A stretch of DNA of 64,000 nt from Wenzhouxiangella marina (GTDB lineage: Bacteria; Pseudomonadota; Gammaproteobacteria; Xanthomonadales; Wenzhouxiangellaceae): contig NZ_CP012154.1 of assembly GCF_001187785.1 (NCBI RefSeq), positions 1,296,501 through 1,360,500 of the forward strand. The letters are read 5' to 3'. Positions 1 to 64,000 of this stretch are shown piece by piece (position 1 is the first letter of the stretch; each line of letters begins with the position of its first letter). The notes under the pieces are model-generated. The model did no database searches and was not told the DNA's origin. It saw only the letters and a list, made by a program, of their open reading frames with translations. Made by a program: the position numbers and the translations under genes.

Positions 1-114
1 GCCCGCGTCGGCATCGGAGTACACCGCTACCGAGCGAATCCCCAGCCGGCGGCAGGTGCGAATGATGCGGCAGGCGATCTCACCGCGATTGGCAATCAGA
101 ATCGTTTTGAACAT
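1..114 (-). CDS. liuD: Methylcrotonyl-CoA carboxylase biotin-carboxylase (alpha) subunit, N-terminal fragment
   Basis: The minus strand reads [18 protein letters not shown] and continues through [15 protein letters not shown] off the left edge. This is the standard N-terminus of biotin carboxylase-type alpha subunits (first Rossmann-like strand, then IANRGEIA). About 38 residues are inside the window, so acetyl-, propionyl- and methylcrotonyl-CoA carboxylase alpha subunits cannot be told apart from the sequence alone. The neighbours downstream on the same strand, a methylglutaconyl-CoA hydratase-like gene and a carboxyltransferase beta subunit, make the methylcrotonyl enzyme of leucine degradation most likely. 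The start is the ATG at 114-112. Assignment to LiuD is inferred from context. Confidence 0.8.
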
Positions 115-137
115 GTCACTTTGACCGGAGTTGGTTT

Positions 138-289
138 AACCGCAGATTTCGCAGATGGGCGCAGATTAACAGGCGCAAGAAATTGCAGGACTGGCGTCGG
201 AATGGGACCCGTGCTTCAAAACGATCTGAACCGCATGCATGGCAAATGCCTTCACTTTCGATCTGCGTGAATCTGCGCAATCCGCGGTT
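138..289. repeat. Hairpin micro-repeat element, family E (CGCAGATT), copy 1
   Basis: The left arm (138-170) has three imperfect CGCAGATT units about 9 nt apart. The right arm (about 260-289) has the complementary units GATCTGCGTGAATCTGCG and ends AATCCGCGGTT. The outer ends AACCGCAGATT and AATCCGCGGTT pair with one mismatch. The element fills the gap between liuD and liuC. A second copy lies at 1129-1280. Confidence 0.8.
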
Positions 290-314
290 CCATAAACTCG
301 TCCAGACCGAATTC

Positions 315-1100
315 TCACGACGTCCAACCGGGCTTGCGCTTTTCGAGGAAGGCGCTGAGGCCTTCCTGGCCTTCCCTGGAAACGCGCAGGGCGGCGATCA
401 GTTCGGAGGTCTGCAGGTCGAGTTCGTCGGCCGGGCCCTGGTGGTTGGCGACCAGGCGGATCAGTTCCTTGACGTGGCCCTGGGCGTGTGGGCCGCCGGC
501 GAGCAGTTGCTCGAGGAGGCGGTCCACGGCGCGGTCCAGACCGTCGATGTCCGTGCACTCGGCGAGCAGGCCGATGGAAAGTGCGGTGTCGGCGCCGAAG
601 CGCTCGCCGGTCAGCATGTAGCGACGCGCGGCACCGCGGCCGATCTTGTTCATCACGAAGGGCGCGATCGTCGCCGGCGCCAGTCCCAGTCGCACTTCGG
701 TCAGGCCGAAGCGCGCGCTGTCCACGCCCACGGCCAGGTCGCAGCAGGAAATCAGGCCAACCCCACCCCCGAAGGCCGCGCCGTTGACGCGCGCGATCGT
801 CGGGCAGGGCAGGCGGTCGAGCTTGCGCAGCATGGCGGCCAGGGCGCGGGCGTCGGCCCGGTTGTCGGCTTCGCTGCCCTCGGCCATGGCACGCATCCAG
901 TTCAGATCGGCGCCTGCCGAAAAGCTGTGCCCGGCACCGGTCAGCACCAGGGCTCGCGCCTCGCGTTCGAGCAACTGATCGAAGGCCGCGCTCAACTCGG
1001 CGATCAGCTCGGCATTGAAGGCGTTGTGTACCTCGGGCCGATTCAACGTCAGCGTGGCCACACCACGCTCGTCCTTGTTCAGTGTCAGTAGATCACTCAT
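315..1100 (-). CDS. liuC: Enoyl-CoA hydratase/isomerase family protein, probable methylglutaconyl-CoA hydratase
   Basis: This 261-residue crotonase-superfamily protein begins MSDLLTLNKDERGVATLTLN and carries the oxyanion-hole segment HSFSAGADLNWM near residue 60 and the second signature FGGGVGLISCCDLAVG near residue 110. The length fits a full hydratase. It sits between a biotin-carboxylase alpha subunit and a carboxyltransferase beta subunit on the same strand, the arrangement of liu/mcc clusters, so 3-methylglutaconyl-CoA hydration in leucine breakdown is the likely reaction. Crotonases are hard to separate by sequence, so the substrate is inferred from context. Hairpin repeats occupy the gaps on both sides. 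Confidence 0.85.
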   Translation of the reverse strand: MSDLLTLNKDERGVATLTLNRPEVHNAFNAELIAELSAAFDQLLEREARALVLTGAGHSFSAGADLNWMRAMAEGSEADNRADARALAAMLRKLDRLPCPTIARVNGAAFGGGVGLISCCDLAVGVDSARFGLTEVRLGLAPATIAPFVMNKIGRGAARRYMLTGERFGADTALSIGLLAECTDIDGLDRAVDRLLEQLLAGGPHAQGHVKELIRLVANHQGPADELDLQTSELIAALRVSREGQEGLSAFLEKRKPGWTS

Positions 1101-1128
1101 GTTCTTCTCGTATCGATTCGGTGTCTGG

Positions 1129-1280
1129 AACCGCGGATTTCGCAGATTGACACAGATTGAAGAGGCAAAAACTCGATGGTCATGGCTGCGGTCAACCGCG
1201 GCAGTGCGAACGCATATGAAGTCGCCTTCCAGCCCAAAGACCTTTTCCTTTCATCTGTGCAAATCTGCGTAATCTGCGGT
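1129..1280. repeat. Hairpin micro-repeat element, family E, copy 2
   Basis: The left arm AACCGCGGATTT-CGCAGATTG-ACACAGATT starts at 1129. The right arm, from about 1252, reads ATCTGTGC-AAATCTGCGT-AATCTGCGGT. Arms are inverted and each is made of units about 9-10 nt long. The element lies between liuC and liuB, so family E copies bracket liuC. Confidence 0.8.
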
Positions 1281-1295
1281 CGACGAATAATGCGC

Positions 1296-2903
<1,608 letters not shown>

Positions 2904-2974
2904 GGGCGTTCCAGGCGATCAAAGCGCACCATTGTAGCGCGTCGGCGTCGGCCTCAGCGGGCTCCGCTCGGGCG

Positions 2975-3002
2975 TTGCAAGCCAGCCAGCAGCTTCTATA
3001 CT
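2975..3002 (+). promoter_or_regulatory. Predicted sigma-70 promoter of the serine hydrolase gene
   Basis: TTGCAA (2975-2980) and TATACT (2997-3002) are separated by 16 nt, about 30 nt upstream of the chosen start codon. Judged by eye only. Confidence 0.5.
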
Positions 3003-3033
3003 GAGCGCTGGCGTGGATCAAAGGATGGCGACC

Positions 3034-4380
3034 ATGATGAAATCGTTTCTCGCTCGTTCGGCTCGCTGGGCGGGTTCGGTGCTGGCCTCGAGCGTCCTGT
3101 CCGCGTCGCTGCTGGCCGACACCGCGCCGGACCGTTCCTTCCCCTCGGCGCGGGACAGCGATCCGCGCGTTCTGGGCTGGATGCAGGGGCAGCCGCCCCC
3201 GCCCGACCGGGTCATCCGCGGCTATGACCCGGATTTCTTCAGCTTTCCCAAGATTCGCTGGAGCGTCTGCCATATGCGCGAGCTGCGGCCGACGGTTCGG
3301 GTCAGCCGCGGTCTGGGCGCGCCGTCGATGCTGCCGCGCGCCGAGGATCCGGCCATCGAGGCGCTGCGCGTCCAACCGAGCAACGGCGGCGACGCGCTGT
3401 CCTGGACGGCGGCCCTCGACGCCACCTATACCGATGGCATCGTGATTCTGCACCGGGGGGAAATCGTCCACGAACGCTACGCGGGCTGCCTGGACGAGGG
3501 CGGCCAGCATGCGGCCATGTCGATGACCAAGTCCCTGATCGGACTGCTGACCGAGATCCTCGTACAGGAGGGCGTGCTGGACGATACCGTCGAGGTCGCC
3601 GAGATCGTTCCCGAACTCGCCGACTCGGCCTTCGGCAACGCGACCGTGCGCCAGGTGATGGACATGACCACTTCCCTGGACTACAGCGAAAACTACGCCG
3701 ACCCTGAAGCCTCGGTCTGGGTCTACGCGGCCTCGGGCAATCCGTTTCCGCGCGGGGTGGATGACACCAGTCCCGACGGCTACTGGGCCTTCCTGCCCAC
3801 GGTACAGGCGTCGGGGCCGCACGGCCGGGCTTTCGGCTACAAGACGGTCAACACCGACGCCCTGGCCTGGATCCTGTCGCGGACGACCGGGCAGTCGGTG
3901 GCCGAGCTGCTGTCCGAGCGGCTCTGGTCACGGATGGGCGCCGAGCAGTCGGCGTATTTCCAGGTCGATGCCCGTGGCACGCCCTTTGCCGGCGGCGGCC
4001 TGAGCGCCGGCCTCCGTGACATGGCCCGGATCGGCCTGCTGATGCTGCAGGGCGGGGAGATCGATGGTGAGCGGCTGTTTCCGGCCTCCGTCGTCGAATC
4101 GATCCGCGGCGGCGGCAACCGCGAGAAGTTCCAGCTCGGCTACTCGGGCCTGCCCGGCGGCAGCTATCGGAGCATGTGGTGGGTCTTCCACAATGGCAAC
4201 GGGGCCTTTGCCGCCCGAGGGGTGCACGGGCAGACCGTCTACGTCGACCCGGCCGCCGACATGGTCATCGCGCGCTTCGCCTCGCATCCCGTGGCGGGCA
4301 ACGCGGCCAACGACCCGATCAGCCTGCCGGCCTACCAGGCGGTGGCCGATTACCTGACGGGGCGGTCCGAGGCCCCCTGA
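3034..4380 (+). CDS. Secreted serine hydrolase of the beta-lactamase/class C (PBP-like) family
   Basis: The protein is about 448 residues with a signal peptide (MMKSFLARSARW through ASLLADT). The catalytic SxxK is SMTK within AAMSMTKSLIGLL, and a YxN-type motif YSENY follows. The distal part resembles 6-aminohexanoate-dimer hydrolase/esterase members (GLSAGLRDMARIGLLML, later RGVHGQTVYVDP). Substrate is unknown; the family includes esterases and amide hydrolases as well as beta-lactamases. I chose the ATG at 3034 because AAAGG lies 9 nt upstream; an upstream GTG at 3013 would put extra charged residues before the signal peptide. It stands alone between convergent liuB and the rpsO operon. Confidence 0.8.
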   Translation: MMKSFLARSARWAGSVLASSVLSASLLADTAPDRSFPSARDSDPRVLGWMQGQPPPPDRVIRGYDPDFFSFPKIRWSVCHMRELRPTVRVSRGLGAPSMLPRAEDPAIEALRVQPSNGGDALSWTAALDATYTDGIVILHRGEIVHERYAGCLDEGGQHAAMSMTKSLIGLLTEILVQEGVLDDTVEVAEIVPELADSAFGNATVRQVMDMTTSLDYSENYADPEASVWVYAASGNPFPRGVDDTSPDGYWAFLPTVQASGPHGRAFGYKTVNTDALAWILSRTTGQSVAELLSERLWSRMGAEQSAYFQVDARGTPFAGGGLSAGLRDMARIGLLMLQGGEIDGERLFPASVVESIRGGGNREKFQLGYSGLPGGSYRSMWWVFHNGNGAFAARGVHGQTVYVDPAADMVIARFASHPVAGNAANDPISLPAYQAVADYLTGRSEAP

Positions 4381-4441
4381 GGCGCGCCGATCCGGGAGAT
4401 CGGGGCGATTCGGGCGGGGAGGCGGAAAAGCCCCGACCCTC

Positions 4442-4471
4442 TTGCTCCGCACGGTGCCGACCGGTTACAAT
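4442..4471 (+). promoter_or_regulatory. Predicted promoter of rpsO-pnp
   Basis: TTGCTC (4442-4447) and TACAAT (4466-4471) with an 18-nt spacer. This implies a leader of roughly 145 nt before rpsO. dksA has the same -35 hexamer in this window. Confidence 0.45.
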
Positions 4472-4497
4472 TGCGGGCTTGATGCAGTCCGGCGACT

Positions 4498-4582
4498 GGG
4501 GCTTTTGCACAAAGCCCGGCTTGCTGCCCCCGAAATGCTTGGCTTGAGGGGGCCAGTTCAAGGGGGTTTTATGAAAAAGCCC
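4498..4582 (+). promoter_or_regulatory. Structured rpsO leader with two competing pairings
   Basis: GGGCTTT (4499-4505) can pair with AAAGCCC (4511-4517) as a local hairpin. GGGCTTTT (4499-4506) can instead pair with AAAAGCCC (4575-4582) about 70 nt further on. A third stem GCCCCC/GGGGGC lies between them. Ribosomal protein S15 commonly represses its own leader, so an S15-responsive switch is plausible, but this fold matches none of the described S15 leaders that I know. Pairings were read by eye. Confidence 0.4.
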
Positions 4583-4624
4583 GGTCGCCCCACCAACACA
4601 TAAATTTTGGAGTTTGAAGCAGTC

Positions 4625-4894
4625 ATGTCCTTGACCGCAGAACAGAAAGCACAGGTTGTCAAAGAGCATCAGCTCTCCGAGGGTGATACCGGTTCTCCCG
4701 AAGTCCAGGTCGCGTTGCTGACCGCACGTATTCAGCACCTGACCGGCCACTTCGCGGACCACAAGAAGGACCATCACTCCCGTCGAGGCCTGCTCAAGCT
4801 GGTCAACCAGCGTCGGTCCCTGCTGGCCTACGTCAAGAAAAAAGACGTCCAGCGTTACCGCGACCTGATTCAGAAGCTCGGCCTGCGTCGTTAA
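4625..4894 (+). CDS. rpsO: 30S ribosomal protein S15
   Basis: The protein is 89 residues, the standard S15 length, starting [16 protein letters not shown]. Family signatures are [36 protein letters not shown] and [16 protein letters not shown]. It binds 16S rRNA at the platform and nucleates S6/S18 binding. The ATG at 4625 is chosen over an in-frame upstream codon because it gives the exact family N-terminus, with GGAG 12 nt upstream. rpsO is followed by pnp, the usual pairing, but the truB/rbfA/infB genes that often precede it are absent; a serine hydrolase takes their place. Confidence 0.97.
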
Positions 4895-4921
4895 GACGCG
4901 AGTTCTCTGAAGAGACGATAG

Positions 4922-4955
4922 ACACCCCGGCAGCGATTTCGCTGATCCGGGGTGT
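4922..4955 (+). terminator. Hairpin between rpsO and pnp
   Basis: The outer stem ACACCCCGG (4922-4930) pairs with CCGGGGTGT (4947-4955), and an inner stem CAGCG/CGCTG (4931-4935/4940-4944) caps it. Only a short T-rich tail follows. By analogy with E. coli rpsO-pnp it could be an attenuating terminator and/or an RNase III-type processing site. Confidence 0.65.
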
Positions 4956-5023
4956 TTGCTATTTGAAATGTCAATTGAAAATCAATTGAATCGAAGCAAA
5001 GACGATAAGTGGAGTGATTGAGA

Positions 5024-7126
5024 GTGTTTAACAAGTTCAGTACGACCTTCAAGTTCGGTGAGCACGATGTCACCATCGAAACCGGACACATTGCCCGCCA
5101 GGCCGACGGCGCCGTTTTGGTGAGCATGGCCGACACCGTGGTGCTGGTCACCGCCGTGGCGCGCAAGGAAGTCAAGCCGGGTCAGGCCTTCTTCCCGCTG
5201 ACCTGCAACTACCAGGAAAAATTCTATGCCGCCGGTCGTATCCCGGGCGGCTTCTTCAAGCGCGAAGGGCGTCCGACGGAAAAGGAAACCCTGACCTCGC
5301 GCCTGATCGACCGTCCCATCCGCCCGCTGTTCCCGAAGGGCTTCATGAACGAAGTCCAGGTCATCGCGACGGTCATGTCCTCGAACCCGGAAGTCGACGG
5401 TGACATTCCGTCCCTGATCGGTGCGTCCGCCGCGCTGGCCATCGCCGGCGTGCCCTTCGATGGCCCGATCGGCGCGGCCCGCGTCGGTTTCATCGGCGGT
5501 CAGTACGTGCTCAACCCGACCGCGACCCAGCTGCAGGATTCGCGCCTCGACCTGGTCGTGGCCGGCACCTCCAAGGCCGTGCTGATGGTCGAATCCGAAG
5601 CCGACCTGCTCAGCGAAGAAGACATGCTGGGTGCCGTGACTTTCGGTCATGAGCAGATGCAGGTCGCGATCCGCGCGATCGAAGAGCTGGCCGAGAAGGC
5701 CGGCAAGCCGAAATGGGACTGGACGGCACCGGAAAAGCCGGCCGGTCTGGCCGAGAAGGTGGAAGAGCTGGCCAAGGATGGCCTGATCGCCGCCTATGCC
5801 AACACGGAGAAGTCCGTGCGCCGCGAAGCGATCGGCAAGGTCCGCGACGAGCTGCTCGAGAAGCTGTGTCCGGAAGGCGACGAGTCGACCTATGCCGTCG
5901 ACGACGTCAAGGACGCCTTCGGCGCCCTCGAAAAGTACCTGGTCCGCGACCGCATCCTGTCCGGTCAGCCGCGCATCGACGGTCGTGATCTGACCACGGT
6001 CCGCCCCCTCGACATCCAGGTCGGCGTGCTGCCGCGCACCCATGGTTCGGCCATCTTCACCCGTGGCGAGACTCAGGCCATGGTCGTGACCACCCTGGGC
6101 ACCGGCCGCGACGCACAGATCATCGATGCGATCGAGGGCGAGTACAAGGACCAGTTCATGCTGCACTACAACTTCCCGCCGTACTGCGTCGGGGAGACCA
6201 GCTTCATGCTGGGGCCCAAGCGCCGCGAAATCGGCCACGGTCGTCTGGCCAAGCGTGCCCTGATGGCCGTCGTGCCGAAGGGCGACGAGTTCCCCTACGT
6301 GCTGCGCCTGGTCTCGGAAGTCACCGAGTCGAACGGTTCCAGCTCGATGGCCTCGGTCTGCGGTGGCTCCCTGGCCCTGATGGACGCCGGTGTGCCGGTC
6401 AAGGCCCCGGTGGCGGGCATCGCCATGGGTCTGATCAAGGACGGTGACCGCTTCGCCGTCATCACCGACATCCTGGGTGACGAAGATCACCTGGGTGACA
6501 TGGACTTCAAGGTCGCCGGTTCCGAAGATGGCGTGACCGCGCTGCAGATGGACATCAAGATCGACGGCATCACCGAGGAGATCATGCGTGTCGCCCTGGC
6601 CCAGGCCACCGATGCGCGTCGCCACATCCTCCATCAGATGAATGACGTCATCAGCACCCCGCGTGAAGAGATGAGCGAGTACGCGCCGCGTCTGTTCACC
6701 ATGAAGGTGCACCCGGACAAGATCCGCGACGTGATCGGCAAGGGCGGTGCCACCATCCGCGCCATCACCGAGGAAACGGGTACGACCATCGACATCCAGG
6801 ACGACGGCACGGTCACGATCGCTTCCGTCAACCAGGCGGCGGCCGATGCAGCACGCAAGCGCATCGAGCAGATCACCGCCGATGTGGAAGTGGGCGCGAT
6901 CTACGAAGGCACGGTCACCAAGATCATGAACTTCGGCGCCTTCGTCACCATCCTGCCGGGCAAGGACGGCCTGGTGCACATCTCCCAGATCTCCGACAAG
7001 CGCGTGGAAAACGTGACCGACGAGCTGGCCGAGGGTGACAAGGTCAAGGTCAAGGTTCTGGAAGTGGACAAGCAGGGTCGTATTCGCCTGAGCATGAAAG
7101 CGCTCAAGGAAGAAGAATCGGCTTGA
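5024..7126 (+). CDS. pnp: Polynucleotide phosphorylase
   Basis: This protein of about 700 residues is the phosphorolytic 3'-5' exoribonuclease of the RNA degradosome. Order: first RNase PH core (from [11 protein letters not shown]), all-alpha linker, second RNase PH core ([37 protein letters not shown]), KH domain with the [12 protein letters not shown] loop near residue 570, and S1 domain ([15 protein letters not shown]) at the end. The length is typical. GTG at 5024 is preferred over TTG at 5018 because GGAG (5011-5014) lies 9 nt upstream of the GTG and only 3 nt from the TTG. Probably co-transcribed with rpsO. Confidence 0.96.
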
Positions 7127-7135
7127 TGAACGGGC

Positions 7136-7199
7136 CCCGGGTCTGATCCCGGGAGCCTGCCCCGGACTTGATCCGGGGCCTGTTTCGGCCGAAAGGCCG
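7136..7199. terminator. Three consecutive hairpins downstream of pnp
   Basis: Stem 1 is CCCGGG (7136-7141)/CCCGGG (7148-7153). Stem 2 is GCCCCGGA (7159-7166)/TCCGGGGC (7172-7179). Stem 3 is CGGCC-GAAA-GGCCG (7186-7199) with a GNRA tetraloop. They probably protect the pnp mRNA 3' end. Stem 2 resembles dispersed REP-like palindromes. There is no T-run until after the next element. Confidence 0.55.
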
Positions 7200-7212
7200 G
7201 GACATTGAATAC

Positions 7213-7281
7213 AACCACGAAGGCACGAAGCTCACGAAGGATTGAAATCTTTTCTTCGTGCTCTTCGTGCCCTTCGTGGTT
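7213..7281. repeat. Hairpin micro-repeat element, family C (CACGAAGG), copy 1
   Basis: The left arm AACCACGAAGG-CACGAAG-CTCACGAAGG is inverted in the right arm CTTCGTGCT-CTTCGTGCC-CTTCGTGGTT, in units of about 9 nt. The arms differ at only a few positions. The right arm runs directly into TTTTTCTTT, so on the plus strand it would also work as an intrinsic terminator for pnp. Confidence 0.85.
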
Positions 7282-7316
7282 TTTTCTTTATCCAGCAGTC
7301 AACACTGGAGAACGCG

Positions 7317-7706
7317 ATGGAACTCCTGACCCCCGTTTCGCCGGGTGAATTGCTCGACAAGCTGAGCATTCTCGATATCAAGTCCGAGCGCATCGACGAC
7401 TCGATCAAGCTGGCCAATGTGCGGCTCGAGCGCGAGTTGCTGGAGAAGGTCTGGAGTGATTCGCGCCTCGAGACCGAGGAGATCGTCGCGCTTCGTGCCG
7501 AGCTAAAGCGCATCAACGAAGCGCTCTGGGAGATCGAGGACGACATCCGGATCTGCGAAAAGAATGACGACTTCGGGCCGCGATTCATTGAACTGGCGCG
7601 CGCGGTCTATGTCACAAACGATCAGCGGGCGGCGATCAAGAAGAAGATCAATCTGGCGCTCGGCTCGGCCATCGTCGAAGAAAAATCGTATCAGGACTAT
7701 CGTTGA
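7317..7706 (+). CDS. DUF6165 family protein
   Basis: This small soluble protein of 129 residues begins MELLTPVSPGELLDKLSIL and continues DIKSERIDD, with a charged helical body and the ending EEKSYQDYR. I recognise it as DUF6165, a family of unknown biochemical role often found near glycosyltransferase and surface-polysaccharide genes. GGAG lies about 7 nt before the ATG at 7317, whereas an upstream in-frame start would run through the repeat hairpin. It precedes the OmpA-Ig gene by 34 nt on the same strand, and LPS-core genes follow on the other side. Confidence 0.8.
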   Translation: MELLTPVSPGELLDKLSILDIKSERIDDSIKLANVRLERELLEKVWSDSRLETEEIVALRAELKRINEALWEIEDDIRICEKNDDFGPRFIELARAVYVTNDQRAAIKKKINLALGSAIVEEKSYQDYR

Positions 7707-7740
7707 GGTCCAGCGGGACCTTTCATGGGGAGCAAGCGTG

Positions 7741-10107
7741 ATGCACACTGAATATTCCTTCAAGCGCGGGGCCTTCGCCCTGCTGATGACCCTTGCCGCA
7801 CCGAGCGTGCTGGCCCAGGCCGAGGCACCCGAAGACGAAGCGAGGGTGGCTTCGGATTCAGCGACGATGAATTTCGTCGGCGATCGTTATCGAGTCGGCG
7901 TCGGCGTCGATACGGAGTTCGATTTCTTCGGTGAATTCCTGTTGACCCTGACCGAGAATGCGCGCTCGGCCTGGCTGGCCGAAGGCTGGCTGGGCAATGA
8001 AGGCGCCGGCGGCGTCAAGCTGAATTACCACTGGGTGTTCGGCGGACAGACCGAGGCGGGCCTCGATGGTCCGGTCTACACCGATGGTCGGGTTGCCAAG
8101 CTGTTCCTCGCGGCCGACGAGAACCAGCTCGATGACCGCAAGCTGAGCTTCGGTGGCGGCTTCGAGAACGAGGACTGGTTCTTCAGCCTGTACGGCATGA
8201 CCGCGTTGAGCGACGAGCGCCGCGTCAACCGGGCGATCGAGCTGGAAGACGTGCTGGTTCAAGGCACGATCGACGGGCGCGGCTTCACGCGCATCGACAC
8301 CCTGCAGCGCATCACCGATCTGTTCGAGGCCCCCTACGACTGGGGCGTGGGTCTGCGCGCGGGTCGGCATTTCGACGGTCGTCTGGTCTCCCTGCGTGGC
8401 GGCCTGGACTACGAAGACGGGGACTTCGGCGCTTCCCAGTGGCAGGCGTCCCTGAACCTGGACAAGTACTTCGCCGATTCTCCGCACGGTCTGTCCCTGC
8501 GCACCGGTTTTGCCCGCAAGCGCGGGGATTTCGAGGACGATCGCAACGATCTCCGCGCCAGCCTGGTCTACACCTACAGCTTCGGCAGCCGTTACCAGCC
8601 GACCACCCGGGTTCGCGAGGAGAGCTATCAGGTCCAGCCCGAGCCGCGCTACGAGACGCGCGCCGTGGCCTCGGAAGTGACCCTGTCGGACCGAGCGACC
8701 TTCGACTTCGACAGCGCCGAGCTGCGTCCGGCAGCGCGCACCACCCTGGATGAACTGCTCAGCGCCATCCAGGACGGCAGCCTGATCGGTTCCGTTCAGG
8801 TCGGAGGCCATACCTGCAACATCGGCACCGAAGCCTACAACCAGGGTCTGAGCGAGCGCCGCGCCCAGGCCGTCGTCGACTACCTGATCGCGCGCGGTCT
8901 GTCGTCCGACCGCATCGTGGCCACCGGCTACGGTGAGCTCGAGCCGCGCTTCTCCAACGAGACCGAAGAAAGCCGCGCCCGGAACCGCCGCGTCGAGATC
9001 AGCTTCGTGACCGAGCATTCGCGCACGGAGCGCATCCAGGTCGGTCCGGACGGCCCGGTGACCGAGATCCGCCAGGTCGAGGTGCCCGTCGAAGCGGCGT
9101 GGATCCGACGCGCCTTGCGCAATCCCGTCCAGCACAAGCGCATCGTCGACTACTACCGCTACCAGGAAGTCAGCGAGAGCCTGATCGAGGGCGAGGTCGA
9201 ATTCGACAACACGGCCCCGGTGGCCGCCAACGACCAGGTCCAGGTCCTGATCGATTCGATCGACAACGCCATCGACGTGCTGGCCAACGACTCCGACGCC
9301 GATGGTGACGCCTTGACGATCGTGCAGGTCGGCACGCCGGCCTCGGGCCAGGTGCAGATCAGCGGCGGCGTGCTGCTGTACACCCCCAACGCCGGCTTCA
9401 CCGGCAGCGACTCGTTCAGCTACACGGTCGAGGATAGTTTCGGTGGCCAGGCCCAGGCCAACGTCGCCATCGTGGTCATCGAGCCCAATGCCGCACCCGC
9501 GGCAGAGGACGACAGCGCCGTGACCCAGACGGGCCAGGCGGTGAGCATCGACGTGCTGGCCAACGACAGCGACCCGGATGGTGACGCCCTGACGATCACG
9601 GGCTTCGGTCAGCCGGCCAACGGCACCGTGAGCCTCGATGGGGAGCGTCTGGTCTATCAGCCGGCCGAAGGCTTCTCGGGCAGCGACAGCTTCTCCTACA
9701 CGGTCGGCGATGGTCGCGGCGGCGAGGCCACGGCGCAGGTTACGGTGCAGGTCAACGACCCGGCCGCCAATCGGCCGCCGGTGGCCAATCCGGATGCAGC
9801 CAGTGGCCCCGGTGGCGTGCCGATCGTGGTGGACGTGCTGGCCAATGACTTCGACCCGGATGGTGATCCCCTGACCGTGCTCGGCGTCGAGCGCCTGAGC
9901 CTGGCGGCGACCGAGATCACGATCAACGCCGATGGCACCGTCACCTTCGTCATCAGCCCGAACTGCAACGGACGCAACCTGTTCCGCTACACCATTGCCG
10001 ATCCCTCCGGCGCCACCTCCTCGGCGCTGATCTACGTGACGCGAACCGGTGCGACGGGCGAGGGTGCCGAAACGGCCGGGGATTCGGAGCTGAACTGCAT
10101 CTTCTGA
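7741..10107 (+). CDS. Outer-membrane OmpA-family protein with three C-terminal Ig/cadherin-like repeats
   Basis: The protein has 788 residues with signal peptide MHTEYSFKRGAFALLMTLAA ending near SVLAQA. Residues about 40-300 are rich in alternating aromatic strands, suggesting a beta-barrel. An OmpA peptidoglycan-binding domain lies at about 313-423 (FDFDSAELRPAAR, YNQGLSERRAQAVVDYL, ARNRRVEISF). Three tandem modules of about 95 residues begin near 493, 585 and 680, each with VLANDSDxDGD (the third reads VLANDFDPDGD), typical of Ca-binding cadherin/Big-like repeats. The domain order is unusual because OmpA domains normally end the protein. The residue that is Asp in canonical GHTDxxG is Cys here (GHTCNIG). 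The start is the ATG at 7741 with GGGGAG upstream. A paralogue of the OmpA half lies at 18721-19749. Confidence 0.85.
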   Translation: MHTEYSFKRGAFALLMTLAAPSVLAQAEAPEDEARVASDSATMNFVGDRYRVGVGVDTEFDFFGEFLLTLTENARSAWLAEGWLGNEGAGGVKLNYHWVFGGQTEAGLDGPVYTDGRVAKLFLAADENQLDDRKLSFGGGFENEDWFFSLYGMTALSDERRVNRAIELEDVLVQGTIDGRGFTRIDTLQRITDLFEAPYDWGVGLRAGRHFDGRLVSLRGGLDYEDGDFGASQWQASLNLDKYFADSPHGLSLRTGFARKRGDFEDDRNDLRASLVYTYSFGSRYQPTTRVREESYQVQPEPRYETRAVASEVTLSDRATFDFDSAELRPAARTTLDELLSAIQDGSLIGSVQVGGHTCNIGTEAYNQGLSERRAQAVVDYLIARGLSSDRIVATGYGELEPRFSNETEESRARNRRVEISFVTEHSRTERIQVGPDGPVTEIRQVEVPVEAAWIRRALRNPVQHKRIVDYYRYQEVSESLIEGEVEFDNTAPVAANDQVQVLIDSIDNAIDVLANDSDADGDALTIVQVGTPASGQVQISGGVLLYTPNAGFTGSDSFSYTVEDSFGGQAQANVAIVVIEPNAAPAAEDDSAVTQTGQAVSIDVLANDSDPDGDALTITGFGQPANGTVSLDGERLVYQPAEGFSGSDSFSYTVGDGRGGEATAQVTVQVNDPAANRPPVANPDAASGPGGVPIVVDVLANDFDPDGDPLTVLGVERLSLAATEITINADGTVTFVISPNCNGRNLFRYTIADPSGATSSALIYVTRTGATGEGAETAGDSELNCIF

Positions 10108-10120
10108 TGCTCGGCCGGGC

Positions 10121-11170
10121 TCAGGTGGCCTGCAGGATGCCCCTGAGCCGGTCCATGACCTCGTCGGGCGTGATCGATTCCATCACGCCCGGCCGTTCGA
10201 TGCGACGACCCCAGCGAACCGCCTCCGGTGCCTTGCCGAGGAATTTGCGGGCGGCTTCGGGATACTTGTCCACGCAGTGCTCGAGGCTGCCCAGGGGGCC
10301 GGATCGCCGTGCCCAAGTTGCGGCATGGAGGCCCACCACGGGCGTGCCAAGGGCCGCGGCGAAGTGCGCGGGACCCGAGTCGGGCGTGATCAGGCAGGCG
10401 GCGCGGTCGAGCATCGCCAGCAGTTGCGGGATCGTGTCCTGGCCGATCAGGTCCAGCGGTGTCGTCCGTGCCGTGGCAAGGATCCGATCGCCGAGCTCGC
10501 GCTCGCTCCGGCTGGGGCCGCCGACCAGAATGACCGGGCGCCCGAATTCTTCGGCCACGCGGTCGGCCACCTCCGCATAGCCTTCGACGGTCCAGTTGCG
10601 GCCCGTATGGCTCGATGCCGGGCTGATCAGAACGGCCCGTCCCGCTTCGGGCTGGTGCGTCTCGGCGAAGGCCCGGGCGTCCTCCGGGATCGGCAGGCGA
10701 CGGTCCACTCCGTCGACGTCGGCATCGAGCTGACGGGCGAACTCCAGAAAGGCGAGCGCCTGATGCTGGAAGGGGACGGCCCGAATGCGTTCGTTGATGA
10801 ACCAGCCATGGCCCTCACGGCTGCGCTCCCGGTCGAAACCGATGCGTCGATCGGCGCGGATCCGCCGGGCGACCAGGCTGGCGCGCAGAGAGACCTGGGC
10901 CAGCAGCAGGACGTCGAATCGCCGCCCGGCCAGGGCCCGATCCAGCGCTCGACGGCCAGCTCGGCCTGAGCGCTTGTCGTATGCGATAAACTCGACGCCG
11001 GGCAGGGTCTCCACCAGGCGGTGCTCGAATGGACCGATGATCCAGGTCAGTCTTGCCTCAGGCCAGCGAGCCTGGATGGCTCTGACCATCGGCACGCAAT
11101 TGCACACGTCGCCCAGGGCCGAGAGCCTGAACAGGCAGATGGAGCGCGGCGCGGCGGACGGGGCGGTCAT
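10121..11170 (-). CDS. Glycosyltransferase family 9 protein, heptosyltransferase-like
   Basis: This 349-residue GT9 protein (GT-B fold) starts ICLFRLSALGDVCNCVPMVR, the nucleotide-free N-lobe signature of ADP-heptose:LPS heptosyltransferases. It has LISPASSHTGRNW mid-protein and the donor-site segment CLITPDSGPAHFAAALGTPVVGLH near residue 255. It probably adds heptose to the LPS inner core at the cytoplasmic face; the acceptor position cannot be told. GGGAG lies 8 nt before the ATG. It diverges from kdkA (32-nt gap), which acts on the same core region, and converges with the OmpA-Ig gene. Confidence 0.87.
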   Translation of the reverse strand: MTAPSAAPRSICLFRLSALGDVCNCVPMVRAIQARWPEARLTWIIGPFEHRLVETLPGVEFIAYDKRSGRAGRRALDRALAGRRFDVLLLAQVSLRASLVARRIRADRRIGFDRERSREGHGWFINERIRAVPFQHQALAFLEFARQLDADVDGVDRRLPIPEDARAFAETHQPEAGRAVLISPASSHTGRNWTVEGYAEVADRVAEEFGRPVILVGGPSRSERELGDRILATARTTPLDLIGQDTIPQLLAMLDRAACLITPDSGPAHFAAALGTPVVGLHAATWARRSGPLGSLEHCVDKYPEAARKFLGKAPEAVRWGRRIERPGVMESITPDEVMDRLRGILQAT

Positions 11171-11202
11171 GCTCGATCTCCCGGGCTCAAGACGAAGAAA
11201 GG

Positions 11203-11904
11203 ATGATGGACAGGTCCGACCAAACGACCATCGAGAGTCTCCTGGCGGGACGCAACGCCATTCTATACAACCCCGAGCGTCTGCCCGCGGTCAGTCTGGA
11301 ATGGTTGCAGCCGCAGTTCTGGCGTCTTCGTCAGGCCGTGTCCGCGGAGCTCGGGGGGCGCGGTCAGGCCCTGGCCGTCGAGACCGAGGCCGGTCCGGCC
11401 GTGCTGCGGCGCTTCTACCGGGGCGGTTGGGTGGCCAGGTACCTGCACGATCGTTATCTGTTCACCGGTGTCGAGCGGAGCCGATCCTGGCGCGAGTACC
11501 GGGTGCTCAAGCAGTTGTTCGAGGCCGGTCTGCCGGTGCCGGAACCCCTGGCGGCCAGCTGCGAGCGCATCGGTCTTGCCTGGTATCGAGCGGGTCTGCT
11601 GACCGCCCGGGTTCCTGGCGCCGTGACCCTGGCCGAATGTGCCCGCTACCTGGATGATCAGGACTGGCGGCGACTCGGCCGCACCCTGTCGCGCTTCTTT
11701 CGAGCGGGCCTGCGGCATCCGGATCTCAACGCCCACAACATCCTCCTCGATGAAGGCCGGAGCTGGTACGTCATCGACTTCGATCGGGCCTGGATCCAGG
11801 ACCGGCCGAGCTTCGCCCGGCCCATGATCGATCGTCTGTTCCGGTCCTTCGAGCGTCTCGGTCTCAGGGTCGATCGTCAGCGCCTCGACATCGAGCCGCG
11901 CTGA
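11203..11904 (+). CDS. kdkA: 3-deoxy-D-manno-octulosonic acid (Kdo) kinase
   Basis: This 233-residue protein-kinase-fold sugar kinase phosphorylates Kdo at the 4-position in LPS core. The catalytic loop is HPDLNAHNILLD near residue 180 and the DFG-equivalent is YVIDFDRAW. The segment RRFYRGGWVARYLHDRYLFTGVERSRSWREY is characteristic of KdkA. Two ATGs are in tandem (11203, 11206); the AAGAAAGG box abuts the first, so the second may be used. It is divergent from the GT9 gene and convergent with the Lon-like gene (7-nt gap). Confidence 0.9.
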   Translation: MMDRSDQTTIESLLAGRNAILYNPERLPAVSLEWLQPQFWRLRQAVSAELGGRGQALAVETEAGPAVLRRFYRGGWVARYLHDRYLFTGVERSRSWREYRVLKQLFEAGLPVPEPLAASCERIGLAWYRAGLLTARVPGAVTLAECARYLDDQDWRRLGRTLSRFFRAGLRHPDLNAHNILLDEGRSWYVIDFDRAWIQDRPSFARPMIDRLFRSFERLGLRVDRQRLDIEPR

Positions 11905-11911
11905 ATCGGGC

Positions 11912-14236
11912 TCAGCCCAGCACGGCGGCTCGGGCGCGGCCCAGCAGGGATTCCTCCGGAAACGCTCCGTCCTTGAAGCTGCCGGCGCGCACGCCGGTGC
12001 AGAGCTCGGCGGCCTGGACCGCGCTGCTGACCGCATAGACGCGGAACATGTCGTTGGCCGCCGCCTTGATCAGCTCGCGGGAGAGCATCAGATCGTTCTG
12101 GCTGGGGCGGGGAATGAGCACCGCCTGCTGGCCGCTCAGGCCGGCGTGCTGACAGAACTCGAACCAGGCCTCGATGCGTTCGTTGAGGGCGGCCACCGGC
12201 TGCACTTCGCCCATGGCGTCCACGCTGCCGACCAGGGCGACGTCCTGGCGGAGCGGTGCATTGGCCAGTGCGGCCAGCAGGGCCGCGTGACGGGCCAGGT
12301 CCAGCCCCGGATCCTCCAGATCGGCCCGGCAGTGCTCGTCGCAGAGCGTGTCGAGTCTGACCAGCAGTTTCGGATCGCTGTCCAGCCGCAGCATGCGAGC
12401 CAGGGCGAGCGCGATGCGGCCGTCCTCGGGTCGCCCGTCGATGCGTATATCCCGCTCGTCGGCGCGAATCGCTGTGGCGCTGATCAGGGTCGGTAGGGCT
12501 GGTGCCCCGTCCAGACCGAGATCGCAGCTGACGCCAGGCACCTGGCCGTCGAGCTTTCCGCGCAAGCGTAGCCAGCCGTTGCCGGCATCGAAGCGCCTGA
12601 ACAGCCGAGTCATCGGCATGGCATGGCGGAGATGTCGATACTCCAGGGCGCGCTGGACGTGCTCGCGGCCGATGTCCTCCGATTCGGCGTCGCGGGCGAT
12701 CACGGCGGCTTCTCGCGCCAGGTCGGCCAGCTCCCCCAGACAGGCACTGAGGCGCCCCTGTTCCGGTGACCGACGGGCACCGTATTCGATCATCGCCAGC
12801 ATGCCGCCCTGATCGAAATGCGGCAGCTCGTCCCGCTTCACCAGGCTGCCGAGGAAGCGAACGTAATCGGAGAAGCCTTCCTCATCGCGCGGCAGGCTGC
12901 GATCGAAATCGGACAGCACCTTGAACAGGCTGACGAAATCACGATCGTCGCGAGCCAGTTCGTCATAGGTTTCGGGATCGCCGATCAGGATGACGCGCAC
13001 CTGGACCGGAATCGGCTCCGGCTTCAGGGACTGGGCCGAGTAGGGCCAGCCCAGATCGGGGGGAACCACTTCGCTCAGGCCGGTTCGCAGGGCCCGCATC
13101 AGCAGACGCCAGGCGTTCGGCTCGGCCAGCACGTCGCGGGCGTCCAGGACCAGGTAACCGCCATCGGCTTCGAGCAGGGCCCCGGTTCGGATGCCGCGGA
13201 AGGAGGTCACCGCTCGCCCGCTGCTGATCCAGGCCGGGTCGATGGTGCCGAACAGATTGGCCACCGAGGGTTGGCTGGCATGGACCACGGGCGCCGCGTT
13301 CTGATCGCTGCGCGAGGTGAGCACGTTGACGCCGTAGAGCAGGGTAGGGTCGGCCAGATGCGAGGTGTCGCGTCCGATGCGCTTTTCGACGATGTCGTCG
13401 ATGATCTCGCGCAGGAAGATGTCGATGCCGGCGGCCTTGAACTTCTTGGCGACCTCGGCCGTCATGCCGCCGAGGATGCGGGCGGTCTCGGTGGCATCGA
13501 TCTGATCGATGTGCTGGATGGCCTGCTGCCAGATCTGATTGACGTCGTGGGCGAAACGATTGACCTCGCTCTGCCATTCCTCGGCCTTCTTGATCGACTT
13601 CAGGCGATCTTCTTCACGCGCCTGGCCCTGGGTGACCAGATTGCGGTACTCCTCCGGCGACACTGCCTTGCCCATGACGCGAGGATAGATGCTGACCCGC
13701 GAGGTCGGCCCGGACTGGGTCCGCATCAGGGCAAGGCCGTCATCGGCCAGACGCTTCTCCAGCGGCTTGATCTTGATCCGGATCTCTCGCTCGGCGGCCT
13801 CCTTGCGGGCCTCGCGCCGGGAGCGGATCGGGTCGTTCTTGAGGATGTCCGGCAGGCGATCGCGCACGAACAGGCTGATGCGGGTCATCGCATGCTGGAA
13901 CTGACGTCCCTGGCCGCCGGGCAGCACGATGAGGCGCGGCCGGTCGGGGTTGGAAAAGTTATGGACGTAGCAGAAATCGAGCGAGCGCCGGGGCTTCGGC
14001 TTGAGGTCGGCGATGGCGCTGCGCACCAGGCTGCGTCGCCCGCTACCGGCCGGACCACGCACGAACACGTTGTGATTCCGGTCGGTGGTGGTCAGAGCGA
14101 AGCGCAGGGCCTCGCGGGCACCGGCCTGACCGACGATGCCGCCGGATTGAGGCGCCTTGCGGGTCGAGGTTTCCTCGATGCTGCGGGTGTCCGCTTTCCA
14201 GCCCAGCTTTTCCGGTGGGATCGTGAAGTTGGCCAT
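11912..14236 (-). CDS. Lon-family (LonB-like, AAA_32) protein with a degenerate peptidase domain
   Basis: The protein has 774 residues, starting MANFTIPPEKLGW; GAGGAG lies 4 nt before the ATG at 14236. The ATPase part has GPAGSGRRSLV at the P-loop (Arg at the usual Lys) and GGYLVLDARDVL at Walker B. The C-terminal Lon-S16 domain keeps the frame of the family (ALLAALANAPLRQDVALVGSVDAMG) but not the catalytic dyad. Where relatives have GDSAS, this protein has DPGLD (Gly codon at 12305-12307), and where they have NEKIEG it has NERIEA (Arg codon at 12176-12178). Proteolytic activity is therefore doubtful. Arg in the P-loop may be a family trait. It is alone in its strand block. Confidence 0.85.
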   Translation of the reverse strand: MANFTIPPEKLGWKADTRSIEETSTRKAPQSGGIVGQAGAREALRFALTTTDRNHNVFVRGPAGSGRRSLVRSAIADLKPKPRRSLDFCYVHNFSNPDRPRLIVLPGGQGRQFQHAMTRISLFVRDRLPDILKNDPIRSRREARKEAAEREIRIKIKPLEKRLADDGLALMRTQSGPTSRVSIYPRVMGKAVSPEEYRNLVTQGQAREEDRLKSIKKAEEWQSEVNRFAHDVNQIWQQAIQHIDQIDATETARILGGMTAEVAKKFKAAGIDIFLREIIDDIVEKRIGRDTSHLADPTLLYGVNVLTSRSDQNAAPVVHASQPSVANLFGTIDPAWISSGRAVTSFRGIRTGALLEADGGYLVLDARDVLAEPNAWRLLMRALRTGLSEVVPPDLGWPYSAQSLKPEPIPVQVRVILIGDPETYDELARDDRDFVSLFKVLSDFDRSLPRDEEGFSDYVRFLGSLVKRDELPHFDQGGMLAMIEYGARRSPEQGRLSACLGELADLAREAAVIARDAESEDIGREHVQRALEYRHLRHAMPMTRLFRRFDAGNGWLRLRGKLDGQVPGVSCDLGLDGAPALPTLISATAIRADERDIRIDGRPEDGRIALALARMLRLDSDPKLLVRLDTLCDEHCRADLEDPGLDLARHAALLAALANAPLRQDVALVGSVDAMGEVQPVAALNERIEAWFEFCQHAGLSGQQAVLIPRPSQNDLMLSRELIKAAANDMFRVYAVSSAVQAAELCTGVRAGSFKDGAFPEESLLGRARAAVLG

Positions 14237-14439
14237 TGCTCTCCTCAAGCGCTGCGGCAGATGCCTTTACTCGGACGATTCTAGGACGACCAGCACCTTG
14301 AATCGGAGTTATCAATCTACACCAAGATCGGATGGTCCGCGAACCAGCGGTCGGCGCTCTGCCACCGCTGGTGGCGCGCTCGGGTGCCGCGCCGGGGCGA
14401 GCCTTCAGGCCGACCCCTGACGACAGGCGGTCAGAACGG

Positions 14440-15396
14440 TCAGCTGGCGGAATCCCTGGCCCGTGATTCCGTGAACGCGATCCAGGCCTCGGAGCAGGTG
14501 CGGGCGTCCTCGATCATGGGCAGGTGGCCGATCGAGGGGAGGATCAGGGTCTGGCAGTCCGACAGCAGGTTTTCCACCACGGCGGCTCCGTCCGGATGGA
14601 GGACCTGATCGGCCTGGCCCCAGATGAGCAGGGCCGGGGTGTCCAGGTCCTTCGCGATCGATTCAAGGGGCTGGGAGTCGTAGCGCATGGCGTCGAACAG
14701 GCGCTGTGCCTGGACGGCGGAGCGAGCGATACGCCGACTCAGGAATCGCATCAGCGGTGTCGGAATCCACGGCGGCCGAACGAAACAGTAGTCGGTCAGC
14801 CGGCGAAAATCCTTCAGGTTTCGGACGACCAGGGGGTTGTGCCGCTCCTGCGCCACCTCTTCCAGCACCGGAGACAGTCTGGCCGTGTGCAGGCCTCCGG
14901 GCGCCAGCAACCAGAGTGCACGGACCCGCTCGGGGGCCTGGCGAGCCATGGCCGCGGCCAGATAGCCGCCCATCGAATTCCCGCCCAGATAGAACTGGTG
15001 GATGCCCATCGCATCCAGCCACTTCAGGATGGCGGCGGCGCGGTCCTCGATCTTGAAGCTGTCGGTTTCGCCCAGCGCCGAGTCGCCGAAACCCGGCAGG
15101 TCCGGCGCAAGGATGCGGAAGTGGGCTCGGAGCAGCCGGGCCGACTGGCAGAAGTGGTGGGCGTCGGCATTGAAACCGTGCAGCAGCACCAGGGGCTCGC
15201 CGTGGCCGCCCTCCAGGTAGTGCCAGCCATGGCGCCGGCGCGAACGCAGGCCGCTCCGAAGCCGCTCCAGCCAGAGGAACAGGCGAGCCAGAGGGGTGAC
15301 CCAGACCCACCACAGCACGGCGGCCAGGGCGAGCAGGATCGAAATCGTCAGCCAGAGCTCGAGGGCATCCATCGCGGGCAGGGAGGGCGTCTCCAT
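14440..15396 (-). CDS. Membrane-anchored alpha/beta-fold hydrolase
   Basis: The protein has 318 residues. One N-terminal transmembrane helix (LELWLTISILLALAAVLWWV) is followed by an arginine-rich stretch and an alpha/beta hydrolase domain. The oxyanion strand is LVLLHGFNADAHHF, the nucleophile elbow GGNSMGGYLA (Ser near 140), the acid lies near LLIWGQADQVLHPDG, and the His is in LPSIGHLPMIE. The cap segment is typical of esterases/lipases. Substrate is unknown. The gap to the Lon-like gene contains nothing I recognise, and the two genes are about 200 nt apart, so an operon is not evident. Confidence 0.82.
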   Translation of the reverse strand: METPSLPAMDALELWLTISILLALAAVLWWVWVTPLARLFLWLERLRSGLRSRRRHGWHYLEGGHGEPLVLLHGFNADAHHFCQSARLLRAHFRILAPDLPGFGDSALGETDSFKIEDRAAAILKWLDAMGIHQFYLGGNSMGGYLAAAMARQAPERVRALWLLAPGGLHTARLSPVLEEVAQERHNPLVVRNLKDFRRLTDYCFVRPPWIPTPLMRFLSRRIARSAVQAQRLFDAMRYDSQPLESIAKDLDTPALLIWGQADQVLHPDGAAVVENLLSDCQTLILPSIGHLPMIEDARTCSEAWIAFTESRARDSAS

Positions 15397-15517
15397 TCAC
15401 AACCGGCTCCAGAATACCGCAAGCCCTCCTCAGGGTGGGCCCCTGGGCGAGATCGCGTGAGCCCGTCGACGACGCCTGGGAGTACACTACGCGCCTTTCT
15501 GCGCGGAGCGTCCGTCC

Positions 15518-16027
15518 TTGACTCGTCCTCACGGGCTTGCCCTACTGATCCTGGCCATGGTGGTCATCGTGGCCAGCGCCAACTACCTGGTGCAGTTTCC
15601 GGTCAATGACTGGCTGACCTGGGGCGCGCTGACCTATCCCGTGTCCTATTTCGTCACGGATCTGTGCAACCGGCTCTATGGTCCCGAACGAGCCCGCCGG
15701 GTGGTCTACGTCGGTTTCGTGCTGGCCGTGATCGCCTCGATCTGGCTGGCCAGCCCGCGCATCGCCCTGGCCTCGGGGACGGCGTTTCTCGTCTCCCAGC
15801 TGATGGACGTGTCGATCTTCGATGCGCTGCGTGGTCGCCGCTGGTGGCAGGCGCCGCTGGCCTCCTCGTCCCTGGGGTCGCTGGTCGATACGGGCCTGTT
15901 CTTCGCGCTGGCCTTCGCCGGCACGGGCGTGCCCTGGGTGACCCTGGCGATCGGCGATTTCGGCGTCAAGCTGGCGATCGCCCTGGCCCTGCTGCTGCCC
16001 TGGCGGCTGGCGGTCAATCGTGGGTGA
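15518..16027 (+). CDS. VUT (DUF165/YhhQ) family transporter, probable queuosine-precursor importer
   Basis: This membrane protein of 169 residues contains the family signature YPVSYFVTDLCNRLYGPERARRVVY and later LVSQLMDVSIFDALR and SLGSLVDTGLFFALAF. YhhQ-type proteins import 7-cyano-7-deazaguanine or related queuosine precursors. The protein is shorter than E. coli YhhQ (about 220), as some members are. The start is the TTG at 15518 with GGAG 10 nt upstream; the next Met would cut the first membrane helix. Its stop overlaps the next gene's start by 8 nt, so the two are translationally coupled. Confidence 0.78.
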   Translation: MTRPHGLALLILAMVVIVASANYLVQFPVNDWLTWGALTYPVSYFVTDLCNRLYGPERARRVVYVGFVLAVIASIWLASPRIALASGTAFLVSQLMDVSIFDALRGRRWWQAPLASSSLGSLVDTGLFFALAFAGTGVPWVTLAIGDFGVKLAIALALLLPWRLAVNRG

Positions 16028-16895
16028 GTTCTTTTCCCTGGCCTGTGCGGCCTGCTGGGCCATGGCCGTGATCCTGTTCCGGCGCTCGGGCGAGACCCTG
16101 CCGGCCTTCGAGCTCAACCTGTTCAAGAACGTGCTGGCCGTGGCCCTGATGGTGCCGACCATCCTGATCTTCCACGGCCTGAGCTGGCCCGGCTATTCGG
16201 GCAGCCAGTGGGTGATCGTGCTGGTTTCGGGCGTGATCGGCATCGCCGTGGCCGACACCTGGTACCTGCGCGCCCTCAACCTGATGGGCGCCAGCCGGAC
16301 CGGGGTCGTCGCGATGCTGTATTCGCCGATGGTGATCCTGCTCTCGAGCCTGTTCCTGGCCGAAGCCCTGCGGCCGGTCCAGTACCTGGGCTTCCTGCTG
16401 GTGCTGGGCGGCATCCTGCTGGTGACCTGGCGCCGCAACCGTCAGGACGTGTCCCTGCGCGCCCTGCGTCTCGGCGTGGCCTACGGGGCGGGCAGCGTGG
16501 CGCTGATGGCGATCGGCGTGGTCATGGTCAAACCGGTCCTAGAGCAGCACGAGTTTCTCTGGACCGTGGGCCTGCGCCTGCTGGCCGGGGCCGTCGGCAT
16601 GCTGATCTTCGTGACCCTGGCCCGCGGCTGGTCGCGCATGATGATCCACTATCGATCGCCGCAGCCCTGGGGCACGGTCATCCTGGCCAGCGTGCTGGGC
16701 AGTTACCTCTCGATGATCCTCTGGCTCGCTGGCTACAAGCTCACGGATGCCTCGATCGCGTCGGTGCTCAACGAGACGGCCGGCGCCTTCATCGTGCTGT
16801 TCGCCTGGCTGTTCCTGCGCGAGGAGATGAACGCCAAGCGCCTGATGGGCGTGCTGCTGGCCTTCGCCGGCGTCGGCGTCGTCGTCATGGTCTGA
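16020..16895 (+). CDS. EamA/DMT-family transporter
   Basis: This 291-residue protein has ten predicted membrane segments in two EamA repeats. Repeat 1 starts GEFFSLACAACWAMAVILFRR and repeat 2 begins near residue 150 (LGVAYGAGSVALMAIGVVMV). The ending RLMGVLLAFAGVGVVVMV is typical. Substrate is unknown; the family exports amino acids, nucleotide precursors or other metabolites. Translation starts at GTG 16020, inside the 3' end of the VUT gene, which argues for coupled expression. Confidence 0.85.
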   Translation: MGEFFSLACAACWAMAVILFRRSGETLPAFELNLFKNVLAVALMVPTILIFHGLSWPGYSGSQWVIVLVSGVIGIAVADTWYLRALNLMGASRTGVVAMLYSPMVILLSSLFLAEALRPVQYLGFLLVLGGILLVTWRRNRQDVSLRALRLGVAYGAGSVALMAIGVVMVKPVLEQHEFLWTVGLRLLAGAVGMLIFVTLARGWSRMMIHYRSPQPWGTVILASVLGSYLSMILWLAGYKLTDASIASVLNETAGAFIVLFAWLFLREEMNAKRLMGVLLAFAGVGVVVMV

Positions 16896-16982
16896 TTCCG
16901 TCCGGCCCGAGCAGGCCGATGCCCGCGGATCGGATTCGCGCTACCCTGCAGCTTCCTCTCCCTTGCTGGAGGCTTGTCGATC

Positions 16983-17831
16983 GTGTCGGAAACGCCTGAA
17001 TCGAAATCGATGCTGCGGCGCGCCCTGATCGTGCTGCTGGCCCTGGCTCTGGTCGCGCTGGCCTGGCTGGAGCCGGCCGACGGCAGCGCCGAGGCCCAGA
17101 CGCAGCGCATGCTCAGCCGCGCCCTGGTGACCTTCGCCCTGGCGCGCTCGCTGAACGGCGTGATCTCCGTGATCCAGGAAACCGAAGTGGCGGTCCAGCC
17201 GGGTGGTCTGGGCGTCCAGCTCGCGCCGGGGCAGATTCTCGATCCGGTCAACGACCTGATCGAACAGTTTTCCTGGATCATGCTGGCCTCGGCCGCGTCG
17301 CTGGGCATCCAGCGCCTGCTCCTCGAGGTCAGCCAGTGGCCGGGGATGAGCCTGTTCCTGACTGCGGCGGTGCTGGGCTGGATCGCCCTGGTGTTCTACC
17401 GCAAGCGGCCGGACTGGCGCCAGCTCGCGGCCCGAACCCTGCTGCTGGCCCTGTTCCTGCGCTTTGCCGTGCCCTGCGTGAGTCTGGTGTCCGACACGGT
17501 CTATCGCCTGTTTCTCGACCCGGTCTACGTCAGTGCCAGCGAATCGCTGGATCGGACCCAGGCCAGCCTGACGCAATTGCACGACGAAGCCGCCGCCGAG
17601 GCGGAAAGCGAGGATTCGAGCGGTTGGAGTGCCTGGTGGGGGCGGGCGACCGATCAGTTCCGGGTCCGCGAGCGCATCGAGGCCTATCAGGCCCTGTTCG
17701 CGGAACTGGCCGAGGACATCGTCCAGCTGGTGGCGGTGTTCGTCCTGCAGACCATCCTGCTGCCGCTGCTGTTCCTGTGGGTGCTGATCCGGCTCTGGCG
17801 TCAGCTCTGGCGGGTGTCCGGTGGCGGGTGA
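16983..17831 (+). CDS. Conserved integral membrane protein of unknown function
   Basis: The protein has about 282 residues with roughly five hydrophobic segments: near residues 12-30, 95-115, 120-138, 145-165, and a long C-terminal one ([23 protein letters not shown]). A soluble loop between the fourth and fifth is rich in Asp/Glu/Ser. I do not recognise a named family. GTG at 16983 is chosen because GGAGG ends 10 nt before it; TTG at 16974 is too close. Its 3' end overlaps the convergent yidD gene by about 31 nt. Confidence 0.72.
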
Positions 17832-18073
17832 GGGGTGTCCGGGTCGAGCGTGTCATCCTCGAGTCCGGGCACCGGATCGTGCCCGCCCGGGCAGAACGGG
17901 TGGCAGCGGAGCAGGCGCTTGAGCGCCAGCCAGCTGCCGCGCCCCGCACCGTAGGTTTCCAGCGCCTGCATGGCGTAGACCGAGCAGGTCGGCGTGAACC
18001 GGCACTGGCCACCGATCCAGGGCGAGAGCAGATACCGGTAGGCGCGAATCAGCCAGAGAAGAAGGGTTTTCAT
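17801..18073 (-). CDS. yidD: Membrane protein insertion efficiency factor YidD
   Basis: This 90-residue protein begins [19 protein letters not shown] and contains [19 protein letters not shown] and [17 protein letters not shown], the invariant cysteine-rich core of YidD/UPF0161. It is an inner-membrane-associated factor assisting YidC insertion. It is usually found between rnpA and yidC, but here it is away from that cluster, facing dksA across a short divergent gap. The proline-rich tail [13 protein letters not shown] lies in the overlap with the preceding convergent gene. Confidence 0.93.
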
Positions 18074-18077
18074 GGGC

Positions 18078-18108
18078 TTGCTCGGTCGACATTCTTAGGC
18101 TATATAAT
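18078..18108 (+). promoter_or_regulatory. Predicted promoter of dksA
   Basis: A perfect -10 hexamer TATAAT (18103-18108) lies 42 nt before the dksA start, with a possible -35 TTGCTC (18078-18083) at a long 19-nt spacing that overlaps the yidD upstream region. Confidence 0.5.
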
Positions 18109-18149
18109 GCCCGGTTTTGCAACAACCGACCGCGAGGCCGCGACCATCG

Positions 18150-18578
18150 ATGTCCAGCAAACAAATCAAGCTTCCCAAAGGATACAAGCCCTCCGAGGAC
18201 GAGGAATACATGTGCCCCGAGCAGCTGGAGTACTTTCGCCAGAAATTGCTGGATTGGCGCAACAGCCTGATCGAGGAATCCCAGGAAACGATCAATAACC
18301 TGCGCGGTGAAGTTCGCGACGTCGGCGATGAAGCCGAGCGCGCCAGCCGTGAGACGGAAAACAGCCTGGAGCTCCGCACCCGCGATCGTTACCGCAAGCT
18401 GCTCGGCAAGATCGACGAGGCCCTGGCCCGCGTCGACGACGGCAGCTACGGCTACTGCGAGGAGACCGGCGAAGAAATCGGTCTGGCCCGTCTCGAAGCC
18501 CGTCCCAACGCCACCCTCTGCCTGGACGCCCAGGAACGCTGGGAGCTCAAGCAGAAGCAGATGCGCGACAGCCGCTGA
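18150..18578 (+). CDS. dksA: RNA polymerase-binding transcription factor DksA (two-cysteine type)
   Basis: The protein has 142 residues and acts in the secondary channel of RNA polymerase with ppGpp. The coiled-coil tip motif DxxDxA is intact (D57, D60, A62 in RDVGDEA). The zinc-finger region has only two of the four classical cysteines: C103-EE-T106 and C124-LD-A127 (CxxT...CxxA). That pattern is known in zinc-independent DksA variants, such as P. aeruginosa DksA2 as I recall it, and in many alphaproteobacterial DksAs. The ATG at 18150 gives the normal MSSKQIKLPKGYKPSEDEEYM-type start. It is divergent from yidD. Confidence 0.93.
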   Translation: MSSKQIKLPKGYKPSEDEEYMCPEQLEYFRQKLLDWRNSLIEESQETINNLRGEVRDVGDEAERASRETENSLELRTRDRYRKLLGKIDEALARVDDGSYGYCEETGEEIGLARLEARPNATLCLDAQERWELKQKQMRDSR

Positions 18579-18720
18579 TTCCCGGCGCTATCGCCTTTGC
18601 CATCCTGCCGGTGGTGAGGCATCATGCACTGGCAGGGACCCGCGCGGGTCGCGGGGACTATGGGGTCGGCCGCAGGACCGGCCCATGAATCGACACACCG
18701 CTTGCTAAGGAATGTATTCC

Positions 18721-19749
18721 ATGAAACTCGATCGCTTGCTCGCTGTTTCGCTGGCTCTGGGCCTGGTCTCGACCTCGGCCCTGGCCCAGGACGATCCGTA
18801 CGACAATCGCTGGTACTTCGGCGCCGCCGGTGGTCTGGTGTGGCCGGATGGTGATCGTCTGACCGACGACGACGTCGACCTCCATTACGGGGTGTCGATC
18901 GGTCGCTTCTTCTCGCCCTCGATGAGCGTGGATCTGCGCTTCGACCGCTACCAGCTCGACTACGATGAGGCGACGCCGGGCACGAGCAGCCGCCAGCAGT
19001 CCATCGGCCTCGTCGGCCGCTACCATTTCCGCGAAGGCCAGGACACGCGCCCCTACATCATGGCCGGCCTCGGGATTCAGGATCACAAGAGCATCTACGA
19101 CAAGGGTCGCGACGTCTATGGCTCCGTCGGCCTGGGCGTGCTCCATACCTATTCCGATCGCGTGAGCATGCGTCTGGAAGGTGAGTACCGCCATGACAAC
19201 GACCGCGATACCTTCAACACCGGTGCCGGCTTCGACGATTTCATGCTGACCCTGGGCTTCAACTTCGCCATCGGTGAGCGTGCGCGAGCGCCGCAGCCCG
19301 AGCCGATGCCCGAGCCGGCCCCGCAGCCGGTCCGCCGGCCGACGCCGGAGCCGATCCAGGCTCGTCAGGCCGAGCCCGAGCCCGAGCCGGAAGTGGTGTT
19401 CGAGTTCTCCGCGGCCGTGACCTTCGATCTGAACTCCGCCCGTCTGCAGCCCAGCGCCATCGCCGAGCTCAACGACGCGGTCGAAGTGCTGAGCATGCAC
19501 ACCCAGCTGAGCCACATCGAGATCGCCGGTCACACCTGTGACCTCGGTGCTGCCGGTTACAACCAGACCCTGTCCGAGCAGCGCGCGCAGGCCGTCCGCG
19601 ACTACCTGGTCGAGCACGGCATCGCTGCCGATCGCCTGTCGGTCCGTGGCTACGGCGAAGATCGCCCGAAGGTGCCCAATACCTCGGATTCGAACCGCCA
19701 GCAGAACCGCCGCGTGGAGCTGGTGGTGATGGGCAAGAGCGAAGGTTGA
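18721..19749 (+). CDS. OmpA-family outer membrane protein
   Basis: The protein has 342 residues. A signal peptide (MKLDRLLAVSLALGLVSTSALA) is followed by an eight-stranded-barrel-like N-domain (WYFGAAGGLVWPDGD to about residue 185), a Pro/Glu-rich linker (PQPEPMPEPAPQPV, PEPEPEP), and a C-terminal OmpA peptidoglycan-binding domain (TFDLNSARLQPSAIAEL, YNQTLSEQRAQAVRDYL, QQNRRVELVV). As in the 7741-10107 paralogue, the canonical Asp of GHTDxxG is Cys (GHTCDLG). The two genes share the C-domain but this one lacks Ig repeats. AAGGA lies 9 nt before the ATG. A strong terminator follows. Confidence 0.9.
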   Translation: MKLDRLLAVSLALGLVSTSALAQDDPYDNRWYFGAAGGLVWPDGDRLTDDDVDLHYGVSIGRFFSPSMSVDLRFDRYQLDYDEATPGTSSRQQSIGLVGRYHFREGQDTRPYIMAGLGIQDHKSIYDKGRDVYGSVGLGVLHTYSDRVSMRLEGEYRHDNDRDTFNTGAGFDDFMLTLGFNFAIGERARAPQPEPMPEPAPQPVRRPTPEPIQARQAEPEPEPEVVFEFSAAVTFDLNSARLQPSAIAELNDAVEVLSMHTQLSHIEIAGHTCDLGAAGYNQTLSEQRAQAVRDYLVEHGIAADRLSVRGYGEDRPKVPNTSDSNRQQNRRVELVVMGKSEG

Positions 19750-19794
19750 TCCCGACCGTTCCGGCTTCGGCACGGAGCGAGTCCGCTTGAACGG

Positions 19795-19830
19795 AGGCCG
19801 GTCCCGCCATGGTGGGACCGGCCTTTTCTT
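19795..19830 (+). terminator. Rho-independent terminator after the OmpA gene
   Basis: AGGCCGGTCCC (19795-19805) pairs with GGGACCGGCCT (19814-19824), loop GCCATGGT, followed by TTTTCTTTT. It also lies between convergent genes and could stop sufE transcription on the other strand. Confidence 0.9.
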
Positions 19831-19877
19831 TTGTTATTGATGCGCTGGTGGTATTGCTGCGCTGGCTGAGTTCGGGC

Positions 19878-20293
19878 TCAGCCGGCCTGCTGGGCACTCG
19901 TCGCGACGTTGCGAATGGCACGAAGCATGGCATCGAGGCCGTTGGCGCGGGTTGGCGAGAGGTGCTGACTCAGGCCGATGGCCTTGATGAACTTCGGTTC
20001 CGTCGCCAGGATGTCCTCGGCCGAGCGCCCGGAGTAGATGCGCAGGATCAGGGCGATCAGGCCGGAGACGATGGCCGCATCGGAGGCCGCTCTGAAGTGC
20101 AGCGAGCTGGCATCGCCCTCGCTGACCAGCCAGACCCGGGACTGGCAGCCGTCGAGCAGCCGATCCTCGGTCTTCTCGGCCGGGTCGAGCGGGGGCAGCT
20201 TTTTCCCCAGGTCGATCAGGTACTGATAACGATCCATCCAGTCGTCGAACAGGCTGAATTCGTCGATGATCTCCTGCTGGACCTGATCGGTAC

Positions 20294-20297
<4 letters not shown>
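19878..20297 (-). CDS. sufE: Cysteine desulfuration protein SufE
   Basis: This 139-residue SufE-fold protein accepts persulfide sulfur from a SufS-type desulfurase for Fe-S cluster assembly. The acceptor is C51 in DGCQSRVWL, the position expected from E. coli SufE. Other family segments are [16 protein letters not shown] and [13 protein letters not shown]. Its start codon overlaps the cysS stop as ATGA, so the two cysteine-related genes are translationally coupled. No suf operon is in the window. Confidence 0.93.
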
Positions 20298-21673
<1,376 letters not shown>

Positions 21674-21803
21674 GTTCGGGTCGGTTCGGGTCGGATCAGG
21701 GTCGGCTCACGAGGACGTCGGTCGATTCACGAGGGGAACGGGCCGGGTGGCCGAAACGCTACAATTCGGGGATTGGCAAGTCTAACGCAATCCGGAGTTC
21801 TCC

Positions 21804-23123
21804 ATGCCCGACCGCAATGCCCTGCTGTTTTCCCGTCACATCGAATCGCGCCGGCACGACACCGACCACATCCTGAGCGAGCTGGGCTACGACGCGCTGT
21901 TGATCCATTCCGGGCGCCCGGAGATGCGCCTGTTCGATGATCATCATCCGCCGTTCCGCGCGAACGCGCCCTTCGTAGCCTGGGTGCCGCAGCCCTTCGC
22001 CGTCGATTCCCTGCTCGAGATCCGGGTCGGGCAGACGCCGCGACTGTGGTTCTGCCAACCGGACGATTACTGGCACGTCCCGCCGGCCGCGCCGGCCGAC
22101 TGGTGGGGCGGTGAGTTCGATCTGCACATCGTGCGCAGCGCCGAGGAATGGCATGCGCGATTCTCGGAGCATCGCTCGCTGGCCGTCATCGGCCATGAGC
22201 GCGATCTGGCGGCCCTGGTCGAGAACGCGGATCTCAATCCCCCCGCGCTCATCCAGCGACTCGACGAAGTCCGAACGCGCAAGACGGCATGGGAGCGGGA
22301 GTGCATCAGCGAGGCCAACCGGATTGCCGCAGGAGCCCATCGCGCGGCCGCACGTGCCTTCGAGTCCGGCGCCAGTGAGCTGGAGATCCACCTGGCCTAT
22401 CTCGCCGCCGCCGGCCAGGATCAGGATCACATGCCCTACAACAACATCGTCTGCCTGAACGAGCACGCGGCCGTGCTCCACTATCAGCACCGCTCGCCGA
22501 CGCGACCCGAACAACTGAAGAGCTTCCTGATCGATGCCGGCGCGGACTGCCATGGCTACGCCGCCGACATCACCCGCACCTGGACGGCGCCCGAGGGCAG
22601 CGACTTCGATGATCTGATCGAGGCCATGGACCATGTGCAGCAGCGCCTCTGCAATCGCATGCGGGCGGGCCAGAGCTACGTCGATCTGCACCGCGAGGCG
22701 CATCTGGGCGTGGCCGGTGTGCTGGAACATGCCGGCCTGGTGCGCATGTCGCCCGACGCCATGGTCGAGACGGGCGTGAGCAGTCACTTCCTGCCGCACG
22801 GGCTCGGGCACTTCCTCGGCATCCAGGTGCACGATGTGGCCGGCAAGCTCAGTCCCGACGGCACGCCCCTGCCGCCGCCGGAGGCCTATCCGGCGCTGCG
22901 CTTGACCCGAACCCTGGAGGCCGGCAATGTGGTCACGGTCGAGCCCGGGCTCTACTTCATTCCGATGCTGCTGGACCGTCTGCGCGAGAGCGCCCACGCC
23001 GAGCACATCGACTGGCAGGGCATCGACGCCCTGATTCCCTTCGGTGGCATCCGCATCGAAGACGATGTGCTGGTCACCGAGGGCGATCCGGTCAACTTCA
23101 CCCGACGCTTCCTCGACGATTGA
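21804..23123 (+). CDS. pepQ: Xaa-Pro dipeptidase
   Basis: This 439-residue metallopeptidase of the M24B (pita-bread) family hydrolyses X-Pro dipeptides. Metal ligands are visible in order: two Asp in DAGADCHGYAADITRTW, His in LPHGLGHFLGIQVHD, Glu in TVEPGLYF and Glu in IRIEDDVLVTEG. The N-terminal half (MPDRNALLFSRHIESRRHDT) is the PepQ-type non-catalytic domain. The length matches E. coli PepQ (443). GGAG precedes the ATG. It stands alone. Confidence 0.93.
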   Translation: MPDRNALLFSRHIESRRHDTDHILSELGYDALLIHSGRPEMRLFDDHHPPFRANAPFVAWVPQPFAVDSLLEIRVGQTPRLWFCQPDDYWHVPPAAPADWWGGEFDLHIVRSAEEWHARFSEHRSLAVIGHERDLAALVENADLNPPALIQRLDEVRTRKTAWERECISEANRIAAGAHRAAARAFESGASELEIHLAYLAAAGQDQDHMPYNNIVCLNEHAAVLHYQHRSPTRPEQLKSFLIDAGADCHGYAADITRTWTAPEGSDFDDLIEAMDHVQQRLCNRMRAGQSYVDLHREAHLGVAGVLEHAGLVRMSPDAMVETGVSSHFLPHGLGHFLGIQVHDVAGKLSPDGTPLPPPEAYPALRLTRTLEAGNVVTVEPGLYFIPMLLDRLRESAHAEHIDWQGIDALIPFGGIRIEDDVLVTEGDPVNFTRRFLDD

Positions 23124-23193
23124 GGGAATCGTCTGGCGTGTTTCAGGGCTGGATTTCGTACTGCTTGTAGATAGGGGAACCAAGAATCGATGC

Positions 23194-23214
23194 GACGCGG
23201 AACCCCTCCGCGTC
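23194..23214 (+). promoter_or_regulatory. Stem-loop in the leader of the 1578-residue protein gene
   Basis: GACGCGGA (23194-23201) pairs with TCCGCGTC (23207-23214), loop ACCCC, 6 nt upstream of the GGAGG ribosome-binding site. It could be a 5' stabiliser or regulator. No T-run follows, so it is not a terminator. Confidence 0.45.
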
Positions 23215-23229
23215 ATTCTGGAGGCTTAG

Positions 23230-26200
23230 ATGAAGCAGCTTGCACTTGTTTTCGCGCTTGTTCTGGCGCCTGGCCTGTGCGCGGCGCAGTTCGATACCGC
23301 GTTGGCCGATCTGGAGGCGCAGCGCCTGTGGCAGGAAACCCTGAGCGGATCCGGGGCCGAACGAGGGCAGGTCGACGATGCACGCGACCGTGTCCATCGT
23401 GCGGCCGAGATGCTGATGCAGGTCGAGCGGGGGCTGATCCCGCTGTCGCCGCGGGCCATGTCACAGCTCGAGGAGATCCTGGCGCAGGGTCCGGATGATG
23501 CTGGCCTGGGGCGCTCTGGCTCCGTTCAGGGTCCGTTCGGCACCTTGCAGGGAACGGTGCGGGAAGCGGGCACCCTGACGCCCGTGACGCAGGGGCAGGT
23601 CACCGCCATCCCGTTCGGCGTCGGGACCTTCAACAGCTTCTCGGCCGCCCTGCAGCCCGACGGCAGCTACAGCCTGGCCGTGCCGCCGGGGCAATACGTG
23701 CTGCAGACACGCAGCCATCCGGAACACGTGAAGGAAGCCTGGCCCGGTCAAACCTGCGTCGACGCCAATCTGTGTTCGCCCTGGTACGCCGGGGACATCA
23801 TCGAAGTCGGCGACGGCACGGTCAGCACCCATGACTTCGAGCTGCAACGCGGGGTGCGCCTGACGGGCACGGTGACCGACACCTCCACGGCGGCCGTGCA
23901 GAATGCCCGGGTCTGGCTGGTTTCGAGGAACCGCAACGTCCGCACCCTCGGCAGCACCGCCCCCGACGGCAGCTATTCCACCAGCGAGGCGCTGCCGCCG
24001 GGTGAGTACCGCGTCTTTGCCGAAGCGCCCGCGGGCTCGGGCCTGATCGGTGAACTGCACGATGGCCAGCCCTGTCAGCTCGAATGCCGTGACCTGCCGG
24101 TGGCTTTCGTGGCGCTCACCGACACCAGCTCGCCGACGGTCTTCGACTTCCAGCTCGGTGCCGGCTTCGGTCTGTCCGGGCAGGTGTTCGAAGCCGATGG
24201 TCTGACCCCGCTCGAGCAGGCCCTGGTGCAGATTCAGTCGGTCGATGGCGCCACGCTGTGGACGGCGCAGACCGATGCCGGCGGCGCCTACCAGTTCGAC
24301 AGCCTGCGGGCCACGGACTATCGGATCGTCGTGACCCATCCGAGCCGCCTGGGCCAGGTCTACCCCGGCGTGGATTGCTTCGGCAGCGCCTGTTCCATCG
24401 AGGTCGGCTCCACCATTGCCCTGGGTGCGGCTCCGCAGGTCCTGGATTTCGATCTGCAGCCCGGCAGCACCGTGTCCGGCACCATCCGCCGGCTCAGTGA
24501 CGGCACGCCGGTCGAAGGGGCCTTCGTCCGGGTCTTCAACAGCCTGCAGGGCGGGGTCTCGACCCTGACCGATGCCGCGGGTAACTTCACCGCGCAAGGC
24601 CTGACCGAGGGCACGTTCTTCGTGTCGGCAGACCCGGACCATGCGATTACGCCTGGCCTGCAGCGCGGTTTCCTCGGCAACGTCAATTGCCCGGCATCAC
24701 GCTGCGGCGATTTCGGTGATCCCATTTCGGTGCCGGCGGTCGGGACCGTGAGTGGCGTCGATATCGATCTGGCCATCGGCGGCGCCCTGAGCGGGCAGCT
24801 CGTCGACCAGGTCAGCACGGCCGTGCTGGGCTTCGTGTTCGTGCCTCGTCTCGAACTCTGGGTCGCCTCCGGCCCCTTTGCCGGCCAGCTGGCCGATCAG
24901 GGCCTGAGCGACGAGTTCGGCAATTACACCCTCGATGGCCTGATGCCCGGGTCCTACAAGGCCACCTTCGGGACCAGTTCCCATCTCGGCCTGATCGACA
25001 TGTCCTTCGGCGGCCAGCCCTGTCCGCGCGGTTCCTGCGATCAGAGTCTGCTGCCCACGGTCTTCGTGACCGCCGGCACGACCCTGCCGGGCATCTCGGC
25101 GACCCTGCCACGTGGGCCGGTCATCTCGGGCCAGGTTCGAGACAGCCTGACCCTGCAGGCGCCCGATATCGTCGCCGCCGGCCGCAGTCAGATCATTTCC
25201 CTCTACGGTGCCTCCGGCAACTACGCCGGTTTCAGCCCCCTGGATGGCGAAGGCCGCTACCGCAGCCGCACGGGCTTCCCGGCCGGTACCTTCTTCGTGT
25301 CGACCTATGGCACGCGCAACCTGACCCCGTTCGGGGACAACTACGTCGATCAGGCCTACAACGGCCTGGATTGCCTGCGTCTGCAGTGCAATCTGACCGG
25401 CGCCGGGACCGGCCTGACCATCGCGGGCAGTGACATCGCCAACGTCGATTTCAATCTCCGCCAGGGCGGCCGGATCGAAGGCAATGTGGAAGACGCCGGC
25501 AGCCTCTCCGGCCTGCCCGGTGTGGTGGTGGAAGCCTACGATGGCCTTGGCCAACTGCTCGCCTCGGCACCGACCGATGTGGCCGGAAACTACCGGATCG
25601 AAGGCCTGCCGACCGGCAACTATTTCCTGCGCACCCGCAACCTGATCGGCTACCAGGACCAGCTGCACGCCGGTGCCTCCTGCAATCCCTTCTGTGATCC
25701 CGTCACCGGCACTCCCGTGCCCGTCACCGAAACGGTGGTGACCCCGGGCATCGATTTCAGTCTCGTTCAATCCGCTGCCCTGTCCGGGACGGTGACCTTG
25801 AGCGGCGGGCCCATCGCGAACGTGACCGTGGAGGTCTACGGCGCGATTGGCAACCTGCTCGGAACCACCCTGTCGGCCGCCGATGGCAGCTTCGAGTTCA
25901 ACAGCCTGGCGGCCGGTGAGTTCTACCTGCGCACCCGCAACCCCTTCGGACACGCCGACGTGCTCTATGTGTCCGAAGCCTGCGTGGGTTCGGCCTGCCA
26001 GGTGCGGCGCGGTGATCCGATCGTTCTGAGCCCCGGCTCGAGCGTCAGCGGTCTGAACCTCGACCTGCAGCCTGGCGCCCTCATCAGCGGTGAAGTGCAT
26101 GACCGTCTGGTACCGGCGACCAAGCTCTCGGGCGTTCGCGTCCAGTTGCTCGATGCGCGCGGCGCGGTGGCCTTCGAGGCAACGAGCGATGCCAATGGCG

Positions 26201-27966
26201 AGTTCCAGTTCGAAGCCCTCGCGGCCGGTGATTACCACCTCGTCACCCGCGACACCCCGGGCTACGTGGACCAGACCCTCGGCGGCACGCCTTGCCCGAG
26301 CGCCTGCGATGGGCTCAATGGCAGCGTCGTGACGATCACGGCCGGGTCCACCTCGGCTGGCAATGTCCTCGATCTGGCGCCGGGTGCTTCGGTCAGCGGC
26401 AACGTGCTGGCCGGCGGCAGCCCGGCCGTGGGGGCCATTGCCCAGGTCTACAACGCCAGCGGTGTGCCGGTCTATCAACAGCCGACCAACCCGTCCGGCA
26501 ACTACGAGATCGACCAGCTACCCGATGGCGACTTCTTCGTTCGGATCGGCAACGTGCCCGGTCACGTCTCCCAGCTCTGGGACGACAACAACTGCAGCGG
26601 CTACTGCGACATCCTCAATGGCGATGCCGTGACGATCGCTGGCAGTGTTTCGGTGGGCTCGATCAACTTCAATCTGCCGGCCGGTGGAGCGATCAGCGGT
26701 CAGGTGACCGATGGCAGCTCACCCCTGGCGGTGGTCGAGGTCGTGGCCTACGACTTGTCGGGCTTCATCGCCGGCCGGGCCCAGACCGATGCAGCGGGCA
26801 ACTACAGCATCGGCGGCCTGGAGAATGGCAGCTATCGACTGCGGACGACCAATACCGGTGGCTTCGTGGACCAGGTCTACGGGGGCAGCAGCTGTTCGCC
26901 CCTGCCTTGTCCTCTGGCCGGTGGCAGCACCGTGGCAGTGGCGGGCGCCAGCGTTCCGGGCATCGACTTCGCGCTGACTGCCGGCGGCAGCATCTCCGGA
27001 TCGGCCACCGACCAGTTCGGCAATCCGCTGATTTCCGGGACCGCCCGTCTGCTCGACGAAAACGGGATCGAGCTCGACTCGGTCGCGATCTCGAGCGGGA
27101 TCTGGCGCTTCGATGGCCTGGCCGACGGCAGCTACTTCGTGTTGATCGAAAACGACCTGGGCCTGATCGATGAACTGTTTGCCGGCGTGCCCTGTCCGGG
27201 TGGTGCCTGCGACATTCCTGCCCTGGGCACGCCGATCACCCTCGGCGGTGGTCGCGTGGTCGGTCGGGGTGCATCGAGTGGTATCGGTCTGGCTCTGTCG
27301 CGCGGCGCGTCGCTCAGCGGTCGTCTGACCGACGCCCAGAGCGGCTCACCGATCGTCGGTGCCACCGTCTATGTCCGGACTCTGGATGGCCGCGTCGCCG
27401 CCAGCGGCGTCACCGACGGCCTGGGGGACTACCGGACCGACGGCAGCCTGCCGGACGGTCAGTACTACGTCTCCACGGCCAGCGGCACGCAGCGCGGCGT
27501 GGACGACAACTACATCAACGAGCTCTATCCTGACGTCGACTGCCCCCTCGACTGCGATCTTTCCCTGGGGACCATCGTGGACCTGAACGGCATCGATGTC
27601 GGCGGCTTCGATTTCGCCCTCGACAAGGGCGCAGGCGTGGCCGGCCATGTGCGCAATGCCGACAACCAGCCGCTGGTGCAGGTAGAGGTCCTGTTCTTCG
27701 ATGGACAGGGGCGGGCGGTCGGCTCGGCGAGAAGCGATTCCCTGGGCTTCTATCGGGTCTCCGGACTGCCGGCGGGCGATTACTTCGCGCACACGCGCAA
27801 CGTCCTGGGTCTGGCGGATGTGACCCTGGGTGATCAGCCTTGCGACGGGAATTGCGACCCCCTGGACGGGACTTCGGTAAACGTGCCGGCCTCGGGGCAG
27901 GTGACGGGCATCGATTTCGTGCTCGATGTGCCGGATTCGATCTTCCTGGATCGCTTCCAGCAGTAG
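23230..27966 (+). CDS. Large secreted protein of 14 CarboxypepD_reg-like repeats with cysteine pairs
   Basis: The protein has 1578 residues with signal peptide MKQLALVFALVLAPGLCAAQ and a short helical region to about residue 100. Then come 14 modules of about 90-110 residues, each starting like SGxVxD, with a central TDxxGxYxxxGL and the end GIDFxL. These are carboxypeptidase regulatory-like/transthyretin-type beta-sandwiches. Between nearly every pair of modules is a short Cys-x(2-5)-Cys loop (for example QPCQLEC, ASCNPFC, TPCPSAC, QPCDGNC), giving 14 regularly spaced pairs that could be disulfides in the periplasm or outside. The protein ends DSIFLDRFQQ, resembling the end of the protein at 62409-63545. 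No catalytic domain is visible; an adhesin or structural role is a guess. GGAGG precedes the ATG. Confidence 0.85.
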   Translation: MKQLALVFALVLAPGLCAAQFDTALADLEAQRLWQETLSGSGAERGQVDDARDRVHRAAEMLMQVERGLIPLSPRAMSQLEEILAQGPDDAGLGRSGSVQGPFGTLQGTVREAGTLTPVTQGQVTAIPFGVGTFNSFSAALQPDGSYSLAVPPGQYVLQTRSHPEHVKEAWPGQTCVDANLCSPWYAGDIIEVGDGTVSTHDFELQRGVRLTGTVTDTSTAAVQNARVWLVSRNRNVRTLGSTAPDGSYSTSEALPPGEYRVFAEAPAGSGLIGELHDGQPCQLECRDLPVAFVALTDTSSPTVFDFQLGAGFGLSGQVFEADGLTPLEQALVQIQSVDGATLWTAQTDAGGAYQFDSLRATDYRIVVTHPSRLGQVYPGVDCFGSACSIEVGSTIALGAAPQVLDFDLQPGSTVSGTIRRLSDGTPVEGAFVRVFNSLQGGVSTLTDAAGNFTAQGLTEGTFFVSADPDHAITPGLQRGFLGNVNCPASRCGDFGDPISVPAVGTVSGVDIDLAIGGALSGQLVDQVSTAVLGFVFVPRLELWVASGPFAGQLADQGLSDEFGNYTLDGLMPGSYKATFGTSSHLGLIDMSFGGQPCPRGSCDQSLLPTVFVTAGTTLPGISATLPRGPVISGQVRDSLTLQAPDIVAAGRSQIISLYGASGNYAGFSPLDGEGRYRSRTGFPAGTFFVSTYGTRNLTPFGDNYVDQAYNGLDCLRLQCNLTGAGTGLTIAGSDIANVDFNLRQGGRIEGNVEDAGSLSGLPGVVVEAYDGLGQLLASAPTDVAGNYRIEGLPTGNYFLRTRNLIGYQDQLHAGASCNPFCDPVTGTPVPVTETVVTPGIDFSLVQSAALSGTVTLSGGPIANVTVEVYGAIGNLLGTTLSAADGSFEFNSLAAGEFYLRTRNPFGHADVLYVSEACVGSACQVRRGDPIVLSPGSSVSGLNLDLQPGALISGEVHDRLVPATKLSGVRVQLLDARGAVAFEATSDANGEFQFEALAAGDYHLVTRDTPGYVDQTLGGTPCPSACDGLNGSVVTITAGSTSAGNVLDLAPGASVSGNVLAGGSPAVGAIAQVYNASGVPVYQQPTNPSGNYEIDQLPDGDFFVRIGNVPGHVSQLWDDNNCSGYCDILNGDAVTIAGSVSVGSINFNLPAGGAISGQVTDGSSPLAVVEVVAYDLSGFIAGRAQTDAAGNYSIGGLENGSYRLRTTNTGGFVDQVYGGSSCSPLPCPLAGGSTVAVAGASVPGIDFALTAGGSISGSATDQFGNPLISGTARLLDENGIELDSVAISSGIWRFDGLADGSYFVLIENDLGLIDELFAGVPCPGGACDIPALGTPITLGGGRVVGRGASSGIGLALSRGASLSGRLTDAQSGSPIVGATVYVRTLDGRVAASGVTDGLGDYRTDGSLPDGQYYVSTASGTQRGVDDNYINELYPDVDCPLDCDLSLGTIVDLNGIDVGGFDFALDKGAGVAGHVRNADNQPLVQVEVLFFDGQGRAVGSARSDSLGFYRVSGLPAGDYFAHTRNVLGLADVTLGDQPCDGNCDPLDGTSVNVPASGQVTGIDFVLDVPDSIFLDRFQQ

Positions 27967-27973
27967 TGTTCGA

Positions 27974-28010
27974 TTCGGCACCCGCGGCCAGAAGCGCCGC
28001 GGGTGCCGAA
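27974..28010. terminator. Perfect 15-bp hairpin between convergent genes
   Basis: TTCGGCACCCGCGGC (27974-27988) pairs perfectly with GCCGCGGGTGCCGAA (27996-28010), 7-nt loop. It lies in the gap between the giant gene and bfr. It lacks a T-run, so it may act as a 3'-end stabiliser rather than a true intrinsic terminator. Confidence 0.6.
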
Positions 28011-28021
28011 GGTTTCGGGGC

Positions 28022-28498
28022 TCAGTCGTGCTTGCCCATCTGTGACTGCAGGTAGCGTTGTTCGCCGATGCGCTCGATCAGATCCAGCTGCGTCTCCAGC
28101 CAGTCGACGTGTTCTTCTTCATCGTCGAGGATCTTCTGGAACAGGTCACGACTGATGTAGTCGCGGACTTTCTCGGCGTGTTCGACGGCGTCGCGATACA
28201 TCGGGATCGCTTCGAGTTCCAGCGCCAGATCGCATTCGATCACTTCCTTCGGCGTCTCTCCGATCCGCAGGCGGCCCAGGTCCTGAAGGTTCGGCAGGCC
28301 TTCCAGGAACAGGATGCGCTTGATCAGCTCGTCGGCGTGCTTCATCTCGTCGATCGACTCTTCGTATTCCTTGTGGGCAAGGCGATCGAGGCCCCAGTCC
28401 TCGAGCATTCTCGAGTGGAGAAAATACTGGTTGATGGCGGTCAGTTCGGCCTTCAGGGCACGATTGAGGGATTCGATGACGGATTTTTCGCCTTTCAT
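28022..28498 (-). CDS. bfr: Bacterioferritin
   Basis: This 158-residue haem-containing ferritin has exactly the E. coli Bfr length when started at [15 protein letters not shown] (ATG 28498). Ferroxidase ligands E18, E51 and H54 and the haem-axial M52 are in their expected places ([25 protein letters not shown]). The second ligand pair falls in LALELEAI and [13 protein letters not shown]. It stores iron as a 24-mer with haem at subunit interfaces. It is downstream of bfd, the ferredoxin that releases its iron, on the same strand. Confidence 0.96.
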
Positions 28499-28606
28499 GG
28501 TGCGCTCACGCTTTCTGTCGGGAAGGAGAGGCCATGGTAGCAAAGCCCTGACCTCGGGCAGCAGAAAGACGCTCCAGCACGGATCCGTGCCCGAAACGAA
28601 GCGGGC

Positions 28607-28810
28607 TCAGCGCAGGACGTGAACGGGAAGCCGCGGGCTCGAGCCGGCCTGCTGGTGCGCCCGTTCGACCACGGACTGGGCGAACTCCTCGCAGCTGCCG
28701 CAGCAGTTGGAGCAATTGGTGAGGGCGCGGATTTCCTCGAAGCTGAGCCCTTCCGAGGCGAGGGTGCTCAGGGTGTCGACCTTGATCGCATTGCAGACGC
28801 AAACGTACAT
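28607..28810 (-). CDS. bfd: Bacterioferritin-associated ferredoxin
   Basis: This 67-residue protein begins MYVCVCNAI and has a second cysteine group CSNCCGSC near residues 33-40, giving the CxC...CxxC ligand set of Bfd [2Fe-2S] proteins. In the Fe-limited cell Bfd reduces Bfr to mobilise stored iron. The gene lies immediately upstream of bfr with a Fur box in front, the usual iron-responsive arrangement. The tail after residue 50 is longer and more basic than in E. coli. Confidence 0.92.
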   Translation of the reverse strand: MYVCVCNAIKVDTLSTLASEGLSFEEIRALTNCSNCCGSCEEFAQSVVERAHQQAGSSPRLPVHVLR

Positions 28811-28824
28811 GGGCTCAGTTTATC

Positions 28825-28843
28825 GCAATGATAATCATTGTCA
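28825..28843 (-). promoter_or_regulatory. Fur box upstream of bfd
   Basis: The core CAATGATAATCATTG (28826-28840) is a perfect palindrome around one central base and fits the GATAAT-GATAAT-C-ATTATC Fur consensus closely. It ends 15 nt before the bfd start codon, so Fe-Fur should repress bfd. Confidence 0.8.
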
Positions 28844-28976
28844 ACAATTGCCTTCGTCGACTCGAATCGGGCGGGATTCTGTCGACAGGGCAGGGTTCGG
28901 TGGTGTACTGTCAGGCCAGTAGGTGGTGTGATCCGGCTCTCATCCTGATCACGCACAGGGGGAAGTCGAGGCTGAC

Positions 28977-30254
28977 ATGGAGCTAGACAAACTCAACGTG
29001 GCCCTGGACGCCGGTCTGGAGGGCTATCTGATGCGGATTCGCCCGCGCGATCTGCAGCTGGGGCACTTTGTCGTCCGCATGAGCCTTCCCTGGCGCGAGA
29101 CGCCGTTTCCCCTCGAAGGTGTCCTGATCAGCCAGGATTCCGAGCGCAAGTGGGTCCTCGACCACTGCGAGTGGGTCGACATCGACCTCGATCGCAGCCC
29201 CAACAAGTACCGACCGGCGCAGGGCTACGGCGCCTTCCAGTACCAGAGCAAGGGCCTTAGCGATAAGCAGGTGCGGCGCTGCGAAGCGGCCCGCGAACAG
29301 CGCATCACCCGGGAGACCCTGGCCGAGTCCAAGAAGCTCTACACGGGGTTGGCCAGTGAAGTCGACCGTCTGGTCGCGGATTTTTCCGGCGACGGCGAGA
29401 TCGACGTGGAGGGCGCCCGGGGCGTGATCGGTGACATTGCCGGTAGCCTCAGCGAGAACGTCGCGGCCCTGGCCTGGCTGATCCGGATCAAGGAGGCGGA
29501 CCAGTACACCGCCCAGCACTGCATCAACGTGGCCATCCTGTGCATCGCCCTGTCCCATGCGGCGGGTTGGGAACGCGAGAAGGTCGAGGAGGCCGGTCTT
29601 GCCGGTCTCCTGCATGATCTCGGCAAGACCCGTTTGAGCCAGCGGATTCTCAACAAGCCGGGACGCCTGACCGATCGTGAGTTCGAGCACGTCAAGGCCC
29701 ATTCGATGCTGGGCTTTCAGATGCTCAAGTCCGACCCGGACGTCAGCGACGAAGTGCGCATGGCCGTCCGACATCACCATGAACGTCCGGACGGGCGCGG
29801 CTATCCCGATGCCTTGTCCGGCGATGAGATTCCGGATCTCGCGCGCCTCGTGTCCATCATCGACGCCTATGACGCCATTACCTCCGATCGAGTCTACGAC
29901 CCGGCCCGGTCCCACCACGAAGCGCTGGGAATTCTCTACAAGGAGCGTGGTCGCCAGTTCGATGGCAACCTGGTCGAGGTCTTCATTCGACTTATGGGCT
30001 GGGTCGCCTACGGCACATTGGTCCGGCTGACCGATGACGAGCTGGCCGTCGTGCTCGAAGCGCGCTCGGGTCGAGGCCTGTATCCGCTGGTGCGTCGCGT
30101 TCGCTCGGATGGCAACGGCGGCCATCGCCTGGGCGACGAGCTCGATCTCCACCAGCTCAAGCTCGAGCAGGGTCCGGAGTGCCTCCGCGTGGCCGAGGTC
30201 CTCCCCGATGGGGCGCGTGGGGTGAAGGTCCGGGAACTGATCGCCCAGTTCTGA
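28977..30254 (+). CDS. HD-GYP domain cyclic-di-GMP phosphodiesterase with N-terminal DUF3391
   Basis: This 425-residue cytoplasmic protein has an N-terminal DUF3391-like domain (residues 15-130; RPRDLQLGHFVVRMSLPW) followed by an HD-GYP domain (about 175-350). The metal and signature residues are present: HCINVAILC, LLHDLGK near 212, and HHERPDGRGYP (HHxxxDGxGYP) near 266. SIIDAYDAITSDRVYD completes the family pattern. It should hydrolyse c-di-GMP. GAGG precedes the ATG. The intact GYP-region argues against a degenerate enzyme. Confidence 0.92.
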   Translation: MELDKLNVALDAGLEGYLMRIRPRDLQLGHFVVRMSLPWRETPFPLEGVLISQDSERKWVLDHCEWVDIDLDRSPNKYRPAQGYGAFQYQSKGLSDKQVRRCEAAREQRITRETLAESKKLYTGLASEVDRLVADFSGDGEIDVEGARGVIGDIAGSLSENVAALAWLIRIKEADQYTAQHCINVAILCIALSHAAGWEREKVEEAGLAGLLHDLGKTRLSQRILNKPGRLTDREFEHVKAHSMLGFQMLKSDPDVSDEVRMAVRHHHERPDGRGYPDALSGDEIPDLARLVSIIDAYDAITSDRVYDPARSHHEALGILYKERGRQFDGNLVEVFIRLMGWVAYGTLVRLTDDELAVVLEARSGRGLYPLVRRVRSDGNGGHRLGDELDLHQLKLEQGPECLRVAEVLPDGARGVKVRELIAQF

Positions 30255-30393
30255 GAGGCGCGGCTGCGACTGCCTCGAACACGAAGCCTTCGGACGCCAC
30301 GATTGACCACTTCACCCGCGCCGGGCCGTCCCTGGCCAGGCGGTGAACGTGCGCTTCCTCCTGCGTTCTCGCTGTGGATTGGCCAGCCTGCGT

Positions 30394-31146
30394 TCAGTCC
30401 GTCTCCTTGTCCCCCTGAAAGCCCTTCGCGCGACAGGTCACGACCAGGGTGTCGCGCCAGCCCAGTTCACCGTTGACCAGGGGCTGGATCGGCGTGGATT
30501 CATGGATCACGCGCCGATCGTCAAGCAGCAGCAATGACCAGGGCCGGTCGAGGGTGAAGCGCAGGCCGTTGGGACCGTCCGCGTCGAAGACCCGGCTCTC
30601 GCCGCCCTTGATTGCATGGCGCTTGAGCATGAACACGGCCACCAGGTCGACGCCGTCGCGATGCGCGCCTTCGGGCGTGGGTCGGCCGATGCCATCGGTG
30701 GTGTCGATCCGGAAGGGGTGGGCCTCGAGAAACCAGGTTCCGGATCCGTGCAGTCGGCTGGCCTGTTCGGCAACCCGTTCGATCAGCCTGGACCAGGCCG
30801 CCTGACCCAGCATGTCCTCTTCCAGGGGCTCGAACCAGCGCCGCATCCCGCCATGCAGGGCGTTGTAGGCCAGAGGTTGCCAGTGGGCGCGATGCGGGGC
30901 CAGCTGAAGGCCCGATTCCGAGGCGATATAGCAGCCATGCCGCCGGCGCCGGTAGCGACCGCCGTCGCGCAGGTGCGGATCCGGTGGCAGGCGGTCCCAG
31001 AAGGGCAGAAGCATATCCAGCTCGCCCTGGCTGAGGCCGGACCACGCCCGAACACCCTGTGGGTCGAGCAGGGCGTAGCCGGTCTCCGACAGGGTTCGGT
31101 CGAGGGCCTCGATCCGGGTCCAGGGCGGTTCGATCTTCAGTTTCAT
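30394..31146 (-). CDS. 2OG-Fe dioxygenase family protein (2OG-Fe_Oxy_2)
   Basis: This 250-residue protein contains GAHRDGVDLVAVFML (HxD iron site), VIHESTPIQP (distal His) and WRDTLVVTCR (2-oxoglutarate Arg), the pattern of the PF10014 family that includes isoleucine and other free amino-acid hydroxylases. The N-terminal half (GRYRRRRHGCYI, HWQPLAYNALHGGMRRWF) is also typical. Substrate is unknown. It faces acnD divergently across about 80 nt. Confidence 0.82.
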   Translation of the reverse strand: MKLKIEPPWTRIEALDRTLSETGYALLDPQGVRAWSGLSQGELDMLLPFWDRLPPDPHLRDGGRYRRRRHGCYIASESGLQLAPHRAHWQPLAYNALHGGMRRWFEPLEEDMLGQAAWSRLIERVAEQASRLHGSGTWFLEAHPFRIDTTDGIGRPTPEGAHRDGVDLVAVFMLKRHAIKGGESRVFDADGPNGLRFTLDRPWSLLLLDDRRVIHESTPIQPLVNGELGWRDTLVVTCRAKGFQGDKETD

Positions 31147-31228
31147 TCGGGAAGCCTAGCGGATGATGGCGCCGAGCGTGGGGCCGAATCCTTTATCATG
31201 AGCACTTTCGAATCCGGCCTTTTTCGAT

Positions 31229-33829
31229 ATGAGCAACACGCGATACCGCAAGCGCCTGCCAGGCACCGAACTCGACTACTACGATGCCCGCGAGGCGGTC
31301 GACGAACTGCAGGCGGGCGCCTGGGCGAAACTGCCCTACACGGCGCGCGTGCTGGCCGAAAACCTGGTCCGGCGCTGTCCGCCGGAGCAGCTCGAGGCCT
31401 CCCTGCGCCAGATCATCGAGCGCAAGCGCGACCTGGACTTTCCCTGGTTCCCGGCGCGGGTCGTCTGCCACGACATCCTCGGACAGACCGCCCTCGTCGA
31501 CCTGGCCGGCCTGCGCGATGCCATCGCCGACAAGGGCGGTGACCCGGCCCAGGTCAACCCGGTCGTGCCGGTGCAGCTGATCGTCGACCATTCCCTGGCC
31601 GTCGAGCACGCCGGGTTCGAGAAGGACGCCTTCGAGAAGAACCGGGCCATCGAAGACCGTCGCAATGCCGACCGCTTCGATTTCATCAACTGGACCAGGG
31701 AAGCCTTCGACAACGTCGATGTCATTCCCCCGGGCAACGGCATCATGCATCAGATCAATCTGGAGCGGATGTGCACCGTGGTCGAGACGCGCGACGGCGT
31801 GGCCTTTCCCGACACCCTGGTCGGCACCGACAGCCACACGCCACACGTCTGCGCCCTCGGCGTGATCGCCATCGGCGTGGGCGGCCTGGAAGCGGAAAAC
31901 GTCATGCTCGGCCGCGCCTCCTACCTGCGTCTTCCGGACATTGTCGGGGTCGAACTGACGGGCAGACCCCAGCCGGGCATCACCGCCACGGACATCGTGC
32001 TGGCCCTGACGGAGTTCCTGCGCAAGGAGCGCGTCGTCGGCGCCTGGCTGGAATTCTTCGGTGAGGGTGCAGCCGCCCTGACCGTGGGCGACCGCGCGAC
32101 GATCTCGAACATGACGCCCGAGTACGGTGCGACGGCGGCGATGTTCCATATCGACCAGCAGACCATCGACTACCTGACCCTGACCGGCCGTGAGGACGCG
32201 CGCGTCAAGCTGGTCGAAGACTACGCTCGCCACACCGGCCTCTGGGCCGATGACATCAGGACCGCTGAATACGAGCGTACCCTGAGCTTCGATCTGTCGA
32301 CGGTCGAGCGCAACGTGGCCGGTCCGACCAGCCCGCACAAGCGGGTGGGCACCAGCCATCTGGCCGAAAGCGGCATCGCCGGGCCCTACGAGCTGCCCGA
32401 GGATGGCCGCATGCCGGACGGCGCGATCATCATCGCCGCCATCACCAGCTGCACCAACACCTCCAACCCCCGCAACGTGATCGCGGCGGGCCTGCTGGCG
32501 AAGAAGGCCAACGAGCTCGGCCTGCTCAGAAAGCCCTGGGTCAAGTCCTCCTTCGCGCCGGGCTCCATCGCCGTCAAGCTGTATCTGGAAGAGGCGGGCC
32601 TGCTCGACGAGCTGGAGAAGCTCGGCTTCGGCGTGGTCGCCTTCGCCTGCACGACCTGCAACGGCATGAGCGGTGCCCTCGATCCGGCGATCCAGCAGGA
32701 GATCATCGACCGTGACCTCTACTCCGTGGCCGTGCTGTCGGGCAACCGGAACTTCGATGGTCGGATTCACCCCTACGCCAAGCAGGCCTTCCTGGCCTCA
32801 CCGGCTCTGGTGGTGGCCTACGCCATCGCGGGCAGCATCCGCTTCGATATCGAAAAGGACGTGCTGGGCAAGGATGCCGAGGGACGCGACATCACCCTCA
32901 AGGACCTGTGGCCCAGCGACGAGGAGATCGACGAGATCGTCGCCCGGTCGGTCAAGCCCGAGCAGTTCCGCAAGGTCTACGAGCCGATGTTCGGCAAGAC
33001 CTTCAAGCGCGTGAAGAAGGTCGACCCGCTCTACGACTGGCGTCCCCAGAGCACCTACATTCGCCGCCCGCCGTACTGGGAGGGCGCCCTGGCCGCCGAG
33101 CGCACCTTGACCGGCATGCGCCCGCTCGCGGTGCTGGGGGACAACATCACCACCGACCATCTCTCGCCTTCGAATGCCATCCTGGCCGACAGCGCGGCCG
33201 GCGAGTACCTGACCCGAATGGGCGTGCCCGAGGAGGACTTCAACTCCTACGCCACCCACCGCGGCGATCACCTGACGGCTCAGCGTGCGACCTTTGCCAA
33301 CCCGCGTCTGATCAACCGCATGGCGGTGGTCGATGGCGAGGTCAAGCAGGGTTCCCTGACCCGCCTGGAGCCCGATGGGAAGGTGATGCGCATGTGGGAT
33401 GCGATCGAGACCTACATGGAGCGCAAGCAGCCCCTGATCATCATCGCCGGCGCCGATTACGGGCAGGGCTCCTCGCGCGACTGGGCCGCCAAGGGCGTGC
33501 GCCTGGCGGGCGTCGAGGCGATCGTGGCCGAGGGCTTCGAGCGCATCCATCGGACCAACCTGATCGGCATGGGCGTGCTGCCCCTGCAGTTCGAGGGCGG
33601 CACCGATCAGAAGACCCTGGGTCTCGACGGCACGGAAAGCTACGACGTGGTCGGTGAACCCGCGCCAGGGGCCCGACTCACGCTGCGGATCCACCGCGCC
33701 GATGGACAGATCGATGAAGTGCCGGTGATCTGCCGCCTCGACACGGCCGAGGAAGTGAGCATCTACGCCGCCGGCGGCGTGCTGCAGCGCTTCGCCCAGG
33801 ACTTCCTCGAAGCCTCCGACGCCGCTTGA
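31229..33829 (+). CDS. acnD: Fe/S-dependent 2-methylisocitrate dehydratase AcnD
   Basis: This 866-residue aconitase-family protein has the cluster cysteines in ITSCTNTSNP and FACTTCNGMSG, the swivel domain DNITTDHLSPSNAI and the active-site segment GADYGQGSSRDWAAKG. Its start MSNTRYRKRLPGTELDYYDAREAV and its length fit AcnD rather than AcnA (about 890-900). It dehydrates 2-methylcitrate in the propionate methylcitrate cycle and needs PrpF, encoded next, to give the usable isomer. prpB and prpC are not in the window. Confidence 0.95.
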   Translation: MSNTRYRKRLPGTELDYYDAREAVDELQAGAWAKLPYTARVLAENLVRRCPPEQLEASLRQIIERKRDLDFPWFPARVVCHDILGQTALVDLAGLRDAIADKGGDPAQVNPVVPVQLIVDHSLAVEHAGFEKDAFEKNRAIEDRRNADRFDFINWTREAFDNVDVIPPGNGIMHQINLERMCTVVETRDGVAFPDTLVGTDSHTPHVCALGVIAIGVGGLEAENVMLGRASYLRLPDIVGVELTGRPQPGITATDIVLALTEFLRKERVVGAWLEFFGEGAAALTVGDRATISNMTPEYGATAAMFHIDQQTIDYLTLTGREDARVKLVEDYARHTGLWADDIRTAEYERTLSFDLSTVERNVAGPTSPHKRVGTSHLAESGIAGPYELPEDGRMPDGAIIIAAITSCTNTSNPRNVIAAGLLAKKANELGLLRKPWVKSSFAPGSIAVKLYLEEAGLLDELEKLGFGVVAFACTTCNGMSGALDPAIQQEIIDRDLYSVAVLSGNRNFDGRIHPYAKQAFLASPALVVAYAIAGSIRFDIEKDVLGKDAEGRDITLKDLWPSDEEIDEIVARSVKPEQFRKVYEPMFGKTFKRVKKVDPLYDWRPQSTYIRRPPYWEGALAAERTLTGMRPLAVLGDNITTDHLSPSNAILADSAAGEYLTRMGVPEEDFNSYATHRGDHLTAQRATFANPRLINRMAVVDGEVKQGSLTRLEPDGKVMRMWDAIETYMERKQPLIIIAGADYGQGSSRDWAAKGVRLAGVEAIVAEGFERIHRTNLIGMGVLPLQFEGGTDQKTLGLDGTESYDVVGEPAPGARLTLRIHRADGQIDEVPVICRLDTAEEVSIYAAGGVLQRFAQDFLEASDAA

Positions 33830-33850
33830 TCGGCTGAATCAAAAGCGAAT

Positions 33851-33962
33851 AACACGAAGCACACGAAGGAGGGCACGAAGGTCACGAAGAATGGATTCAA
33901 GTGGGGCAGCGTTCAGCGTCTTGCTTTCTTTTTCTTCGTGAATTCTTCGTGTCCTTCGTGTT
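33851..33962. repeat. Hairpin micro-repeat element, family C, copy 2
   Basis: The left arm AACACGAAGC-ACACGAAGG-AGGGCACGAAGG-TCACGAAG begins at 33851. The right arm TTCTTCGTGAAT-TCTTCGTGTCC-TTCGTGTT ends at 33962. It fills the acnD-prpF gap. Confidence 0.82.
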
Positions 33963-33987
33963 CCAATCTTTTTCAGGTTGAGCATCG

Positions 33988-35163
33988 ATGAACGACGCAC
34001 CGCAACTGAGGATTCCGGCCACCTACATGCGTGGGGGCACGAGCAAGGGGGTTTTCTTTCGTCTGGAGGACTTGCCCGACTTTGCTCAGGCGCCGGGGCC
34101 GGATCGCGATGCCTTGCTGCTCCGGGTGATCGGTTCACCGGATCCCTACAAGAAGCACACCGATGGCATGGGCGGGGCGACTTCAAGCACCTCGAAGACG
34201 GTCATTCTGTCGCGCTCGGAGCGCGAGGGCCACGACGTCGACTACCTGTTCGGTCAGGTCGCGATCGATCGGCCCGTCATCGACTGGTCGGGCAACTGCG
34301 GCAATCTGACCGCCGCCGTCGGTTCCTTCGCCATCGCCAACGGTCTCGTCGATGCCGATCGCATTCCGAGCGACGGCATCTGCGAAGTCCGGATCTGGCA
34401 GGCCAATATCGAGAAGACGATCGTCGCCCACGTGCCGATCCGCCATGGCGAGGTTCAGGAAACCGGCGACTTCGAACTCGATGGCGTGGCCTTTCCCGCC
34501 GCCGAGGTCCAGATCGACTTCATCCGGCCCGCCGACGGGGAAGGGGCCCTGTTCCCCACCGGCGAACTCGTCGACGAGCTGGAGGTGCCCGGTGAGGGGC
34601 GTCTGGCCGTCACCTGCATCAACGCCGGCATCCCGACCCTGTTCTTCCGCGCCGAGGACCTCGGCTTCACGGCCACGGAGCTGCAGGGCGCGATCAACGA
34701 TCACCCCGAGATCCTCGCGCGCCTCGAGCGGATTCGAGCCCTGGGTGCCGTCCACATGGGCCTGATCGAACGCGTCGAAGACGCGGCCACGCGGCAGCAC
34801 ACGCCCAAGATCGCCTGGGTGGCCGGTCCGAAGGCCTATGTGGCATCCAGCGGCAAGGCGGTGGCGGCCGAGGACATCGACCTCAACGTCCGCGCCATGT
34901 CCATGGGCCAGCTGCACCACGCCATGATGGGCACGGCGGCCGTGGCCATCGCCTCGGCAGCGGCCGTGCCGGGCACCCTGGTCAACGAGGCGGCCGGTGG
35001 CGGCGATCGCAACAGCGTCCGCTTCGGCCATCCTTCCGGGACCCTCAAGGTCGGCGCCGAAGCGCGCCGCGACGGTGCCCGGTGGACGATCGAAAAGGTC
35101 AGCATGAGCCGCAGCGCGCGCGTACTGATGGAGGGGCGGGTGCGGGTGCCAGCGCCCGAGTGA
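33988..35163 (+). CDS. prpF: 2-methylaconitate cis-trans isomerase PrpF
   Basis: The protein has 391 residues with a diaminopimelate-epimerase-like double-barrel fold. Family signatures are PATYMRGGTSKGVFFRLEDLP at the start, GMGGATSSTSKTVIL, and DWSGNCGNLTAAVGSFAI. It isomerises the AcnD product to cis-2-methylaconitate for the methylcitrate cycle. It follows acnD across a family C hairpin repeat. Its stop codon overlaps a GTG start of the next gene (GTGA). Confidence 0.95.
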   Translation: MNDAPQLRIPATYMRGGTSKGVFFRLEDLPDFAQAPGPDRDALLLRVIGSPDPYKKHTDGMGGATSSTSKTVILSRSEREGHDVDYLFGQVAIDRPVIDWSGNCGNLTAAVGSFAIANGLVDADRIPSDGICEVRIWQANIEKTIVAHVPIRHGEVQETGDFELDGVAFPAAEVQIDFIRPADGEGALFPTGELVDELEVPGEGRLAVTCINAGIPTLFFRAEDLGFTATELQGAINDHPEILARLERIRALGAVHMGLIERVEDAATRQHTPKIAWVAGPKAYVASSGKAVAAEDIDLNVRAMSMGQLHHAMMGTAAVAIASAAAVPGTLVNEAAGGGDRNSVRFGHPSGTLKVGAEARRDGARWTIEKVSMSRSARVLMEGRVRVPAPE

Positions 35164-37424
35164 ATCCATTCCGCTCACTGACGAGCGAGGCTGAGGTGTC
35201 ACTGCGCCCGGCCGTTCTCGGGATCGTCGCCCTGGTCGGCGTCCTGCTTGCGCCATGGGCCCTGGCCCAGCACGAGGAGCCGACGGCGCCGGACTGCGTG
35301 GAGGCTCGCCAGTCGCATCACGCCGAGGCCGAGGCGATCTGCCAGCGCGAACTGGCCGAGGCCCGCGGGCGCGGCGATGCGCCCGACGAGCGGCGTGCCC
35401 TGTTCCAGCTGTCCATCCTGGCCCGTCTGCACGGTGATCACGATCGTGCGCTGTCTCTGCACGAGGCGATCCAGCGCTCGCAGGGCTTTGCCGATGACTG
35501 GCAGGCCCAGTACCGTCTCGCCCGCGAACAGGGGATTCTGGCCTATGCGCAGGGCCAGTCGGCCAATGCCCTGACCTTCTTCCGCGCGGCGCTGGCGCAG
35601 GCGCGCGCCCGCGGGGACCGCGAACTCGAAGCCCGCAGCCTGAACGATCTCGGCTCGGCCTATCGTCGCCTGGGTGCCGAGGACGAGGCCCTGGATGCCT
35701 ATCGGCGCAGCCTGGAACTGAAGCGCGAACTGGGCGATGCCCAGATCGGCACCACCCTGAGCAATATCGCCGATCTGCTGGTTCGCCTGGGTGATCCGGG
35801 GCAGGCCGAGGTCTTCTATGGCGAAGCCCTGGAGGCACACCGCGTCGTGGGTGCCCAGCGAAACGAGGCGCACACCCTGGAGAGCATCGCCCTGCTGGCC
35901 GATCGCCAGGGCCAGCTGCCCCGAGCCTTGACGCTGGCACGGGAGGCTCATGCGCAGTTCGAGCGGGTCGGCTCCGCGCAGGATCGTCGTCGCTCGGGCA
36001 CCTTGCTGGCCGAAATCGAGCGATCGAACGGCGCCCTGGACGAGGCCGCTCGTCTCCTCGATGAGATGGCCGCGCTGGCGGCAGAGACCGAGCAAGGGCT
36101 GCCGGCACGCTGGTCGTTGACTTCGGCCCGGCTGCTGCTCGATCGAGGACGGCTCGGAGAGGCTCGTTCGCTCCTCGAAGCACTGGAGGCCGACTCGGAG
36201 CGCTGGATGGACGAGGATCGCCTGGCGCGCCTGGAATTGATGGCCGGCCTGGCCGAGGCGGAAGGGGAGCTGGGGCGGGCCCTGGCCCTGCAGAAGCGCC
36301 TGAGCGCCGAGCGCGTGGCCTATGGCGAGCGCCTCCACGATCGTGAGCTGGTCAGCCGCCGCGTGCTCCTGGAAGTCGCCGAGGCCGAGCACCGGATCGG
36401 CCAGCTGCAGGTCGAGAACCAGCTGCAGCAGGCCGCGCTGGCCTCCGAACGCGCGAACACGCGAGCCGTGGCGGCCGTGTCGCTGCTGATCCTCGTGCTG
36501 CTGTTGATCGCGGCAATCTGGTGGTTTCGGCGCCGCAGCCGTCGCGAGCGCCAGGCCCGGGCCCGCCTGGAGGCGAGGATCGAGCGCTATCGCGATGCCG
36601 CGCGCGCGCTGAGAACCTCGAGCGAACGCCTGTCGGGCATGCTCGATGCCACGGACTCGGCGGTGATCGCCATTGGTGTGGACCAGCGCGTGCTGCTGGT
36701 CAATTCGGCCGCGATGAAACAGCTTGGCTGCAAACAGGCGCCGATCGGTCAGGGCCTGGACGCCCTGTTCGGCGACGCGCTGGCCGACGGCCTGCCGGAA
36801 GCGACGGATCGTCCCATCGTGGTCGATTATCAGGGACGGGAGCTCTGGCTTCGACGCCAGGTGCTGGAGTTGGAGGAGGAGGTGCAGGTGCTGGTGATCG
36901 AGGATCCGGCCCAGCCGGCCGCGATGGACGATGGCCTGGTGCCGATGATCAACCGGCACTTCCGGCGGGTGGATGAATTCGGCGGACTGTTGCGTGCCCA
37001 GTTGAAGCAGGGTGATCTGCCGGAGAAGCTACGGATTCGCTGGCAGCGCATCGATGAAGAGCTGCAGGCCCTGTCGGCCCAGCTGCATCCGGTCCAGGAA
37101 GCCAACGAGACCAGCTTCCGCGAACACCTCGTCCAGCTGATGGTGCGCTGCCTGGAAACCTGGGAGCGGGAGACGGGGTCGAGCCGCGTCGAACTGGCCG
37201 AGCAGAGCGGCATCTGGCGGGTGACGATCGACGAGGGGCGATTGCGAACGCGGGCCATGGATCGCTATCTGCAGCTGGCCAAGCTGCCCAGGCAGCCGCG
37301 CTGGCGGGAAGTGCTCCGCACGGCCTATTTCATCCTGTCCGAATGCCCGGGGGCCAGGCGCGAGGAACTCGAGGCGATGACCGAGCAGCTGCGCGAAGAC
37401 GCCGCCCGACTCGGCCTGAAATGA
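35160..37424 (+). CDS. TPR protein with transmembrane helix, PAS-like domain and conserved C-terminal module
   Basis: The protein has about 754 residues: signal peptide/anchor (PAVLGIVALVGVLLAPWALA), periplasmic TPR array (about residues 40-330; LNDLGSAYRRLGAEDEALDAY, LSNIADLLVRLGDPGQAEVFY), coiled coil, one TM helix near 435-456 (AVSLLILVLLLIAAIWW), a PAS-like segment near 490-585 (GMLDATDSAVIAIG), and a C-terminal module (FREHLVQLMVRCLETWE, RTRAMDRYLQLAKLP) I remember from similar TPR sensor proteins of marine gammaproteobacteria. No kinase, GGDEF or HTH domain is visible. The start may be GTG 35160 (overlapping prpF) or GTG 35196 (closer to the signal peptide). Confidence 0.78.
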   Translation: MNPFRSLTSEAEVSLRPAVLGIVALVGVLLAPWALAQHEEPTAPDCVEARQSHHAEAEAICQRELAEARGRGDAPDERRALFQLSILARLHGDHDRALSLHEAIQRSQGFADDWQAQYRLAREQGILAYAQGQSANALTFFRAALAQARARGDRELEARSLNDLGSAYRRLGAEDEALDAYRRSLELKRELGDAQIGTTLSNIADLLVRLGDPGQAEVFYGEALEAHRVVGAQRNEAHTLESIALLADRQGQLPRALTLAREAHAQFERVGSAQDRRRSGTLLAEIERSNGALDEAARLLDEMAALAAETEQGLPARWSLTSARLLLDRGRLGEARSLLEALEADSERWMDEDRLARLELMAGLAEAEGELGRALALQKRLSAERVAYGERLHDRELVSRRVLLEVAEAEHRIGQLQVENQLQQAALASERANTRAVAAVSLLILVLLLIAAIWWFRRRSRRERQARARLEARIERYRDAARALRTSSERLSGMLDATDSAVIAIGVDQRVLLVNSAAMKQLGCKQAPIGQGLDALFGDALADGLPEATDRPIVVDYQGRELWLRRQVLELEEEVQVLVIEDPAQPAAMDDGLVPMINRHFRRVDEFGGLLRAQLKQGDLPEKLRIRWQRIDEELQALSAQLHPVQEANETSFREHLVQLMVRCLETWERETGSSRVELAEQSGIWRVTIDEGRLRTRAMDRYLQLAKLPRQPRWREVLRTAYFILSECPGARREELEAMTEQLREDAARLGLK

Positions 37425-37432
37425 GTAGTCAG

Positions 37433-37463
37433 TCCGGCGCTGCGCGCGGGGCGCAGCGCCGGA
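37433..37463. terminator. Hairpin between convergent genes
   Basis: TCCGGCGCTGCGC (37433-37445) pairs perfectly with GCGCAGCGCCGGA (37451-37463), loop GCGGG, followed by GCTTT on the plus strand. It is well placed to end the TPR-gene transcript. Confidence 0.65.
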
Positions 37464-37475
37464 GCTTTCGGTCGA

Positions 37476-37928
37476 TCAGCGACGTTTCGGCAAGGCGAGG
37501 GGAAGGGGCTCGCAGCGAACGCAGCTGCCGACCACGCCCTGACTCAGGGCATAGTTGGCATGGTGGCCATCACGGTCCAGGAAGCTGGTGGGACCGCTGG
37601 GGATGAACACGACCGTGCCGTGATCGGGATTTCTGCTGTTGGCGAAGCGCACCGCGAACTGTTCGCAGAAGTGGTGGGCCGTTCGCTGTCCGCGCGTCCA
37701 GTCGTCATCGAACTGGCTGCCGCAGCTCTTCGTCTGACCGCCGGCATCACAGATGGGCTCTTGCTCGAGCAGCTGGGTCTGGGTCCAGTCGATCTCGGCG
37801 ACGATCACCAGCCGGCCGCCGGTTTCACACCATTCGGGATGGCTGAGGGGATTGTGCGCGTGGGCCGAGCCGGCCAGCAGTGACAGTAAGGCGATCCAGG
37901 CAAATTGCTTGAGGCGCGAAGTCCGCAT
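37476..37928 (-). CDS. Small secreted cysteine-containing protein of unknown function
   Basis: The protein has 150 residues with signal peptide MRTSRLKQFAWIALLSLLAGSAHA. The mature part has six Cys (WCETGG, EPICDAGG, KSCGSQF, HFCEQF, GSCVRCEP), consistent with disulfides in the periplasm. I do not recognise a family. It is convergent with the TPR gene and upstream sequence shows no clear promoter. Confidence 0.6.
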   Translation of the reverse strand: MRTSRLKQFAWIALLSLLAGSAHAHNPLSHPEWCETGGRLVIVAEIDWTQTQLLEQEPICDAGGQTKSCGSQFDDDWTRGQRTAHHFCEQFAVRFANSRNPDHGTVVFIPSGPTSFLDRDGHHANYALSQGVVGSCVRCEPLPLALPKRR

Positions 37929-38196
37929 GGCATTGATCCAGAGTAGGGGAGGTGTCGAGTGTAGGCAGCGTGGCCGCCGCTGTCACCCGAAAGGCCGGGA
38001 CGATTTGGGAACAAGCCCTTTTCTCTCTTGGAAATCAGTGGGTTGGCATTGGTCCCGATGCGCCGGCGAGCTCGTCGTGTTCCCATTTCAGCCCTTGTTT
38101 TTGCTGGGCAGGGCTCGATTCGCCTCCTAGGCTTGGACGGGTCGAAAACGAACGACGAAACGAATCCCTTCACTCGATCCAATAGGAGAACGACCC

Positions 38197-38628
38197 ATGA
38201 AACACTGCACTCGAACCCTGTTCCTGTCGACCCTGCTCCTGCTCGCCGCCAGCGCCCAGGCCGCACCCCAGGCCACCCACAACGGCTACTTCGCCTCGGC
38301 CACCTGGTCGATGGGCGGCTGGCCGATCCAGTACATGACCCAGAGCATCGGCCCCTACATCACCTATGGCGATTGCTACACGGCCTGGACCCAGCTGGTG
38401 CACAGCCAGCCTCAGTACTGGCTGGAGTCGACGGTCCCCTGCCATTTCGTCTCCACCCACATGGCCTACGTCGAAGTGGCCGAACTGGCGATCGACGGTG
38501 ACGGTGGTGCCGGCGGCGGCGGCTTCGGTGGCCTCGATGACATCCTCGAGTACGTCGATCGTGTGCGTGAGCTGCGTCGTCAGTACAACATCGACGGCTA
38601 CGAGGCCGCGCTGGAACGTCTGAAGTAA
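38197..38628 (+). CDS. Small secreted protein of unknown function
   Basis: The protein has 143 residues with signal peptide MKHCTRTLFLSTLLLLAASAQA. The mature part is aromatic (YFASATWSMGGWPIQYMT), has one Cys pair (GDCYTAW, VPCHFVS), a Gly-rich hinge GDGGAGGGGFGG and a charged C-terminal helix. AGGAG lies upstream of the ATG. I do not recognise a family. A hairpin follows the gene. Confidence 0.65.
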   Translation: MKHCTRTLFLSTLLLLAASAQAAPQATHNGYFASATWSMGGWPIQYMTQSIGPYITYGDCYTAWTQLVHSQPQYWLESTVPCHFVSTHMAYVEVAELAIDGDGGAGGGGFGGLDDILEYVDRVRELRRQYNIDGYEAALERLK

Positions 38629-38642
38629 GGCACACCAGCGGC

Positions 38643-38674
38643 CCTGCGTCCCCGCATCCGGTCGGGGGCGCAGG
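38643..38674 (+). terminator. GC-rich hairpin after the small secreted protein gene
   Basis: CCTGCGTCCCCG (38643-38654) pairs with CGGGGGCGCAGG (38663-38674) with one G-T pair. There is no T-run, so termination is uncertain. Confidence 0.45.
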
Positions 38675-38707
38675 ACCGATTCCTGAGCGAGTCCCGTCCA
38701 GCGGGTC

Positions 38708-39781
38708 TCAGATCAGATGAAACTGATCGCCCTGACGGCTGGGGCGCCGAAAGGCCGAGCAGTCGAGTTCGGGTCGCCCGTCGCGGTCCAGACCATGACG
38801 TCGAACCGCCACGGCAAAGCGCTGGGCCAGCAGTTGGGCAAAGGCCCCCTGGCCAGTCTGCCGAAGCCCGAAGCTCGGATCGTAGTCCTGCCCACCGTGC
38901 AGCTGCTGAACCAGGCTCATCACGTGCCGAGCCCGTTCCGGGAAATGCTCGGCCAGCCAGTCCCGGAACAGGGTTTTCAGCTCGTGCGGCAGGCGCAGAA
39001 CGACGTAGCCGGCGCGAGTCGCGCCAGCTCCGGCGGCCCGGGCGAGGATCGACTCCAGTTCGCGATCGTTGATCGCCGGGATGATCGGCGCCACCATCAC
39101 GCCGGGCTCGATGCCGATCTCGCGCAGGCGGCTGAGCATGTTCAGTCGGGCCCTCGGCGAGGCCGTGCGCGGTTCCATTCGGCGCTTCAGGTCCTGATTC
39201 AGCGTGGTGATGCTGATCGAGACCGAGACCAGATTGCGCTCGGCCAGGGCCTCGAGGATGTCCAGGTCGCGGAGCAGGGTCACGCCCTTGGTCAGCAGGC
39301 TGACCGGGTGACGGTACTCCAGCATCAGTTCCAGCAGGCGCCGCGTCAGGCGCAGCTTCCGCTCCACCGGCTGGTAGGCATCGGTGTTGATGCCCAGGGC
39401 GATCGGCTCGACGCGGTAGTTGGGTTGACGAAAGCGCTCCTCGAGCAATTCCACCGCGTTCGACTTGTAGCTCAGACGGGTCTCGAAATCGAGGCCGGGC
39501 GACAGGTCGAGGTAGGCGTGGCTGGGCCGCGCGAAGCAGTACACGCAGCCGTGCTCGCAGCCACGATAGGGGTTGATCGAGCGCTTCAGCGGGACGTCCG
39601 GCGACTGGTTTCGACTGACGATGCTGCGCGCGATCTCCGGGCGCAGCTCCGTGGCCAGACGGGGCAGGGCGTCGAGTTCCTCCTGCCAGCCGTCGTCGAT
39701 CGACTGGCTAGTCTGGCGGCTGAATCGCGACGGGGTGTTGTGCTGCAGGCCCCGTCCGGCCTGGTTTGATTGCGGTTTCAT
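38708..39781 (-). CDS. PA0069-type radical SAM protein (SPL-like)
   Basis: The protein has 357 residues starting MKPQSNQAGRGLQHNTP (ATG 39781). The Fe-S/SAM motif is GCEHGCVYCFARPSH (CxxxCxxC), after NPYRGCEHG, placing it in the PA0069/Rv2578c-like radical SAM group, related to spore photoproduct lyase. No reaction is established for this group. A CTGT-N8-ACAG LexA box lies 8 nt upstream of the ATG, so it is probably an SOS gene; as I recall, PA0069 of P. aeruginosa is in the LexA regulon. That supports a role in DNA damage response. It is divergent from the S9 peptidase. Confidence 0.87.
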   Translation of the reverse strand: MKPQSNQAGRGLQHNTPSRFSRQTSQSIDDGWQEELDALPRLATELRPEIARSIVSRNQSPDVPLKRSINPYRGCEHGCVYCFARPSHAYLDLSPGLDFETRLSYKSNAVELLEERFRQPNYRVEPIALGINTDAYQPVERKLRLTRRLLELMLEYRHPVSLLTKGVTLLRDLDILEALAERNLVSVSISITTLNQDLKRRMEPRTASPRARLNMLSRLREIGIEPGVMVAPIIPAINDRELESILARAAGAGATRAGYVVLRLPHELKTLFRDWLAEHFPERARHVMSLVQQLHGGQDYDPSFGLRQTGQGAFAQLLAQRFAVAVRRHGLDRDGRPELDCSAFRRPSRQGDQFHLI

Positions 39782-39788
39782 GGAGAAA

Positions 39789-39804
39789 CTGTACAAAAAT
39801 ACAG
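39789..39804 (-). promoter_or_regulatory. LexA (SOS) box
   Basis: CTGTACAAAAATACAG on the plus strand is CTGT-N8-ACAG, flanked A...T as in the E. coli consensus TACTGT-N8-ACAGTA. It sits directly before the radical SAM gene start codon. Confidence 0.72.
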
Positions 39805-39834
39805 TGATCTTCGCAAGCCCATGACTTTCGGCGC

Positions 39835-39865
39835 TTGCAGAGGCTTGATGCCCCATCGCTATACT
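39835..39865 (+). promoter_or_regulatory. Possible promoter of the S9 peptidase gene
   Basis: TTGCAG (39835-39840) and TATACT (39860-39865) are separated by 19 nt, about 37 nt upstream of the ATG. The spacing is long; judged by eye. Confidence 0.35.
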
Positions 39866-39901
39866 CCGGCCCGTCAATCTTTCATCCATCAGGAGTGACC
39901 G

Positions 39902-41866
<1,965 letters not shown>

Positions 41867-41870
41867 AAAT

Positions 41871-42047
41871 CCTTGAGTCGCTAAGCAGCGAAGCAGCGAA
41901 GAAAAAAAAAAAAGCAATTGAACGCGAAGACGCGAAGACGCCAAGAAAAAGAAAAGTGGGCTTTTTCCTTTCTTGGCGTGCTTCGCGTCTTCGCGTTGAA
42001 ATGTGTTTGCTTTTCTTCGCTGCTTTGCTGCTTCGCGATCTAAAGGT
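41871..42047. repeat. Composite hairpin: family A (GCAGCGAAG) outer arms, copy 1
   Basis: The left arm CCTTGAGTCGC-TAAGCAGC-GAAGCAGC-GAAG begins at 41871. The right arm CTTCGCTGC-TTTGCTGC-TTCGCGATC-TAAAGG ends near 42047. Units are 8 nt. A family B hairpin is nested inside. It lies between convergent genes. Confidence 0.85.
41918..42000. repeat. Family B (GACGCGAAG) hairpin nested in the family A element
   Basis: The left arm TTGAACGCGAAGA-CGCGAAGA-CGCCAAGAAA is mirrored by the right arm TTTCTTGGCGTGC-TTCGCGTC-TTCGCGTTGAA. Units are 8 nt. The loop is T-rich. Confidence 0.85.
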
Positions 42048-42069
42048 TCTCGATCGCTGAAATGAAGGT

Positions 42070-42486
42070 TCAGCGGCGGCCCTGGAGGCGGCGGCGGAGT
42101 TGGTTTCGGCGTTCGTTCTGGTAGACCATCCATTCGGCCATCTGCGCCTCGTCGAGAATCTCGGCCATGGCGACATTGGCCTGCTCCCAGACCGGCATCA
42201 GGGCGCTGGCCAGTTCGAACAGTTCCGTGCGCGAGGGGCGGGGCGCCGAACGGCTCGCGTTGGGGTTGATCCGAAGGCGCTCGAACACGGCCTGCTGCTC
42301 GACATGGTGCTGCGCCAGCACAGGCTCGACGGCAGCTGTCTGCTCCTCGCTCAGACCCAGCCGATCCTCCAGCACCGCCAGCGCCTCCAGATGCGGCGCT
42401 GTGCTCGTCCCATCAGAAGGCGTCGAAGCCATCCCAGGCGAGGCCAACGCAAACAGAGCAACAAGAAGGGTAGCTTTGAGGTTCAT
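42070..42486 (-). CDS. Spy/CpxP-like (LTXXQ-type) periplasmic protein
   Basis: The protein has 138 residues with signal peptide MNLKATLLVALFALASPGMA. The mature part is helical and contains LEDRLGLSEEQTAAVEPVLAQH and ILDEAQMAEWMVYQ, in the manner of the LTxxQ repeats of Spy/CpxP/ZraP small periplasmic chaperones or sensors. The Arg-rich tail ends LRRRLQGRR. The assignment is by pattern and moderate. Hairpin repeats crowd both flanks. Confidence 0.6.
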   Translation of the reverse strand: MNLKATLLVALFALASPGMASTPSDGTSTAPHLEALAVLEDRLGLSEEQTAAVEPVLAQHHVEQQAVFERLRINPNASRSAPRPSRTELFELASALMPVWEQANVAMAEILDEAQMAEWMVYQNERRNQLRRRLQGRR

Positions 42487-42567
42487 GCAACATCCCTCAG
42501 TCAGTCATTTGAAGCAGCAAGCATGCTCGCCCTGTCGCAAGTCTTCAAGTCCCCAAAATCAAAATCC

Positions 42568-42597
42568 TTGACGCGAAGACGCGAAGGGCGCTAAGGA
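42568..42597. repeat. Unpaired family B left arm
   Basis: CTTGACGCGAAGACGCGAAG followed by GGCGCTAAGG matches the left arm of family B. The nearest complementary arm is inside the next composite (about 42789-42806). Confidence 0.65.
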
Positions 42598-42680
42598 AAT
42601 GAAAAATCTTTGAATCACGCTCGGACATTTTCCATCCAGCCGCTTCTTGCCTCCGGCAAACCGCAGCTGGATTCCAAACT

Positions 42681-42878
42681 GAGCTAAGCAGCGAAGCAGC
42701 AAAGAAAATAAGGGAAAACAAAAAGCGAAAGCAAAAGGCTTTGATCGCCAAGACTCGAAGACACCAAGAAAGACGTGTTAGTGATTTTCTTTGCGTCTTC
42801 GCGTTAATGCTTTTGATTTTGCCTTTGCTCTTAATCCAGTTCCCTTTTCTTTCTTTGCTGCTTCGCTGCTTTGCGACC
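42681..42878. repeat. Composite hairpin: family A arms with degenerate family B core, copy 2
   Basis: The left arm GAGCTAAGCAGCGAAGCAGC at 42681 pairs with GCTGCTTCGCTGCTTTGCG ending at 42878. Inside, ATCGCCAAGACTCGAAGAC (from 42744) faces TTTGCGTCTTCGCGTTAAT (about 42790-42808). The inner arms have diverged more than in copy 1. Confidence 0.75.
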
Positions 42879-42930
42879 AGAAGATTTTGATTCAGAGGCC
42901 TTCCACTGAGTCGGAGCCCTGAAAGCGATT

Positions 42931-43014
42931 AACCACGAAGCACACGAAGGTCACGAAGTCGTAAAACAAAGAGGCTTCTTTCTTTTCTTCGTGCTCTTCG
43001 TGCCCTTCGTGGTT
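42931..43014. repeat. Hairpin micro-repeat element, family C, copy 3
   Basis: AACCACGAAGCACACGAAGG at 42931 pairs with CTTCGTGCCCTTCGTGGTT ending at 43014. It is followed by a family A right arm at about 43027-43053. Confidence 0.85.
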
Positions 43015-43068
43015 CAATCTCTTGTCTTTTCTTTGCTGCTTCGCTGCTTTGCGATTCAAAGGTTTTGC
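43001..43068. repeat. 68-nt direct repeat, copy 1 (partner 43217-43284)
   Basis: The segment joins the right arm of family C element 3 to a family A right arm. It differs from 43217-43284 at two positions over 68 nt. The pair is offset by 216 nt, indicating a recent local duplication. Confidence 0.85.
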
Positions 43069-43148
43069 TTCTGGATCTCCTGCAGTCGATCCAGGCGCGG
43101 TAGGTACTATCGTCTGGGGGATTGAGCTCAAAAACCCAAAACACCTTC

Positions 43149-43230
43149 ACCACGAAGGACACGAAGGGCACGAAGAAAAAAGAAGAGTATTTTGTTTTTC
43201 AACTTCGTGTTCTTCTTGCCCTTCGTGGTT
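43149..43230. repeat. Hairpin micro-repeat element, family C, copy 4
   Basis: ACCACGAAGGACACGAAGG at 43149 pairs with CCCTTCGTGGT ending at 43229, with TTCGTGTTCTTC between. It belongs to the duplicated C-plus-A unit and ends about 60 nt before the AddA-like stop codon. Confidence 0.83.
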
Positions 43231-43284
43231 CAATCTCTAGTCTTTTCTTTGCTGCTTCGCTGCTTTGCGATTTAAAGGTTTTGC
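43217..43284. repeat. 68-nt direct repeat, copy 2
   Basis: Near-identical copy of 43001-43068 (two mismatches), directly abutting the 3' end of the AddA-like gene. Confidence 0.85.
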
Positions 43285-43287
43285 CTT

Positions 43288-46200
43288 TCAAAGTTCCTCC
43301 AGCCGATCCAACCGCGGCAGGTACAGCGCGATGCGGACGTCGGTCTCGCCCATCTGCTCGAACAATCGCCGATACACGCTCAGCTGGTCGCGGTACTCCT
43401 CGGCCTCGTGTTGGAGAAACTCCTCGATCCGCTCGTCCTCGGCATGGCCTGACTTGTAGTCGATGATCCAGCGCACGCCCTGGGCATCGACGAAGGTGCG
43501 GTCGATCACGGCGTTGACCAGCTTGCCGTCGATCAGGCCGCTCAGAGCGAGTTCGCAGGCATGCTCCGGGTGCTCGCCGCTCAGGATCCAGCGACCCGTC
43601 TCCGAGCTCAGGGTGCGGTCGAGGGCCTGCTCGATCACCTCGACGGAAGCCTGCAGTTCGGCGCGGCCCGTGCCCATGGCCTGGAGCAGGCCGGGGATGC
43701 GGCTTTCGAGGCGGGCCAGGCGGACTTCGTCGAAGCGTTCGAGGCCGACTCGCCCGATGTCTTCCAGGATGCGATGGAGCACCGTGCCGATGCGGCGCGC
43801 CTGGGTGTTCTGCCAGCTGAATTCGATCTCGACGCTGCGCTCGCGCACGGGCAGGGCGGGGGTCCAGTCGAGCGTGGCCTCGAAGCTCGGTCGCCAGCCG
43901 GACTGCACTCGCTGACGCCGTGGCGCTGGGAAGACCACGTCGTCCGAGTCCGGGCCCAGCTCGGGGATGCGCTCCAGGGCTTCGCTGAAGGCTCGCAGGA
44001 ACTCGCCCTCGCAGTTCGGCCAGAGGCTGGCGAGCAGGCTGCCCGCGGCGGGCTTCTGGGCCTGCTTGTCCGGGTCGAGGACGGCGCTCAGGCAGAGGAA
44101 CTCCTTGGCCCGGGTGGCGGCGACGTAGAGCAGGCGCTGTTGCTCGTAGGCTTCCCGCTGCTTGCGCTGGTTGTTGATGAACTGGATCAGGGCCGTGTTG
44201 CTGGCCTGCTCGGCGGAACGCAGCGGGGCCAGCAGCACCTGCTCCTCGCCCGACTCGGGCGTGATCGGCAGCCAGTAGAGCAGCTCCTGGCTCGCGCCGC
44301 GCGGCGGGCGGTCCAGGCCGGGCAGGAACACCGCGTCCCACTCCAGGCCCTTGGCGCCGTGCATGGTCAGCACTTCCAGGCGTACCTCGTCGTCGGGCGG
44401 GTCGCCCTCGGTGGTCTGCTCGTCGAGCAGGGCCAGGAAGGCATTCCAGTCGTTCAACAGGCCCTCGTCCTCGGCCTGGGCGAGCACGTCGAGGAAGCGC
44501 TGTGCGTCGCGCTGCTCCGTCGGGCGGGCGCAGAGGATCTGCGGGCCACCGAGGCGCAGGAACAGGCCTTCGACCCGGTCGCGGACCGAGCGACGTCCTC
44601 GCAGTCCATAGGCCGCCTCGATGCCGGCGTAGACCGGCTCGGCGCGTTCCCGATCCTCCGGGCTCAGGCGGTCGAGGGCGTCATCGTCCAGCGGGTCCTT
44701 GCCGTCCCCGGCCAGCGCATGCAGTGCCTTCAGGCTGAGACCGCACAAGGGCGAGCGCAGCAGGGCCAGGCGCGCGGACGGGTGGGCCGGGTCGATCACC
44801 AGGCGGGTGATCGACAGCAGGTCCTGGGCCACGGGCCGCTGCAGCAGAGGGTCGAGCTTGACGGCCCGGTAGCGCACGCCGTGGCGGGCCAGGGCCGGCA
44901 GCAGCTCGCTCAGGTGCGAGCGGGCGCGCACGATCACCGCGGCCTTGAAGTCGTCCTTGCCCTGGTTGGCCTCCAGCGTGTCCCGGATGCGCGCGGCCAG
45001 GGCCTCGGCCTCCTGCACGCGGTCGATCTCGGCCAGCACTTCGACGCGACCGCCCGGCTCCCGCGCGGGTTCGGAGGGCGCGTAGCGGACCGCGCCGGCG
45101 GCCATGTTCTCGATCGACGGAAAGGCCGGGCCGATGCGCTCGTTGACCCACTCGACGATCTCGGCGCGGGAACGGAAGTTGCGCGTCAGCTGAGCGGATT
45201 CGAGGGTCTGCGCGCCGATGCCCTGGTCGCGGGTCCGCATGAACAGGCCGACCTCGGCTTCTCGGAACCTGTAGATCGACTGCATCGGATCGCCGACCAG
45301 AAACAGGCTGCGATGGCTTTGCTGCTCGCCTTCGCCCGCCCAGCCGGCGACCAGCTTCTCGAGCAGGTGGAACTGGCCCCAGTTCGTGTCCTGGTACTCG
45401 TCGACCAGGATGTGGTCGATGCGCTGGTCCAGGTACAGGGCCAGGTCGCTGTAGCCGTCCTCCTCGTTGCCCAGACCGCGCTGAGCCGCGTCGCCCAGGG
45501 CCGCGAAGTCGCTCTTGCCGCGCTCGGCGAACAGCAGGTCCAGTTCGGCGGCGGCCTGTTTCAGGACGCGGATCAGGGCGGCCAGCACCGGCCATTCGCC
45601 GGGGCCGAACTCAGGGACAGGCAGCTCGCGGGCCTGGTGCAGCAGGTCCGCCAGCTCCTCGTTGCCGGTCCACTGTTCGAGCAGGGCTTCCATCGCCGCC
45701 TTGTGCTCGGACTTGGGCGGAAAGCCGTAGTTCTTGTTCAGGCTGGCCCGCCAGGTCCCGCCATTGGTCAGCAGGGCAAAGCCGAGCATTCGCCAGCCGT
45801 CGAGCTCGGCGGGGTTCGGGGCCGGCAGGCGGCGGTAATCGCTCCAGTCGGCGAAGGGCGTGGGCTTGGCCAGGTCGGCCGCGCAGGCGGCGGCCTCGCT
45901 CAGAACGGCGAGCAGGGCCTGCTCGCTCATGCCCGCCTGGGCCAGGGCCTGCTGGAGCGCGGTGCTGGCGCGTCTCAGTTGCTCGCTGACCAGGTCATGC
46001 AGGGTGGCCTCGAAGGCGGCCTGTTCGACGGGCTCGATCCGGCCGATGGCGCGCAGCCACTGCTCGCGCTGGCCGAGCAGGCTCATCAGCAAGGCTTCGA
46101 TGTCCTGGGTACGGTGATCGCGCCACTTCAGCAGGCGGGCCAGGTCTTCGCTGAGCGCTTCCTCGTCGTTCAGGCGCGCCAGGATCCGGCGCGCGGCCTC

Positions 46201-46629
46201 GCGGTACAAGGCCTGCGTGTGCTCGGCCGGCGAAGGCATGGGCCCGAGCTGGCTGGCTACGGGCATGGCGCGGGCCAGGAACTGGTTGAAGCTGTCGATG
46301 GTCCGGATCATCAGGCGCTGCGGATTCTCGCGCAGGCCCCAGGCCTGGACCTTCGCTTCCACGGCCTCGGCGCGGGCCTTGGCCGCTTTTTCGTGGGGCT
46401 TCTCGGCGACGAAGGCCGGGTCGAGGAACTGCAGCACGCGCTCGCGCATCTCGGCGGCGGCCTTGCGCGTGAAGGTGATCGCCAGGATCGCCTCGGGTTC
46501 GTCCACGGTGGCCAGCAGGGCCAGGTAGCGCTCGACGAGCAGGCTGGTCTTGCCCGAGCCGGCCGGGGCCTGGACGATCACCGAGCGGCCGGGCTCGACG
46601 GCCAGCTGTCTAGCCGCTTGATCAGACAT
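43288..46629 (-). CDS. UvrD/Rep-type helicase-nuclease, AddA/RecB-like
   Basis: The protein has 1113 residues. Superfamily 1 helicase motifs are I QAPAGSGKTSLL, Ia ITFTRKAAAEMRERV, II HILVDEYQDTN, III LVGDPMQSIYRFR and later LTMHGAKGLEWDAVFLPG and LLYVAATRAKE. The C-terminus has a RecB-type PD-(D/E)XK nuclease core with GVRWIIDYKSGHAED. It is about 100 residues shorter than B. subtilis AddA. With the AddB-like gene upstream it probably forms a two-subunit double-strand-break resection complex. Hairpin repeats lie on both sides. Confidence 0.9.
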   Translation of the reverse strand: MSDQAARQLAVEPGRSVIVQAPAGSGKTSLLVERYLALLATVDEPEAILAITFTRKAAAEMRERVLQFLDPAFVAEKPHEKAAKARAEAVEAKVQAWGLRENPQRLMIRTIDSFNQFLARAMPVASQLGPMPSPAEHTQALYREAARRILARLNDEEALSEDLARLLKWRDHRTQDIEALLMSLLGQREQWLRAIGRIEPVEQAAFEATLHDLVSEQLRRASTALQQALAQAGMSEQALLAVLSEAAACAADLAKPTPFADWSDYRRLPAPNPAELDGWRMLGFALLTNGGTWRASLNKNYGFPPKSEHKAAMEALLEQWTGNEELADLLHQARELPVPEFGPGEWPVLAALIRVLKQAAAELDLLFAERGKSDFAALGDAAQRGLGNEEDGYSDLALYLDQRIDHILVDEYQDTNWGQFHLLEKLVAGWAGEGEQQSHRSLFLVGDPMQSIYRFREAEVGLFMRTRDQGIGAQTLESAQLTRNFRSRAEIVEWVNERIGPAFPSIENMAAGAVRYAPSEPAREPGGRVEVLAEIDRVQEAEALAARIRDTLEANQGKDDFKAAVIVRARSHLSELLPALARHGVRYRAVKLDPLLQRPVAQDLLSITRLVIDPAHPSARLALLRSPLCGLSLKALHALAGDGKDPLDDDALDRLSPEDRERAEPVYAGIEAAYGLRGRRSVRDRVEGLFLRLGGPQILCARPTEQRDAQRFLDVLAQAEDEGLLNDWNAFLALLDEQTTEGDPPDDEVRLEVLTMHGAKGLEWDAVFLPGLDRPPRGASQELLYWLPITPESGEEQVLLAPLRSAEQASNTALIQFINNQRKQREAYEQQRLLYVAATRAKEFLCLSAVLDPDKQAQKPAAGSLLASLWPNCEGEFLRAFSEALERIPELGPDSDDVVFPAPRRQRVQSGWRPSFEATLDWTPALPVRERSVEIEFSWQNTQARRIGTVLHRILEDIGRVGLERFDEVRLARLESRIPGLLQAMGTGRAELQASVEVIEQALDRTLSSETGRWILSGEHPEHACELALSGLIDGKLVNAVIDRTFVDAQGVRWIIDYKSGHAEDERIEEFLQHEAEEYRDQLSVYRRLFEQMGETDVRIALYLPRLDRLEEL

Positions 46630-46672
46630 GTCGGGTTGCGCTCGCTGTGTTAGAGCAAAAAAGCAAAAGCAT

Positions 46673-46825
46673 GTTCACCACAGAGGCACGCGTGGCCGCT
46701 TTCCAGTCAAAGGCTTTATGCCTGCGGCAGCCCGCCATTGACTTACAAGCTACGCTGAGTTCACGGAGAAGAGCAGAAGAAAATTCATCGTTTCTTCTCT
46801 GTGTACTCCGTGCCTCTGTGGTGAA
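46673..46825. repeat. Hairpin micro-repeat element, family D (CACAGAGG)
   Basis: The perfect outer arms GTTCACCACAGAGGCACG (46673-46690) and CGTGCCTCTGTGGTGAAC (46808-46825) enclose an inner pair: CACGGAGAAGAGCAGAAGAAA against TTTCTTCTCTGTGTACTCCG. It lies between the AddB-like and AddA-like genes. Confidence 0.85.
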
Positions 46826-46865
46826 CCGCTTTTGATCTGATTTCGCAATTCTGCAGTTCATCGAT

Positions 46866-49484
46866 TCAATCTCGCTCGATCGGGTCTGTATCGGTGATGC
46901 GGCCCTGGTCATTGACACGACAGAGCGCCTCGAGATCGCAGCGGCTGCAGGCGTTGCGATCGCGCGGATCGACGGCGGCCTGACCGCTCAGCACGCCCTC
47001 GGCCAGGTTCTCCAGGGCCAGGTGCCAGTCCGCCCGAAGCTGCTCCCAGTCCTCGTAGGCCTTGAACCTGGAGGCGCCCCTGATCTTGCCGAGCACCTTC
47101 GTGCCGGGAAGGCCCAGGTCCGAGCGGGCCAGGCCATCGAAACCCATCTGGTCGGCACGCAGGCGCGCGAAGGCCAGGCCCGCCGGCGCCGGATGGCGGG
47201 GCGTCACGTAGGCCGGCAGCTGCAGCTCCTTGAGCCTCGGGTCCGGGGCCCAGTCCGAACTGGCCGTGCGTCCGGTCTTGTAATCGAGGATCAGTTCGTC
47301 TTCGCCGATCGAGTCGATGCGGTCGATCTTGCCGGTCAGGCGCAGGCCGGCGAATTCCAGCTCAACCTGCTGCTCCAGGGCCTTGACCACGAAGGGTGCG
47401 CGGTCGAGCTCGATCTCGAGCCAGCGCTCCACGGACCGCATCAGGCAGACGGCTTCCAGCGCACGCTCGGTGTCGGTCATCAGCAGGGGATTCAGGTTCA
47501 GCAGCTCGGTCAGGCTCTCTTCGATGCAGGCCCCTATCCGCGCCGTGCGTTCATCCTTCGAAAGCGCCCGCAGGGCGGCCTGGTCGGGCAGGTCGGTCCA
47601 GAAGCGTTCCAGCACCCGGTGGATCAGGCTGCCGCGCGTGAGCGCATCCAGGCCCGGGCTGGGCGGCAGGGGCACCTCGGCGCCCAGGCGATGGCGGGCA
47701 AAGGCGCGGAAGGGGCAATCGGCCTGGTCCTGCAGCACCCGCGTGCCGCCCTTGAGTTCCGAGGCATCGAAGGCCGGGCCCTGGTCGTCGAGGTCGACGA
47801 ACTCCATCGGCGCGGCCTCGATCGACTCGGCCAGGCGGGGCTCCACCACCGAGACCGAGCCCAGCAGATGCGTGGCCTTGAGCGCCACGTCATCGCTGCC
47901 CCGGGCAAAGCTGCCGACGCGAACCGGCGCAATCCAGGCCAGGGCCTGCAGTTCGGCCCGGGAGCGGGCCAGGCAGGCGGCCGGGCTTGCCGATGGAAGC
48001 GGCGCCTGGTGGTAGTGCGGGATGAACGGATCCCGGCGGCTCGCACCCGGCCAGGCCTGCTCGTCCAGGCCGACGATCCAGGCCGCGTCGAAGCGCGAGC
48101 CCAGGGCTTCTTCGACACCCAGGATCTCGACCGCGGCTCCCGGATTGCGCTCACGGAAAGCCGCGTCCCCGGCCATCTCCCGCAGCCGTTTGAGGGCCTG
48201 GACGCGGGCCATCGGTGTGTCCTGCACCAGGTCCAGGCTGCTGAAGGCCTCGAGCAACTCATGAAAGCGCTGCAGGGCTTGGAACTCGCGACTGTCCAGC
48301 GCGCGTCCCCGGCCGAAGCCCAGCGCGGCCAGCTCGCCCTGAAAGCGCTCGATCCACTGCGAGGGCAGGGCGCGTCCGCGATGCCTCCGCCACAGGCCCT
48401 GCCACTCGCGGAGCTTCGTGGACAGGGTCGAGGCCCCGGCACGACCCGCGTACTTGCCCAGCTCCCCGGCGTTCGTCCACCAGGGCTGCTTGCGCCAGAC
48501 CAGCTGCCGCGCGCGGGCGCGGGCCAGGGCCTCCTTCTCGGCGCCGGCAAGAAACGGCGAGCGCCAGAACACCTCGGCCTGGGTCGGGTCGATGCGCTCC
48601 GGGTCCAGCTGCAGGCAGGCCAGGGCATCGGCGACCAGGGCCCAGCTGCTCAAGGCCGGACCCAGGGAGCAGTGCCAGGCCGGCGTGGCCGTCGGTTCCA
48701 GCGCGGAGGCCGCGGGGGCGAAGGTGCGGCGGAATAGCCGCTCGACGTCCGCCAGGTGATCATGCAAGCGTGGCACGACGACGGCCAGACGGACCTCGGG
48801 GTTCTTCTCGATCTGCCCTCGCGCCCAGACCGCGGCGGCGCGCAGCTCGGCCGTCGTGTCCGGAAAGGCCTGCACCTCGGCCACCAGTGGGGCATCGGCC
48901 GGCAATTCACCCGCGATGATCTCGACACCCGCCGTCTCGGCCGCATCGAGCAGCGAGCGCTGCAGCGGCGGCATCGGCAGCTCGAAGCCCGTCAATTCGA
49001 TACGCCCCGGCAGGGGCACCGCGCGCTTCTCGATCAGATCCGGCAGCATCGCCGCCAGCGCCCACTCATCAGCCACGTTCTGCTTTCGGCACCTCGCTTG
49101 ATAGGCCCCGGCCCAGGCCTTGAACTGGCGCTGGTCGACGGACAGGCCTGTCTCCGACCAGCGGTAGGGCAGGGGTAGCTGGAACTCGTGGATCAGTCGC
49201 CAGCTGGCCTGCGCCATCTCTGCCACGCGCGGCTCGCCGATGAAGATCTGGTGGTCGATCACCGAGCGCCAGAGGGCGCGGGCCTGGACCCCCGAGATTG
49301 GAATCGGCTCGATCGCGCCAGCGACGTAGGCCTCCTGGATCAGCTGGCTGATCCATTGGCCCATGGCCAGAACCTGGGGTGTGGCCCAGGAGGATTGGCC
49401 GGAGTCAGCCGCTTGGGTCGCCAGGGCGTGGCGCTGGGCGCGGGCCAGGCGGGGGGTTGGGGTGAGGAGGTTTGTTTTCGCCAT
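46866..49484 (-). CDS. AddB-like PD-(D/E)XK nuclease (TIGR03623-type probable DNA repair protein)
   Basis: The protein has 872 residues starting MAKTNLLTPTPRLARAQR. It shows the extended AddB-like body without a Walker A motif. The C-terminal nuclease core has ELILDYKTGRTASS. The cysteines of an AddB-type 4Fe-4S staple are visible: one in DQADCPFRAFARH and three in ACSRCDLEALC (Cx2Cx5C). This matches the beta/gammaproteobacterial family described as related to AddB. Transcription probably continues into the AddA-like gene across the family D hairpin. Start is ATG 49484; the Shine-Dalgarno is weak. Confidence 0.85.
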   Translation of the reverse strand: MAKTNLLTPTPRLARAQRHALATQAADSGQSSWATPQVLAMGQWISQLIQEAYVAGAIEPIPISGVQARALWRSVIDHQIFIGEPRVAEMAQASWRLIHEFQLPLPYRWSETGLSVDQRQFKAWAGAYQARCRKQNVADEWALAAMLPDLIEKRAVPLPGRIELTGFELPMPPLQRSLLDAAETAGVEIIAGELPADAPLVAEVQAFPDTTAELRAAAVWARGQIEKNPEVRLAVVVPRLHDHLADVERLFRRTFAPAASALEPTATPAWHCSLGPALSSWALVADALACLQLDPERIDPTQAEVFWRSPFLAGAEKEALARARARQLVWRKQPWWTNAGELGKYAGRAGASTLSTKLREWQGLWRRHRGRALPSQWIERFQGELAALGFGRGRALDSREFQALQRFHELLEAFSSLDLVQDTPMARVQALKRLREMAGDAAFRERNPGAAVEILGVEEALGSRFDAAWIVGLDEQAWPGASRRDPFIPHYHQAPLPSASPAACLARSRAELQALAWIAPVRVGSFARGSDDVALKATHLLGSVSVVEPRLAESIEAAPMEFVDLDDQGPAFDASELKGGTRVLQDQADCPFRAFARHRLGAEVPLPPSPGLDALTRGSLIHRVLERFWTDLPDQAALRALSKDERTARIGACIEESLTELLNLNPLLMTDTERALEAVCLMRSVERWLEIELDRAPFVVKALEQQVELEFAGLRLTGKIDRIDSIGEDELILDYKTGRTASSDWAPDPRLKELQLPAYVTPRHPAPAGLAFARLRADQMGFDGLARSDLGLPGTKVLGKIRGASRFKAYEDWEQLRADWHLALENLAEGVLSGQAAVDPRDRNACSRCDLEALCRVNDQGRITDTDPIERD

Positions 49485-49681
49485 AATCAAGAGTATGCCG
49501 AAGGCGGTTCTCAAAAGTTGAGAAGCCCGATCAGCCATAGCCCTCGATTCGTTCTAGCATTGATCAAGTTGGCGTGGCCAAGATCGATGCAGCTGTGAAT
49601 CCTGAGAACAGTTGGGCTATTAGTAATCCGCAAGGGGTTTACGTAGACTCGTTTGCAGAATCCCGACGATAGCAATTTCCT

Positions 49682-50698
49682 ATGCGATTTTTTCAGAATT
49701 TGCTGGCGCTTGTCTCGCTCGCCCTGAGTTTCTCGATCAATGCGCAGACGGAGTATCGCTTTGAGTCCGGCGAGTTTGGTGGGATCGGGTACCCCATCGG
49801 CTCACGCATCGTGGCCGATATTGAGCTTTCAGGTCCCATACCGACCTGGGAAGCTGAGGTGTCAGTCGTCGATCAACTGGTTTCTCTGCGCCTGGAAGAT
49901 GGATTGCAAGTGCGCACGCTCGACAATTCAGTGGTGTGCGAATTCACGGTGGCTTTCGACGCCAACGGCGGCATCGCCCAATGGTTTCTGCAATTGCATG
50001 AGTGGCCACCACCCTCTGACGACTTCCGCATCGACTACGTACATCTCTCCAGCGATAGAAACATAGGCAACCTCCTGGGCACCAAAGGCATCCCGGCAGC
50101 CCCCTGTGGGGACAGCGGATTCGCTTCCCTCAACTTTGTGCCGGTAGGCGATTTTACCGGCGAGTCTGTTCTGACACCCGAACCTCCCGGGGTCTACTTG
50201 TATCGAAGCGATGCGTTGCAAGCGACGCAGGCACCCTACTTGGACGGGGATCATTTCAATTTGCGGGTGAGCTTCGCAGGTAGGTTGCCCGCGAACCAGG
50301 TTGATTTCGACGCCAGGCCATTCATTGAATCGCTGGAAGTGGTTGACGATCGCGTCGAACCGTTGCGGCGACCGCTTGAAAGCTGCCAATTCCAGGTATC
50401 CACTGATTCGAATGGGCACATCGTTGATTGGGCAGTCGGGATCAGCGAGCCGTTCCCGGGACCGGTTGGTGTTCCCCCACCAGGCTGGGATTCTCTCACC
50501 TGGGCTTGGTCTCTGTCGCCGACCTCGGATCAGGTCGGATATTCCGAAGGCGGCTGTCCAGGTCAGCTCTTCGGCGAATCTGCAAGCGGTGGACAATGGC
50601 AAGGTGTCGTGACCAGTGCCGTACCCAGCCTTGGAGTACTGGGGATGATTATGCTGGTTCTGGGGTTGTTGGTAGCTTCGACGCGAATACGGCACTGA
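49682..50698 (+). CDS. Secreted/anchored protein with IPTL-CTERM-like sorting tail
   Basis: The protein has 338 residues with signal peptide MRFFQNLLALVSLALSFSINA. The middle consists of two related beta-rich halves (IGSRIVADIELSGP, VVCEFTVAFDANGGIAQWFL versus ESCQFQVSTDSNGHIVDWAV), suggesting an internal duplication. The C-terminus is AVPSLGVLGMIMLVLGLLVA followed by STRIRH: short motif, hydrophobic span, basic end, like IPTL-CTERM/PEP-CTERM-type sorting signals. No function is recognised. The base composition and codon use look less GC-biased than the flanking core genes, suggesting transfer. Confidence 0.7.
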   Translation: MRFFQNLLALVSLALSFSINAQTEYRFESGEFGGIGYPIGSRIVADIELSGPIPTWEAEVSVVDQLVSLRLEDGLQVRTLDNSVVCEFTVAFDANGGIAQWFLQLHEWPPPSDDFRIDYVHLSSDRNIGNLLGTKGIPAAPCGDSGFASLNFVPVGDFTGESVLTPEPPGVYLYRSDALQATQAPYLDGDHFNLRVSFAGRLPANQVDFDARPFIESLEVVDDRVEPLRRPLESCQFQVSTDSNGHIVDWAVGISEPFPGPVGVPPPGWDSLTWAWSLSPTSDQVGYSEGGCPGQLFGESASGGQWQGVVTSAVPSLGVLGMIMLVLGLLVASTRIRH

Positions 50699-50915
50699 GT
50701 CGCTCCTGGTCGACGGACCAACCAAGACAAGGACCAAGACAAGGACATCCAGGGTTCTGCTCGGTGACGGCTAACCGGGGGCTGGCCTACGGTATTCGAA
50801 ACTCACATTAGGAGTTTGGGGAGCGGAAGAAGCATGGTTTCCGCCTGAGTTCCCCGCCTTTCGGCCATGCCACGCAGCTGGCACTTGCTGGCTGGTCTGG
50901 GATTAGGTCGAGCCT

Positions 50916-51035
50916 CTACTCGGTCTGTTGCTGCATCAGAATCTCGGCCTGCTCGCAATCGATGCCCTTCATCCACGCCTGACGGCACTGCGCCGTCGCT
51001 TCTTGCGCATACTGCGGAAACCGCAACGGCTCCAT
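50916..51035 (-). pseudogene. 39-codon ORF remnant, copy 1 of a small repeated family
   Basis: Read on the minus strand, the ORF runs MEPLRFPQYAQEATAQC ... AEILMQQQTE-stop. It aligns without gaps with the ORF at 56893-57300 once the MITE there is removed; shared residues include QATA-like QEATAQC/ERATAEC, QAW and ILM-QQTE. The nucleotide match continues upstream of the ATG through a TGA, so the piece is probably the 3' end of a longer ancestral gene or a repeat unit. The surrounding 50699-51366 has no other gene I can support; a 132-residue minus ORF there is in a different frame and unlikely to be real. Confidence 0.5.
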
Positions 51036-51177
51036 TGCTTGGGCTGCTGCCAGATTTCAGTGGCTTTGCCCATAAGGGCTTCTGTCCACTTCCGATGCAT
51101 TGAACGCTACCGAAAAGAAAGGCGCGCCGCACGCATCCGCTGACGACATGGAAGAAGCCGGGCGCATCCGTTGGTGC

Positions 51178-51220
51178 AATCTGGCTTCGGGGGTAGGTCA
51201 TGGAGCCAGTCTGGCTTCGT
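51178..51220. repeat. Dispersed repeat fragment, copy 1 (partner about 52152-52194)
   Basis: GGGGGTAGGTCATGGAGCCA and following GTCTGGC match GGGGGTGGGTCATGGGGCCA plus GTCTGGC near 52160. With the small-ORF fragments nearby, this shows that 50.9-52.2 kb contains decayed copies of one larger element. Confidence 0.5.
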
Positions 51221-51366
51221 GCCCGTGTAGAGGTTGGGGGGGGCGTACTCCGGCCGAGTAGGTGGTGTGTTCGGGATTCGGGGTGTTACCTGAAAGGCTT
51301 CTTGACTACACTGGCAAACTAGCCTACGTTAGGCAATTATGGCGTTTGTTAGTTGGGGTTTCCTAT

Positions 51367-51621
51367 ATGAAAAATACCAAATTGGGCTATGCAGGCCTCG
51401 GTTTCTCTTTGGTTAGTGTCTTGGCTATCCTTTTCTTGGTTCCGATGCTGATTCCATCGACTCGGGATCATTTGTTTTTCCACGGCCCCTGGTACATTTG
51501 GTCGGGTCAGTTGATCGCAGTAGTACTGGGTGCGTTGAGCTTTAGGACTATTTCGGGAAAGCTCGCGATCGCTTCCGGTGTTTTGGTAAGCCTGCTGTTG
51601 GTTGGTTGGTTGCGCATTTAA
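51367..51621 (+). CDS. Small membrane protein of unknown function
   Basis: The protein has 84 residues starting MKNTKLGYAGLGFSLVSVL, with about three hydrophobic spans (LVSVLAILFLVPMLI, IWSGQLIAVVLGALSF, ASGVLVSLLLVGWLRI). It resembles small inner-membrane proteins found in accessory regions; I recognise no family. Base composition is clearly less GC-rich than the core genes. The next gene starts 20 nt later, so the two are likely co-transcribed. Confidence 0.6.
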   Translation: MKNTKLGYAGLGFSLVSVLAILFLVPMLIPSTRDHLFFHGPWYIWSGQLIAVVLGALSFRTISGKLAIASGVLVSLLLVGWLRI

Positions 51622-51641
51622 GGCATTGCCCATCCCAGATC

Positions 51642-51899
51642 ATGGCGAATCTAAAAGCCTTTTTCTCGAATAGGGATGTAGGACGTCTTAGTATTCTGCT
51701 TTTTTCGCTCTGCTTGGCAGCGGCTCTTTATTCTCGCTTTTTTGGTGATGGTTTTGGCGTGATTCTTGGGGTAGTGCCCGCTCTGTACGGGATGGCTATA
51801 GCTGCCGTGCTGGGCGTTTTCAGTATCTTTACGCCAGAGGGAAAGGCCACACTCTTTGTTGCGGCGATTGCCGTAGGGATTGTTTGGTTGCTTGGGTAG
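51642..51899 (+). CDS. Small membrane protein of unknown function
   Basis: The protein has 85 residues, MANLKAFFSNRDVGRLSILL, followed by three hydrophobic spans (LLFSLCLAAALYSRFF, VVPALYGMAIAAVLGVF, LFVAAIAVGIVWLLG). It has the same low-GC character as its upstream neighbour and is probably part of the same transferred pair. No family is recognised. The 51900-52238 stretch after it holds only a decayed repeat fragment. Confidence 0.6.
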   Translation: MANLKAFFSNRDVGRLSILLFSLCLAAALYSRFFGDGFGVILGVVPALYGMAIAAVLGVFSIFTPEGKATLFVAAIAVGIVWLLG

Positions 51900-52104
51900 C
51901 AGCCAAGATGAGGCAAGACGAGGACAGCCTCGACTTTTGGAACCGAGTGTTGATGCGGAGTGGAGTTGAGTCTTCCGGATTTCTCGTCTGGTTTTCTCTG
52001 AGGTTTGTCTCGCGCGGCGTGACCCTGACCCGAATCCCCGGTTTTGCAGGCGTGCCAGGTCACCAGTGAATGCTGGTTGGACTAAGGCGCAGGTGTTGTT
52101 GCTG

Positions 52105-52128
52105 CTCGGTCTGTTGCTGCATCAGAAT
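52105..52128. repeat. Small-ORF family fragment, copy 3
   Basis: 24 nt here are identical to 50919-50942, encoding the ILMQQQTE end on the minus strand, but the stop codon is replaced by CAG. The rest of the copy has decayed. This accounts for most of the otherwise gene-free 51900-52238 stretch. Confidence 0.55.
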
Positions 52129-52238
52129 TCGACTTCGTCCGGCGGGGCGATCTGCCTGCGGGGGTGGGTCATGGGGCCAGTCTGGCCGCCGCACTGCCTG
52201 GGCGGTAGAGAGTTGCACCTCGATGTGCTGCAGGAAAT

Positions 52239-52631
52239 CTACTCGGTATCGTGGGTACCCCCGATCGAGCTTGGCCATGACTCGAAGCCGATCATTGAGC
52301 GATTGACGTAGGTCGCTCGCTCAAACTCGGTGATGTTCATGGCGATGCGAGGCAGGTCCGGGAACAGCGCGGCCAGGGCTGCAACCACGGCGGTCGACAA
52401 CCGGCGACGCTGTCCCATGCTGCGGCCCTGCATGATGTGCGCGAACACATGAATGAACGACGACTGGCGACCACCAACCAGGCCGCCGGCCTGGGGACGA
52501 AGACGAACCTTGATGTCGCCTTCGTCGAAAAGGCCGGAGGCAACCGCGACCGTATGGATCTTGCGGAGCACTTCGTTTTCCGCTCGAAGCGCCAGAAGAT
52601 GCTTCGAACAGTCGATGATGAAATGTGGCAT
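52239..52631 (-). CDS. 5-carboxymethyl-2-hydroxymuconate delta-isomerase family protein
   Basis: This 130-residue tautomerase-superfamily protein starts MPHFIIDCSKHLL with the catalytic N-terminal proline directly after Met. The segments VRLRPQAGGLVGGRQSSFIHVFAHIMQGRS and FPDLPRIAMNITEFERATYVNR match CHMI (HpaF) of homoprotocatechuate degradation. No other hpa genes are in the window, so the substrate may differ. It follows the flavodoxin gene by 12 nt on the same strand and is probably in its operon. Confidence 0.85.
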   Translation of the reverse strand: MPHFIIDCSKHLLALRAENEVLRKIHTVAVASGLFDEGDIKVRLRPQAGGLVGGRQSSFIHVFAHIMQGRSMGQRRRLSTAVVAALAALFPDLPRIAMNITEFERATYVNRSMIGFESWPSSIGGTHDTE

Positions 52632-52643
52632 GTTCAGTTTCCC

Positions 52644-53276
52644 TCAATTCTGCGCTTCTAGCGACGGAACGGCGCCTGGTTTCGAATGCAGCCCGAGCAG
52701 CGCTCCGGTCTTGAATCGCGCCGCGAGCTCAGCGACCCGCGCACCCAGCAAGGCGGCGGTTTCCCGGTCCGAGTCGGGGGGCGTGATCTCGGCCGGCTCG
52801 TCGGCGTTGGCCTGGGCCATGGCGCCGAGCGAGCCACCGATGCGGTTGATGTCTTCGATCGAACCGGTCGAGGAATTGTTGCCCGGCAGCAGCCCCAGGC
52901 TGACCCAGATCATGCCGTGCTGGGCGGCCAGGGTGGTGAGCTGGCTGAGCGTGGCGTACTTGTCACCGGCCTGCGAGCTCGAAATCGTGAAGCCGGCGGC
53001 CAGCTTGTCCTGCCAGCGGCGTTGCAGCCACAATGACGACGTCTGGTCCATGAAGGTTTTGAAGGGGCCGGACACTGCGCCCATGTAGGTCGGCGAGCCG
53101 AAGATGATGGCGTCGGCCTCGGCCATCAGCGACCAGTGGCGTTCGGTCAGGTCGGTGACGTCGATCAGTTCACCCCGGGCGCCGTTGCATCGTTCAACAC
53201 CAATCTGGACGGCGCGGGCGACGGCGGCGGTGTGGCCGTAGCCGGAGTGGTAGGCGATCACGACAGATACATTCAT
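52644..53276 (-). CDS. Flavodoxin-family (WrbA-like) FMN protein
   Basis: The protein has 210 residues. The N-terminal phosphate-binding loop is VVIAYHSGYGHTAAVARAV, followed by ADAIIFGSPTYMGAVSG and the typical FTISSSQAGDKYATLSQL. This is the flavodoxin-like NAD(P)H:quinone oxidoreductase group. AGGAA lies 8 nt before ATG 53276; the longer frame upstream runs through a probable operator. It lies downstream of a LysR gene and upstream of the CHM isomerase. Confidence 0.86.
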   Translation of the reverse strand: MNVSVVIAYHSGYGHTAAVARAVQIGVERCNGARGELIDVTDLTERHWSLMAEADAIIFGSPTYMGAVSGPFKTFMDQTSSLWLQRRWQDKLAAGFTISSSQAGDKYATLSQLTTLAAQHGMIWVSLGLLPGNNSSTGSIEDINRIGGSLGAMAQANADEPAEITPPDSDRETAALLGARVAELAARFKTGALLGLHSKPGAVPSLEAQN

Positions 53277-53354
53277 GCTGGTATTCCTCGATGGTTTGAA
53301 GGCCAGCGTAGCGACCCGGAAGCCCGGGAAAATCCCCCGAAAGGTGGAAACACT

Positions 53355-53371
53355 ATTCACCCGGCGTGAAT
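53355..53371. promoter_or_regulatory. Inverted repeat ATTCAC-N5-GTGAAT, possible LysR operator
   Basis: A perfect 6+6 inverted repeat lies in the 107-nt gap between the LysR gene and the flavodoxin gene, about 80 nt upstream of the flavodoxin start. Position and size fit a LysR-type binding site, but no binding is shown. Confidence 0.4.
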
Positions 53372-53383
53372 GACCCCCGCCGT

Positions 53384-54277
53384 TCAGGCGAGCGCCTTCT
53401 CGATGGCCTCGACCAGGAAATCGAGCAGGAAGCGGACCTTCAGCGAGGCCTCCCGATGCTGCGGATAGACGCCGTAGAGCGCGTGCAGCTCGCCGCCCCA
53501 TTCGGGTAGAACGCGAATCAGCCGACCGGATTCGAGAGCATCCACGGCATAGATCTTCGGCACCAGCGCGATACCCAGCCCCTCGATGGCCGCGTCGCGA
53601 ACCGCCAGAGAATTGTTGGCTCGAAAGCCGCCTTCGATCGCGACGCGGGTCACGGTCCCCTCTTTTTCGAGCATCCAGTTGCGCGGCGAGGCCGAAAGCG
53701 AATAGATCAGACAGCGATGTTTGGACAGATCCTCGGGGCGCTCCGGCGTGCCGAATGAGGCCAGGTAACCGGGCGAGGCGCAGACCACCCGCTCGATGTC
53801 CATGAGCTTGCGCGCCTTCAGACTCGAGTCCTGGAGCAGCCCGCCGCGAACGGCCAGGTCGAAACGCCCTTCGATCAGGTCGACCGGCTGGTCGCCGAAC
53901 TCCACGTCGAGTTCGAGCTCCGGATAGCGCGCCGCGAAGCGGGCGAATATCTGCGACAGCAGGACGAGGCCGAGAGACAGTGGCGCGCTGATCCGAAGCA
54001 CGCCGCGAGGCTCGGAGACGCTCGAGCGCACAGCATCGTCGGCCTCTTCCAGTTCGTCGAGAATGCGCGTGATCTGGTTGAAGTAATCGTGCCCGGTGTC
54101 GGTCAGCCGCAGTGAGCGCGTTGTGCGCTGAATGAGCTGCACTCCCAGGTCGGCCTCCAGCTCCTTGATGATCTTGCTGACCGCGGCATTGGACAGGTCC
54201 AGGTCCCGAGCAGCGGCGGCAAACCCGTTCAACTCGATGACGCGGCGGAACACCCGAAGGGCGGCGAAGCGGTCCAT
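53384..54277 (-). CDS. LysR-family transcriptional regulator
   Basis: The protein has 297 residues. The N-terminal winged HTH is MDRFAALRVFRRVIELNGFAAAARDLDLSNAAVSKIIKELEADLGVQL, followed by the RTTRSLRLTDTG wing. The effector domain spans residues 90-290 (GVLRISAPLSLG, FDLAVRGG, GLGIALVPKI). It resembles the CrgA/DsdC-like subgroup that often controls adjacent oxidoreductases. It is divergent from the cyclase-EamA genes and upstream of the flavodoxin-CHMI genes, so either side may be its target. Confidence 0.92.
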   Translation of the reverse strand: MDRFAALRVFRRVIELNGFAAAARDLDLSNAAVSKIIKELEADLGVQLIQRTTRSLRLTDTGHDYFNQITRILDELEEADDAVRSSVSEPRGVLRISAPLSLGLVLLSQIFARFAARYPELELDVEFGDQPVDLIEGRFDLAVRGGLLQDSSLKARKLMDIERVVCASPGYLASFGTPERPEDLSKHRCLIYSLSASPRNWMLEKEGTVTRVAIEGGFRANNSLAVRDAAIEGLGIALVPKIYAVDALESGRLIRVLPEWGGELHALYGVYPQHREASLKVRFLLDFLVEAIEKALA

Positions 54278-54376
54278 TGTTTACCGGGGGTGGAAGGTGA
54301 TTTCCTGATTTTGCGGATTATCTTCCAGGAGTGCAAGGCGTACCTTGAGTCTGCACCGACCCATTTGGAGAATCCC

Positions 54377-55375
54377 ATGCTTGCATCCCCCCTCAAGACC
54401 CTGCTCACCGCCGCCACGCTGGCGGCCGCCGCCTGGGGCCACGCGGAGCAACCCGCAGTCGGCACCAGCCCCTGGGGCCCCGAAGACGAGATCGGGCGAC
54501 TCAACCTCATGACCCCGGCTTCCCGCGCCGAGCTGCTCTCGCGCGTGACCGGCGGCGAGGTCTACGACCTGTCGGTCGATCTGTTCATTGGCATGCCCAG
54601 CTGGCAGGCCGCGGGCGATCCGCACTACCGGATGTGGATGACCCACACGCCGCACGGCACAGTCGTCGACGATCCGCTCGGCCTGGGCGAGACGATGAAC
54701 GAGCATGTCAGCTACACCGGTGCGGCGTTCTCGATGTACACCCACACGGGCACGCACATCGACACGCTTGCCCATTTCGGGCTCGACGGGCGCATCTGGA
54801 ACGGTTTCAGCGCCGCCGAGCACCTGGGCGACCGGGGCTGGCAGATCGCCGGCGCCGAAGCGTTGCCGCCCATCGTTGCGCGCGGAGTGATGATCGACCT
54901 GCCAGCGTTCCTGGGTGTCGACATGCTGCCGGAAGGCCATCGCGTCACCCGGGCAGAACTGCGCGGCGCCCTCGAGCGTCAAGGCGTTGCAATGAAACAA
55001 GGCGACGTGGTCCTGATCCGCACCGGGCGCATGCAAGTCTATGAAGACGCCGCCGCCTACATGCACAACCCGCCGGGCCTGGGCTTGGACGCCGCGCGCT
55101 TCCTGGTCGAGACTGGCGGCGCGATGGTCGTCGGCGCCGACAACCTCAGCTTCGAGGCCTTCCCTTCCGAGGTCGAGGGCAATTACGTGCCCGTGCACAC
55201 CTACCTGCTCGCCGAACAGGGCACGCCGATTCTCGAACTGGTCTACCTGGAAGGCCTGAGCGAGGCCGGTATCTACGAGTTCGCCTTCATTGGGGGCGGA
55301 CTGCGGCTACGCGGCGCCGACGCGGCCCCGATGCGACCGATCGCCCTGCCGCTGGCGCCTGCCGACGAGCGCTGA
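54377..55375 (+). CDS. Cyclase (kynurenine formamidase-like) family protein, exported
   Basis: The protein has 332 residues with signal peptide MLASPLKTLLTAATLAAAAWGHA. The metal site HTGTHIDTLAHFG (HxGTHxDxxxHF) identifies the cyclase/formamidase superfamily; GDVVLIRTGRM and VVGADNLSFEAFPS are typical of its larger members. It may hydrolyse a cyclic or N-formyl substrate in the periplasm. GGAG lies upstream of ATG 54377. It is followed after 3 nt by an EamA transporter gene, implying an operon. Confidence 0.83.
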   Translation: MLASPLKTLLTAATLAAAAWGHAEQPAVGTSPWGPEDEIGRLNLMTPASRAELLSRVTGGEVYDLSVDLFIGMPSWQAAGDPHYRMWMTHTPHGTVVDDPLGLGETMNEHVSYTGAAFSMYTHTGTHIDTLAHFGLDGRIWNGFSAAEHLGDRGWQIAGAEALPPIVARGVMIDLPAFLGVDMLPEGHRVTRAELRGALERQGVAMKQGDVVLIRTGRMQVYEDAAAYMHNPPGLGLDAARFLVETGGAMVVGADNLSFEAFPSEVEGNYVPVHTYLLAEQGTPILELVYLEGLSEAGIYEFAFIGGGLRLRGADAAPMRPIALPLAPADER

Positions 55376-55378
55376 GCC

Positions 55379-56353
55379 ATGAACCGCCTCATCGTCATTG
55401 GCCTGACTGCGCTGGCGCCGGCTATCTGGGGGACGACCTACATCGTCACCACCTCGCTGCTGCCCGACGGCGATCCGCTTTCGCTTGCAGCGCTGCGCGC
55501 ACTGCCCGCCGGCTTGATTCTGCTGCTGGTCGTCCGGCGCCTGCCGCCGGCTTCACAACTGGGCCGGATCGTCCTGCTCGGTGGTTTGAACTTCACCCTG
55601 TTCTGGGCCTGCCTGTTCCTTGCCGCCTACAGGCTACCCGGCGGTATTGCCGCGACCGTCGGGGCAATCCAGCCTCTGATCGTCCTGCTACTGGCCCGCA
55701 AAGTGCTGAACGAGCCGATCCGTGCCGTGGCCGTGGCCGCTGCTTTCGTTGGGCTTATCGGCGTCGCGCTGTTGGTGCTGGGTCCTGAAGCCGGGCTCGA
55801 TCCAGTTGGTATCGCAGCTGGCCTGGCCGGAGCGGCTTCGATGGCAGCTGGCACCGTCTACAGCCGAAAGTGGCGTGGCGAGACGCCGCTTCTCACCTTC
55901 ACCGCCTGGCAGCTGACCGCGGGCGGTCTGCTCCTGCTGCCGGCGGCCTGGTCGTTCGGCTCGGCACTGCCGCCGATGAACCTCGACTCGCTGGCCGGGC
56001 TGGTCTGGTTGACGCTCATCGGCGCTGCGCTGAGCTACGTATTGTGGTTCAACGGCGTCGGCCGCCTGGCGCCGTCGACCGTCAGTTCGATGGGCTTCCT
56101 CAGCCCCCTGGTGGCCGTTTCCACCGGCTGGCTGCTGCTCGGCGAGTCGCTGAGCCCGGTTCAGCTGTCCGGCGCCGCTCTGGTCCTGGGCGGCGTCTGC
56201 GCAGCCACACACTCCGCACCTTCCGCCGACGCCGCACGGCCAAGAATCGCGACTTCCCCGGGTTCGCTTGGCCAACCAAATGCTTCGAGACGCCAGGAGA
56301 AGTCGCTCACCTCACCGACTGACAGGCCTGAACCCCTGTCATGCCCGGAATGA
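55379..56353 (+). CDS. EamA/DMT-family transporter
   Basis: The protein has 324 residues with ten hydrophobic spans in two EamA repeats (LAPAIWGTTYIVTTSLLPDG; GTVYSRKWRGETPLLTFTAWQLTAGGLLLLP). A polar C-terminal tail of about 45 residues is unusually long and may be non-conserved. The N-terminal GTTYIVTT motif fits the RhaT/YedA-like exporter subgroup. It is coupled to the cyclase gene (3-nt gap), suggesting export of a related metabolite. Confidence 0.87.
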   Translation: MNRLIVIGLTALAPAIWGTTYIVTTSLLPDGDPLSLAALRALPAGLILLLVVRRLPPASQLGRIVLLGGLNFTLFWACLFLAAYRLPGGIAATVGAIQPLIVLLLARKVLNEPIRAVAVAAAFVGLIGVALLVLGPEAGLDPVGIAAGLAGAASMAAGTVYSRKWRGETPLLTFTAWQLTAGGLLLLPAAWSFGSALPPMNLDSLAGLVWLTLIGAALSYVLWFNGVGRLAPSTVSSMGFLSPLVAVSTGWLLLGESLSPVQLSGAALVLGGVCAATHSAPSADAARPRIATSPGSLGQPNASRRQEKSLTSPTDRPEPLSCPE

Positions 56354-56447
56354 TCACCGCTGTATCCACCGTCGCAATTGGGCGCGCCCTCGGCGCCCCG
56401 GCGATGCGGCCATGATCGAAAAGACCCTCAAACAAGGAACCTGAGCA

Positions 56448-56882
56448 ATGAGATGGATTGCGCTGATTAGCGCCTTGTGGCTGGCCGCTTCCGTCCAGGC
56501 CGATCATCACGACGCCCTGTCGGAAGACGAAATCCGGCAACTGGTCGACCGCGTCAACCGCGCCCAAAACGGCATGATGAGGCGCGGCTCCGATGCCGGC
56601 GATGTCGATGCACTGTTCGACCTCTACACCGAAGACTTCACCTACGTCCACGAAGTCCACGGCGGAGTCTACACGCGCGATGAACTCTACGCCAATTCGA
56701 TGAGATACGCCGAAGCGGGACAGTACCAGTTCACCGAAGATCGCTACCGCATCCTCCACGTCCTGCCCGGCCTCGACGCCGCGGCCGTTCAGCGCCTGGA
56801 AAGCAGCAGCGGCAAAAAGCACCTCGCGGTCTTCGAGTTCGAGGGCGGTAAGGTTTCGAGAATTCTCGAGTATTGGCAGTAG
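56448..56882 (+). CDS. Exported NTF2-like/SnoaL-type protein
   Basis: The protein has 144 residues with signal peptide MRWIALISALWLAASVQA. The body has the NTF2-like cone pattern: VDALFDLYTEDFTYVHEVHG, YTRDELYANSMRYAEAG and VFEFEGGKVSRILEYWQ at the end. The DUF4440/SnoaL group contains ketosteroid-isomerase-like enzymes and binding proteins, so function is open. AAGGAA lies about 9 nt upstream. It probably belongs with the cyclase-EamA genes (94-nt gap). Confidence 0.78.
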   Translation: MRWIALISALWLAASVQADHHDALSEDEIRQLVDRVNRAQNGMMRRGSDAGDVDALFDLYTEDFTYVHEVHGGVYTRDELYANSMRYAEAGQYQFTEDRYRILHVLPGLDAAAVQRLESSSGKKHLAVFEFEGGKVSRILEYWQ

Positions 56883-56892
56883 ATCAAGGGCT

Positions 56893-57300
56893 CTACTCCG
56901 TCTGCTGGCGCATCAGTATCCGGGCTCGCTGGCCATTGACGCCCTTCAGCCAAGGGAACCTCTGAATAACTCTGCACGGAGCGCGTTTCCGTCGGAAAAG
57001 CCGCAGATCGTGTGGTGCGACGCGAGTGACAGTAGCCGTAGCTACGGCCGAGTGGCGCAACATGCGAGGTGCGGCTTTTCCGGCGAAACCCAGACGGGAA
57101 GGGCCTTTGCGGGCCATCCGACGTGTTTCGACTCGCTTATTTGGAGTGACCAAACCACGCTCGCCGAAGCCACGCCTGCTGAGCCCGCAAAGACGCCTTC
57201 GCGCCCGCGCAGAGTTATTCAGAGGTTCCCAAGCCTGCAGGCATTCCGCAGTCGCTCGTTCCGCATGCTGCGGAAGCCGCAACTGCTCCGATTCTTGCAA
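56893..57300 (-). pseudogene. Small-ORF family copy 2, interrupted by a MITE
   Basis: The minus-strand ORF begins TTG-QESEQLRLPQHAERATAEC and ends WLKGVNGQRARILMRQQTE-stop. Its middle is the MITE at 56955-57229. Joining the sequence across the 4-bp target duplication CAAG gives one uninterrupted ORF of about 42 codons that aligns gap-free with the copy at 50916-51035. Without the MITE, the 56883-57415 stretch holds only this remnant. Confidence 0.6.
56955..57229. mobile_element. 275-bp MITE with perfect 21-bp terminal inverted repeats
   Basis: The left terminus GGAACCTCTGAATAACTCTG starts at 56955, and its exact 21-nt reverse complement ends at 57229. Both sides are flanked by CAAG (56951-56954 and 57230-57233), a 4-bp target-site duplication. 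There is no transposase ORF inside; the interior contains a small palindrome CCGTAGCTACGG. A 4-bp duplication is compatible with IS5-like mobilisation, but the parent element is not in the window. Confidence 0.85.
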
Positions 57301-57415
57301 TGCTGTCCCATTTCAGCGGCCTTGGCCATCAATGCCCCGGCCAGGCCGACGGACAGGAGGTATGGCTTTCGGTGCCTGGTAAGGGCCGAGTGTCACCCAG
57401 CTGCCGGATGGTCCA

Positions 57416-59881
57416 TTAGCGGAGCAGGGGCAGGGCAGCCACCATGCGGGTCGCCGTGTCGGGACCAAGCCAGGCATATTCGGAAGGGAGGCAATCAGCG
57501 GGGCCGGCGAGGATCTGACGCAAGGGTTGGGCGAGAAAGCCATAAACGGTGAGGATCCTGGACTCCCGTTCTATGATCGCGAGCGCTGATTCCACGCCCG
57601 CTCGATTGCCTGCGGCTGCGTGGCTGATGCCCTCGGCAAGTCGGGCGAACAGGGTGCCTGCCCGATAGCCGGTCTTCTGCTGACAGGCAAGCGATTCCCG
57701 AGCGGCGGCGAGGCCCAGATCCGGTTGGCCGTTACGTGCGAGGGCGACGGCTTTCGCCGCCAGCGCTTTGCCAACCTCGATGGGTGCCTTCACCTCGCGG
57801 TTCAGTTCAATAGCCGCATCGGCGTCGGCCAGGGCATCCAGCGGACGGCACCAGCAGCGAGTCTCGGCCAGATTGGTGAGTATCTTTCCAAGCATGGCGT
57901 CGGCGCCCATGGATTCGGCAATACGCCGGGCCTCTGCGTAGCAGGCTTCGGCCTCATCCAGATGAAAATTGAATCGGCGAACGTGCCCGCGAAAGCGATG
58001 GGTCTCCGCATCCCAGAGCGGGTCGCTGGGCATGACCCCGATCAGTCCGTCGAACGCCTGCATGGCGACTCGGAAATCTCCCCGCAGCATCGCCAGATCT
58101 GCGCGCTGGCGTTTTGCCAAGCACATGACGGCCGCCGGACGGTCCTCGGTCGGCCTGGATAGTCGTTCGTAGACAGGCCAAGCGGCCTCGTATTCTCCGT
58201 TCAGGTGCCGGGCGTGGGCCATATGGTATTCCAGCAGCGGTTGATAGCGTCCGAGTCGAAAGGCGCTTTCCTCGGCAGTCGCGTAGTGGCCCACAGCTTC
58301 ATTCAAGGCGCCACGCTTGCGGGCACACAATCCGCGAAGAAATGCCAATGCCACCGCCATGGAGGAGCTGGATGACGTGCCTTCGGCCAGTATCGACAGA
58401 GCATCTTCGACGGCAACCCAATGGCCCCGGTCGATCAAGCCTGTTGCCGTGTCGAGGAGAGCCAGGCGCATGGTGTCGGACTCACTGACTTCTGCTTGAA
58501 CTCCGATTCGAACGAATTCTCCGAGCAAGCGGATGCTTCGCGCTTCATCCGCGGCAGCCATAGCCGCTGCGGCTTCGGTGATCAGAACTTCAGCGACAGT
58601 AGTGCGGGTGATCTTGTCGACCCGAGGTGCGACATAGCTGCGCACCAGCCGATGCACTGAATGCAGCTCCGGGTCATTTTCCCGTGCGGGAGCGATGTAA
58701 GCAGTGCCGCAGAATGCTTCAAAGAGGGTGTCCGGGATCCCGATGTTCAGTGCGCGATTGAGGGCGCTGAACAGGCCCCGGTCGAACACGCGGACAAGGG
58801 AAAGAGTGCGCACCGCCTCGCGTTGCTCAGGTTCCAGGTGAGCAAGGAAACGGCGGATGACTTCCTGTTCGGGAACCTCGAAGTCGCTGGCACGAAGGGG
58901 TTCGCCGTTGCTGCTTCGCATGATGAACGTGCTTGCGCAGAGATCGAGGTACAGGGGGACACCCTTGGCGGTCCGCACGATCGCTTGGCGAATCGACTTA
59001 TCCTTGATCGGAATGCCCTTCAGGAATCCGTCGGCATCGGCATCGTCCAGGGGGCCCACCAAATGCTGATCCAGAAAGTCGTCCCACTCTGGCTGATCAT
59101 CCGACCAGGTAATTCGGTTACGCCCGGCGATGACCCAAAGGCCCGTGCCAGTGGATGCGATCAGCTCTCGCAGCCAGGCGTCGGGCGCTTCCTTCGTCAA
59201 ACGGTAGTATCTTCGGGAACTCAGGCATTCGAGTGAATCCACGAAGACCACGAGCGACGATCGTGTCTTGTCGTTGGATGCCTCCAGCGCCTGGCCCAGA
59301 TAATAGGGAAGGTGCTCCGCCAGCGCCTCGTCTTCCAGCTCGTCGATTGCGATGAAAGCTTCGCGCAGTGCCCCAAGGCGCTTCTTTCGTTCCTGGTTCA
59401 GACGCGCCCAGAGTCGGCTTACCAGTCGGGCAGGGGCCACGACTTCGATCATGTCGCAAGCGACCTCCTGCAGGTCGTAGAGCAAGCTGTCGGCTGGTAC
59501 CCAAGTTTGGTCGATCTCCTTGAGGGTGCGGCCGCTAACGGTAATGAAGCGCGCGACGGCATAGTCGAACAGGGGGGCATCCACCTTGAGTTGGCGGCGG
59601 ATGTCAAGCAAGTAATCCAGTTGCGAGCTGTAGTGGGCGGCCTCCAGGTCGATCGCCGCTGTGGGAGTATCGCCGTTGATGCGAGCCTTTTCACGAAGGT
59701 GCTTCAAAAGGCTGCTCTTGCCGATGCCTCCCAGCCCGTAGAACATCAAAAGGCGCAGTTGATTGCGTTCCTGCAGGCAGGATTCCAGCGCTTTGGAGAA
59801 TGCGGTCTTGGCGCTCTCTCGGTTGGTGAACCGGCGAACGGCCTGGGCTTGAGCGTGAGCCTTGATTCGACTCAAGGTCAT
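57416..59881 (-). CDS. STAND NTPase with C-terminal TPR-like repeats
   Basis: The protein has 821 residues. The P-loop is YGLGGIGKSSLLKHL (Lys55) and Walker B is LVVFVDSLECL near residue 210. Sensor-type GLWVIAGRNRITW, PLDDADADGFL and the NB-ARC-like GVPLYLDL follow, then a winged-helix-like region (to about 420). From about 480 to the end come helical pairs resembling TPRs (LRGLCARKRGALNEAVGHYATAEE, AKRQRADLAMLRGDFRVAMQAFD). STAND proteins are switches that oligomerise on sensing a ligand; many act in defence or regulation. No effector domain precedes the P-loop. The gene overlaps the upstream oxidoreductase gene by 4 nt (ATGA), so both proteins are made together. Confidence 0.85.
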   Translation of the reverse strand: MTLSRIKAHAQAQAVRRFTNRESAKTAFSKALESCLQERNQLRLLMFYGLGGIGKSSLLKHLREKARINGDTPTAAIDLEAAHYSSQLDYLLDIRRQLKVDAPLFDYAVARFITVSGRTLKEIDQTWVPADSLLYDLQEVACDMIEVVAPARLVSRLWARLNQERKKRLGALREAFIAIDELEDEALAEHLPYYLGQALEASNDKTRSSLVVFVDSLECLSSRRYYRLTKEAPDAWLRELIASTGTGLWVIAGRNRITWSDDQPEWDDFLDQHLVGPLDDADADGFLKGIPIKDKSIRQAIVRTAKGVPLYLDLCASTFIMRSSNGEPLRASDFEVPEQEVIRRFLAHLEPEQREAVRTLSLVRVFDRGLFSALNRALNIGIPDTLFEAFCGTAYIAPARENDPELHSVHRLVRSYVAPRVDKITRTTVAEVLITEAAAAMAAADEARSIRLLGEFVRIGVQAEVSESDTMRLALLDTATGLIDRGHWVAVEDALSILAEGTSSSSSMAVALAFLRGLCARKRGALNEAVGHYATAEESAFRLGRYQPLLEYHMAHARHLNGEYEAAWPVYERLSRPTEDRPAAVMCLAKRQRADLAMLRGDFRVAMQAFDGLIGVMPSDPLWDAETHRFRGHVRRFNFHLDEAEACYAEARRIAESMGADAMLGKILTNLAETRCWCRPLDALADADAAIELNREVKAPIEVGKALAAKAVALARNGQPDLGLAAARESLACQQKTGYRAGTLFARLAEGISHAAAGNRAGVESALAIIERESRILTVYGFLAQPLRQILAGPADCLPSEYAWLGPDTATRMVAALPLLR

Positions 59882-60846
59882 TGTTTCGCCCTCGTTGTGC
59901 TGACGTCCTTCTCCATGGCCGCGATGAACTTGTCGTGTAATGACAGAGCGAAATCGAGGTTTGAAGCGCCCTGCTTATAGGAAGTCAAGAGGTCGCGAAA
60001 AAGCTCCTCGTAGTGCTGCTCCAGCCGTGGCGCGGGGCTGGAGAAGTCCTTGATTATCGTCCAGGCGCCGTTTGTGCGCAGCGAAATCCTTCGTTCGGAA
60101 TGGTGCAGGAGCGCCTCGCCTTGGTGATACCACAGTCGAGTGGTCTTCTGGTCGAGCCCCAGGGTCCAGTTTGTGTCGATGATGCCGTGACCGTGAATTC
60201 CATCTATATCGAATGAAAACAGGGCGCTCCCCTGAATCTCTCGGCAGCCAATTTGCGGCAAGCGACTCATGCGAGCGGTGTCGAGTAGGAGGTGTTCGGG
60301 TGACAATATTCGAGATATGGCGCTGAGCGCGTTGATGCCGCTGTCCGACCAGGCACCAAGGAGCCCAGTGGCCCGGTCTTCCAGGCGACCAGCGCGAATG
60401 TAGGGATCATAGAAGCCACAGTCGAAGCCATACAGCGGTCCGAGCTCATACGTCTCGGCGTTGCCACGCCACCACAAAAGCTCGGGAGCGAAAGCCGCAT
60501 GTAATGCCACGTGGACGAAAGCCTTATCGCCCAGGGCTCTTAGGGTTTCGAGCTCGGAGCGGTCAAGGCAGGCGGGCTTTTCGACCACGACTCCGTGGCC
60601 AGCAGCCACGACACTGCGAGCCATCTCGACATGCGTGTCACTAGGCGTGGATACGAGGAACAGGTCAGCCATGTCGGCCGTGAGTAAAGCCTCCAGACTT
60701 TCGAAGAACTGAACTCCAGCGGGAAGCTCCGTGGCTCGAGCGGAGTCTCGATCATGCGCCGCCGTCAGCGTCACACCCTCTACGTTCTCGAGGGCTCGGA
60801 TCTGGTGAGCTGCCACATGTCCGATGCCGATGATGGCCAATCGCAC
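59878..60846 (-). CDS. Gfo/Idh/MocA-family oxidoreductase
   Basis: The protein has 322 residues. The Rossmann start is MRLAIIGIGHVAAHQIRAL (GxGxxA) and the catalytic-site motif is VVVEKPACL. FLVSTPSDTHVEMARSVVAAGHG is the classic third strand of the family. The C-terminal domain (GPLYGFDCGFYDPYIRAGRLEDR) is diverged. The family oxidises or reduces sugars and related compounds with NAD(P); the substrate here is unknown. GTG at 60846 is chosen: GGAGG lies 10 nt upstream, and the next residues fit the family. Its stop overlaps the STAND start. Confidence 0.87.
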   Translation of the reverse strand: MRLAIIGIGHVAAHQIRALENVEGVTLTAAHDRDSARATELPAGVQFFESLEALLTADMADLFLVSTPSDTHVEMARSVVAAGHGVVVEKPACLDRSELETLRALGDKAFVHVALHAAFAPELLWWRGNAETYELGPLYGFDCGFYDPYIRAGRLEDRATGLLGAWSDSGINALSAISRILSPEHLLLDTARMSRLPQIGCREIQGSALFSFDIDGIHGHGIIDTNWTLGLDQKTTRLWYHQGEALLHHSERRISLRTNGAWTIIKDFSSPAPRLEQHYEELFRDLLTSYKQGASNLDFALSLHDKFIAAMEKDVSTTRAKQ

Positions 60847-60879
60847 TTTTTGAAGGCCTCCGTCGTTGCGCCGGAATCC

Positions 60880-60885
60880 ATTATA
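60880..60885 (-). promoter_or_regulatory. -10 element of the oxidoreductase-STAND operon
   Basis: TATAAT on the minus strand, 34 nt before the GTG start. I see no convincing -35 hexamer at 16-18 nt, so activator dependence or an extended form is possible. Confidence 0.4.
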
Positions 60886-60980
60886 GGGGTTGTGATCTGC
60901 AGGGCGAGGACAGCCACGATTCTCCAAACCACTCGTGGCCAGGACTCAGGATCTTTGGGGTCCCCGATCAGACCCCTTGG

Positions 60981-61781
60981 CTACATTTCAATCCGATACC
61001 CGTTGTGCTTGCGGATATTGAGCACGCGGTTGTCGTCGAAGATCAGGTACTGGCCCTTGATGCCGGCGAGGCGGCCTTCGATTTTCGGCTGCTTGTCGAA
61101 GCCGACGCTTTTGACCTTCTCCGGATAGCGCTCGACGGGGTATTTGATCGTGCAGACCGTGTCATCCGTATCGATGTATTGCTGAAGCTCGGGTGCCAAC
61201 TTGTCGACCAGTGACGCCTTGGTCGCCATGAGATCCGCATCGATGATCTCGTTCTTCAGCATGCGCTGCCAGTTCGTGCGGTCGGTCAGGTGGTCTTTCA
61301 TCGCGACCTCGACGAGACCGGCCGTGTAGCGATTGGGAACCCGGGCAAAGACGATGGCATCGGTTGCGCCCTGGTCGATCCACCGGGTGGGCATCTGCGA
61401 GGCGCGGGTGATGCCGACCTTGATCGCCGAGCTTCGCGCGAGATAGACGATCTGTTCGACCAGGCAGTGTTTTTCGGCCCAGGCCATGTCCCGGGCCTCG
61501 CCTTCGTGGGCGCGACAGAGTTCCGGGCGAATGATGCACTCGCTGGCCTCGGGCGCATCGCGAAAACAGGGATAGCAGAAACCCTGGCCGAAGGATTTCT
61601 TGGTTTCCCGGCCGCAGGCGATGCAGTTGATGGTCCCGTCGAAGCGCAGGGAAATGACCTCGCCGATCCTGGCATTCATGTCGATGGGTACCCCGCCCAG
61701 CATCAGCGTGTACTGCGCGACCTCCCCGAGTCGGGTCTGCATTTTTCTCAGGTTTCCGGAGATGGCTGCGTTTATGCTCAT
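60981..61781 (-). CDS. DUF2797 domain protein
   Basis: The protein has 266 residues from MSINAAISGNLRKMQTRLG. It contains a zinc-ribbon-like set of cysteines (CIACGRETKK, GFCYPCF), then AEKHCLVEQIVYLARSSAIKVGITRASQMPTRWIDQGA, the DUF2797 core that resembles GIY-YIG-type nuclease folds (YLA...KVGIT). No enzymatic role is established. It is upstream of the oxidoreductase-STAND pair on the same strand with a 134-nt gap containing its own -10, so operon membership is uncertain. Confidence 0.85.
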   Translation of the reverse strand: MSINAAISGNLRKMQTRLGEVAQYTLMLGGVPIDMNARIGEVISLRFDGTINCIACGRETKKSFGQGFCYPCFRDAPEASECIIRPELCRAHEGEARDMAWAEKHCLVEQIVYLARSSAIKVGITRASQMPTRWIDQGATDAIVFARVPNRYTAGLVEVAMKDHLTDRTNWQRMLKNEIIDADLMATKASLVDKLAPELQQYIDTDDTVCTIKYPVERYPEKVKSVGFDKQPKIEGRLAGIKGQYLIFDDNRVLNIRKHNGYRIEM

Positions 61782-62066
61782 GGGAGTTGCCTGGGTTGTG
61801 TGCCGGTTGCCGTAGCTGAATGATTGTAGGACGAAGGATTCGGATATCGAAGGATGCGAGGCTCGGCAGGCATGATACTTGCCATTGGGGCATGGAGTAT
61901 CGATCTGTGGCGACCGTGGAGATCCTGTTTCGAACGCTTCAGAGCGCTTAGGGCTTTTCGTCTGCGAATGAAGCGGCCGCGTGGCAAGCGCTCGCAGTGA
62001 GTGTGAGGCAGTCGGTGGATCAGGGGCCTTCGACCGGCCAGTGCACATTGAGTCAATTGGCTGCTA

Positions 62067-62412
62067 TTAACCCGGCAACCATTTAGATCGCATTCAGGGC
62101 ATCAGGAATGGCGCGAATCAAGGCGTCGCTCGCCGGCAAGGGTCGTTCCCTTGGCAAGAGCGAGAACGCAGAGTCGGGCCATTCCTGGTGCCCCTAACTC
62201 GTTGAATCCAAATGATAGGCCGCGCTGTGCCTGACGATGGACGGCGTTAGCGAAACTTGCTGTAGAACGACTACAGCGGCGTTCCAGCGCAGGCGAGAGC
62301 GCAAGGGCGACTTGCCCATCGGGAATGAAGCCCTGTAGCGAAGCCGTTGCGCGTGCCTTGCCCTCGTCAGGCACAGCGCGGCTGAATGCGATCTAAATGG
62401 TTGCCGGGTTAA
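62067..62412. mobile_element. Miniature inverted-repeat element with TTAA ends
   Basis: 31 nt at 62067-62097 (starting TTAACCCGGCAACCATT) are repeated as a perfect inverse at 62382-62412. TTAA at each outer end could be a 4-bp target duplication, as for IS1380-like elements, leaving 27-bp terminal repeats. A second perfect 19-bp inverted pair lies inside: GCCGCGCTGTGCCTGACGA (62219-62237) and its reverse complement (62364-62382), abutting the right arm. There is no transposase. It occupies most of the otherwise gene-free 61782-62408 stretch. Confidence 0.8.
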
Positions 62413-63545
62413 TTTCTCGCTACTTCGTTCAATTCGAAGCGGTCGCTGAAGACTTCGACGGGGTCTGCTCGATAGATGGCACTCGTCTCGTCGGTGAATA
62501 CGGCCAGAAAGGCGATCGCGCCTTTGTCATTGAGCCCGCCTCGAACGAAGCCAAGCCCGCTGGACGGGCTGATGATCGTTTTCCCCTCGAGGGTATCACC
62601 GGTTCCGACGATCTCCCTGATCGTCCCCTCTTGCCAGACATTGATCGTGCTTCGACCATCGTCCAGCGCCGCGGAGAAGGCGATAAGGCCGGCGTCGTTC
62701 AGCGCTGGAGTGCCGAACTGGGCAATTGGTCCGGCGCCAGTGGCGATGAGCTGCGAAGACAGGCCGTCGAAGAGATAAAGCTCATTCCCCTCGAGGCCGC
62801 GATTTCCGACATAGGCAATCTCACCCGAGTCGTTGAGTGAGATGCCGCCAATGCTGCTGAAGACCCCGCTGTTGTCTGCAATGGTTGAAGCCGAGGATCC
62901 GTCAAAGAATCTGAGCGCACGAAGCCGGACGCCGTCGACAATTTCGTCGGCAACGGCCAGGTACGCGACCTGGCCACCTGAATTGATGTCCGCTGCCCCG
63001 AAGAATCCAAAGGGACCGGTTTCATCCTCGATCGCGGAAAACGCGCTGCCATCGTAGGTCATGATGGTCGAGCCGTTGGGGCCGATGTCGGCGAAGAACG
63101 CCACCGTGCCTTGATTGTTGATTGATGTGACGTTGCCGAAAGCGTCATAGGGTGAATTTGCCGCTGCGATGGTCGATATCGAACCCGCCGAGCCAAAAGC
63201 GACCGCGTCCGGTCCGGCATCGAGGATCAATCGGAATGACACCTGGCTGGATTCGTTGAGCGCTGGTTGAGCGAATGCTGTGAAGGGACCTGCGGTATCT
63301 GCGATTGTGGTCAAAGTGCTTCCATCGGAAATGACCACGGCTCGGTCCGTCCCGCGCTGTGTGGTAAAGGCCACTGAACCCATATCATTGAGCGACGGGG
63401 GTCCATAGATGCTGGTGGGCACTGGCGTATCCAGCGGCTCGAACGGCGTCACCCTGACGAAACGATAGTCGGCTGACTGCGCCAGGACTGCTGAGGCCAG
63501 TCCGAACGTTGAGATCAGCCCAAGCATGAGCAGGCGTGGCCGCAT
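62409..63545 (-). CDS. Secreted NxxGxxAF-repeat protein
   Basis: The protein has 378 residues with signal peptide MRPRLLMLGLISTFGLASAVLA. About seven repeats carry the NxxGxxAF-type motif: LNDMGSVAF, LNESSQVSF, INNQGTVAF, INSGGQVAY, LNDSGEIAY, LNDAGLIAF, LNDKGAIAF. This matches the choice-of-anchor tandem repeat NxxGxxAF family; a beta-propeller-like fold is likely. The C-terminus PVEVFSDRFELNEVARN contains the same VF-DRFE-type motif as the end of the 1578-residue protein (IFLDRFQQ). Its stop codon lies within the TTAA of the adjacent inverted-repeat element. Confidence 0.82.
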   Translation of the reverse strand: MRPRLLMLGLISTFGLASAVLAQSADYRFVRVTPFEPLDTPVPTSIYGPPSLNDMGSVAFTTQRGTDRAVVISDGSTLTTIADTAGPFTAFAQPALNESSQVSFRLILDAGPDAVAFGSAGSISTIAAANSPYDAFGNVTSINNQGTVAFFADIGPNGSTIMTYDGSAFSAIEDETGPFGFFGAADINSGGQVAYLAVADEIVDGVRLRALRFFDGSSASTIADNSGVFSSIGGISLNDSGEIAYVGNRGLEGNELYLFDGLSSQLIATGAGPIAQFGTPALNDAGLIAFSAALDDGRSTINVWQEGTIREIVGTGDTLEGKTIISPSSGLGFVRGGLNDKGAIAFLAVFTDETSAIYRADPVEVFSDRFELNEVARN

Positions 63546-64000
63546 GGTTTCTACCTCTTCGTTATTCGAATGAGCCCATGTGGCTCAGGATGATATGCCG
63601 TGTTGCCAATGATTGATTCTCATAAAGACTTGAAGCGGCGATTCAGGCCTCTGAATGCACTATACCTCATGGTCGGCGATTCGAAATCACGGCAGTTCGT
63701 GTCCGCGGGCGCGAAGGGAAACCTGCTGCGTTTCAAGGCCAATCGAGCCATGAGTGGGGTTTGCGACAAGAGAGCCACGATGGATCCTGGCGGCAGAGAG
63801 TTGTTGTCGATGCATAGGTGATGGGATGGACGCCTCGACCGGAACCCCGGGAACTCGATGAGACCGTTCCACCGTCGCCGATGGGGGACGCGGCCTTCAA
63901 GCCACAGCCATGGGTCTCGTTGAACAGTCTCCCGGTGCTCAGCTGCTGGCAAGGCAAGCGCGTCACCCCACGACCAAGGTCGAAGCCATCGCGCCGGCAC
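63546..64000. other. Right-edge region without a supported gene
   Basis: A GAGG ribosome-binding site for the NxxGxxAF gene lies near 63552. Beyond that I see no recognisable gene, RNA or repeat. Open frames reaching the right edge on the minus strand (up to 126 codons) have no start or motif I can support; one could be the end of a gene outside the window. Confidence 0.4.

Follow-up and report, generated by a model that had tools for sequence, protein, structure and literature searches.

The micro-repeat hairpins between the genes of the window, by which we mean the whole 64-kb stretch of Wenzhouxiangella marina DNA analysed here, are probably gene-less short members and termini of small discrete elements, whose protein would act on the arms and so enable copying or insertion. 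We conclude from sequence comparison that the class comprises selfish mobile elements plus gene-less derivatives, with the protein as the presumed agent of movement. A full-length element would consist of a left arm of tandem 8–10-nt units, a gene of the GxxExxY family and then the inverted array; full-length copies in the W. marina genome span about 0.4–0.65 kb. A parallel branch would carry the gene of a four-helix-bundle protein, of the 23S rRNA intervening sequence (IVS) family, and units of 7 nt. This is apparently an undescribed kind of small DNA element, present in many bacterial phyla and in archaea. The evidence computed below is the association of the gene with the arms, the identity of left and right units, the match of unit to protein clade, presence and absence among congeners, co-orientation with neighbours and, in several pairs, homology that stops near the arms.

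The original prediction described five hairpin families in the window, A to E, with correct sequences and coordinates. Folded as RNA, each of nine window hairpins was more stable than all 200 of its dinucleotide shuffles (z −3.2 to −13.5). The units also lie far above reversed-pattern controls: in the 3.675-Mb genome the C unit CACGAAGNNCACGAAG gave 30 + 30 matches (control 0 + 0), the A unit AAGCAGCRAAGCAGCRAAG 11 + 10 (control 0) and the E unit GCAGATTNNGCAGATT 6 + 5 (control 0). Genome-wide counts were made for A, C and E, with D uncounted, and C is the commonest among those counted. The window hairpins are thereby confirmed as real, far beyond chance. The elements read in the window are listed here, with no strand assigned to any of them.

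138..289: E element, GCAGAT units, spacer of about 100 nt; z −3.2; adjoins the 3′ end of an enoyl-CoA hydratase family gene.
1129..1280: E element; z −5.5 (1129–1277 folded); between enoyl-CoA hydratase family and carboxyl transferase genes, same strand.
7213..7281: C hairpin, CACGAAG units; z −9.9; downstream of pnp (polyribonucleotide nucleotidyltransferase).
33851..33962: C hairpin; z −6.8; between acnD and prpF, same strand.
41866..42052: A hairpin with a B hairpin nested in it; z −13.5.
About 42566..42586: lone B left arm, GACGCGAAG units.
42681..42878: A hairpin, nested B degenerate; z −8.1.
42931..43014: C hairpin; z −7.3.
43022..43070: A end; 48 nt of it share 93.8% identity with one terminus of L156, a GxxExxY element.
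43149..43230: C hairpin within a locally duplicated stretch; z −9.2.
43238..43289: another A end; 90% identity with an L156 terminus along 50 nt.
46673..46825: D element, ACAGAG/ACGGAG units, left arm degenerate; z −8.8; between AddA-like helicase and TIGR03623/AddB-like genes, same strand.

As had been predicted, ORFs and domains place these elements in co-directional gaps, with one convergent case (41871) and no divergent one; in this check ORF 42070–42486 gave no family match, and the ORF immediately following 7281 lay outside the domain scan.

The five families reduce to a simpler anatomy, in which a 6-nt core recurs every 8–10 nt. C, D and E have the cores ACGAAG, ACAGAG and GCAGAT respectively, each with about 3 nt more and so a 9–10-nt period; the C, D and E elements begin with ACC and end with GGT. 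A and B have the core GCGAAG in common, and their 8-nt period comes from spacers of 2 nt (CA or AC). The predicted plan of direct units inverted in the two arms holds; the T-rich or pyrimidine-rich loop does not extend to D and the two E elements, whose spacers have a mixed sequence and a length of about 100 nt, and in D the left arm has degenerated to a single intact CACAGAG. The region 42554–43284 holds as extras one lone B left arm and two A ends, and within it 42976–43068 and 43192–43284 are 90% alike, which looks like a local duplication including a gene 3′ end.

Some local arrangements were noted as well. A elements are clustered, four of them within 12 kb at genome positions 2632266–2644145 (L393), one being the GxxExxY-bearing copy, and several A ends fall within 1.4 kb at window 41866–43289, as if spread were local. 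Three consecutive E elements occupy genome positions 1099665–1100718 (L141, 2166–3218); the last two have a near-identical unit of ∼370 nt in common, with no evident gene. A non-repeat stretch ending in CCAAACTGAGCTAAGCAGCG is common to window 42615–42690 and to L394 at about 800–1000, upstream of A arms, and is perhaps a further element end.

The original interpretation is supported in part, in its shared plan, wide environmental spread and guess at mobility; what it missed is the GxxExxY gene between the arms of longer copies outside the window. The W. marina genome contains three such genes (132.5–156.4 bits to TIGR04256), and all three lie between inverted micro-repeat arms. In an E element at 2916.3–2916.8 kb, the ORF between the arms matches TIGR04256 GxxExxY (1.4e-43; 147.9 bits, against a curated cut-off of 35 bits) and PF13366 PDDEXK_3 (1e-40). 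This element sits between sufB and sufC, and a second, with D-type arms, in the nuoM–nuoN gap; suf and nuo are what we take these genes to be from reading of their protein sequences. The third gene has A/B-type arms (L156, 2639.7–2640.3 kb). The ends of L156 match the window A hairpins at 84–94% at best, with other matches at 72–91%; the 80 nt at window 41866–41945, the left end of an A hairpin, match the left end of L156 at 84%, and 48–50 nt at 43023–43070 and 43240–43289 match at 94% and 90%. The gene in longer copies outside the window thus ties A, B, D and E to one kind of protein. C is tied to it only in other genomes (e.g. L158, L169, L174), the W. marina genome having no ACGAAG-armed GxxExxY gene. 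Scanned against Pfam and NCBIfam, the ORF of one W. marina copy matched PF13366 and TIGR04256 only, and no known transposase class (DDE, HUH, serine or tyrosine).

Among 39 aligned GxxExxY proteins, residues G19, E22, Y25, D62 and K74 are invariant and E72 nearly so; over 126 rows the active-site D is conserved at 100%, E at 94% and K at 99%. The conserved D...E-x-K argues for GxxExxY being a live nuclease. Sites of the PD-(D/E)XK type are typical of DNA nucleases, and Rpn and TnsA, which also belong to the PD-(D/E)XK proteins, have roles in recombination. A single-sequence AlphaFold model of GxxExxY was useless (pLDDT 40.6), and a sequence search for solved relatives gave none at E ≤ 1 from one sequence and one match at E 0.25 from a profile.

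Association of gene and arms was scored at 122 GxxExxY loci, a subset of the matches in our searches, made up of 32 from the W. marina genome and its phylum, 30 from genomes holding the hairpins and 60 fetched from both groups. A locus passed when its inverted arms scored above the 99th percentile of Markov shuffles. By this test 105 of the 122 have arms (26/32 and 13/16 in the sets from the own phylum, 66/74 in hairpin genomes), against 1 of 54 displaced windows and 2 of 152 other ORFs. Some of the 17 loci that fail, e.g. L159, L163, L166, L170 and L262, have arms that the eye can make out but that score under the threshold. Pairing the arms of different loci was tried as a control and rejected as inflated, many loci having units in common. 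The best arm period is 8–10 nt in 98 of the 105, and the majority 6-mers of left and right arms agree in 59 of 67 loci (shuffled mean 6.9, maximum 17). Beyond the 122, the test was passed by two of six plasmid copies (from eight records) and by all five copies on viral-classed contigs. At L078 (3671–4230), and also at L238, L269 and L289, a complete short hairpin stands on each side of the GxxExxY gene, a composite-like arrangement. A de-novo scan of L018–L133 for ORF-bearing elements of any unit, under criteria that proved too strict, gave one weak case.

The repeat unit differs from locus to locus; words found include ACGAAG, ACAGAG, GCAGAT, GCAAAG, ACGGAA and ACAGAC. On a tree of 99 of the proteins, built from a short alignment and with many weak forks, the sixth core letter changes 7 times, against 30.8 when shuffled, and none of 200 shuffles was as low; 20 of the 122 loci had no callable unit, and three more proteins, below 90 aa, were left out. 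The misfits are L284, a T unit within the G group, and L290, a G unit among T/A rows. Both main classes occur in the W. marina genome. That the unit follows the protein tree is explicable by linkage alone, without recognition.

Gene and hairpin also co-occur by genome. Of 49 searched genomes that have CACRRAG hairpins, 40 encode GxxExxY, versus 33 of 200 drawn from the own phylum, W. marina included (Fisher p 9e-18, the two sets not being phylum-matched). By title, the nine hairpin genomes without it are seven MAGs, one Burkholderiaceae assembly and the isolate Endozoicomonas elysicola. The C plan was present in 8 of 299 genomes of the own-phylum draw, W. marina included, the remaining seven coming from another class; five of these seven are GxxExxY-positive (G025, G048, G092, G124, G160), and G230 and G272 are absent from the positive list, perhaps as undrawn genomes.

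More widely, the pattern of C, D and related units, searched in one genome per species, gave at least 116 stretches; among the 116 matches listed, 67 have the same two variable letters throughout their four units. Sources among 80 of them include Acidobacteria, Planctomycetes, Chloroflexi, Desulfobacterales, Bacteroidetes and Verrucomicrobia, and further Gemmatimonadetes, Nitrospirae, Spirochaetia, Calditrichaeota and archaea, in support of the wide environmental spread originally stated. The GxxExxY pattern matched none of 50,697 phage records and 8 of 72,556 plasmid records, and 5 of 32 pattern matches on viral contigs were confirmed as GxxExxY loci; phage or plasmid carriage does not look like the main route. 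The five genes on viral-classed contigs are L382–L386 (IMG/VR); L384 and L385 have arms of AT-rich 11-nt repeats in inverted order.

The four-helix-bundle branch was found through PF05635, the family of the 23S rRNA IVS protein, which occurs in 25 of 36 chosen genomes and has no match in that of W. marina. Inverted arms flank 24 of 30 PF05635 loci, with a period of 7 nt in 23 of the 24. Several congener hairpins in the sufB–sufC gap (GGTTTCC, GGTTCAG and AAATAGT units) also have a 7-nt step by eye.

Copies have discrete ends. In at least three pairs with unrelated flanks (L236/L281, L223/L224, L221/L229), BLAST finds likeness only about from arm to arm; L236 and L281, from one archaeal genome (Methanosarcinales record L071), are 90% identical over 501 bp. 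Discrete ends, a trait of IS and MITE elements, are thus present, homology between copies stopping at the terminal repeats in the three pairs. In the nuoM–nuoN gap of 11 congeners, L198 included, the element is absent from six (L187, L188, L189, L192, L194, L198); among the others, L193 has a GxxExxY element, L195 and L196 gene-less hairpins of other units, and L190 and L191 partial remains. Such presence and absence, with different repeat families in one gap, supports the original guess at a mobile process; neither this nor Rfam, of which no family reaches its gathering score in the 64-kb window (0 matches), gave the outcome that the original proposal named as its refutation. A target-site duplication was not readable in nuoM–nuoN, where filled and empty sites are too diverged, and no excised form came to light. 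At window 41871–43284 itself, the S9 peptidase gene is followed by no element in the three closest congeners; a different gene comes next, so this is not a clean empty site.

The sufB–sufC gap is a hot spot. All 12 readable congeners have a hairpin there (nine by arm score, three by eye), with units that vary between species; L337 and L348 end at a contig edge, and L343 is cut inside the right arm. A gap filled in 12 of 12 fits also selection for a hairpin at that place. In two of the 12 (L345, L349) it is a plain palindrome without micro-repeats, GTAGGTCGGGG...CCCCGACCTAC, and a related palindrome lies within a W. marina C element (L150). In another class the same gap holds GxxExxY genes with ACAAAG arms (L167) or ACGAAG arms (L163, whose arm score did not reach the threshold). 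Elsewhere in the order, in other families, the gap is 0–38 nt and empty in L412, L416, L418, L419 and L423, and has repeats in L398, L406, L408 and L415; a GGGGTCAGAGTAA repeat or hairpin is seen there in L398 and L422.

Other recurrent neighbours are presumably trp, pyrB–pyrC, hisC, ileS and metal-ABC genes, as read from their proteins; annotated neighbours include fabD–fabG on a Sphingomonas plasmid. Neighbour orientation at 77 classified loci was ++ in 43, +− in 17, −+ in 14 and −− in 3, counting one locus per recurrent site at an arm score above 15, with the longest ORF as proxy for the gene and four unclear and two short loci left out. Adjacent genes are likewise co-directional with the GxxExxY gene in four plasmid records with annotation.

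These observations suggest a mechanism in which the arms are probably the site of protein action. The protein would recognise the arm units as tandem binding sites, their cruciform or hairpin, or both; it would cut DNA at the arms, and the element could then be copied or inserted into intergenic gaps. A spacing of about one helical turn between tandem sites is well matched to a protein that binds DNA as a multimer, and inverted arrays can extrude cruciforms. Loss of the gene would leave short hairpins that may be movable in trans, and a stable RNA hairpin might make insertion inside an operon tolerable. A bolder version, to which we give somewhat less than an even chance, is a mobile class crossing domains in which a small PD-(D/E)XK protein would read tandem 6–7-nt words in its own arms, the words diversifying along with the protein.

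An unlikely alternative is that these are selfish elements at the RNA level, similar to 23S rRNA IVS, with arms that pair in the transcript and are clipped or trimmed by RNase III, spread via RNA and a protein serving as RNA-binding helper. Both kinds are about 0.4 kb, with terminal inverted repeats, one small ORF, a stable RNA stem and a patchy, presumably horizontal spread; the four-helix-bundle branch has the same plan and is the same family (PF05635). The very stable RNA folds and the excess of ++ over −− neighbours (43 versus 3) point the same way, as does the Coxiella IVS, which is 428 nt long, with terminal inverted repeats forming a 28-bp stem, an S23p ORF and cutting by RNase III (PMC4990558). 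The elements here differ in their tandem 7–10-nt arm units, mainly PDDEXK_3 protein and many gene-less hairpins. IVS sit in rRNA helices 9, 25 or 45, whereas the copies read in the window and the W. marina genome lie between protein genes, and the site conserved in GxxExxY is, from knowledge of the family, of a type typical of DNA nucleases. A PF05635 ORF between inverted repeats, which would define an IVS, occurs at the 24 of 30 loci in other genomes; the W. marina ORFs are GxxExxY. Movement by a Y1 tyrosine transposase encoded elsewhere, as in REP/REPIN–RAYT (TnpA-REP) systems, is very unlikely. The logic is shared, many short intergenic gene-less palindromes beside few coding copies, a hairpin plan and probable movement in trans, and the micro-repeat-free palindromes of L345 and L349 fit it; yet the genes between the arms encode PDDEXK_3 or four-helix-bundle proteins and not Y1 (HUH) transposases, the three W. 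marina copies being TIGR04256, and the arms are arrays of 8–10-nt units with a nuclease-family gene inside the palindrome. The elements resemble rRNA IVS and REPIN/RAYT in part, and lack defining features of both where tested.

It is also distinctly improbable that the hairpins are functional terminators, attenuators or mRNA 3′-end stabilisers under selection, with the genes between their arms as passengers. Stable folds, positions downstream of genes and the hairpin of some kind in every readable congener sufB–sufC gap are as that explanation would have them. Several copies, however, lie within the nuo, suf, prp and acyl-CoA gene runs of W. marina, so that a terminator or stabiliser role fits poorly, a secondary role being possible; six of the 11 congeners lack an element in nuoM–nuoN, tandem units and a conserved nuclease-family gene are both superfluous for a terminator, and homology ending at the arms is left unexplained. 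Least credible of all is that local replication slippage and quasi-palindrome correction make and maintain the repeats with no movement. Tandem units with inverted copies are the expected products of slippage and template switching, and left and right units do agree, but identical units in many phyla and archaea, the association with two protein families and arm-to-arm homology across unrelated sites all stand against it.

The preferred reading, of discrete elements with a protein acting on their arms, shares features with other known systems. Like MITEs, the short forms are non-autonomous and have the ends of a longer coding element; unlike them, they end in arrays of micro-repeats, no transposase is recognised in the coding element, and no target duplication was read. 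Homing endonuclease genes use one allelic site per enzyme, in homologous genes, whereas these elements occupy many unrelated sites, yet sufB–sufC is reused in two classes. The TAACTGA repeats of Beggiatoaceae are likewise short tandem units between genes, common to distant lineages; they are direct repeats that mostly lie just ahead of start codons, with one inverted case only, and are not reported to have a gene inside the repeat element (PMC4679880). No description of the present elements, by unit motif or as GxxExxY, PF13366, PDDEXK_3 or TIGR04256, was found in the open-licence PMC literature, most subscription papers falling outside that search.

Repeats of the CACGAAG, CACAGAG and CGCAGATT types recur in environmental genomes of many phyla, and no name or cause was found for them; if the preferred reading is true, these unnamed repeats would be explained. 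Once linked to GxxExxY, a repeat without a name becomes an element that has ends, a gene and an enzyme open to testing, and this family of unknown function gains its first functional hypothesis. The class would then be a natural set of matched nuclease–site pairs, and the match of clade to word could let the recognition rule be derived from sequence. The recurrence of this plan with the 23S rRNA IVS protein suggests that hairpin elements form a broader group, in which rRNA intervening sequences occupy one corner.
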